DNA of 64,000 bases. Source: Diplonema papillatum (taxonomy: Eukaryota > Euglenozoa > Diplonemea > Diplonemida > Diplonemidae). The position numbers and the translations under genes are program-made. The stretch covers positions 124,001-188,000 of the forward strand of contig JAPJBO010000058.1 in assembly GCA_030068145.1 (NCBI GenBank), read 5' to 3'. The notes under the pieces are model-generated. The model saw only the letters and a program-made list of their open reading frames with translations, ran no database searches and was not told where the DNA came from. How positions within the stretch are numbered: the stretch's first letter is position 1; every line of letters starts with the position of its first letter. Positions 1-64,000 of the stretch are shown piece by piece.

Positions 1-1989
1 CAAGGCCGAAGCACCTGGAGGAAGTTTTTGGGAAACGATTCGTGATTATCCCGTCGTCTCGTCCGCTGTGGCTGTGCACAAGCTCACGTACGCACTCGTG
101 AAGCCGAAACAGTCAGCGGCAGGACTAACCGTTCAGAACGATATGCACGACACCACGATCATGACGATGCCCAATTGCATCCGGGGATTCGCTGCTGTTA
201 CCAGATTCGGACCGCGGTCCGAATCTGGCACGACGGGCCGAGGCCTGGACACAAAGCATATTGGTACTACATGGCTGACCGCATGCTGACAAGGATGCCG
301 TTGACCAGGAATTCGCGGACAAGGATACGCGAAGCTGCACTACTGCTTCTTTGTTCGTAGTTCGGCACATTACGCGACTGGGTGGCGCAAGTCCAAAGGA
401 GTGAAGACCGTACCGTGCTTTGTCTACTTTTGTACAGGTCGCCGAAACACGGAAAACTTCTTCAGAACATAACGCCTGTCGGTCCGAATCTGGCAGCGCC
501 TAAAAATGTGCAGCTAATACCCTGAATTACTTCTACATTCCTCATTCTGAAGGAGAGGCGAACAGCAGCAGGATACCCAGTTTTTTTTTTACCCAACAAA
601 TTCGGAGTGCAGCGACACTCGGGTCTGTTTTGGCTACGTGGCAGGCACATAATGTCTTGTTTAGATCATCAATCAACACCCTGCCCCCCGTTCGCACGCA
701 CAAGAATAGGACCGAATCCTCAGTCGAACCCGCCGTTGGGCACTGTGGATTGGGTACGAGGGTGACGAAGCGAAACCCGAGGAAGGCAACCAGGTGCACA
801 CGAAAGCAAAAAATAAAATAAAAACAAGGGCCCCCCAATCTCTATGCTATTCACCCTTTGCTGATGGAGTCCCAAAACTCCCTTTTCTCTTCTTTACGAA
901 GACGACTTGATCCGGCGTTGCCCCCTTCCGTCCTTCGCACAGTTCCTACAGGAAACTTTGGACTAGACGCTAAAATAAGGGGCCGCATTCTAAGCGAACT
1001 GAAACTCTAAGCTCCCGCTCCCATATCCCCCGCCCATATCCACGCTGCTCCACGGCGTGAAACCATGTATTACGGTGCTCTTTTTGTGCACTGAACCACC
1101 ACATCTCCCCGTCACCGTCCTGTTTCGAACCACTGCCCTTTGGCAACCGGTCGACCCAGAACGGAACACTTGGGAAAGTGCGACAAAGATTCGAAACTCA
1201 CCAGCGCGACAGCAACCAATGAAAGCAACCCGAAAAGCGAGAGCTGAAGCGTTTCTTATGCCCGCAGTTGCTTCCTGAACTAGTTCACGTGAGCGACGGT
1301 GGAAGCCCGAACCAGTAAAATAAGGTGAAGTTACGGCTGAACCGAACAAGCAAGAACACGCCTGCGCAGTGGCGTCTTCTAGGATGGTTATTCTCTCTAA
1401 ACAAAAGGTAAACCTGCGGCGCCGCGCAACGCGTTGTATGTCTCGGCTTTTCCGTTTACTTGGATCGCAGAGAAGCACCTACTGCCCAAGGTCGAGCGTT
1501 GCCTTTGCCGCCTTCGCTGTGTTCGCTCTCTTGAAGAGAGTCTAGTCCCACTAGACTGCATTTGGCCCTTGATAGATTTCGAAACTGAGCGACTCGTGCT
1601 GGCGAGGAGTGAACCGAACGGCTCGTCGAGGAAATACGAGACACTCACCCTCTGTGGATACCCATTCCAAAGAGGATCGATGTCGGTTGTGTTCCAAGCA
1701 GCTTGCGCCACATTCCGGATATCCACAGAACAATGGTCGTGCGAAAAGCCCGAAGGTTCTCTCACTGTTGGCAATGGCAAGCTTCATGATTGACCTCGTT
1801 GGCTGGCTGCGCGCTGCAACGAAGCCCTGCATCCCCACACACAAGACGAGAGCGCAGCCAGAGTCCGCGCCAGAAAGGCATCGAAATGAACTTACAGGCA
1901 GACCGCGGAAACAGAACGCAAACGCATCGCACCGTGCGATGGACGAAGTGCCAAGACGAGGGACGGCGTAGCGGTAACTCAGGGGTCAA
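1..1989. other. Repeat-derived stretch, no gene recognised
   Basis: No open frame here shows a recognisable domain. The segment holds a perfect 28-bp palindrome (201-228) and a separated half-site (481-495), a few homopolymer runs, and near 965-1015 a weak match to the dispersed GGAGACT-TAAAA motif seen elsewhere in the window. The right end runs into a decayed retroelement whose 5' limit I cannot place. Confidence 0.5.
201..228. repeat. Perfect 28-bp palindrome
   Basis: The sequence is its own reverse complement across all 28 bases, centred on CCGCGG. A 15-base half-site (GGTCCGAATCTGGCA) recurs at 481-495. It could be the end of a mobile element or a protein-binding dyad. Nothing nearby decides between these. 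Confidence 0.8.
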
Positions 1990-2760
1990 GCGCCGAGTAT
2001 GGGATACAGTGCGGCCCCCCAGCCAGGTAGCGGTAGCGTCCACAATAGCTCCCGAAGCCACACGAGGTATAGCCACGCAAGCAGTTGTATGGCTGGACAA
2101 CGTGATTATGGTTAGTGACTCACTCCCAGACTTAGCCTTGGCCAGGGCAAGGTTCGAAGCGCTGTGCGCTAGGTATGGCGCCATCATCGGGGAAAAGGCG
2201 GAACCGGCGACTCAGAGCCGCGTGCTAGGCCTGGAAGTCGACCTGGAAACGAAACGCTGGCGGCTGAACCCGGAGTGGGTAGACAAAGTTCGACCGGTCT
2301 TCGAGGCGGGAAGTTTCCTCGGAGAAACCCAGGAAATCCCATCGCAGGAGGGGGGTGAAACCGAAGAGAGGTAGTTGGAGGGCATGCGCTCGCCACATGA
2401 GGATCCCGCATAGCCTCCACCAGAAACGATGTCGAGTATTTGTTCGGGACAACGGATACCTGACGGCAAATTCTGGACCAGAGAAGTCTCTCTGCCGGAC
2501 GAGGTACGGACCCTGCTCTCCATCCAACTAACCAGCTTGCAGCAGAACGATTGGAAAGAGTGGCGTCCACCCCTTCTCACGTCTTGCGGGGGTTCGCCAG
2601 CCTTCGCGGATGGTGCTTCCGGGTGGTCATTGATGGACAGGAGGTGGTCAAGTACGGCCCAACCCCTCCTGAACTCCGACGCCAGGATATCTCCGTGTTG
2701 GAGATGTATGCGCTACTACAGCTGGTCCGCTACATCTTTCGGGAGCGAAATCTGCCAAAT
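1990..2760 (+). pseudogene. RT / RNase H remnant of a DIRS-like element
   Basis: The frame from 1990 to 2374 reads as the end of an RT palm and the start of the thumb. It has VVWLDNVIMVS where an active enzyme has a Y/F-x-DD box, followed by a conserved LGLEVDLETKRW strand. After a frame change, 2551-2755 reads as an RNase H core (FADGASGWSLMDRR in one frame, DISVLEMYALL in the next). The missing second aspartate and the shifts mean it cannot encode active RT. The family is known to carry RT plus RNase H; assignment to DIRS rather than Ty3 rests on the recombinase downstream. Confidence 0.55.
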
Positions 2761-2885
2761 ATGGCCAAAATCTGGAAAATTTGGCAAAAATCTGGAAAAA
2801 AATGGCAAGAATGGCCAAAAATCGGAAAAATGGCAAAAATTTGCCAAAATGGCCAAAATCTGGAAAAACTGGCAAAAATGTAATA
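2756..2885 (+). repeat. A-rich tandem repeat (ATGGCAAAAATCTGGAAAA-like)
   Basis: Degenerate units of about 18-20 bp built from TGGCAAAA, TCTGGAAAA and CCAAAA follow one another for roughly 125 bp. They sit between the RNase H and recombinase parts of the decayed retroelement and are followed by an oligo-T run. Confidence 0.75.
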
Positions 2886-3421
2886 ACAATAATTTTTTTT
2901 TTAACCCATCACCTTCTCTTTCTACTACCCGACCCTCCCCACCGCACGTCCTCTCAACCCAAAGGAAGTAAGAACGCATATTACAGACCGATACGAGCTG
3001 CATGGCAACCCCTGCTCAACATGCATGCGCGTGGGGGGCCCAAGGCTAAATTCAAAGCGAATTTCTTCTTGGTGTCGGTCGCAACACTTACAAACATGGC
3101 TAGCCGTAGTTAAAGTGTATAAGCATACCTACTATCCTGATACCACCCGCCACACAGCCTCAATGGTCAACCGGAGACCCTAAAACACCGAACCTCTAAA
3201 CCACAATAAACGCTAGAAAATGTACCAGATACTGTGGCGCTTGACGCTACCTGTGAACCTGGTCAAGCCTAAGGGATTGGACGCGTGCCAACCCCACAAC
3301 GCCCGGATTCCGAAGGTACCGGGCTCAGCACTCCCTGCGTCACCTATGGTCTGTCCTATCAGACCTACGGAACCCGAAAGGTGCTTGGTCAAAGGACCTC
3401 CTCCCTGCACTCCACAAGATC
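2886..3421. other. Non-coding spacer inside decayed retroelement
   Basis: No domain is recognisable in either strand. Near 3165-3215 there is a diverged copy of the dispersed CCGGAGAC-CTAAAA motif that recurs at 11.56 and 59.48 kb. Confidence 0.45.
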
Positions 3422-3721
3422 ATGGTTCGAATGGAAAGCCTCCATCTCCAGTCAATACCCGGTAACGAAGGCTACGCTGTGGCTGTCGCCCGTGGTGCCT
3501 CGTACGAGACCTACCTCTTACGAGTGCAGTGGCAGGACTCTTCAGACAGAGGCTTGCGGGGCGCCATGAAGGCCTCCCAGTCGTCCGACGCGGTGGTCTT
3601 GGCAAAGAAGCAAAGGGACTCCAAGGCACCGTACACCAACAAACGCCCCGCGGAAGCAAACGCGGACGGTCAGCATTCTAAGAGGAGGGCAAAAAACGGG
3701 TACCAGAAGAGGGGGAACTGA
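3422..3721 (+). CDS. Basic ORF upstream of recombinase, element-encoded
   Basis: A 99-codon frame that ends in a lysine/arginine-rich stretch (HSKRRAKNGYQKRGN). I recognise no domain. It ends in TGA at 3719-3721 and the same frame then stays open through 31 codons into the recombinase ORF, so the two could be one interrupted frame. The context after the stop is TGACTTCC, the same as at the gag-pol stop of the second tyrosine-recombinase element in this window. It may be the RNase H tail or a gag remnant. Function unknown. Confidence 0.35.
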   Translation: MVRMESLHLQSIPGNEGYAVAVARGASYETYLLRVQWQDSSDRGLRGAMKASQSSDAVVLAKKQRDSKAPYTNKRPAEANADGQHSKRRAKNGYQKRGN

Positions 3722-3814
3722 CTTCCTCCAACCCCGCACACCCAGGTCCCCTTACCCTCTCTGTCCATCTGGAAGAACCAGCTGGCCAGGACGCAGATCC
3801 GGAAACCGGATACC

Positions 3815-4687
3815 GTGGACAGTTGCCGCACACTAAGGAAACTGGAGGCATCGACACATCGGACGATGGCCGAGTGCTACAAATCAGCAGCCTTCATATC
3901 GGTGCTGAAGCGCAGCCTGGTGTTCCACGCAGCGGTGCTGAGATTTCGACCCTCGATCGACAGAGAAGCGAGCTTCAGACTCTGGCTCCAGCATCTTCTC
4001 AACACCAACAGACTACAGCCACAGTCAGTGTTGCAGTACCTGGTGTATTTCCGGCAGTCCCTGAGGACACCCACGGAAGCTTTTGCCAGAGCTATCGCCC
4101 GGAAGCTGAACCAGTTCGGTCGCCACGAGGAGAAGATGCAGAAGGTTCCTACACCTTCAGCCATCAAGACCGTACTAGCAAGAGGAGATTCAGTCATCTC
4201 CGCGGCATTGGCCCTGCAGCTAGCCACCGGTGCCCGGTGGGTCGATCTGGCCCAACTACAGCTGAACCATGTTCAGTTGAAGAGAAACGACCTCCGCCCA
4301 GGGCAGATGATGATTTCATTTGTAGGGGGGAAAACCGATCTGCGGAATGCAGGTCAGTCGTTAATCCTGCCGTCGCGGGGTCCCCTGACGGACCGGTTCC
4401 TAAACTGGCTCAAACATCGCGAACCATCCCGACCGTCAGGTCTTGTGTTTCAGGGACTCACGTACACCAGGTACAACGAGTTCATCAGGACGAACCTGGG
4501 GGTCACCACGAGGTTCGTTCGACTTGCTGCTCTCAGCCGGGTAGCTCAAATTCTTGGCGAAGAAGCAGCGCAGGCCCTGGGACGCCATCAAGCGGTGACA
4601 TCGACCACGAATTACACCCCCCGGGCAACCTGGGGACCAACAGCCAGGACCAAGACAGCAACGCAGGTCCTACAAACGGAGGGGTAA
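3815..4687 (+). CDS. Tyrosine recombinase / integrase-like protein of DIRS-like element
   Basis: About 290 residues; the first ATG in frame is at 3866. The second half has the fold signature of phage-integrase-type recombinases: LALQLATGARWVDLAQLQL (box A arginine with the usual RxxDL spacing), a beta-hairpin lysine in FVGGKTDL, then LGRHQAVTSTTNYTP, where the final Tyr would be the nucleophile. The middle HxxR is not clear (VRLAALSR stands in its place) and LGH is changed to GRH, so catalytic competence is doubtful. In DIRS and Ngaro elements this enzyme integrates circular cDNA. It belongs to the decayed element upstream and not to the myosin gene. Confidence 0.65.
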   Translation: MDSCRTLRKLEASTHRTMAECYKSAAFISVLKRSLVFHAAVLRFRPSIDREASFRLWLQHLLNTNRLQPQSVLQYLVYFRQSLRTPTEAFARAIARKLNQFGRHEEKMQKVPTPSAIKTVLARGDSVISAALALQLATGARWVDLAQLQLNHVQLKRNDLRPGQMMISFVGGKTDLRNAGQSLILPSRGPLTDRFLNWLKHREPSRPSGLVFQGLTYTRYNEFIRTNLGVTTRFVRLAALSRVAQILGEEAAQALGRHQAVTSTTNYTPRATWGPTARTKTATQVLQTEG

Positions 4688-4979
4688 AGTGCCACGGGAG
4701 AATAGACCGACTGTGGTCAGCGCACCACTTCTACGACTATGACTGGTCTTGGTGGGAGTCTGGCAACGACGCACCCCGACTGCCTCGAGCTGTATACACC
4801 GGCGCTGTTTCTACAGCCACGGAAGTCCCACTGAATGCCGACCTGCTGATACGCGATTTCCCAAAATTGGCCGGAAACTTCGCTTGGGTATCAGCGATCC
4901 AACAACCCATTTTTTTTACCCTCACGCAGATGCGGGTGGCGGCTCGGGTTGGGCGGGCGGGGGTGGAGAGGCGGAGCCG
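4688..4979. other. Spacer between retroelement and myosin
   Basis: A 292-bp segment that must hold the myosin 5' leader and promoter. I see no TATA box or other clear signal. The last 60 bases are G-rich. Confidence 0.4.
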
Positions 4980-7900
4980 ATGTCACGATCGTTGGCGCCC
5001 GGCACGCGGGTCTTCTTCCGGCACCATGAGCGCAGCTGGGAGAAGGGTGTCGTCGTCGAGTGGCAAGAGCTGCCAAAAGGCCTGTTCTACGCGGTGCGCT
5101 CGGAGGCGCATGGCGACGTGCAGGACAAGGTCATCTCTTTCGACGTACACAAGCTGCTGGAGGGCATCGACCAGGCTAAGGCAGACGATCTGCTGCAACT
5201 GCACGAGCTCCACGTCGCGGTTCTCCTATCGGTCCTCCGCAACCGATTTGTAGAGGACAACATCTACACCAACATCGGGAACCTCGTGATAGCGGTGAAC
5301 CCGTTTAAGAGGACGATTCCGTGGTACAAGCCGGAGGAAGGCTTGAAGTACATAGAAGCGGGCTGGGAAGGGTCCCCTTTGCAGGCATCAGGTCTCCGCC
5401 CGCACAGCTGGGCCGTTGCGAACAAGTCGTACTGGGATATGCTGCGGTACGGGAACCAGTCGATCCTCATCTCCGGGGAGTCCGGAGCCGGGAAGACGGA
5501 GGGGACGAAGATCATCTTGAAGTACTACGGCGACCTGTGCGTGCGGCTGCTCGAAAAAATGTCGGCGAGCGACGAGGAGAAGGCAGCGGTGCGATCCATC
5601 AACGAGCGGCTGCAGATGGCGTCGCCCATCCTCGAGTCCTTCGGCAACGCGAAAACGACCCGCAACGACAACTCTTCGCGGTTCGGCAAGTTCATGAAGA
5701 TCCAGTTCAACGCGAAGGGCATTCTCGTCGGCATGCACGTCACCCCGTACCTCCTCGAGAAGTCACGCGTCGTAACCGCCGGTCCCGACGAGCGGTTGTA
5801 CCACTCCTTCTACCAGCTGATCGCCGGGGCTTCCGACGAAGACCGAATCAAGTATCTCCTCTCCGACGCGAAATCGTACCCCTCCCTCAAGCTCGGCGGC
5901 GTCGTCAAAATCCCCGGCGTGGACGACAAGGCGGACTACGAAGAGGTCTGCCGGTCTATGGACGTCGTAGGGTTCTCGCAGGATGAGAAAGAGACGTGCT
6001 GGAAGGTGGTTTCCGCGAGTCTTCACCTGATGAAGGTCGTTTTCGAGCAGAACGACTCCGGGCACGCGGTGGTTAAAGCGGAGGAAGAAAGCGTCTTCAA
6101 CGCAGCCACGCTGCTGGGCGTCGACGGAGAAGATTTGAAGAGGGCGCTCCTCACGGACGTGAGGAGGATGGGGAAGGACGTCACGAAGATCCCGAGGAAC
6201 AAGGCGCAGGCGTCGGACACGAGGAACTCGCTGATTATGTTTTTGTACGAAAAAATCTTCCTCTGGATGGTTGAGACGATGAACCAGGTGGTCAGCAAGG
6301 ATGCGGAAGAGGACTGCTGGATCGGGCTCCTCGACATCTTCGGGTTCGAGAACTTCCAAACCAACTCCTTCGAGCAGCTTTGCATCAACCTCGCCAACGA
6401 GCGGCTGCAAAAGCACTACAACACATACGTTTACGATAAGGACGCGCAAGAGTGCAGGGACGAAGGGGTGCCCAGCTCGGGGGACGTGACCGTCACCGAC
6501 AATAGCGCCTGCCTCGAGCTGATCACCGGAGGGCGGAACAGCATATTCTCGCTGCTCGACGACGTGTGCAAAAGAACGGCCGTCGGGGACGCGAAGGACG
6601 ACGCGAAGTTCTTGGAGATGATGGTCGAGCAGTTCGGCTCCGAGCAGAAGGAAAAAGCGCAGAAGCGCAACGCCGAAGGTCAGGTCATCGTCCGCCGCGA
6701 GGCGCCGGAGGACTTCTTCGAGTACGACGTCCGCAAGCCGGGCGTATTCTCTGTTCACCACTACGCGGGGAGGGTGACCTACGACATCAAGGGCTTCGTG
6801 AACAAGAACATAGACCTCCTCAGCGAGGTCATCAAGTCCATCCTGCGCGAGTCCTCGAACCAGCTCATCGCCTCGTTGATACCCGCGGCCCCCGCGCCCG
6901 GGGATAAGGTCGTCCGGCGGACCATCTCGGGCACGTTCAAAAAGTCGCTGTCCGAGTTGATCGACACCATCAACACCACGCAGCCCAACTGGGTGCGCTG
7001 CATCCGGCCCAACCCGCAGAAGAAGCCCGACAAGTTCGACGCGCCCTCCGTCCTCGACCAGCTCACTTGCTGCGGCGTCGTCGAAACGGTGAAGACGCGG
7101 CGTCAAGGATACTGGTACGCTTTTGCTCAACCGGCAAACGTCCCCTCCTGCGAGCCCCAGACCCAAAACCCCCCGATTCCTTACCTGGAATACAAGCGGG
7201 AAAACGATCAACCGGCACGCACAAACAAAACGAAGCGCCTGTCTGAGGGGGAGCAATATTATCACCTCAGATCTGAAAAGTTCAGCTCAGGTCCCCCGAC
7301 ACGAAGCAACTCCACACCGCAGCTACCGCATTCCTTTCGACGAGTTCTTCTCGCGGTATTCCGTCTGTGGCGACAAGGCATCGACCGACTTGCGATCGCG
7401 ATGCATGTCCGTGCTTACAAGCTTGAAGGTGTGTTTTTATGTAACAATCTACACTCTAACTCGGCAGCGGAGAAGTGCAGTTTTGCAGGTACGCCAGGGC
7501 TTCCGCAACGTGACCGGTACGCCCCTGCCATTTGTACACAGCACCTGTCGTTGCTACCAATTGGCTGCGGGATGGAGCTCTCTTGGCAACAGGTTCAGCA
7601 TCCGAATCCAAGTAATGTTTTCTCAGCAGAGAGCCAAAAGTCGGTATAAGAGAGCTTCAGGTGAACCTGCGACAGATCCTTACCATGCACATATTCCAAT
7701 TCCGGAAGGGAAGCCGACATCGAGGGAGGGAGGCCGACGTCGAGGCGACTTGAAGAAAAAATGGCAGACCGAAAGCGGAGAGTTCTTACGTGGACGTGAA
7801 GGAAAGCGAAAATCGGCGAGCTTCGGAGAAAACGCAAATCAACTGGCTTCCTCGAATCAACTGCGGACGATTGGCGTCGACTCTTCGGCAAAAGTTTCCA

Positions 7901-10583
7901 CGCAAGAACAATCAGAGAAACCCGGGAGGGGGCGGGGCTTTGACCCCCCCTTTAGATTTTTAGCGGAAAATAAAAGAGAGAGAAAAACCGTTTTTGTTTG
8001 GATAATAAAACCCACACACAAAAAGCTCGCGGGCTCGGTTTTTGCTTCTTCAGAAATATTCTGGCAACGTATGATGCTGTGGAATGTGGGGTATAACCAA
8101 CAGCGACCTCGAAACTCCGCAGCTACAGGAGTTTGTGTTCACGGCGCTTACGTCCCGGCCTCAGAAAGAAGAATACATACCACTCTGCCCAAACGTATTT
8201 TTCAAACCCCCCGCAGATAAAAAAAGACCAAGCGGTCGTAGGCAAGACGAAGGTGTTCTTGAAGATCGACGGCTTCCGGCTGGTCGAAGACGAGCGGGAG
8301 CAGTTGATCATGAAGCACGTGAACGTGGTCCAGCAGCTCTTCATGTGGAGGAAGAGCAGCGTCGTGGTGCTCGACCGGCGGTGGTTCGTCATGGGATCGA
8401 AGGTGCGGCAGTACGTCCGGTTCATCGCGGCGAGGGACGAAGCACTCAGGAAGTACTACAGGAGGGTCTTCGCCGAGCTCGTCGAGGAGCAGCGCGAGGA
8501 GCAAAGCGCGCTGTTCCGGAAAGAGCTGCAGGACCGGCAGAAGGAAGGATCCGCCGAGGCCGGCGCGCGCAGGGGCCTCTTGAAGTCCCACGGCGAAGCG
8601 GTCGCGCCGCTGTGGGCGGCGACCATCGTCCGGTGTGCCGTGGTGGAGGCGCACAGGCGGACGTCCATCGAGGATAAGGAGGCACACGCCTTCGCGGTGT
8701 GTGCCCGCCTCGCTGTTGATGGCCACGCGCACGCTACGTACCTGGAAGACACGCGGGAGACCAGAGAACGCCAAGAACGCGAACGGCAGCGCTTGCTCGT
8801 CGAAGAAGAAGAGTGGGAAACTCGCGGGCTGCTGAAAGACCAGGCGATCCTCGAGCGGAGGCGCATCGCCACCGACTGGCAACCGGTCAACGCGCACGTG
8901 CAGCTTCTGGCGGTCCGCATCCAGAAGCTGAACGCGGACAGGAACCGAAAGCTCCGCTGCCTGTCGCTGGAGCTCGGCGAGGAGAGCCACCGGACCCGGA
9001 AGCAAGCGCTGCGGTCCCTCGAGGAGGGCCGGGCGCTCTGGGCCCGGATGACCAGCGTCTCCGCGTCGCCGCACGCGGCCGCGCCGACTCCGGCGCCGCT
9101 GGTGCACCACTCGCCGACGTCGCTCTCGGCGGCACCGCCCGGCAGCTCGATCCAGCGCGCCCTCTTCCGGGAGCCGTCTCCGGCCAAACCTTTGGCCGCC
9201 GCCGGCGTCGGCCAGCCGCGTTCGCCGTTCGTTCACAAGTCGTCCAAAGCACGCATCCCAGCCAGCTCCGCGGCTGGGCCGCAGGCCCGTAGCAAGTCGC
9301 CGGCGGTCGCGGTTGCTGCAGGTGGCGGAAGGCAGCCTGCTGGGGCATACACAGCCGGCCTCGCGCAAAACTCAGGCCGAGGAGCCGAACCGGGGATCGC
9401 AAGCGATCCCGAAGAGAAGTGGCTCCTGCACCAGGAAGACCGGACGGGAAGCAGTGTCGACACGCCGTCGCATGCGGCCGCGCGCTCTTCTGTCGTTTCC
9501 AGACTGGCGGCGCGGCTGGGAGGAGGCGACCACGCAGGTATCGCGCGGCCCGGTCAGCAGCTGGGGGCGGAAGCGCAGGTTGCGCGTCCTGTCGGGTGGC
9601 CGTCGTTTCCCCCTTCGCTCGCTCCCGCTGGAGACGCTCACGGGAACGGCGCGACGTCGCAAAGAGGCGAGGACAGAGCGTTTCTGGCCGACTTGCTCTC
9701 GTCCGAACCTGTACTGCCACCGGGCCATCCAGCGGAGAGGCCCGCTGGTAGCGGCGGCCCTTCACTCGTTCCCCCAGTTGGCGCCCACGGTATTGGTGCG
9801 CATTCCGCGTGGTTTCAAAGGGGCGACGACAGACCGTTTTTACCGACCGAGTGGCCCCCATCCGAACCTGTACCACCAGCAACGGAAAGGTCTGCAAGCA
9901 ACGTCGGCCGATCACGCGGCGGCGCACCGGACCCCACGTTCAGGGTTCACTCACCCCAATTACCTGTCTCTCATCCGGTGGCCGTGCGAAGGCAGGGTGA
10001 GAAAATAGCGCCGGTGATGACTCCGGCGTGCCCTGATCACTCTGCCTCAGGAACACAGGCGGGATACCAACGCGAAGTGCGCAGTGGAACTAGGTACGCC
10101 TTCGAAGACCTATCAACGGAGTCTCGCACTACTATGTTCTCGCATCGAGAAGCAACACCAGCGCATCATGAACACTTTGCCTTCGGAACAGAGGCGGGAT
10201 ACCAACGCGTAGTACGCAGTGGTACCAGGCGCACCTTCGAGGAACTATCGACCGAGTCGCGCACTGCCACCTTCACGCATCGGGAAGAAATGCTTGCTCC
10301 CGGTTCCGACCCCCTCATCCCCGAAGAGCAGGCGGCCGTCCTCGGCCGCATCGAAGCTCGGAAGCAGCAGGAGCGGTTCTTCCTCGCGGGCGTCCCGACC
10401 GCTATCATCACGGACCCCGCGCTGGCGGGCATCACGTCGTACGCCGGGTACGGCGTGCACGTCCGGTCGTCGTACGAGGAGCGCCTCCGGCAGAAGACGG
10501 CAGACGACGCGATGGCTTCGGCGCGCAAGCAGCAGCTCAAAAACTGGCGGCGCCTTCAGCGCATTAACGACAGGACGTTGTGA
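4980..10583 (+). CDS. Unconventional myosin heavy chain (three exons)
   Basis: Actin-based motor ATPase, about 1535 residues. Proposed exons are 4980-7114, 7323-7428 and 8217-10583. All junctions are GT-AG and keep the frame. The start is the ATG followed by SRSLAPGTRVFF, an SH3-like N-terminal subdomain. The motor shows P-loop GESGAGKTEG (about residues 166-175), switch I NDNSSRFGKF (about 230), switch II DIFGFENF (about 451), the actin-binding and SH1 region (WVRCIRPN; QLTCCGVVETVKTRRQGY) and the converter (GKTKVF at about 755-760). Exon 2 supplies the IPFDEFFSRY segment that joins the two halves. The neck lacks an obvious IQ motif. The tail is a charged helical segment, then Pro/Ala/Ser-rich sequence with a repeated block of about 37 residues (near 10045-10155 and 10180-10290), and a compact C-terminus. 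The class cannot be set by eye; an apicomplexan-like class is only a guess. Confidence 0.92.
7115..7322 (+). other. Myosin intron 1 with dispersed-repeat fragment
   Basis: The intron begins GTACGC and ends ACCGCAG. Bases about 7175-7250 match the dispersed family also found near 34.93-35.03 and 59.07-59.14 kb (shared stretch AACGATCAACCGGCACGCAC), so a repeat copy lies within the intron. Confidence 0.75.
7429..8216 (+). other. Myosin intron 2
   Basis: The intron begins GTGTGT and ends CCCCGCAG with phase 0 on both sides. Removing it joins TSLK to IKKDQAVVGKTKVF, the expected spacing before the converter. I see no repeat or hidden exon, though a small extra exon cannot be excluded. Confidence 0.65.
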
Positions 10584-10587
10584 AAAC

Positions 10588-10753
10588 GGCGTCCCGACCG
10601 CTATCATCACGGACCCCGCATTGGCGGGCATCACGTCGTACGCCGCACGTCCGGTACGAGGAGTTCCTCCGGCAGAAAACAGACGGCGCGATGGCTTCGG
10701 CACGCAAGCGGCAGCTCAAAAACTGGCGGCGCCTTCAGCGCATCAACGACAGA
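10588..10753 (+). repeat. Tandem duplicate of the myosin C-terminal coding segment
   Basis: Bases 10588-10753 repeat 10389-10575, the last about 62 codons of myosin, starting only a few bases after the stop codon. The copy lacks about 12 bp plus smaller gaps and differs by scattered substitutions, many of which keep the amino acid. It stays open past the equivalent of the stop (RRWRFVRIL). It could be an alternative terminal exon, a remnant of unequal exchange, or a decaying copy. Confidence 0.85.
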
Positions 10754-11351
10754 CGCTGGCGGTTCGTCCGCATTCTCGCAGCAGGTCCACAAGGGGCGTC
10801 CTCGCGGCTCGCCAGCCGCTCGTCCTTGTGTGCCATCACACGCGAACAAGAAATATCGTGTCCGAGTTCATCGAGACGTACCTGGTCGCGGCACTCTGCC
10901 AGTTGGCGCTGTCAGCGAAGCTGCATCGCTTGTGCCCATTACGTGCGCCGCGTTACCCAGCACGGGATCCACAGTTCGATACCATTTCCATAAACCCGGC
11001 ATAGCCGGATAAACATACAGGCTGCCACCTGCGGTGTTCAGTCCTCCGTCGCAGCCCTCGCTGCCTTGTGCCGCCTCTTCCTAGCCCTTTTCTCCCTGTC
11101 GAAAGCCAAAGCCGCATGTTCTTTGCATAGATAGATTCCCGTTCTCACGAGCGAAAGCCTGGTGTCCTTATGAACGCCGTTTTCGGCGTCGGGGCAAGCC
11201 TTTTGACTTTCCTCCTTTTTGCTGCTTCAAAGCGCTCCTTCCGTGCACAATTTGCAGCGGGTTTCCCAAAGCAGAGCACGAACAGTCCAGTGGAACTCGA
11301 CGTTCCGTTTGACGAGTTTCCGGAAAAGTGTCCGCTCGGCCCGCATCCCCT

Positions 11352-11477
11352 TTGTATAGGCACCTAGGGCAGCATCCTCAAGGATACCGCCAGTTACAAG
11401 CTTTGAAACGAGGGAATGTGCTGAAGCCCGCACGAAACACAGGTAAAATGCGGGTTTCGTGCCAGGCGCAAACGTGC
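11352..11477 (+). repeat. Dispersed repeat family I, diverged copy
   Basis: Shares ordered blocks with the copies at 34.29, 34.50 and 60.18 kb: a TATA(A/G)GCACCT start, then ATGTGCTG(T/A)AGCCC, CACGAAACACAGGTAAA and GGGTTT. It is clearly older than those copies. Confidence 0.6.
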
Positions 11478-12129
11478 AACAGCAAAGTGTACACGAAAGA
11501 AGCCATGCATGCCCACCCAGTACGTATTAGCTTTAAAGGAACCCATTCGACGAAGGTCACCCGGAGACTCTAAAATCCCGGATTCTCAAGCGAACTATAA
11601 CTTTAAAATATACTCCCACAAAGCAGTTGTGTTCATTGTTGTCCCCCTTCCGGATGGCCGTCTCGGCCGTGTTGCTAATACTTACTATTTGTCTTCCCTG
11701 TGAACCTCCAAGCGTCAAGCCAGCCTGCAAAGCTCGGTTCCGAATACTTCAATGCATTGTTACGGAAATGATACCAAAGCCGACTTGGCCGCCGCCACCC
11801 CAAGAATCCCCCGTGCAAAGCGATCAGAAGATGGCGAGAAAGTGACTCATCCCGCCCCGATGGAGTGTGCCATCGTTCTCTCAGGACATGAACCTGCGGA
11901 GTAGCAGCGTTCCGACAGGACGTGGCGGGCGTAACGCACGGAGGAGCCTTGTTGTTCAGAGCTTGAGCGTTATCTTACGGTTATCTCCTGACTCGCTCCA
12001 TTTGAAAGAGTGGGGTTGTCAGGAGAAAACCGGACGCGGGTTCGGGAAAACGATGAATCTAACGGGGTTTTCGATGTTGGTCTTCTGAGAATCACCCGAG
12101 CCGGGGCAAACATGGCAATCGTCGGCTCA

Positions 12130-12360
12130 ACAACCCAGGCAGCAAGGGGGGTAGGGGCGGTGGGAAGAGGAAAGTGTAGGGGTGGTCGGAACAAGAGGGT
12201 AACCCCTGATCGGGGGGTGCCGCGCGGACTCGCCCCCGCCGCCTTCCCCCGAGCACGCGGTTCCCGTCCCCTCGAGGCAGCGACGGCCGGGCCGACCGGA
12301 GAAGGGTGGGGGCGGGGGGGAAGGGAAGCGGGCGTGGGGGCCGGGTGGGTGGGTAGGAAG
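12130..12360. promoter_or_regulatory. GC-rich, G-run-rich upstream region of kinase gene
   Basis: This stretch ends about 75 bp before the proposed kinase ATG and contains many G runs of three or more, densest at 12303-12357, a G-quadruplex-capable pattern on the plus strand. Its position fits a GC-rich promoter or 5' leader; that role is inference. Confidence 0.35.
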
Positions 12361-12436
12361 AGACGATCGCCAAAGATCGGCGGGCCGTCGCACTTAAGCT
12401 TCGACGAAGCGCTGGCCTTCTCCCTGGGCCGCTCAA

Positions 12437-31452
<19,016 letters not shown>

Positions 31453-31485
31453 CAACCCGGCTCTTGACTGCAGGTGCTGCACAGT

Positions 31486-32440
31486 GCATTTTCCCGGAGC
31501 CAGACCACTGGGTCGCGCTCGGCTCCTTCTTTTGGTCGCCTGGTCTTGTGACTCGTCTCGTGAGAAAGGCCCATTACACGGGCATTATATACGCCGCTCC
31601 AGGCTTTCGGACCCAGACCACTGGACCGCGCCCGGCCCCTCCTTTCGGTCGCCTGGTCTTAGTGCCCTCGTCCGGGACCCTCCGAAGAAAGGCCCTAACA
31701 CGGTTTTGTATACTGCAGACCTACCGCGTCCGGACCTTTTTTTGGTCGGCTGGTCTTGACTCGTGGGTCTCCTCCCGAGATCCTCCGGAGAAAAGGCCCA
31801 TTCTTGAAAACCCCCCCACAACACATTGGAAGACCCCCAGGACACCTTCCGAGGTGTTCTGAAGGTCGTCCAAGGTGTGCCGGGGGTCTTCCAAAGTGTC
31901 CAGGGTCTTCCAAAGTGTCCAGGGGGTCTTCCAAAGTGTCCTGGGGGGTTTCCAAGGTGCTCTGGGTGTTTCCAAGGTTGTACACGGGCAATGTATACGC
32001 TGTCCCAGGCTTTCCCCTCCTTTTGGCCGTTTGGTCTCATGACTCGTCTCGTGCCCTCGCCCGGGATCCTCCGGAGAAAGGCTCATCACACGAGCAATGT
32101 ATACGCTGTCCCAGGCTTTCGGACCCAGGCGTCCGACTCCTCCTTTTGGCCGCCTGGTCTTGTGACTCGTCCGTGCCCTCGCCCGGGGCCCTCCGGAGAA
32201 AGGCTCATTACACGAGCAATGTATACGCTGTCCCAGGCTTTCGGACGCAGGCGTCCGACTCCTCCTTTTGGCCGCCTGGTCTTGTGACTCGTCCGTGCCC
32301 TCGCCCGGGGCCCTCCGGAGAAAGGCCCATTGCGCGAGCATTATATACGCTGCCCCAGGCTTTCGCCCAGATCACTGGACCCGTCCCCTTCTTTTGGCCC
32401 GGTCTCGCGACTCGTGCCTCGCCCGGGCCGGCCGGCTTGC
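31486..32440 (+). repeat. About 120-bp degenerate tandem repeat downstream of kinase
   Basis: The landmark CCAGGCTTTC recurs at about 31597, 32006, 32112, 32232 and 32353, each followed by TCCT(T/C)TTGG..CGCCTGGTCT, a GTGCCCTCGCCCGG block and CTCCGGAGAAAGGC. The units of 32.0-32.4 kb are most alike. A separate minisatellite interrupts the array. Confidence 0.85.
31806..31980 (+). repeat. GGTCTTCCAAAGTGTCCAGG-type minisatellite
   Basis: Short imperfect units (about 20-26 bp, with shared TCTTCCAAAGTGTCC) run within the 120-bp repeat zone. Apparent ORFs across it are periodic artefacts. Confidence 0.75.
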
Positions 32441-33019
32441 GCCTCTCTTCGTTCCGCATCACATCGTCTCCGCTCTTCGCTGTGCGGTGTGCCCTGGAGA
32501 TGCGACTTTCGCTCAGTGCTGGCCACAGTACTGAAGATCGATGCAAACGCACGGAGCCTGAGACGACTCCGGAAAAGGCTAGCCGACAAGAACCTCGATG
32601 TTGAGTTCCCTCTTTCATCGCACAACGAGACAAGACCTCGATGCGCTGATACGCTGGAGGTCAGGCTCCACGGTGTTCCAGCTGGGCATTCCGTAGTTCC
32701 CAGCATACTAAGCATCTTGAGGCCGTCGGAGCTTAAGTACCTCTCTGGCGTTCAAGAAAGAAGCAGACGCGATTGTCCGATACCGCAAAAGGGGTCGCAG
32801 GACGAAGGCACCTCAGATGAAAACACCCTGTCCCTTCGAGGATGTCCTGGCTTCGCTCGATGTGACATTGACCACCGCACAGACCATTGCCGTGTTCCTG
32901 GAGACGTTCCCACTTAGCTCCTTCGGCGTTTCCGCTTGAAGACATGTCCTGCGTTAGTGTGCTGCGACGGGGGCCCAGTCTGCACTGCAACCCCTCCTGG
33001 AACACAAACAACTGGGGTT

Positions 33020-33130
33020 TTTCACGCCTTAGCAGTCCCAGGGCCCGGTCCCACCCTCCTGTCATTTTTTTGTGTTCTCGTTGTCATCGCTATCGCGCTG
33101 ACTTTCCGAGAGAGAGTGTGAGAGAGGGAG
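33020..33130 (-). repeat. Dispersed repeat family VII, single reverse copy
   Basis: The reverse complement matches the tandem copies at 54.54-54.94 kb: a CTCTCTCTCGGAAAG segment, GCGATAGCGATGACAACGAG, then CCCTGGGACTGCTAAGGCGTGA. Confidence 0.75.
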
Positions 33131-33582
33131 GAGGAAACATATAAACGCAGTGGCGAAGACTCTATCCTATCCCGCAACACGATCCACACGATGATAGAAG
33201 AAGCCAACTCCCTGGTGTGGCCCGCTTCCCTCTGCATATGGCAGCCGCTGCTAAGTGGGTTGGACGGCAGCAGCGTGTGATAACTCTGCCTGTCGTCCTT
33301 GACAGTAGCGGCAATCGGCGGCGTGCCTATTGGGAATGGGCACCGAATACCGTTTCGTGTATTATCTTCCCCACCTCCCCCCGCTTCCCGCTTTTTCTTC
33401 TTCTTTCTTCTTCTAGAGTGAAACTCGCTTGAACCTCTTTTTTCCTTTGTGAATGGAATCGTGGCGTTTCAGTTCTTGTCCCGGGGGTTGCAGCCACTTC
33501 AGGGCGTGGGCCTGTGACAATCTCGTTGCGCCAGCGAAAGTCATTTGCACGCAAATGAGCACATTCGCAACGTCGCGAGCCG

Positions 33583-33650
33583 CACCTGACGAAACCGCGC
33601 CAAGAGTGACCCCTCCAGTGGTCACGTAGCGAAAGGCTGGCTTAGTTGGT
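33583..33650 (+). mobile_element. 3'-end remnant of the Cys/His-tail LINE family
   Basis: Bases here align to the last codons and 3' UTR of the antisense LINE: AGTGACCC..TC..GG(A/T)..TCACGTAGCGAAA(A/G)GCTGGC. Only the end survives, as expected for a severely 5'-truncated copy. Confidence 0.5.
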
Positions 33651-34287
33651 AGCCCAGCGGACAGGGGCAACATGTTTCCTACAGCCGAGCGCACCGGCGT
33701 TCTGTTGTGTGGAAGCGCTACCACGGGTGGGCCGGGGCCCGCCAGCCGCCCCCCTGTCCCAATTGACCCTGCCTGGTGACAGAATTCAATGCTTCCAAAG
33801 AGGGGATATTTGCCCACGAACTATAACTGATGCGAAAACGTATCCATCCCCAGAAATCCGGCGTAAGCTTCGGCACTGAGTGCTGCGAGCGTCAAGGAAA
33901 GTGGACGGAGGGACGGAATACCCATAATGTGTGAAAGAAAGCGAGAAAAGGAGGGGTGGGGTGGAAAGTGAACGAAGGATTGGCTGTACGAAGCAAACTC
34001 TTTCGACAAAGCACCATTTCGGCCCCTTTTTTCTTTGGTTCTATTTTCGTTGACATATCGTCACTTCTTCGTTTCTTTTTTTCGTCTCCCGGCCCGCTTG
34101 GCACGTCGTGCTCCTTTCTTTATGGGTCGTTGCTCCTGCCACTGACCTTCGGCACCCGAACGCTGCGAAACACACTGCTTTAGGTGTCACGTGCCCATGG
34201 GAGCTGGGCCTTGTGGCGTTTGTTAGATCATGTTTCCGTCCCTCCTGGTCTTTCCCCGCTTTCCTACCGCCACCTCTCCTTTTTTTT

Positions 34288-34640
34288 TGTATAAGCACCT
34301 GCTTTGTAGGAAATGCTTGAGGAGACTGCCAGTTGCGATAGATCAAAGGAGGTAAATGTGCTGTAGCCCACACGAAACACAGGTAAATCTGGGTTTAGTG
34401 GCGGGCGTAAGCGTTCAACAAAAAGACCCACTTTGTAGTTGTATTGTTTTCTCCCCCTCTAGCCTCCTTCGAAATGAGTACAAAGCAGCCCCTCGAGTAT
34501 TTTTGTATAAGCACCTGCTTTGTAGGAAATACTAGAGGAGGCTGCCAGCTGCAAAATATCAAAGCAGGTAAATGTGCTGTAGCCCACACGAAACACAGGT
34601 GAATCTGGGTTTAGTGGCGGGCGTAAGCGTTCAACAAACA
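34288..34640 (+). repeat. Dispersed repeat family I, two copies in tandem
   Basis: A 205-bp unit starting TATAAGCACCTGCTTTGTAG and passing through GTGCTGTAGCCCACACGAAA and GGGTTTAGTGGCGGGCGTAA lies at about 34290-34500 and starts again at about 34503. The first unit matches 60182-60400 almost base for base. Confidence 0.9.
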
Positions 34641-34854
34641 TGAAATGTTAGAGGAAATGAGAAGCTCGTCGCCGTGCGTCCTGCATCCAGCTTTACGTAA
34701 AAAAAAACGATCAGGCACTGCGTTCAACGAAACCAACTCTCTTTCCCCATAATCATCATCGGCATTAGTCTTGTATCAGCCGCGGTTGTGCGAGCGAACT
34801 CTTGTTTCCTTAACTTGCGCTTCGGGTTCCTTCACGGGGCCATCCCGGCTAGTC

Positions 34855-35035
34855 TTTTTAGTACTAGCAATTTTGCGAGTTGCCCTTCAATGCTTTGTGC
34901 AGGCGGCTGAAAAGACGTAGACAGCGTGTTTTGGTTGATCAGAATTCCTTACCTGAACACACAGGGTAAAGACAAGTGGAAAAACGATCACCCGGCACGC
35001 ACAAACAAAACGAAGCGCCTGTCTTTTTTTAATTT
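34855..35035 (+). repeat. Dispersed repeat family II
   Basis: Shares TTTTTAGTACTA, GGTTGCCCTTCAATG, AGACAGCGTGTTTTGGT and AACGATCA with 58985-59140. Its right part also matches the fragment in myosin intron 1. Confidence 0.85.
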
Positions 35036-35238
35036 TTTGTTGCAGACAAAGAAGAAGAAGAAGAAGAAGCAGAGGCATCCGCCGGCACAGTTGATCGTAC
35101 CACCGGTTTCCCTGCCACTTGAGCACTGTTTCCTTTGCCTCTGGCTAGTCCAAAATATTGACATGATCGAGCTAAGGCAAGAACAACAGGTCTGCTCCCC
35201 GCACGCCTGTCCGCTAACTACACGGGCTAAACCAGGCA

Positions 35239-35412
35239 TCGTGTTTTGGTGGTTGATCCGAATTCCGAACCTGAAACTGAACCACTGGGAAACGATGAAC
35301 TGACACATACAAACAAAACGAAGTTCGCGTCTTTTTTTTTCTCGTAAAGCACCTGCTTTGTATGAAATCCTTGAGGACGCTGCGAAATCTCCAAGAAGGA
35401 AAAGGTGCTGTA
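35239..35412 (+). repeat. Fragments of families II and I, side by side
   Basis: Bases 35239-35335 repeat the GTTTTGGTGGTTGATC...ACAAACAAAACGAAG part of family II and are followed directly by a short piece of family I (AAGCACCTGCTTTGTATGAAATCCTTGAGGA, about 35345-35412). The fixed order II then I suggests one larger composite element. Confidence 0.7.
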
Positions 35413-36487
35413 GCCCACAGCCCTCAGAAGCTGGAGTTAGAGCTGGACTTATTAAAGCGGGTGTCACGCCCCCTTGTTGGCTGTGGACGGAGTTTGCCAC
35501 CATCTATGCGCAGCCAGCGAACGACTGTGGGGGAAGTGCCTGTTCGGATCAGCTTTGAACTGCTTCGGGCGACTGCGTTGCAGTTAAAGGACCGAAACAT
35601 GGCGCAGACGGGACCAGTGCGGTGTTGTGCACATATCCATTCCAAGCACGTTTTTCCAATCCCTCCACTCCACACCCATTGATGCTGCATCAAACATACA
35701 TGGGAGGCCAGATTCTGCCTGAACACTGCTTACTAAGATTTAAGATTTACCCCCAACTAAGATTTCCCCCGCTGCTACAACTTCTTAGGCTGGACTCTGG
35801 AAGTGGTGTGCAACCGGTATCCTGGCATTGGAATAGTTGAAAAAGTACTATTGGCCGGAACGGGTTCATTGCTGCAAACTACCGTCCCCTTCCCTGGTCG
35901 GAACCACACCGCTGCTGTTTTTTTTTTTTTGTTTCTCTCTCTTCTTTCTTTTTTTTCCTTTGCCTTTGGTCTTCACCTTTTCCAACTTTTGCCTTTTTTG
36001 TAGTCGCTTCGTTCCATCGGTTCGCATGGTGACTGTTTTCTGTATGCTTCTGCGTGTGTCGTTAAGCGCTACCACACGTCCTTCCGCTCCGTTTGCACGC
36101 AATGGTTCATGCACAGATCCAGCAGGGCTGGCAGGCAGTTGATATGAAATCTTTTGAGCCAGGGTTGTGTTTAGGCCCTCTCTTCGTAGTTGTTTTCCGT
36201 GAGTTAGAGATCTCCATGTGAAGCACATCCGGGTTGCGGAATGTTCACGCATTCCCTTTCGGCAATCCTGCACGTCCGAGCAAGCTCGTCAGTGGCAGCT
36301 TTGAGGCGAGCAATTAAGACCCGATGACCCATGTCCAATTGCTGTTGACACGGAAACCTTCTCCACTTCGGCCTTCAATGTTCTCCATTGAATATTCGCT
36401 ACTACCACGGACATGTGAACTGTGGCAGTGACGTGAACTTCAGTATGGTGCTGGTTCGCTCATTGCAGAAGCTTGCATTTGGAACAC
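35413..36487. other. No gene recognised
   Basis: About 1.1 kb with a long pyrimidine-rich tract (35920-36000) and no domain in any frame. Confidence 0.45.
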
Positions 36488-37009
36488 ATGGCAATGTCTC
36501 GAAAAAGAAATATTGCTGGCACACTCCGCCGGCCGCTTCAGAGCCCCGACGAAGCGCTGCGCCGCCGCCTGCCGGGCGACGGAATCCGCCGCTTTGTAGC
36601 GGCCGGTGCCGCGCGCCACGTCGTGGTTGCGTTGCACCAGCGTAGCGTTCCCTTCGGGGCCGAGGTGCGCGACGCAGTCCCCCGGCGCGCCGCCGGCGTC
36701 GGCCGAAGAATCGCGTTGGATCACCGCGCCGCGAGCGGCGGCAGCGTAGATAGCTCACGCCGACTCATGCGGGATGTCAGTGCGGGTTTAGGTCCGGGCT
36801 CAGATTGTGTGCTGCGCCCGGACCCCGATTTGTTCCGGGGCTTCTTGCATGTCGGGCCTGCAATGACCTTGCGCCATCGTGCCTCTTACGTTGCAGTTGC
36901 AGCATTCTTCTGGAACACAGCCGCCTGGGCGACGTTATGCTTCATAAACACCTTCTTCGCTCTTCAAAGGTCGAGCGCCAAAAAGTCCAAAAAGCTGAAC
37001 GAAAAATAA
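36488..37009 (+). CDS. Hypothetical protein with one C-terminal membrane segment
   Basis: A 173-codon frame from ATGGCAATG to TAA. The product is Arg/Ala/Gly-rich and basic, and ends with a hydrophobic stretch of about 20 residues (VAAFFWNTAAWATLCFINTF) followed by a lysine-rich tail (KKSKKLNEK). That arrangement would suit a tail-anchored membrane protein. I recognise no family. Base composition rises to that of the coding exons in this window for 36520-36800, which is the main support. It may instead be one exon of a longer gene or a chance frame. Confidence 0.35.
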   Translation: MAMSRKRNIAGTLRRPLQSPDEALRRRLPGDGIRRFVAAGAARHVVVALHQRSVPFGAEVRDAVPRRAAGVGRRIALDHRAASGGSVDSSRRLMRDVSAGLGPGSDCVLRPDPDLFRGFLHVGPAMTLRHRASYVAVAAFFWNTAAWATLCFINTFFALQRSSAKKSKKLNEK

Positions 37010-37626
37010 CCCAGCCAACCGCCATCGTAGAAGAGGTGGTGCGGTCAGGCGCGGCTCCTTGATTCGCGCGAAGGGTCCATCGTCTCCCGCCGTTCGGTGT
37101 CGGGGAATCCCGCAGTCTTCAGACCCGTCCAGCTCCGTTGTTGGAAGCTGGAGGAGAGCAGACGGCTCAAAACAAAAAAAGAAGGGGGTTCGGCGTCGAA
37201 AGCACCCCCCCCAACTCTTCGAGCCGAAGGAAAACGGCCACCGCCCCGCGCCGAGCCAAACCACCGCCTGAACGCGTTGGGAGGGGGTGTTGTCCAGAAC
37301 GGTTTCGCGCAGGGGTTTCCTTCTGTTCGATTCTAGCAAAAATCGATTTTCTTTCGTGTTAACCATGCATTGCTGGTACTAAAAATTAGTAGTTGGCAGC
37401 GTACTACATGAAACTTACCAAAGCAGGTGAGTTCCGCTCGTGCGCACGAACAAAAGAAAGCGCCATACTAATTTTTTAAAGCATCGAAAAGACGTGCGGT
37501 GCGGCTTGCCGCAGTTGGGGCGCATGAGCTCATGAGAAGTCTGCCACCTTCTGCGCGCACCAACGTATCCCAGCATCGCCAGCGGCCTCTTGCCGGCTTC
37601 CCGTGCGGCTTCGCGACCGCTTCGAG
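37010..37626. other. Spacer between two hypothetical ORFs
   Basis: Holds a family III dispersed repeat (37358-37455) and no recognised coding sequence. An intron between the flanking ORFs cannot be excluded. Confidence 0.4.
37358..37455 (+). repeat. Dispersed repeat family III
   Basis: Contains GGTACTAAA...TAGTAGTTGGCAGCGTACTA and AAAGCAGGTGAGTTCC, shared with 40655-40745 and 63366-63468. It ends with a GTGCGCACGAACAAA segment. Confidence 0.85.
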
Positions 37627-38535
37627 ATGGCGCGCGTGGGGATGGAGCACGGCCGGAGCCGCACCACAGCCAAGGCGCGCCCTCTGGCGGAGGAGTCGCT
37701 ATTCGAGCTGCTAGCAAAGGGCGAGCTCGCGGTGCCCCGAAAGCCGCCGCGGGCCGGCCCGGACCGGAGACGGCCGAGACCCCCGAACCCGGACACAATC
37801 GCCGAACCCGTTCGGGAACCCCTCCCCGACGTGTTGAACGCCTCTTCGTCCACATCTCGGTCGACCGCCGGCAGAGCGACACCTGGCGACGGCACCCTCG
37901 TCGCGGCCGAGTCCAAAAGCCTGGCAGCATCCTCCAAGGCCCCCACCCGACCCCTCTCCTTGGGCTTATCCCGCGGAGGCCGCTTGGTGCACGGGCACCC
38001 TGCCGAAGAGCGGCTGGCCCCTGCGCCGCCGAGTAGGAGCCCCCTGGCTCGGTCGCAGCGCGAGTCGCCGGCCGCGCGCCTGCCGGCAGCGACGGCCGCC
38101 CTGCTGGCCCGGTCGCAGCACGTCATCGCACAGGTTGAGACGCGGCTGTCGCTCGCGGCGCGGCCCGTCCGCCGCGTCCGCCTCACGTGCCGGTTTCCGA
38201 AGTACCGCGTGCCGCCTCCGCAGTCCTTCTTGAGCAACTGCTCGCGCATCCTGTACGTCCTGCAAGAGACCCCATCTCGCCGAGACGGCGAGCCGTCGGA
38301 CAGCGACCCCCGGTATCCCTCCGCGTCCTCCGACGGAAGTGACGACAGCAACGACGACGAAGCCCCGCCTCTACAAGGGGCGTGGGCGGCGCACGATCCT
38401 GCGCGGGTCAAGAAAAACTCGCTCGGCGACCTGATGGCGCACGTGGAAGAGGTGCGCGGCCACGTCCTGTCGCAGCTCGTCGTCGTCCCCGCTGAGGCGC
38501 CCAGACTCGGGCTTCTGCCGTCGCCGCCAACGTGA
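37627..38535 (+). CDS. Hypothetical basic, low-complexity protein
   Basis: A 302-codon frame from ATG (MARVGMEHGRSRTTAK) to TGA. The first two-thirds are Pro/Arg/Ala/Ser-rich and look disordered; a more structured part (RRVRLTCRFPKYRVPPPQ; NCSRILYVLQET) is followed by an acidic Ser/Asp stretch (SSDGSDDSNDDEAPP) and a helical end (LGDLMAHVEEVRGHVLSQLV). The GC-rich codon pattern is like that of the myosin and kinase exons. I recognise no family. A long antisense frame over the same bases (37530-38594) is Ser/Arg/Cys-rich and judged a shadow. Confidence 0.5.
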   Translation: MARVGMEHGRSRTTAKARPLAEESLFELLAKGELAVPRKPPRAGPDRRRPRPPNPDTIAEPVREPLPDVLNASSSTSRSTAGRATPGDGTLVAAESKSLAASSKAPTRPLSLGLSRGGRLVHGHPAEERLAPAPPSRSPLARSQRESPAARLPAATAALLARSQHVIAQVETRLSLAARPVRRVRLTCRFPKYRVPPPQSFLSNCSRILYVLQETPSRRDGEPSDSDPRYPSASSDGSDDSNDDEAPPLQGAWAAHDPARVKKNSLGDLMAHVEEVRGHVLSQLVVVPAEAPRLGLLPSPPT

Positions 38536-40323
38536 TCGCCACAGTCCACGAGCCGCCTAGACAAAGCGGGGGTGGCTTGCAGTGTTTGCAGCATTTAAGC
38601 AGCCAAGAAGCATGTGAGATCTCGGTGGTTACCGCGGCGTTGCCCCGGGTCCAGTGAACAGTTCTGAGCGATTCGCTCGAAGTTTGCCTTCGCTTTTTCG
38701 AAAGATCGTACGGAGGCACAGCAAATCGCCGTTCAGTGTCTCAGAACGTTGTACGAGCCAACGAGCGTCCCAACAAAGCCCTGCAACGAATCCGAGCGTC
38801 ACTGCTGCATTCTACGCGTTTCTTCCTCAACTGCTGGCAGAGCGACTCGAGCCGCGCTCGCCTCTGTCGGCAAGAACGAACCACGTCTCTCTGTTTGCCG
38901 CCGGCTTTCGGTAGCCGACGTGGGAGCCAGACGAGAGCAGAAAGAAGCAACACGACTTGCACTCAATCAACTGCCCGGCTGCCATCTTACGTGATCGTGC
39001 GGATCGATGGCCGCCTCAGTTGACACATCTTTCCTGATAGGATGAAGGGAAGACACCACCGCGGTGTCTGTCAAGCAACCAACAGTCTGTACAATTCTAA
39101 GCCTTTCGAAATTGCGAGGCAACCAAACGGGGTTCGCACTGTCCGCTGAGCTTACGTCGTGTTCTTTGGATGGATGATAGAGCGCCAAGCTTTCAGCGAG
39201 TGAAACCTTCTGTTATAGCGAACGTCTGCTGATACTCAATCGCCACCGAAACTACAGAGCGGTGGAAGTAGTAACTTCTGAAAAGAGTGCTGAGTAACCC
39301 CGGTCAACGTGTGCCCACTATGCTCGGAGACGAATGCAAGGAGCAGTGTTACGTTTGCCTTGGACCCTGATGTACTGCGATTTGGCATCATGAAGCCAGC
39401 GCGAGAGGTCCAGGGCAGTGGTATCAAGTGGCACCATTGTCGACCCGCAGAACTTTGACACGAAATGCCTGCAACGAACACGTTGCACGGCTACGTGCCG
39501 GTACGAAATATCATGTCCATCAAGTTCAAAACCGATATCATTGTCAGGGAAATACGACCTTTTCCAGTGAGTTCGCCCGCGCAGCCGCCCCGTTTCGGAT
39601 TTCCCTCGGCAAGCCGAGATCCGCCACATCCTCCCACCCTCCCGTTTGTGCATTACCCCGGTGTAAACGCAGGGACGCTTAGGCCCAGCGCCCGTCCTGC
39701 TGCTCAGCGCTGAGTGAAAAGAATAAAGTAGACGGAAATAAACCATCGGCAGGAAACAGTCTCGGAGAAAAAAAGGGCCCATCCTTCCCGCGTTTGCCTC
39801 TCCGTTTGTCACCCCGGCCGGAAACTTCGCGCCACGCCCTTAAGCGCTCGGGAATACCTTGCTACACCCACTGCCCGTGATACTGTAGGAGCTTCCTTTG
39901 CTACAACCACTGCCCGTGATACTTCAGGAAGGGGCTTACTTTTGCACCCAGGTGCTTTCATTGCCATTGTTGCCACATCCACTAGAAGACGCAACCTCCA
40001 GAGAAGTGTGGGGGTGGCCCGATTGGCCTGGCTGCGGGGGCTCAGGAGCTGGGATGGATTACTGGAACAACAGGAGACACACTACTGTTTTCCGAGTACG
40101 CCGACAACGGTTCGACTGACCGAACCGAGCTGCGCACGCGCTCCCGTTGCCATTTCTGCGAGACTTATTGTTACCATCACATACATGGGAGGCAACACTA
40201 AACTGTGATAGTTCCGTCCTCATTAGGTCGTTGCAAGCATCTTTTTCCACATCACCCTCGAATCGAATTCTGACACCAACCTCATTGAAACCAGGCGGGC
40301 GCAGGGTGGGGGTCGCTCGCCCG
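38536..40323. other. Intergenic, no gene recognised
   Basis: About 1.8 kb with no domain on either strand and no strong repeat. The last 60 bases rise in GC before the dynactin start codon. Confidence 0.45.
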
Positions 40324-41361
40324 ATGGAAGAACGGGCGAATGTGATATGTAGTACAGCGGAGGTCGACAAGGACGTGACGTTCGGCAAAGGTAACGTGGT
40401 GCACCCGCTGGCCAAGATAAAGGCATTGAACGGCCCGATCGTGATCGGGGACGGCAACGTGATCCACGAGCTCGCGGACATCCGCAACTTGCTGCCGCTG
40501 CACGAGAACGGCGAGCCGCAGACGCTGCGCGTCGGGGACGGCAACCTGTTCGAAACAGGTTGCACCGTGCGCAGCCGGAGTATCGGCGACCACAACGTCT
40601 TCCGCGTCCAATCGTCGCTCGGGCTCAATTCACAGATTGGTATGGGTATTTTCCAGTGCGTTGTTGGTACTAAAAAATGTAGTTGGCAGCGTACTACGTG
40701 AAGCTTTCCAAAGCAGGCGAGTTCCACTAGTGCGAAAAGGAAACCACTTAATAGTTTCTTTGCAGCAAACCTTTCGTGACCGTGATTGGGCGGGTCTCCA
40801 CGAATAAGAGAAAAGTAAAGCAAGACCTGCCCCCTGCGCCTGCTGTCCCCGGCTGCAGTCGGGGGCTCACAAAGCAAGTTCGGCTTCGCAGCGTCGCTGG
40901 TCTTCTGGCCTCAGAAATCTGGGCTTGCGCGACTGCACCCGATGCTGCGAGGAAAAGAAGAACACCGGACCTGCCCCCCGCGTCTGCCGCTTCGGCAGTT
41001 GCCACCTACTGCAACACATGGCGGTGTCCATCTCCATCCCGGACTTAAAGCTAGTGCCCGCGGGCTACATGGAGCGAAACGAATGTTCTTCTGTCTTCTG
41101 GATACGAGCGAGTTATTCGAACACCCGCCCCCAGAAAAAAACAGGTCTATCAAACACCCACACACCCATGCAGAGTCATACTCACTCGTCGTGACGAGAC
41201 GCGCCATCGGGCCAAACAACACCCTGCCGTCCAACACGATTGTGTACGGCAGCGAAGGCGAGTCTCGGCCTGCGGCGGTGGAGAACAGACCGGACCCCGA
41301 AGTTGCGATGATGGCGGCGTTTCTCCGACAGACATTGCCGAGCTTTCACACTCTCCAGTGA
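40324..41361 (+). CDS. DCTN6: Dynactin subunit 6 (p27), two exons
   Basis: Left-handed beta-helix subunit of the dynactin pointed-end complex, which helps dynein attach to membrane cargo. Exons 40324-40639 and 41174-41361 give about 167 residues (the human protein is 190). The hexapeptide repeats typical of this fold run through FGKGNVVHPLAKIKALNGPI and VIGDGNVIHELADIRN, GDGNLFETGCTV and IGDHNVFRVQSSLG. The second exon gives NTLPSNTIVYGSEG and the family's closing helix FLRQTLPSFHTL. The phases fit (one base carried over, making a Glu codon). A small extra exon in the intron is possible because the join is shorter than in animals. Its presence implies cytoplasmic dynein transport in this organism. 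Confidence 0.82.
40640..41173 (+). other. DCTN6 intron with dispersed repeats
   Basis: GTATGG donor, CCCATGCAG acceptor. It holds a family III copy (about 40655-40745) and two short copies of a GACCTGCCCCC(T/C)GCG(C/T)CTGC repeat (about 40808-40850 and 40968-41000), the first shared almost exactly with 58721-58765. Confidence 0.75.
40655..40745 (+). repeat. Dispersed repeat family III in DCTN6 intron
   Basis: GTTGGTACTAAAAAATGTAG, TTGGCAGCGTACTACGTGAA and AAAGCAGGCGAGTTCCACTA match the copies at 37.36 and 63.37 kb. Confidence 0.85.
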
Positions 41362-42962
41362 AACACGCACCTTCGCCCTACAGCGAAAGGGTCTATGGTA
41401 GCTCAAAGGTAGCTCAAAGGCAAGGGATCCTACAGATATTGCGGGCTGCAGCGCCCTGCTGCGGGATACGTCTGGCTTACTGTAACCATGAAACAGAGTG
41501 CGAAGGACACTTGCTCTTCTAGCGTTTATTCTGTTTGAAGCCGAATGCGTTAAGGTTCTTATACCAATGCATGCACATCGCACGGCATTCAGACTCCGCG
41601 GAAACTCGCAAACATACAATATTGCTATGGCAGAACCGACTGCATGCCCCGATGTGTGTTCAGGAAGGTTCAACGAGCTCGTGGCGTATCCATGGGCGCT
41701 TAGAGTCACGACCGACAGGTCAGTTTCTTGCTAGTTAATGCTCGGCTGTTTGCGGTCCAAGGACCGGTAGACTAAAGAAGGTCAATCCTCCGAATCTCAC
41801 TTGAGTGGTGGCGCCCTGCTTGTGCCAACGGTCTTCACCTAAATCTTGCTTAACCCGTGCCCCCACCAACCAACAAGATGAAGCATGTGGACGGCCGGAC
41901 TGTCACCAAAGCGTCCTGCGCAGTAGATGATGCCAGACACATGCACGAGCGTGCAGCTATCTCAATAGTAACAGTGTACGCGATGGACACATTCGAGTGC
42001 CGGCGCCTTGCATTAGAGTGAAGTGCGACGACCAAGTGTGCGGCAGAACGCGTCGTTGACGTCGGTTGACCCGTGTCCTTACAATGCTTCGCAGACCCGG
42101 CTTGCGGCAAAGTGGAGAATGCTGCTCTTCTTGCCCAGTCGCTTGCAAGCACAACTGCGTTGCGGGCGGAGGCCTTTTGCCTGGTAGCAGCGCCTCCGCA
42201 TGGTTATTCCTTTGTTTCGTTCTCTCCGCTCGCTCCGACCGCGCCGGATGGTTGCGACAGTCGGGAGGAACGGTTCCGGCAACGTCAGCACGCAAAGCTC
42301 ACACCGTGCAGGACATGTTGAGCACGTACCATTCCAAATTCCTGTTGGCGCCTTGACGTCAACCGGAGACTCAAATGCACCGGCTTCAGACGGGTTCTGG
42401 CTAGCAGAGCAGTGTCCCGTAAATATACGGTGCCTGTCACATCAGTGCACCGGCCGGTCCATTCGGACTTGGTCGTTCGCCGAAGCAGTCATGATCTAAT
42501 GAATCTGATATGCCCTGAGTATCTCACGCATTCCTTTAGGCTGGGGGTTGGCTTAGGGCCGTTCAGCCATAATCCATCCAGTGCCGATCGAAAAACATGA
42601 GCCGGTCCATCCCCTGCTGGAGAAAAAGCCCATCGGGCCAGCGCATTCCGACAGCATGAACTTCCGTTTTTAGGCCCTGGTATCTACTGTTGTGAGCCTA
42701 TCTCTTGAAACTGCATCGAAGTGCCTGCCGCTGTTTATCACAGTGAATCACGGTCCACCACGGTCTATCAGGTCCATCCCTAGTCCCTAGAGCTGCATCG
42801 AATTGCCCGGTGCTGCATTCTTCGGCCTATCAAGAGGGGAGAAAGCACCGACCTGTTTCACGACGGTTTATCACACGGGCGGGGTATCCTTCTCCTCGGA
42901 CTCGAGCTGCGAGCAGCGACTTAAAAAGACAGAACAGCTCGATTGAAAGCTCCAAATAAAAG
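41362..42962. other. Intergenic, repeat before hydrolase gene
   Basis: No gene recognised. A family IV repeat lies at about 42690-42838, ending about 125 bp before the hydrolase ATG. Confidence 0.45.
42690..42838 (+). repeat. Dispersed repeat family IV
   Basis: Shares CTTGAAACTGCATCGAAGTG, CAGGTCCATCCCTAGTCCCT and GAATTGCCCGGTGCTG(C/T)ATT with 61005-61160 at high identity. Confidence 0.9.
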
Positions 42963-44859
42963 ATGTCGTTCAAGGCAGAAGAGGGCTCATTCCAGTCCCC
43001 ACAGGGCAAGCTCAACCTGCACGCCCGCCGGTGGCTGCCCACCTCAGGGGAGACGAAGGGTGTCGTGATCTTGGCGCACGGGTACCAGGAGCACTCGGGG
43101 AGGTATGAGAAGATCGCGAAGCCGCTGTGCGAGAAGGGCGTTGCGGTGTACGCGATGGACCATCGTGGGCACGGCAAAAGTGACTTGATTGATGGTAAAC
43201 GCGCGTACTTCAAGTCATTCAGCAACCTGGTGAAGGATTTCGCGCACTTCGCCGCGCTGGTGTATGACTCGTACAGTCAGAACACGGGGACGCCGGAATT
43301 CGAGCAGCTGCTGCGAAACACTGCGAACCCGGCCCCGATAGACGCGAGCGCGAAGCTGCCCGTGTTCATCATGGGGCACAGCATGGGCGGGCTCATCGCG
43401 GCCAACTACGTCGTGACGTACGCGAAAAAACCGTTGGCCGGCCTCGTCCTCTCGTCTCCATACTTCATGAACGGCAAGCAGCCCAACTGCTGCATCGTCG
43501 CGCTGGGGAAGGCCGCCGCAACCGTAATGCCACACGTATGCAGCACCCTATCTTCTGTCTTTTGCGGAGTATTTCTGAGGCTAGGCCAGTGCGTCGTGGC
43601 CACCGTGCATTTTACACAGAACGCACGCGAAAACTTGCACAATATGTCAAGCAGAAATTGTTCTTGTCCTTCGCAGCACGTTCCTGGGGAAGGATCACTT
43701 CGCCGCGACAATTTGCGCGAGCGCATGCAGCAGGGAAATGCGCGTTTGACCGCCGCAGCTACTACCACAGCTAAGGCTATCCCATCCCATTGCAATCATA
43801 TCAACTGGTATTGCACACGTGACATGCCAACGTTAGAAAAATGCAAAGCCTGAAACAGCGGAAAACAGAACTTTCTGTTTTTTGCTTTATTTTTAAGTCT
43901 TCAATACAATTTCACAATGTGACTACCTTGTGCTATCTGACCCGCAGCACACCCCCCTAGCCCGCTGATTCTTTTGTTCCTGGACGATGCGCAGTGTTGT
44001 GTTTCAGAAGATCTTGGGCCGATGCTATGCTCACGATTCTGCATTCTGCATGCTTCTTGGACCGACTCCTACAGAGCAGCAGTCAGTCCAGTTGTGGCTA
44101 ACTAGTGGGTGCGTCGCGACTCCACCCGATGAAGGCAGCGAAGTATCCTGGGAGGCAGCCTGTCTCTGGTTCCTCGTGGGGGCCTGGCGCCTTCTTCGAC
44201 CCACCTCCTCCCTTTTGTATCCCACTGACGTTCCATTCTAGGGTTGACGGCAACTACTAGTGTTACTGGACGATGCACGTAATGTGATTCGGCCAAGACT
44301 CACGATCCTGGGCATGTCTTAGTGGCCCATGGGCTATTAATTTTCGATCTGTAGTATCTGTTTTTGATACTGTGAGTTTCACGGGGGGGTTGTGGGTGGT
44401 GGTCGGTATGAAGCGAAGCTTTACCCACACCTGCTAACGAAAAAGAGCGAAACCGGATCCTGAATAATACATCGCAAACAGCTCCCCGTCGCTGAAATTG
44501 AGGTAGAGACGATCAGCCGCGACGAGGAAGAGAGGAAGAAGTACATGTCGGACCCTCTGAACTGCCCCGGGAAGGTGACGGCGAACGTGGCGAAGAACTT
44601 CATGGCCAACCACGACTTCATCGCAACCAGGTTTTCTGAGCTGAAGCTGCCGCTGCTCATCTTCCACGGGACGGCAGACCAGCTGACCAACCCTAAAGGA
44701 TCGCAGCTTTGCTACGACCTCGCCGGCAGCAAGGACAAGAAGTACCTGAAGTACGAAGGCGCTCACCACGAGCTGCTGAACGAGCTGCCGGACACGCAGT
44801 CCAAGTTCATCGATGACGTCGTCACCTGGGTGGTGGACCACTTGAAAACGCCGCAATAA
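42963..44859 (+). CDS. Monoglyceride-lipase-like alpha/beta hydrolase, two exons
   Basis: Serine hydrolase of the monoacylglycerol lipase / lysophospholipase group, likely splitting monoglycerides or lysolipids. Exons 42963-43535 and 44482-44859 give about 316 residues (human MGLL is 303); both junctions are phase 0. Seen: the group signature HGYQEHSGRY (about 40-49), MDHRGHGKSD, nucleophile elbow GHSMGG (Ser140), SSPYFM, MSDPLNCPGK, acid Asp257 in HGTADQLTNPKGS and His287 in YEGAHHELLNELPD. The complete triad suggests an active enzyme. There is no signal peptide or membrane anchor, so it is probably cytosolic or peripheral. The start is the ATG at MSFKAEEGSF; in-frame sequence upstream has no better candidate. 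Exact substrate is not decided by sequence. Confidence 0.9.
43536..44481 (+). other. Hydrolase intron
   Basis: GTATGC donor, TCGCAAACAG acceptor, 946 bp. No repeat or extra exon recognised. Confidence 0.65.
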
Positions 44860-46377
44860 ATATCGCCGGGATTGCAGAATCGCTTATTGGGCGTGTCTGA
44901 CTCACGTCCAAACCCTTACTGGAACTTCTTTCCTCGGGTTCGTTCGGACCGGCCTCCTCTTCGCTCCACCCGGTGTGCTTGAAGCAAGCTGGGCCATCTG
45001 GGGTGCAGAAATAGTCCAACGCGCCGCGCCGACAAGCCCCGTGCGAGGGAAATAATCAAACAAAAAGATACCCGGACCCTCAAGCGAGTTTGCACCTTTT
45101 TTTAAAAAAAAAAAGGCCGAAGTTCACCACCGGAGGACTTTTACGAAGCGAGCTTCCACTGTGGTCGTTTTGATGCTGTTCTTTTTATTTTCTCGGCGCG
45201 TAGGGTGTCATGGAGGGGCCTTCACGTGGCGACACTGCTGACCGCACCTTAATTGAGTACAGCAGCAGTGACGCGCCGAGAGTCGTAGTAGCAGTAGTAG
45301 TAGGAATTGGCAGCTAGCTTCTGGCCTCATCGCACTCGGTCTCGGCTTGTGTCATCGAGTTCATTCTTCATCAGAAAGGAAAGGAAGGAGAGAAGTCTGA
45401 CAGAAGCCTGATAACTAGCTTACTAGCGAATGGGATAGGTACAGCACAGTGCCACAACCCCGTCCGCTCTGCCCTGTGGCTGACCGTCTCGACGAGCTTG
45501 TGTTGAGCGCAAGCGCCAAGCCCCAAAGTGCGCCACGCCTTGATGCTTTAGTTTGGGAAATCGGTAGCCACTTGCCGCTTCGCTCACCATTTCAACGTGC
45601 CTTGAGGGGCTGGTCGTACCTCTCCTTCTCTCGTTTGTCTTTTCTTTCGGTTGTTCTGCGTCTGATTCCTCTGATGCTGCATTCTTCATCTGGGAGGTTC
45701 CTTATGCAAGTTTGTTTCATTGTCCGAAACGGAGACACCTACACCTGGACGAAGCCAAGCCGAGTTTATCCCCGTTCATGCAACAAACGAGGTTGTTTCC
45801 AGCACTCACAGAGTGCCCAGCCTACCCCAAGAAAAGACGCATCGTGTTCGAATGCGAGCTTCTGTACGAACCCAGCGAACAGCTTCTGGGGCAAACACGA
45901 CACACTCGTGTTCGTCCTTCGTGCAACGGGCAAGGTTACTTCCAGCACCGAGAACGCCTTGAGATGAGTTCGGCGCATCGCTTTTGCGATGCCGAACATT
46001 TAGGAGAGGGGGGGCGTTCAGCGGGTTTCCGGATCATTTCGTGATACGTCCTCAAAAGGAAATAGTCCCTGAGACGAGGCACCCGGACGACGCTGAATTG
46101 TTACCCGCAGTTCGAGTACGGGTCAGCCACGCAGCGGGGCGCACAGAGATACTCTGGCTGACTGCCTACATGGGGAAGAACGCCAGCAAGACGATCTGTT
46201 GCCGAACCAAATGATGCCAGGTAAACTCTCGAGTGTGTCTTGTAGGGGAGGCATGTTACTCAAGACCCTGGGTATTGTAGCTCTCTTTTCTCACTAAGTC
46301 CGTGAGGTCGTCGAAAGCAAACCTTTCCTGAGCATTTTGGCCTGATTTTATTATTCCATATGGTATATATCCATATG
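44860..46377. other. Intergenic between hydrolase and retrotransposon
   Basis: No gene recognised. Holds a family VI repeat (45208-45263) followed by short AGTAG repeats. The right end (TGGTATATATCCATATG) is the flank of the tyrosine-recombinase element. Confidence 0.45.
45208..45263 (+). repeat. Dispersed repeat family VI
   Basis: GTGTCATGGAGGGGCCTTCA, CGTGGCGACACTG and TGACCGCACCTTAATTGAGT recur at 58372-58427 with about three differences. Confidence 0.9.
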
Positions 46378-46668
46378 TTAACTTCTCATTGTGAGGCTCA
46401 TCGACAATTTAACCTATGTTTTATGACGTACTCCCATTCTCCCAAACAGGTTCCTGCCAACTGGTTTTACTTCCTTTAACTGGTTTGGCAGAGCATTGGG
46501 ACGCGAGCCGTCAGGCGAGGCGGCCACGTACGCGGCGTTCTGCGCGCTGCTACGTTTGGCAAACTGCTTGGTGACCCGTCACATGCAGTTTGGCAGGCGG
46601 CTGGTTCGCCGCAGGTAGCATTTCGAGCGCAGCGTTACCTCAGACGTTTTCGGGAACCTTTGGGTTCG
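46378..46668 (-). repeat. Split direct repeat B2 (outer 3' end)
   Basis: 291 bp, starting TTAACTTCTCATTGTGAGGC on the plus strand, matches 48359-48648 except for one extra base near GGCAGGCGGCTGG. Confidence 0.95.
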
Positions 46669-46874
46669 CTACCGAGATCCTGAAGCTCGCTGCCAAACCA
46701 GGGAAGCTAAACCCAGAACTTGTCGAATGGGAAGGGCAGCGGAAGGGACATGCACTGAAATCCGGACGCACTGCCTTGAAGGAATGAAACATGACCTCGA
46801 AGCGTTCACAGTTCTGCCTTCCTGTCGATGACGATAGCGCCCGTCCTGAGGGAGATCCGGGGCGACGTGGGCAC

Positions 46875-48260
46875 TCATACCTTGCATCTGCGCCTCTTCA
46901 GGGGCTGCTCATCGCCCCGGGACTCCGCACTGGTTGCGCCGCTCTCGGGTGTGCGGTACAGATGCTTCAACCTGACGGGGTTGTAAAACTGCACCGCTTC
47001 GACACAATCGGGCTCCTTCAAAACCCTCTTGCTGTAGTGACGGGCCATCGACTCTGTGGCCCAGTCTCCTACGTCCTGGAGAGCCGTCAGGTTGATGCCC
47101 GCCTTCAATAGCGTACAGCAGCCACCTATTCTGGCACTGTGGGTGCAGAAGGGCCTGCGGTTGCGCTGCGACTTGTGCCTCCCGTTCAACGTCTCCAGAA
47201 TGCCTCTGGAACCCGCCCCTCCACACAGGGCCTTGTAGAAGGAGGGGTAGGTCGTGAAAGGACACAACAATTCGTTATCTGCAGCCAGACGCTTCAGGAT
47301 TCCGAAAACCTTGACCGGACAGTACGGAACGGAGCGTTCGCCGGCGCCAGAGGCCCCTGCGCTCAGCCTCGGCATGGACAGAGGAGGGACTAGGTCTATA
47401 GCTTCGAACTCTAGCACGCTTGAAAACCCCTCGCCACCTCCTTTCGCGACTCTCCAGACCACTCTGACCTTCCCCCTCCCGAGTTCTACGTCACCCGTCC
47501 GCAGAGACTGCATACTCGAGGAACGCAGCAGGGTGAAGTGTTCCGCCAGAAGCTGGAGACCTGCGTTGAGCTGGCTCTGGGTCTCTATTTCTGAGAAGAC
47601 CACTCTCAATTGAGCTAATCCCAGGGGCTCCTCCTGCTCAGGCTTGGGGGACTTCTTCTGCAAAGCTGCAATTACTCCCCTAATCCTGTTCGCCGGGTCG
47701 CTGAGACCGTGTCCCTCCGCCTTGTTCTCTGCCAGGATGGCTTTCACCACACTCTGCGGCGCCCTGAAACCGTCCTCCTCTCCCATCTGGGTTAAGCGAA
47801 GGTACCCAGCGAAGTCCTCCACTCTAGAGACTTCGATAGGGTACGGCCTTACCCCTATCCCTGCACACCACTCCTTGTACACCTTCGTGCTGGAGGCGTA
47901 GGCCGCCTTGGACGAAGCCTGCAGCAGGCAGTCTCGTATCGCCCTGCGAGCCTCCTCCCTCGAATGCTTCGCGATCGTTGCCCGAAGGGCGTTCCTCTGC
48001 GCGGTATTGTAGGTGCGGGCCGAGCTCTTACTTTCGCACTGTGAGCCCGCCCGACCCGGCAGCTCGGCCGCTAGGCCTCTGAACCTCTCGTACGCTTCCC
48101 TCCCCGGACGCGGTCCAGGGAGAGCCCACCACTTCAGCGAGCTGAAGGAGGCTAACGTCACTCGGCTGTTGAGAAGCGCCAGCGACCTGGTCAGGGCGAC
48201 CCACTCGTCCGCCGTAAACCTGGTACTCAGGTGCTCCACAGCCGATGTATCCCAAGTCAT
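46875..48260 (-). CDS. Tyrosine recombinase of the retrotransposon
   Basis: About 461 residues, starting MTWDTSAVEHLSTRF. It replaces the DDE integrase of LTR elements and would integrate a circular DNA copy. The C-terminal catalytic half shows box A LLRSSSMQSLRTGDV, then THSARIGGCCTLLKAG (HxxR), VGDWATESMARHY (GDW in place of GHW; Tyr nucleophile). The N-terminal half holds a core-binding-like helical region (ASSTKVYKEWCAGIG). The gene lies between A2 and B2, an unusual place; in described Ngaro-type elements the recombinase precedes B1. Same strand as RT. Confidence 0.85.
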   Translation of the reverse strand: MTWDTSAVEHLSTRFTADEWVALTRSLALLNSRVTLASFSSLKWWALPGPRPGREAYERFRGLAAELPGRAGSQCESKSSARTYNTAQRNALRATIAKHSREEARRAIRDCLLQASSKAAYASSTKVYKEWCAGIGVRPYPIEVSRVEDFAGYLRLTQMGEEDGFRAPQSVVKAILAENKAEGHGLSDPANRIRGVIAALQKKSPKPEQEEPLGLAQLRVVFSEIETQSQLNAGLQLLAEHFTLLRSSSMQSLRTGDVELGRGKVRVVWRVAKGGGEGFSSVLEFEAIDLVPPLSMPRLSAGASGAGERSVPYCPVKVFGILKRLAADNELLCPFTTYPSFYKALCGGAGSRGILETLNGRHKSQRNRRPFCTHSARIGGCCTLLKAGINLTALQDVGDWATESMARHYSKRVLKEPDCVEAVQFYNPVRLKHLYRTPESGATSAESRGDEQPLKRRRCKV

Positions 48261-48280
48261 TCTCGGGTGGGTGGGGTGGG

Positions 48281-48358
48281 AACGAGAATTACACCTGTTT
48301 GTGTCGATTGCGAAGCCAACGAAGGCTTTGGTCGGATTTAGCTGACATAAAACTCCAG
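48281..48358 (-). repeat. Split direct repeat A2 (internal)
   Basis: 78 bp identical to A1 (52938-53015), from AACGAGAATTACACC to AAACTCCAG on the plus strand, directly joined to B1. Confidence 0.95.
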
Positions 48359-48648
48359 TTAACTTCTCATTGTGAGGCTCATCGACAATTTAACCTATGT
48401 TTTATGACGTACTCCCATTCTCCCAAACAGGTTCCTGCCAACTGGTTTTACTTCCTTTAACTGGTTTGGCAGAGCATTGGGACGCGAGCCGTCAGGCGAG
48501 GCGGCCACGTACGCGGCGTTCTGCGCGCTGCTACGTTTGGCAAACTGCTTGGTGACCCGTCACATGCAGTTTGGCAGGGGCTGGTTCGCCGCAGGTAGCA
48601 TTTCGAGCGCAGCGTTACCTCAGACGTTTTCGGGAACCTTTGGGTTCG
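48359..48648 (-). repeat. Split direct repeat B1 (internal)
   Basis: 290 bp, matches B2 at 46378-46668 with a single-base gap, and abuts A2 so that the pair forms the presumed circle junction. Confidence 0.95.
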
Positions 48649-48806
48649 TTCCCAATGGCTCTCTTCCCAATGGTTCTCGTGCGTGGCTTGTTGCCGTGGC
48701 GATCCCCTCTTCAGAGCTGAGGGGGCGAGAAGGCGAAGGATGCTCTCTGATGCAGATGACGACTTGATGGAGTAAAAGAAACAAAAAAAGCTCGGGCAGC
48801 GACAGT

Positions 48807-50735
48807 CTATCGGTGCTCTGAGACAGAACCTCCTCGCGCGGACCCACCACTCATGCCGCCCATTGCTCTCCGCAACACTGCGGTCCGGGGAAAGACTCTG
48901 CTGGGATTGACCCCTCGTATTGGCTGGTCTGCCCACTCCAACCTCAGGCGACTAGGCAGGTCGGAGAGATTCTGCTCTCCAGGCACCCTTTCGAAACGAG
49001 CCGTGGCCCTTGCCCTGGCCAAGAACCCCCACAACCAGTGCACCGGCTCGAAGAGTTCGGCGGACCTGGAGCTACCCTGCAGGATACTCTGCAGCGCCAC
49101 GTTGTTGTCGATCCAGGCCGCTAGCACGAAGTCTTGCACTCCCTCAAACCAGTGCAACATGGACACCGTGACCGCCGCAAACTCAAGAATGTGGATGCCC
49201 ACCTTCTCAAACTCTACCGGGACAGGACAGCTGAAGAACTCGACACCCACAAGCGTGTCCCCCATCATCGTCGCAAGAATGGCACCTAGGCCCTTGGGAC
49301 ACGCGTCGGTGTGTAAAACGTATCGCCTCTCTGGGACCCCTGATAGAAGAGTGGCGGCAGGAATGAATTTGTTGAAGTTCAGGTGAGGGTCGTCGAGGAG
49401 CTCGAACCACCACAGGAGGGCCCTCCGCAGGTCACCGTTCAGCGGAAACCCCAGCCGGGTGGACCTGGCATCCGAGCGCCTGTAGATCGGTTGCAGCATA
49501 ATCCTTCCTACCTTTCCATACAGAGCGGCCGTGGCGAAGTTCAGCTTACCGGCCAGGGACGATGCCTCACCCGGAGACAGCGAGTTGCTACCGAGGAACT
49601 GTTGCAGTAGGCACCTCAGTTTCTCCTTCCTCGGTTCAGAGAGGAAGACGTTTACACCCCCGGAGCTCATGCTGAACATAAGGCCAAGGTGGCGGAAACA
49701 GTTGCTCCGCGCCGTCTTCTCCTCGTTGAACGCTGTCCCCAGGATGGTCTCTAGCAACTCTAGCAGATCCCCGAGCAGGCTCTCGTCCTCATGTAGGCCC
49801 GGGCAAGCGAAGTCGTCGAAGTACTGCATCAGCGGCACCCTCATGCCGACTCGAACAATCCTCACCAGCGTCTTCGCGAACGCGTTGTAGTGAACCACGC
49901 TCGCTGATTCACCGAAAGAGAGTTTCTTCAGCTTGAAGAACCTCACGGAGCCATCGCCATCCTCTGCTACCACTGTCCTACAGAGGGGCCCATTGTCAGC
50001 CCCCAGCTGTCTGTAGGCCTCACTGTGATCGAGGCCTACCATGCAGAAAGCGCAGACATCGATCGAATCCAGTTTCCCCTTCGACTGTACCGCTGACGCC
50101 CTGTTAACCTGCGCCATCTTGCCGTCGTCACAGGCCCTTTCTTTCGGGGAGCAACCTGGCTTGTCCGCCTTCACCTGCTTAACTATGAACCTACGAAGAA
50201 AAACAGAGTTGCGCGGCAATGGAATCGACAACTCCTTCATGTGGCCAGCCTCAACGTCCTTCAACACCGATTTCCATATGGCCGACCTGTTCTCTCTCGA
50301 GTCCAGGCTGATGGCCCCCTTCGTCCTAGCGAGGACCTCCTGCTGACGCCCAAGGAGCTCCGCTATCGAGAGTTCCGGCGTCGAGACGGGGCCCCTCTCG
50401 TAGATGGCGTCGTAAGCTAGAACTCCAGACATAGGAAAGCCGTTCCTCAGGTGCGCTACCAGGCTCCCCATGCCCTCGATACCCGTATCCCGAAGCATCT
50501 CCTCCAGGAGCCGCACGTTACAAGGTCCCTTCGGCTCTCGTCGTAGATCCTCGGCTCGCTTCCTCCACTTCAGAAGAAAAGCCGACCGGTACTGCTGACA
50601 TTCTTTCAAAGTGCTCGAGGCGGTGAAGGTTATGGCCGCCGTCAGCTCCGGCTCCAGGTTGGCGACTGCCGGCGAGGGAGGCTCTGCATCGAGGGAGGAA
50701 AGAAAAAACGTCACCTTCATATCCGTTCCTTCCAC
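48807..50735 (-). CDS. Reverse transcriptase-RNase H of the retrotransposon
   Basis: About 642 residues counted from a GTG; the first ATG is at 50720 (MKVTFFLSSLDAEPP). RT: LDHSEAYRQL (A), LSFGESASVVHYNAF (B), MQYFDDFACPG (C, catalytic DD), LGLMFSMSSGGVNVFLSEPR. RNase H: LHTDACPKGLGAIL, ILEFAAVTVSMLHW, AWIDNNVALQSILQG and VPGEQNLSDLPSR supply the D-E-D-D set. This RT-RH layout without an aspartic protease or DDE integrase is typical of the DIRS order. The frame is the same as the gag ORF and stays open back to the gag TGA, so readthrough synthesis is possible; starting at the ATG is the simpler alternative. Confidence 0.9.
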   Translation of the reverse strand: MEGTDMKVTFFLSSLDAEPPSPAVANLEPELTAAITFTASSTLKECQQYRSAFLLKWRKRAEDLRREPKGPCNVRLLEEMLRDTGIEGMGSLVAHLRNGFPMSGVLAYDAIYERGPVSTPELSIAELLGRQQEVLARTKGAISLDSRENRSAIWKSVLKDVEAGHMKELSIPLPRNSVFLRRFIVKQVKADKPGCSPKERACDDGKMAQVNRASAVQSKGKLDSIDVCAFCMVGLDHSEAYRQLGADNGPLCRTVVAEDGDGSVRFFKLKKLSFGESASVVHYNAFAKTLVRIVRVGMRVPLMQYFDDFACPGLHEDESLLGDLLELLETILGTAFNEEKTARSNCFRHLGLMFSMSSGGVNVFLSEPRKEKLRCLLQQFLGSNSLSPGEASSLAGKLNFATAALYGKVGRIMLQPIYRRSDARSTRLGFPLNGDLRRALLWWFELLDDPHLNFNKFIPAATLLSGVPERRYVLHTDACPKGLGAILATMMGDTLVGVEFFSCPVPVEFEKVGIHILEFAAVTVSMLHWFEGVQDFVLAAWIDNNVALQSILQGSSRSAELFEPVHWLWGFLARARATARFERVPGEQNLSDLPSRLRLEWADQPIRGVNPSRVFPRTAVLRRAMGGMSGGSARGGSVSEHR

Positions 50736-50807
50736 GGGGGACGAGCCTTTCGGTCCTCCGGCTGGCGAGCTGGGGGGGGGGGAGGGAAGGGTGCTCGGCG
50801 CGGGAAG

Positions 50808-52016
50808 TCACTTCCTCCCAGGGTCCGCCCTGGCCCTCTTCGTCGGCGGGCCGCCGTGCTGCGCTTCACGCCCCCTTCTGGGCTGGTCTGCCTGCTGCAC
50901 CCTGCCGGCGCCGACGGCTCTCTGCCTGCGACTAACCACGAGGGCCTTACCCGCGTCCTGCGCTTGGCGGGGCTCTTGCCCGTACCTGTAGGGATCCTGT
51001 CTCGGACGGTCCTGCTGCCTTTCCAGGGCGAAGGACTGAATCCCTATCAGGACGCCAGCATCCTCCTGCGTCAAGTCCCGGACCACACCGGCGGCCAGCT
51101 GTTCCCCTTGCCTCGGCCTCTTAGCACTGGCGAGTTGGACCCCGCGCATCCTCCTGTCATACTCCTTCGCAACTTGCAGCCGGTATCTGCAGGCGATGTT
51201 GGTGACGACAGCGGGATACGCGAAGACGAAGACGAGAGGGCTGGGGCCCAGTGCACCCGTTAGGGCGGCCGCTACCAAGAGTCTCTGCAGCGAAACCGCA
51301 AGGTGGGATATTGGAGCATCCTCGCGACCCCTCGCCTCCTTTCTCTGCAGAACCCCCGCTTCGGACAGCACGAACCCCTTCTCTTCCGTCTCACCACCAT
51401 GCGTCCAGCCCTCCTGCGAGAACGGGGGGCGCGAAACGTCCACAAACGGAAGAAGGAGATCAGGGACTTCCTCCCCTCTCTTCTGAAACGCATTCAGCTG
51501 CGCGTATGTGGGCTTCAGGAAGTCCGGCAGACTCGACAACCCGAAAAGCTCCAGCTGCGTGTCGACGTCCAGGATTCTCCTGGGCAGCTGAGCCGGGCGA
51601 AGAGCGGCCTCCTCCTTCCGCCTCCTAGCAGTCTCGCCCTCCACCGACTCCTGCTGGCGAAGCCACTTCTTTGCCGCGGTCCGCAGCCTCGGGGGACACT
51701 TGGCCGGCAAATTTGCCGCGCCTTCCGTCTGAGCGCAGTCAAGGAGGGAGCTGTAGCCCAGCGCGTGCAGCTCCTTCGCGGCCTTGACGAAGTCGGCCGG
51801 CTCCGTGTCCGTGTAGCCGGCCGCCCACGCCTCGAACACCAACATGGGTGCCAGACCCTTCCTCTCTGCGTCCAGGCTGTCCACCACGGCCCTGTAGGCC
51901 TCGGCGTGGGCCCCCGCGTCGAACCCGGGAACGAGCTCGAAAGCTTCGCAGAGGGGGTCCTGGTGGCCCATCCTCTCAACCTCCGACCTCCTTGACCAGC
52001 ACTCGGGAATCGACAT
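50808..52016 (-). CDS. Gag-like ORF of the retrotransposon
   Basis: About 402 residues from MSIPECWSRRSEVER. No CCHC knuckle. The first half is helical and acidic/Ala-rich, a hydrophobic stretch (LAVSLQRLLVAAALTGALG; PLVFVFAYPAVVTNIACRY) lies near residues 245-285, and the end is strongly basic (PPTKRARADPGRK), fitting nucleic-acid binding. Identified as gag mainly by position as the first ORF. It ends in TGA followed by CTTCCC; 24 sense codons link it in frame to the RT ORF. Confidence 0.7.
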   Translation of the reverse strand: MSIPECWSRRSEVERMGHQDPLCEAFELVPGFDAGAHAEAYRAVVDSLDAERKGLAPMLVFEAWAAGYTDTEPADFVKAAKELHALGYSSLLDCAQTEGAANLPAKCPPRLRTAAKKWLRQQESVEGETARRRKEEAALRPAQLPRRILDVDTQLELFGLSSLPDFLKPTYAQLNAFQKRGEEVPDLLLPFVDVSRPPFSQEGWTHGGETEEKGFVLSEAGVLQRKEARGREDAPISHLAVSLQRLLVAAALTGALGPSPLVFVFAYPAVVTNIACRYRLQVAKEYDRRMRGVQLASAKRPRQGEQLAAGVVRDLTQEDAGVLIGIQSFALERQQDRPRQDPYRYGQEPRQAQDAGKALVVSRRQRAVGAGRVQQADQPRRGREAQHGGPPTKRARADPGRK

Positions 52017-52493
52017 CTTATCACCTGTTGAACCCCGTGTTTTTTTTTTTTTTCGTTACTCCCTGCTTTTTCACCTCTTGCATCGCAGGCCATATGCGCG
52101 TTCGAGCGACCATCTCTTGCTACTGGCACCTACAAGCACCGCCGCCACAGAGTCATGCTTCTCGTCGCCGGGCACTCCACACTGCCTCTACGGCTCACAT
52201 CCCCTCAATTCTACAGAACTCCGCATATCGCCGGCTTATTACACTGTAGAGACGAAACTGCCTTCTCAGGGCACCTGCATGATGGGGTGCTTGTGCGCAA
52301 AAAGCGGGGGAAAAAAGGCATTCACTCGCTCGCGACCAGAGGGGAGGCATGAGCGATTCTCGAGTCTCTGCAACGCCCTCTGTTCCCTCGGATACGGTAG
52401 CACTTCCGACATCCGACTCGCCTCGTGAGGTATCCCCAAACCAGCAGGGGCGTCCTAGGTGCTCTTCACGAATGTTCTCGACACGGCTGTCAT
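52017..52493. other. Retrotransposon leader, proximal part
   Basis: Untranslated-looking sequence between the gag ATG and the leader repeat; includes an oligo-T run (52040-52053). Nothing recognised. Confidence 0.4.
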
Positions 52494-52830
52494 CCGACGT
52501 GCTTTTCTTGCGGGATTTATTCAACGCAGCAGGCGGGGCATCCGACGTGCTTTTTCTTGCGGGATTTATTCAACGCAGCAGGTGGGGCATCCGACGTGCT
52601 TTTTCTTGCGGGATTTATTCAACGCAGCAGGTGGGGCATCCGACGTGCTTTTCTTGCGGGATTTATTCAACGCAGCAGGTGGGGCATCCGACGTGCTTTT
52701 TCTTGCGGGATTTATTCAAGGCAGCAGGTGGGGCATCCGACGTGCTTTTCTTGCGGGATTTATTCAACGCAGCAGGTGGGGCATCCGACGTGCTTTATGT
52801 GTAGCAATCTCACACGCAGCAGGTGGGGCA
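52494..52830 (-). repeat. 48-bp tandem repeat in the retrotransposon leader
   Basis: About six units built on ATCCGACGTGCTTTT, CTTGCGGGATTTATTCAACG and CAGCAGGTGGGGC, lengths 48-49 bp because of T-run changes, with the final unit degenerate. It lies between A1 and the gag ORF, so it would be part of the element RNA leader. Confidence 0.9.
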
Positions 52831-52937
52831 TCGCCAAACGTTCCCAGGCGGCTTCAGACAGATCTCATCGTACACTGCCCGTCTGGCACCTCGTATTCGC
52901 TTCGACGTCAGTTCCGCTAAAGCGATCGCTGGATCCA

Positions 52938-53015
52938 AACGAGAATTACACCTGTTTGTGTCGATTGCGAAGCCAACGAAGGCTTTGGTCGGATTTAGCT
53001 GACATAAAACTCCAG
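52938..53015 (-). repeat. Split direct repeat A1 (outer 5' end)
   Basis: 78 bp identical to A2 at 48281-48358. Identity stops at CTCCAG, followed by GTATATACGATGCC of the flank. Confidence 0.95.
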
Positions 53016-53295
53016 GTATATACGATGCCAACAGGGGGGGGGTTTGGGCAGATGTTTTCTGGCATAGTAAGATACTGGGCAAGTGGGGTATAGGACCTAC
53101 ACCCCCCCAAAAACCATGTTTGCGAGCCGATTTCGAGCTCAAATGCTCTCGGCGAGCCTTCTTTTGAGCACAAAACGCTGTTTTTCTGGATTTCGAGGCC
53201 CCGGTAGGGTAACGCCCGTGCAATGACTTTGACGCAGCATCCACCCGCCAAAAAAGGAACTGAACAAGTTCTTACAATGCGCGCCTCGGGAATGC

Positions 53296-53619
53296 GTGTT
53301 GTCGAAACATCGGTTGAAGAATTCGCGAGGCAAGGCGTATACGAAGTACGATAGGTCATCGGGCACCATGAAGAGACGCTTCAAAGCGACGAGAGCCATG
53401 ACCCGATCGGGTTCGTTGTATCTCTGTGTACAGAGGGTGGCAAGAGGTGGGCGACCAACAAAGGTGACCCCGGGAATGAGGCAGCAGGCATTCGACGATC
53501 ACGAGCAGGCATCGGCACCAACGTCACGGGTCATCAAAAAGCTTTGCAGCAGACGAGACGGTTGTCGCACAGTACCCTCTCGTACCCTTCCAGCTGGTGT
53601 ACGAAGAAAGCGACCGTGA
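53296..53619 (+). pseudogene. Deleted copy of the foldback ORF in the left arm
   Basis: Begins like the right-arm protein (KYDRSSGTMKRRFKATRA), then loses about 60 codons and resumes at VARGGRPTKV. Many differences remain conservative. The internal deletion makes a functional product unlikely. Confidence 0.6.
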
Positions 53620-53723
53620 ATCAAAAGGTGTCGTACACCACGTACCGCCGGCTACGTGGTGCTCAGTTCCAGCACCTTTCTCGACGGACCGATGTGTGTG
53701 ACACCTGTGCAGAGGGAACATGA

Positions 53724-54251
53724 TTAACAATCGCCTTCGTACACTAGCTGCAAGGATACGAGAACGTCCTGTGCGACAGCCGTCTTGTCTGTAGTGCAAA
53801 GCTTTTTGATGACCCGTGACGTTGGTGTCGATGCCTGCTCGTGATTGTCGAATGCCTGCTGCCTCTTTTCCGGGGGCACCTTCGTTGGTCGCCCACCTCT
53901 TGCCACCTCTTCCCTGTTCTGTCTGTTGGCCCATAGCTTATCCCCAACTTTCATGCCCACTACCGCGTACCGCTGCCTCACCCATTCCAAATCCTGCACG
54001 ATCTTGCGCCGTGTCAGCTCGTGCGTGATGCTGTTGAACATTTCAGGACATGAACCGGACAACTCACGCCAGATTCGGGCGTTCTCAGTCTCTGTACACA
54101 GAGATACAACAAACCCGATCGGGTCAGCTCCTGCGACCTTCTCCAGAAAGGCTCTCGTCGCTTTGAAGCGTCTCTTCATGGTGCCCGATGACCTATCATA
54201 CTTCGTATACGCGTGCCTCGCGAATTTTTTCAACCGATGTTTCGACAACAT
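53724..54251 (-). CDS. Foldback-element ORF, unknown function
   Basis: About 175 residues, basic, beginning MLSKHRLKKFARHAY. Segments: a Lys/Arg-rich N-terminus, a helical middle (FNSITHELTRRKIVQDLEWV; RQRYAVVGMKVGDKLW) and a RGGRPTKVPPEKRQQAF stretch that resembles DNA-binding linkers. I recognise no transposase catalytic motif. A further piece across the centre (RRTDVCDTCAEG in the plus-strand arm frame) hints at the start of a larger transposase in the family's full-length copies; that is speculative. Confidence 0.45.
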   Translation of the reverse strand: MLSKHRLKKFARHAYTKYDRSSGTMKRRFKATRAFLEKVAGADPIGFVVSLCTETENARIWRELSGSCPEMFNSITHELTRRKIVQDLEWVRQRYAVVGMKVGDKLWANRQNREEVARGGRPTKVPPEKRQQAFDNHEQASTPTSRVIKKLCTTDKTAVAQDVLVSLQLVYEGDC

Positions 54252-54534
54252 CAGTTCCTTTGGTGGGTGGGTGCTGCGTCAAAGTCATTGTAAAGGCGTT
54301 ACCCTACCTGGGGCCTCAAAATCCAGAAAAACAGCGTTTTGTGCTCAAAAGAAGGCTCGCCGAGAGCATACGAGCTCGAAATCGGCTCGCAAACATGGTT
54401 GTTGGGGAGGGGGTGTAGGTCCTATACCCCACTTGCCCAGTATCTTACTATGCGAGAAAACATCTGCCCAATCCCCCCCCTTCTGGCATCGTCTCATATG
54501 TCGTCACGCGGCCGCACCCCGGGGCTTCGTAGAC

Positions 54535-54945
54535 AGCGCGATAGCGACGGCAACGAGAACTCAGAAAGGTGGGTGGGGAGAGGCCTGGGACTGCTAACGT
54601 GACTACCACACCCTTCGACTTGTTTTATGTGTTCGCTCTCTCTCTCTCTCGGAAATGTCAGCGCGGTAGCGATGACAGCGAGAACACATATAGGTGGGAG
54701 GGGAGAGGCCCTGGGACTGCTAAGGCGTGACAACCCCGCCCCTGTCCCTCCCAGGGAGCCACCCCGAAACTAGCCTGCCCACCTGACGGTGGGGGCCCAC
54801 CTGACGGGGGAGGCCCGCACCCTTTGACTTGTTTTATGTGTTCTCTCTCTCTCTCTCGGAAAGCGCGATAGCGATGACAACGAGAACACGAAAATGACAG
54901 GAGAGCCCTTGGACTGCTAAGGCGTGACAAACCCGCCCCTGTCCC
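54535..54945 (+). repeat. Dispersed repeat family VII, three tandem-like copies
   Basis: Units near 54535, 54655 and 54865 share GCGATAGCGATGACAACGAG, AGGCCCTGGGACTGCTAAGG and, before each, CTTGTTTTATGTGTTC with a CT run. A fourth member lies reversed at 33020-33130. Confidence 0.85.
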
Positions 54946-56460
54946 CCCCAGGAAACCCGGTCCGAGACTAGCCACAGTGATGATAAAATTCAAAAAAATA
55001 TTCGAAAAGTTCAAAAATTTCACGGTACTGTAGGTCACCACCAAAACGATTGGCTTGAGAGTCGCTGCTGTTGTTGCCACCCAACATGTCAAACAGTGAC
55101 TCAACTTTCAGAGCCCAGCATTCGTCTTGGCTTCCTCTGCCAGCTTCGGAGGCAGGCAAGGTGGTGCGCACGCAAATTTAGTGCATCTCTTCCGGGCCAT
55201 CGCGGGACCTCGTGCAGGCAAGGAGTTCCAGTTCTTCCTTGTTGGTAGTGTTTGTGGTGTGTACATAGTGACCTTGAATTTTTTGACTTTTTTTGCCTTC
55301 AAAAAAAGTGAAAAAATTCAAAGTCGAAAATTCCAAAAAGATCAAGGCCTCACAACACTGACTAGCCAGCCCTCTCTCTCTCACCTTAGCGACACACAAA
55401 ACCTATCGAAATCAACCCTTATCCGCAGGATGAAAAAAGAACACCAAGGTGCTAACGGATTTTCACGCACCCCCCGACGCCTCTCAGTCGGAAAAGTCAA
55501 CTGAGGCTACTACACCAAAGAAGGGAGCCTTTCAAGAAAAAGATATTTTAGAATCTACAAAGAAATTCCTTCACTGCAAAGCACACCGAACCGCAAGCCA
55601 AGCCGTTTGCAGAAAAAACAAAGAAAATAAACACTACCGGTCCGTCCGCCCATCGTCGGAAACACAAGAGAAAAAAGACGAATACACGGGGGCATACAAC
55701 CACACAACACGTTTTCTCCGTTTTTACCTGACTGCTGACCGCAAGTAAGCAAAAAAAATTTTTTTTGGGAACCCCACCGATCACCACAAGCACGCACTAA
55801 GCTGAATTTCACAAGCATCCAAAAGGTCGAAAGACACCAATCTGTACGTCCATTCGGATCGTCGGAAACACAAAAAGGAGAATATTCCTTCGAACAAGAA
55901 ACACCTCAACGTAAATTTGGTCTTCTACCTCAAAACACGCACAAACACGCGCACATACAACAAAAAGAAAGCGAGCGACCCCACTCATAGATCGTCGTCG
56001 TCGTCGTCAACCACAAAGCTTGCAGCGCCAAAACCGGGAGAAAACTGAAACTGCAGTCGCAAGCAAAACCAATACGTTTGGAGTCGAGGAAAAGGACCCG
56101 CCAAACGAGAAAAAAAAGACAGGAGCGTAAAACACAACACGAAAAAGCAAAACCCCACGTCGCAAGACCCAGCTGATTGTCCCTCGTCAGGATCGACGGT
56201 AGCACCAAACCAAAGCTCTCCTTCTCCCCCCCCTCCCAAGCCAACAAGAAACTCACCGTAACAAACAAAAACATCCAATCTGTACGTCCCACGGGATCGT
56301 CGGAAACACAAAAAAACAAAGGCTCTCCCTTTTCTTTTCTCCCTACCCGTCCGATTTCTGAAGGCCCGCGCACTCCACAACCCGACTGCTGGCCGGGGGT
56401 AGAGTACGCAAGATTGACGGACACGCGGCAGGTGCTCTTTCGACGGGCCCGAACTCCAAC
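54946..56460. other. Intergenic, 5' region of CCCH gene
   Basis: About 1.5 kb, A-rich, without recognised coding sequence. Repeated GGATCGTCGGAAACACAAAA-like pieces occur near 55856 and 56293 (and in part near 55652). The last part must hold the promoter and leader of the zinc-finger gene; no clear motif seen. Confidence 0.45.
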
Positions 56461-57822
56461 ATGCGGATGCAGGCCGCGTCGGTGGGGGCGGAGCAGCCGT
56501 CGTCGATGAACGCGCATGCGCTGCTGCAGCACCAGGTGTTCCTGCAGCAGCAGCTGGAGCGGACGCAGCAGCTGCTGGTCCACGCCCTCGCGGCGCCGAC
56601 CAACGGCCCGGCCGGCGGCTGGCCGCAGCAGCAGCAGCAGCAGCAGCAGCAGCCGCAGCTCCTTCCTGCGCAAATCAAGCAGCAGCAGCAGCAGATCCTC
56701 CAAATCCAGCGCGAGCACCAGCGCGCACAGGCGCCGCTCGTCCGGCCGCAGCCGAACCTCATCATCCCGTCGCTGCCCCCCAGCGCCCCCTCCGCCGCGC
56801 AGGCTTCTTCGCTGATGCCGCTCGTGGCGCCTTCCGCAGCCGACAACCCCCGCTTCGCCCCCACCCACGCAATCCCCCAAAATCTCGCGCTCAACTCACC
56901 CATCAACCTGCAACCCAAGCGTCTTGACGAGCTGAAGGTCCCAACCCTCGGCCGCCTGACCACACAAAACCTCAAGAGGTCGGAGGCTGACACAGGAAGC
57001 TCGGAACCGTTGGCCAACCTCCTCGCGTCCGAGGCGAAGCCGCCGCTGCTGGCGAGGACGGACAGCGCTTCAAGCTCGAACCTCGACTCGTCCGGGTACT
57101 ACTCCGGCGCCGGCGGCGCGAAGAGCGCGACGTCGAGCAACTCGCGCGGCGTCTGCAACACGCCGGGTCCGAGCTGCAGCAGCAGCCCGTCCGGTGCCGC
57201 GGCGGCCGGGCGGAGGCGGGCCGCGTGCAGCAGCGCCGCCGGCGCGTCGTCGGCCGCCGTGCCCGCGGGGCTTGACAACCACTCGACCGCCGACACCACG
57301 TTCACGAAGGACAGCCGGCTGTCCGAAGCGTCTGCCGCCACCCTCGACGGGGTTCCCGCCCGGTCCGAGCGGCCCTGCGGGCACAACGCATGGGACAACG
57401 TGCGGGCCGCCAAAGGCAAGATCACGCTGCGGTGCCGGAAGTGCCAGCTCCAGTGGCGCGCGCCCGCCGAGCTCGCGCGGCACGAGGCGCGGTGCGAGGC
57501 GTTCGCCGACGGGAAGTGCGACCTGGGCGACCACTGCGAAAAAATGCACCTGCACTACCGGAAGCAGTGCCTCGAAGAGCGCCTGAGCCAGCACGGCAAG
57601 AGCGTCCTCAAGCGCGTCAAGCCGCAGAACCTCGTGCTCGACCCGCACACGGTGATGACCCTGCTCACCCAAATCGACGAATTCTCGACGCAAGAAGAGA
57701 ACCAGCCTGAAGAAGACATGGCCAACCTCCGAGTCGCCCCGTGCGGAAACTTCAACGACGCTTCGCCGTCCGCTGCACAGGACGCCACCGCTCACTGGCT
57801 GAACCCCCGCGGTGAAAACTGA
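56461..57822 (+). CDS. Poly-Q protein with C-terminal CCCH-type zinc finger
   Basis: Single-exon frame of 453 residues from ATGCGGATGCAG. The N-terminal third is Gln-rich with a helical heptad look (QHQVFLQQQLERTQQLLVHA) and a CAG-encoded run of nine Gln near residues 56-64; the middle is Ser/Ala/Pro-rich. Near residues 305-375 is the only folded region: CGHNAWDNVRAAKGKITLRC, CRKCQLQWRAPAELARHEARC, then CEAFADGKCDLGDHCEKMH, a C-x7-C-x5-C-x3-H finger. CCCH fingers mostly bind RNA, so a role in mRNA stability or translation is likely but inferred. I recall similar paired Cys motifs in alveolate proteins but cannot name an orthologue. Confidence 0.8.
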   Translation: MRMQAASVGAEQPSSMNAHALLQHQVFLQQQLERTQQLLVHALAAPTNGPAGGWPQQQQQQQQQPQLLPAQIKQQQQQILQIQREHQRAQAPLVRPQPNLIIPSLPPSAPSAAQASSLMPLVAPSAADNPRFAPTHAIPQNLALNSPINLQPKRLDELKVPTLGRLTTQNLKRSEADTGSSEPLANLLASEAKPPLLARTDSASSSNLDSSGYYSGAGGAKSATSSNSRGVCNTPGPSCSSSPSGAAAAGRRRAACSSAAGASSAAVPAGLDNHSTADTTFTKDSRLSEASAATLDGVPARSERPCGHNAWDNVRAAKGKITLRCRKCQLQWRAPAELARHEARCEAFADGKCDLGDHCEKMHLHYRKQCLEERLSQHGKSVLKRVKPQNLVLDPHTVMTLLTQIDEFSTQEENQPEEDMANLRVAPCGNFNDASPSAAQDATAHWLNPRGEN

Positions 57823-58069
57823 CAACGTAAGCAAAAAAAAACCACAAATGACAAATTAACGCTAAAAAAAAAGGGGGGGGGGGGGAACCACCCACACACA
57901 CACACAAAAAATACGCTCTAACTCCAACAAAACAAGAGGTTAGTCGACGGGCTCTGACAACGAACGAAATTTAGTCCCAACTCTGTGTGCGGAGGTAAAG
58001 GGCGCTTAGTTAGGATGGGCGTGGGCACAGGATGCCCCCGGTGGCCGAGAAAGCCATTTCGGCCATAGT
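57823..58069. other. 3' flank of CCCH gene
   Basis: A-, G- and AC-runs; no gene. Possible 3' UTR. Confidence 0.4.
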
Positions 58070-58337
58070 CACCCGGAGAGACCGACGGTTTGGAGCTGAA
58101 ATCACAAAGGTGGGAGGGGGGGGGGCGGAAACGGAACTGAACGATCGACGGTTTGGAGCTGAAATCACAAAGGTGGGAGGGGGGGGGGCGGAAACGGAAC
58201 TGAACGATCGACGGTTTGGAGCTGAAATCACAAAGGTGGGGGGGGGGGGGGCGGAAACGGAACTGAACGATCGACGGTTTGGAGCTGAAATCACAAAGGT
58301 GGGAGGGGGGGGGGGGCGGAAACGGAACTGAACGATG
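58070..58337 (+). repeat. About 63-bp minisatellite with G11-12 runs, four units
   Basis: Each unit has CGACGGTTTGGAGCTGAAAT, CACAAAGGTGGGAG, a run of nine to twelve G, then CGGAAACGGAACTGAACGAT. The length differs only in the G run. The plus-strand open frame over it is an artefact of the period. Confidence 0.95.
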
Positions 58338-58371
58338 TCGAATATTTTTTTTTTTTGTTGTTGAAAGTAGG

Positions 58372-58427
58372 TGTCATGAAGGGGCCTTCACGTGGCGACA
58401 CTGTTGACCGCACCTTAATTGAGTCGC
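58372..58427 (+). repeat. Dispersed repeat family VI, second copy
   Basis: Matches 45208-45263 (GTGTCATGAAGGGGCCTTCA, ACCGCACCTTAATTGAGT) with about three differences, then diverges. Confidence 0.9.
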
Positions 58428-58720
58428 GGTCGCCCATCCCCCAACCGCCAGCATCATGTACTTGATGCGACGCGGAACGATTGCTGACAGCACCGCCCGG
58501 CGAATAGAGGGCCACAAAAGTGGTAAATCAACCGGTCGGGGGGTGCTTAGCAGCCAATGGCCTGATGGCTGAGTGCACACCTAAGCAGGGCTGCATCCTC
58601 GTGTTGTAGCTGTGTTGTCTCAGGCTTCGTGGGCCTGGTCAACCACCTCATCACAATAGGCGCAAACTTTCTCGACAGTGATTGGAAAGTCGGGATGTCG
58701 GGGGCGGGTCTCATGAAAAA

Positions 58721-58806
58721 GAGAAAAGTAAAGCAAGACCTGCCCCCTGCGCCTGCTGTCTCCGGCCTCTTCGGCAGACGACACATACTACTACTACTAC
58801 TACTAT
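58721..58806 (+). repeat. Repeat family VIII with (ACT)n tail
   Basis: GAGAAAAGTAAAGCAAGACC and TGCCCCCTGCGCCTGCTGTC repeat 40808-40850; the copy ends CACATACTACTACT..., the same ACACATACTACT tail that ends the RTE-like LINE at 63.36 kb. Confidence 0.75.
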
Positions 58807-58984
58807 TGAAAGTATGCTAATACTGCAGGGAATAGCTGACTACTCTTGAAAGTATGCTAATCCTGCAGTGAATAGTTGACTAGACCTCTTGAGTTTGTGC
58901 TAACCACGAATTGGGGAGTCGGGAGAACCTACAAAGCCAAAAGCACCCGTTCGTGAGAAAAAGCGAAGAATAAAAGCACCTTCT

Positions 58985-59140
58985 TTTTAGTACTAACAAT
59001 CTTGCGGGTTGCCCTTCAATGTATTGTGCAGGCTAAAAAGACTTAGACAGCGTGTTTTGGTGGTTGATCAGAATTTCTTACCTGAATATACAGAGGGTAA
59101 ATACAAGTGGGAAAACGATCAACCGGCACTCACAAACAAT
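58985..59140 (+). repeat. Dispersed repeat family II, third copy
   Basis: TTTTTAGTACTAACAATCTTGCGGGTT, then GTGTTTTGGTGGTTGATCAG and GGGAAAACGATCAACCGGCA align with 34855-35035. Confidence 0.85.
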
Positions 59141-59478
59141 CTTTGTCAAGAGCTGCACCTCAACTACTCTTTTACTTCTATTCGCGATTCCTTGCTACAC
59201 GTTACTTGTAGCACCTGCAATACGAAATAGTTACGGATATTCGACGTGCGCAAACCATAAGCAGCACCACAAATTCACGAAAAGAGACGGTCATATGGTA
59301 CCAAGAAGACAGACAGTCACCTACTGCGGCACCATACTGAGGAGGGCCTACCGTAAGTAAGGTATGTGGACAATGGCCGAACCCACCAATGACCAACAAC
59401 TAAGGTACCCACCGATCCTCTTACCTCGTGTATCTCGTACGACACTCAGAGCACAAAGGATATCTTCCCAGAACGACG

Positions 59479-59535
59479 AAGGTCACCCGGAGACTTTAAA
59501 ACCCCGGAGTTTCAAGCGAACTTTCACTCTAAAAA
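59479..59535 (+). repeat. Dispersed motif family V (CACCCGGAGACT-TAAAA)
   Basis: GAAGGTCACCCGGAGACTTT, AAAACCCCGGAG and TTTCAAGCGAACTT align with 11552-11616; weaker relatives near 965, 3165, 45070 and 59706. Confidence 0.75.
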
Positions 59536-60180
59536 TAATATGAGAACCAAGCTGGTGTCGCGCCGCGCGCCTCCAGAGTGAACACACGACATCCCGACGA
59601 ACGAATGCCAACAACCAACCCACCTTGCTGAAAAGGGCCAGGCCAACGGAGTCACACTCTGCTCGTCCTTTGCCGTGTTGCGAATAATAAGAGAAAAATT
59701 TATTTTCCGAAGCTCACCCGGAGACTAAAAGAGGTTCTCGTGAGAGTCTCTTCACTCGCGATGCGTGAGCACGTGTCAAATATCCGCCACTGTGGAAGAT
59801 AGCTTATCATCCACCACCTTTTTCTGCCCGTCCGGCCCGTCCTTCGTTTTCCCGCAACAAAGCTTCGCGACTCCACCCCTTTTTCTTTTTTTTAAAGTCA
59901 AAATAGGCAAAATACCATAGTTTTACATAGAGCTAAAATTCACCACGCTTTGAACAGGGGGTTTGCGTCACTGCATGCAATTCAACACTACACACGTGTC
60001 CATCGGCCACGCCAGACCTACCTTCCTGAACACAAAAGGGGGGACTGCTGCAGAAGATAGTTGACGAGGCTTCTTGAGTTTGTGCTGCTCATGATCGCGG
60101 GAGTCGGCGAGCCTGTAGTAACCTAAGACAGGACAGACCCTTCCCCTTTGTGAGAAAAAATACGAACATCACTTTTTTTT

Positions 60181-60400
60181 TTTTTGTATAAGCACCTGCT
60201 TTGTAGGAAATGCTTGAGGAGACTGCCAGTTGTGATAGATCAAAGGAGGTAAATGTGCTGTAGCCCACACGAAACACAGGTAACCCTGGGTTTAGTGGCG
60301 GGCGTAAGCGTTCAACAAAAAAGACCCACTTTGTAGTTGTATTGTTTTCTCCCCCTCTAGCCTCCTTCGAAATGAGCACAAGGCAGTCCCTCGAGTATTT
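60181..60400 (+). repeat. Dispersed repeat family I, third full copy
   Basis: About 205 bp nearly identical to 34290-34500, from TGTATAAGCACCTGC to CCTCGAGTATTTTTG. A short open frame across its right end (60372-60731) is not credited. Confidence 0.92.
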
Positions 60401-62194
60401 TTGCATCTACTCCAACTTTATATGGGTTCTCTACAAGGGAAGCCTGCCGCGCGGCATCAAGCTTCACGTGTTCGGCGGTACTGCTGCGCCACGGGTTCAG
60501 TGGCTTTTCAAACCAAACGGGCATCGGCGCTGCGCACGAGCCTGTACCGACTGTCACACCCACAGGGCACTTCGACTCAAGCTTAGCACGCTGCTGCTGT
60601 TGACCGTGCTGCTCTTGCTCCGCAGCGGGCGCTTCCTTCAACAGCAAAACTACACACTTCTTCCTTTTTCTTTCTCTACAGGCTATCCACCGAATTCCTC
60701 GGCTGGGAGCCATTGGTGGCTATATACCTAGCGCAGCGTATGCCGTCGCAGCGTGATTCTCGCTTCGGTTGCGGCATGCAAAGGAAGCCCTAATAGGTAA
60801 ACAATTTCCAAACACAAAGGAGGAAAAAGAACAGAAACCAGGGCAACCTGACTGAATTTGCAGCTGCAACAGGGACGTGATGCCGGCGGAGAACGGGGTT
60901 GTCCAGGGGGCTTCTCCTACACAAAGGGAAAAAAAAAAAAAAAAAAAAAAAAAAAACGCCGCGGAAACGGATATAGCACTGCCTGGGCCGTACGCGAATG
61001 AGCCGGTCCGTCCCTATCTCTTGAAACTGCATCGAAGTGCCTGCCGCTGATTATCACAGTGAATCACGGGTCCACCACGGTCTATCAGGTCCATCCCTAG
61101 TCCCTAGAGCCGCATCGAATTGCCCGGTGCTGTATTCTTCGGCCTATCACGGTCTATCAAGAAGGGATGAACCGGCTCAGCGAAGTTGGAACGAAGAATG
61201 CGCAAGCAAGTACCCCTGGTTAAACGACACAACAGGAAAAAGAGCCAAACTGGGCAACAGTTGGCGATGTGTCGGTGCCCGGCCGGGCGCGCACTCTTCT
61301 TTTCAAGCAAACCATTCGAGACACCCCGTGGCTAGGCTCGCCTAGGCCGATCTGCAAGACATGGCATGCTGAGCGATTTCAGTATCAGGACCCAAAAGAA
61401 CAGAAATGAATGAAGACGTCCTTTACGAAGACACCACCGTGCCAACAAATCTGGCCCCGCGGTCCACCTTACGCACGGACAAGCAAAAGGACCCGTAAGC
61501 AAGACCACCACGCTGAACGTCCTTCGGGATCGTCGGCATCGAAGAGGAAATAGCTACTTGCTGCCGTCGGCGATGTAGATTATCGCCACAGATTCTTTGC
61601 ATTCTAACCCAAACGAATTCGGCGGACTTGCTTCTTTCGGCAGGCAGTGGATGCAAATATGTTGCGCAGTGTCGCCAGTACTCCTGGTACTTCCTTTAGT
61701 GCAGAAACGACGCTGGACGCATCTGTCACTGCCGCATGTGCCAACAAGGTTCCCAGGGCGTTGTCAGAATCAACTAGGGCATCAGGTGGCTGATTGCAAC
61801 TAGTATGTCCAGTGCAGACATGTTTTCTTCGTTTGTATTCTTCCTATAATGTACTTAAAAGAACTCAATGCTTATGTGTGGTTCCGTGGGAAGGTCTGAT
61901 CCTTCTTGAAACCCATTGCCGCCATGCCATTCCTTCATAGCTAAAACTCCATAATATAAGAGAAAGTCGAAAATACCTTAGGGCTAAAGAAGAAATCTGC
62001 CTAAAGGAACTTAAAGTAGTGTTATTCAATAGCCCTGCAGAACTCCTTTATTTCCATTTTGGTGTCACAATGTTGTTGCTACCTGCCGGCATGAGAAACC
62101 AGTGTTTTCCTGTGTGACTGAAAAATACGTTCTCGCCTAAAAAACTTTTTCCACGAACATGGGGTTGGCTAAAAAACCTTTTTTGTGTTAACAA
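60401..62194. other. No gene recognised
   Basis: Includes a pure A run (about 60929-60956) and a family IV repeat (61005-61170). No domain on either strand. Confidence 0.45.
61005..61170 (+). repeat. Dispersed repeat family IV, second copy
   Basis: Matches 42690-42838 closely, including TATCACAGTGAATCACGG and TTCTTCGGCCTATCA, and adds a few extra bases at its right side. Confidence 0.9.
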
Positions 62195-63334
62195 TTTGTC
62201 AATGACATTGTTCTAATAGCCCGATCCGCAGCAGCAGCCAGAGTGCTCCCAACTACTGCGGCAGCCGCGAAGTATGGCCTGAAGGTCAACTACGGCGTAG
62301 GCAAGACAGAGGTAGTCGTCCTGGGTTCGCCAGTTGTACGTACCGTAACGCGTCCAGATGGGGCCTCCCTCCGTGAGGTTCCGGACTACAAATACCTCGG
62401 CTCCATGCTCGTGGACAGCAGAGCGGATTTCCTACGGAACAAGTCTTTGGCCTGGGTAGCAGTACACAGACTGAAGTCTGTTTGGCGGTCCACGATTAGG
62501 CTCGACCTAAAGGTTTTGTTTTTCAAGACGCTCGTGGTTCCCGTCTTTCTGTCAGGCGCCGAAACTTGGATCGTTGGCACTTCCCTGCTTCCTGAGATCA
62601 CGGGAGCATACACTTGTCTAGTTCGGTTTGTTCGAGGCATTAAGGTCTACAGTCGCGAAACGCGCTGTAGCAATAATGACCTTTTTGCGGATCAGTTCCC
62701 GAGGATCGAAGTTGAGTTGCAGAGAAAGCGGCTCCGCTTCGCTGGGCACTGCCTGAGGGCGGACCAGCCAGCATCGAGCGTGCTTCTTGCAACGACACGT
62801 CGAAAGAAGAAACGCGGTCGACCTCCGCTTTCTTATCTCGATGTGCTCCAACGCGACCTCGGCATGTCGAACACTGAGGAGATCCGGGAGCTGATGGCAG
62901 ACAGGGTAGCATGGGACGCGAAGGTCCAGCGGGTGGTGGAGGCCACCAGGCAGAGAACCGTGCGGCCGCCGCGGAAGACGCGGAAAGGCATGAAGGCACG
63001 TGGGACCGGATCCGGACGACCCCCGGAAGCGCGTGATCTCGCAGGCTGCGCGGCGCATGCGCAAGGTTAATGCGCTGAAGTACATCGACCAACTCATTTG
63101 TGCGGCACCGACCTGCCACGTTCAAGCTTGCTCCGACCACTGCACCCTCTGCCGACACTCGCTAGCCGTCGACGCTCATAACGGCAGCCCCATCCTGAAG
63201 TGCAAATACTGCCGACGCGTCACTGCTGCTGTGTGCGCTCGGATTGGCGCCGCTCAAGCGGCCACCTTATGTCACTCGTTCGTTTGTAAAGATTGCTCCG
63301 TTCTTCTCCCTTGTTCCCGGATTGGGATGACACA

Positions 63335-63364
<30 letters not shown>
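62195..63364 (+). pseudogene. 5'-truncated RTE-like LINE remnant with (ACT)n tail
   Basis: Begins exactly at RT motif C, read FVNDIVLIA (active enzymes have F-A-D-D), and continues through the thumb: KYGLKVNYGVGKTEV, YLGSMLVDSRADF, FFKTLVVPVFLSGAETW. That order is typical of RTE/CR1-type LINEs. A +1 frame change near 63000 leads into a Cys-rich end (CTLCRHSL, CKYCRRV, CKDCSVLLPC) that looks like a zinc-binding module. The copy ends in ACACATACTACT..., a simple-repeat tail common in RTE elements. It lacks everything upstream of motif C, so it is dead. Confidence 0.75.
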
Positions 63365-63365
<1 letters not shown>

Positions 63366-63468
63366 GTGTTAACAATGCATTGGTGGTACTAAACAATAGT
63401 AGTTGGCAGCGTACTAAAAGCAACTCACCAAATCAGGTGAAAAGCCGCTAGTGCGCACAAACAAAGGA
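63366..63468 (+). repeat. Dispersed repeat family III, third copy
   Basis: GTGTTAACAATGCATTGGTG, then TAGTAGTTGGCAGCGTACTA and GTGCGCACAAACAAAGG, directly after the LINE ACT tail. Confidence 0.88.
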
Positions 63469-64000
63469 ATTCCATCTACACACAGCTCTCCACCAAGCCG
63501 GAAGCCACAACCTGCCGACCCTCCTAACACCATGCAAAAAGATCGGTCGAGAGAAAAATTTTGACCTCTTTTTGTGAACCGTGCCAACCAGTTCCATTTT
63601 GTTGGCAAAGCGGAACACCACTGAACATAACCAAAAAACAAGTGTGACACCTACCCATTTCTTCTGCAAAAGTCCTGTATTTGCTGTTTGGATAATACCA
63701 TCAGCCTGGGAAGGCTGGGAAGAAAGTTCTATTTTTACATAAGCGCCAGCTTGAAAGGAAATGCGACGATGCTGCCCGACAAAGAACAGAAGGGATCCCA
63801 AGTGCTGCAACCGAACCACGTGTTGAACGGACGTGAGGTCATGCGGGTCTACCCCTACAAGACACATCACACAAACACAACGGTCAAAGTCCTGAGAGAG
63901 AAAACAACACACGGTGGTGTAAGCGAAGAAGAAATCAGACTGTGTTTGTGTTTGTATTTGCTCCCTTCCATTCGGAGTCGAAGCAGCTACATCGAGTATT
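63469..64000. other. Window end, no gene recognised
   Basis: A faint family I resemblance appears near 63733-63790 (ACATAAGCGCCAGCTTGAAAG). Otherwise nothing is seen. Confidence 0.4.

Follow-up and report, generated by a model that had tools for sequence, protein, structure and literature searches.

The PAT group of retrotransposons with a tyrosine recombinase (YR) has been classified into Pat1, Toc and Kangaroo, and in the scheme of the same survey DIRS and PAT elements carry a methyltransferase (MT) (PMC4157794). In that description, the internal repeats lie between the MT and the YR both in Kangaroo and in the nematode form of Pat1, the latter represented by 142 elements (Szitenberg et al., 2014, PMC4157794). 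Toc3 of algae is distinguished there from Kangaroo by the direction of the YR and is given as having no zinc finger; the text implies that its repeats would be positioned as they are in Kangaroo. Ngaro elements are depicted as A1-[ORFs]-B1A2B2 (PMC8547959), and a simplified description of PAT elements agrees with the premise that B1A2B2 stay together (PMC6681497). For DIRS1-like elements, the short trinucleotide at the junction is in many cases described as ATT or GTT, and insertion as leaving no target duplication (PMC3266345). PAT-like elements have further been reported from relatives of Chlamydomonas (PMC8226300) and from Ectocarpus (PMC12477816).

The element described here occupies 6,638 bp on the minus strand, from 53014 to 46377, of the window, by which we mean the whole stretch of 64,000 nucleotides of Diplonema papillatum DNA that was analysed. 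In sense direction its parts follow each other as A1, 48/49-bp tandem repeats, an ORF in gag position, RT/RNase H, B1, A2, YR and B2 (Table 1). This agrees with the order A1 - gag - RT/RH - B1A2 - YR - B2 that an earlier note on this DNA had read from the sequence, the three ORFs all lying on the minus strand; the location given there was also right, with each end off by one base (46377-53014, not 46378..53015). The repeats are nearly perfect, as had been claimed: A1 and A2 are identical at 77/77 positions, and B1 and B2 at 291 of 292 aligned positions, with a 1-bp indel and different inner ends. These matches are far beyond chance, and other copies contain the same pairs of repeats. B ends in GTTAAC and A starts with TGGAG, so that the outer ends, once joined, would indeed recreate the internal junction GTTAAC|TGGAG, as the same note had proposed. 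Host DNA lies outside A1, its sense-strand end being ..TATATACC, and adjoins B2 beyond GTTAAC. A single-strand fold of the B-A junction showed nothing exceptional (z 0.33).

Table 1. Parts of the window element, listed in sense order, with positions in the window.
Feature	Position	Strand	Length	Remarks
A1, left terminal repeat	52938..53014	(-)	77 bp	basis: identity to A2
48/49-bp tandem repeats	52491..52846	(-)		leader between A1 and first ORF
First ORF, gag by position	50808..52055	(-)	415 aa	stop to stop
RT/RNase H ORF	48807..50807	(-)	666 aa	stop to stop; YFDD motif
B1, internal copy of right terminal repeat	48358..48653	(-)	296 bp	
A2, internal copy of left terminal repeat	48281..48357	(-)		
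Tyrosine recombinase (YR) ORF	46875..48260	(-)	461 aa	counted from first ATG, 48260
B2, right terminal repeat	46377..46673	(-)		inner end about

Profile support for the proteins of the element is weak but consistent. The YR ORF, whose frame is open stop to stop from 48389, matched Phage_integrase (9.5e-6) with 25.9 bits, just under the Pfam cut-off of 27.1 bits, and the RT ORF gave weak matches to RT_RNaseH_2 (6.3e-4) and RVT_1 (0.03), both under the Pfam cut-off; none of the NCBIfam models matched either protein. When the YR was compared with solved structures, all 17 matches were chains of Cre or Tre (E 0.05-0.82), and in the two alignments printed its HSAR, W and Y stand in register with residues near the end of the Cre chain, whose roles are those generally known for Cre. 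The first ORF, called gag from its position alone, had no Pfam match, and a search of viral contigs with the RT protein returned no relative. These two ORFs share one frame and are separated by a single TGA (window 50803-50815, sense GGAAGTGACTTCC), which is centred in a short inverted repeat with the arms GGAAGT/ACTTCC around one base. The letters are identical in copies L029, L030, L014 and L032, and the inverted repeat is thereby kept in both subfamilies of the element (see below); it is a possible recoding or replication signal. The RT ORF of the window lacks a short in-frame stretch that L014 and L029 carry.

In the searched genome (271 Mb, 2,910 contigs) exact matches numbered 120 for the A-start 24-mer, 50 for the B-end 23-mer and 17 for the B-A junction. 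A sites were drawn from 100 of the 120 A-start matches, part of which were fetched. The set that was read came to 89 sequences, made up of the window together with 20 stretches 10 kb long, five between 3 and 8 kb, 60 short ones around A sites and three around junctions. A script sorted 100 A sites present in these 89 sequences by their left and right neighbours. Most frequent was an A with host DNA to its left and the leader to its right (39 sites; L017 and L083 have a flank in common, which leaves 38 distinct ones), followed by host and then B (20), host on the left with a right side matching no probe (18), B on the left with YR on the right (15), B on the left with a right side matching no probe (3: L026, L035 and L044), B, then A, then B (3), and host on the left with YR on the right (2: L020 and L031, both with a truncated YR). 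Twelve of the exact B-A junctions (17 in all) continue into the YR, one has a shortened A (L026) and four belong to miniatures.

The position of the YR is the same throughout this set. In none of the 18 regions that run from RT to B (the window, L009-L011, L014-L017, L019, L022, L024-L027, L029, L030, L032 and L033) does a YR lie between RT and B1, and of 22 genomic YR starts the 20 that were compared by coordinates, all but C1588 and C2290, follow directly after an A repeat. The order thus holds in further copies, including those of a second subfamily (L029 and L030), whose parts are arranged identically and whose gag, RT and YR DNA is 74-76% identical to that of the window. The leader tandem array differs in length among copies and is about 75% identical in subfamily 2; in L033 (480-4206) it extends over about 3.7 kb, against about 0.36 kb in the window. 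Between the window copy and L029, dN/dS is 0.106 for the first ORF, 0.142 for RT, and 0.171 and 0.258 for two parts of the YR, which is frameshifted in L029; the coding sequence is constrained between the subfamilies (dN/dS 0.11-0.26). For the close pair formed by the window copy and L032, the RT value of 0.388 says little because dS is only 0.01. The A and B repeats are more conserved than coding DNA: the window copy and L017 are identical at 98.7% in A, 98.7% in B1 and 90.6% in YR, and the window copy and L029 at 96% in A, 92% in B and 76% in YR.

These counts bear on the reading that a rearrangement of a Ngaro- or PAT-type element displaced the YR of the window copy into the repeat block. 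The published order of Ngaro (PMC8547959) would speak for it, as does the existence of rearranged copies, namely L009 and L011 with their internal inversions. Yet copies with the recombinase before B1, by which the earlier note would have recognised the window copy as rearranged, are absent from the 18 regions, the YR follows A in two subfamilies at 74-76% identity, and it is constrained between them; we reject the rearrangement, which is hardly credible on these grounds. Within each of eight copies, B1 and B2 differ at 0-4 positions, versus 22-31 between subfamilies, and A1 and A2 differ at 0-1 positions within copies. Such near-identity of B1 and B2 would be expected from a cycle in which the ends are copied anew from the internal block each time, and the published replication model implies near-identical repeats at insertion (PMC6681497).

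The earlier note had assumed that Ngaro and PAT elements keep B1A2B2 together and had raised the prospect of a new structural class. The assumption fits Ngaro as described (PMC8547959) but not the nematode form of Pat1 or Kangaroo, whose internal repeats are published as lying between the RT part and the YR (PMC4157794), and the layout is therefore already known. What stands is a split-direct-repeat YR retrotransposon with its YR between A2 and B2, seen in the window and in the sister copies: the position of the recombinase is real and common to them, but the layout has been described before. As far as the published descriptions go, Toc3 resembles the element in its split direct repeats, in a YR that is not inverted and in having no Gag zinc finger (Gag being identified here by position only), and differs in the MT that the DIRS/PAT scheme leads one to expect and that was not found in the window element. 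Both the nematode form of Pat1 (Panagrellus redivivus) and Kangaroo (Volvox carteri) are alike in having their internal repeats between MT and YR, and Kangaroo also in having no zinc finger; Pat1, however, is described with a Gag zinc finger and an MT, neither of which was found here, and the YR of Kangaroo is given as inverted, whereas the three ORFs here lie on one strand. Ngaro shares the split direct repeats and, by its description, the absence of an MT, but its internal repeats lie downstream of the YR, with B1A2B2 together, which is not so here. DIRS1-like elements are similar in their short junction trinucleotide (at the junction AAT, AAC) and in their insertion without target duplication, and differ by the inverted terminal repeats and internal complementary regions reported for them.

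Very probably, the element is a PAT-type YR retrotransposon, Toc3-like in its layout. It has the split direct repeats A1..B1A2..B2 and genes for RT/RNase H and YR, whose profile matches fall under the Pfam cut-offs, but no methyltransferase domain was found in either subfamily, and we accordingly call the layout PAT/Toc3-like and do not file the element as a PAT member. The combination of PAT-like repeats with Ngaro-like content (no MT, no zinc finger) could also mark a structurally new class, that is, a separate lineage of the DIRS order. No MT was detected by Pfam in either subfamily, and only 153 bp separate the RT stop from B1 in the window element, leaving no room for an MT there; the first ORF of the window contains no CCHC motif. 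Against this, MT loss is described as recurrent, including in a Pat1-derived lineage of C. briggsae, and Toc and Kangaroo are likewise reported to be without zinc fingers (PMC4157794), so that we consider a separate class unlikely. To the known elements this adds, from one genome, two subfamilies in which no MT was detected, insertion sites defined to the base, a target core and a group of miniatures.

Insertion sites could be defined to the base. Of 68 distinct left flanks, among them those of sites whose inside matched no probe, 66 have a C directly before A, and 27 have AAC as the last three bases, versus 1.5% AAC in surrounding DNA; the positions before this target core are A/T-rich, like the B end (AATTTAAC in subfamily 2). 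The joined flanks of nine copies (out of 15 joined) were searched in the genome and 40 candidates were scored, which yielded uninterrupted paralogous target sites for four of the nine (L009, L011, L017 and L025) and, among these candidates, no empty site for the other five (the window copy, L014, L019, L021 and L023). Seven empty-site paralogs were aligned, and in all seven the flanks meet directly, with no duplicated or lost junction bases; to the left of a junction there is one gap, caused by a single A within a run of A, and to the right there are two more gaps of one base, each over 20 bases away. Insertion without target duplication or loss is precise for these four copies, and together with the C before A at 66/68 sites this is as expected of integration by a YR. 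Integration at a short core common to site and junction, with the target site left unduplicated, is likewise a feature of the DIRS order. Solo A repeats of 77 bp, 100% identical to the A of the window, were observed at L012 (4398-4474) and L013 (5567-5643); both stop at the inner boundary of A, with no B match in those 10-kb loci, and the DNA adjoining the solo A of L012 resembles the insertion site of L017 in its unoccupied state.

We propose the following cycle, for which we infer the RNA intermediate, the circular intermediate and the enzyme activities. The element would be transcribed to RNA, and completion and closure of the cDNA would use the internal B1A2 block as the template for both ends, as in the published model. 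Closure would yield a B2A1 junction like B1A2, and the Cre-like YR would recombine this new junction with a short core in the genome (NNC, with AAC as the most frequent form), preceded by an A/T-rich stretch that resembles the B end; the element would thereby be inserted with no target duplication or loss.

This raises the question of which B-A junction is used, as B1A2 and the B2A1 of a circle would be nearly identical over about 370 bp. If a double-stranded circle offered two equally used junctions, the order A-YR-B-A-gag-RT-B would be expected in about half of the insertions. B stands to the left of A at none of the 38 distinct A-leader sites, i.e., there is no permuted insertion among them, in a count that covers one genome and sites chosen mostly by exact A matches, and beside which stand the three B-A sites with a right side matching no probe. 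We tentatively consider, with some doubt, that the integration intermediate might offer the recombinase the B2-A1 junction only. The active junction would then be marked by the way it is made, for example by being newly closed, by being partly single-stranded, or by lying end to end in linear cDNA; if true, this would alter the circle model usually applied to elements with split direct repeats. Sequence beyond the repeats, or loss of permuted copies, may also cause the strict order. An explanation of the junction choice by the leader tandem repeats, acting as required arm sites of the recombinase, was weakened because the leaderless L021, L023 and L095 also sit between host flanks. The strict order, together with the miniature A-B and A-B-A-B derivatives, is in our view the most interesting result of this analysis. 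Two points about integration become testable: why only one of a pair of near-identical B-A junctions serves, and whether the smallest mobile unit is A-B by itself.

Single [A-gag-RT-B] units lie between host flanks in L014, L027, L032 and L033, A-YR starts with host DNA on the left in L020 and L031, and L095 holds a complete A-B-A-B miniature, L094 and L096 partial ones. All of these would fit a composite of [A-gag-RT-B] and [A-YR-B], joined by recombination at the B-A junction and each still mobile alone. However, homologous recombination between B1 and B2 after insertion would give identical single units, both A-YR-only sites have a truncated YR, and the permuted order occurs at 0/38 sites, which makes a composite rather improbable. 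Ten copies have common internal losses in gag and RT (L015, L016, L017, L019, L022, L024-L027 and L033); among the open frames listed for six of them (L015, L016, L017, L019, L024 and L025) the longest is 276 aa, and the left flanks differ in six (L017, L019, L025, L026, L027 and L033). The defective form has therefore spread, presumably helped by proteins that other copies supplied.

Miniatures consisting of A-B alone lie between host flanks in L021 (133 bp) and L023 (371 bp). One common A|B junction is found on three contigs, in L094, in the second unit of L095 and in L096, and the A-B-A-B form therefore did spread. As a general account, mobilised families of miniatures were rejected, since the A-B junctions, read by eye, looked unlike one another; many miniatures may thus be single events, either in cDNA or after insertion. 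The internal inversions of L009 (3745-4133) and L011 (3168-4483; both in oriented coordinates) affect the 5' region and nearly coincide in their breakpoint within the first ORF, at about 51724-51729 of the window, a few bases from the palindrome GGCAAATTTGCC (51706-51717).

The window contains several further features. A nested imperfect palindrome with arms 95-98% complementary (53035-54480) starts about 20 bp outside A1, and the one ORF scanned inside it (53724-54278) had no Pfam match. On the plus strand, an ORF of 321 aa (3722-4687) had no Pfam match and resembled a tyrosine recombinase model of XerA type only faintly (E 0.06, far below cut-off); it is perhaps a Crypton-like remnant. An ORF of 1,461 aa on the minus strand (14772-19157) with an RT domain (4.5e-24) is probably a LINE-like element. 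Another such element, on the plus strand (24499-30336), carries an OTU domain: its ORF of 1,945 aa matches OTU protease, endonuclease, RT and RNase H.
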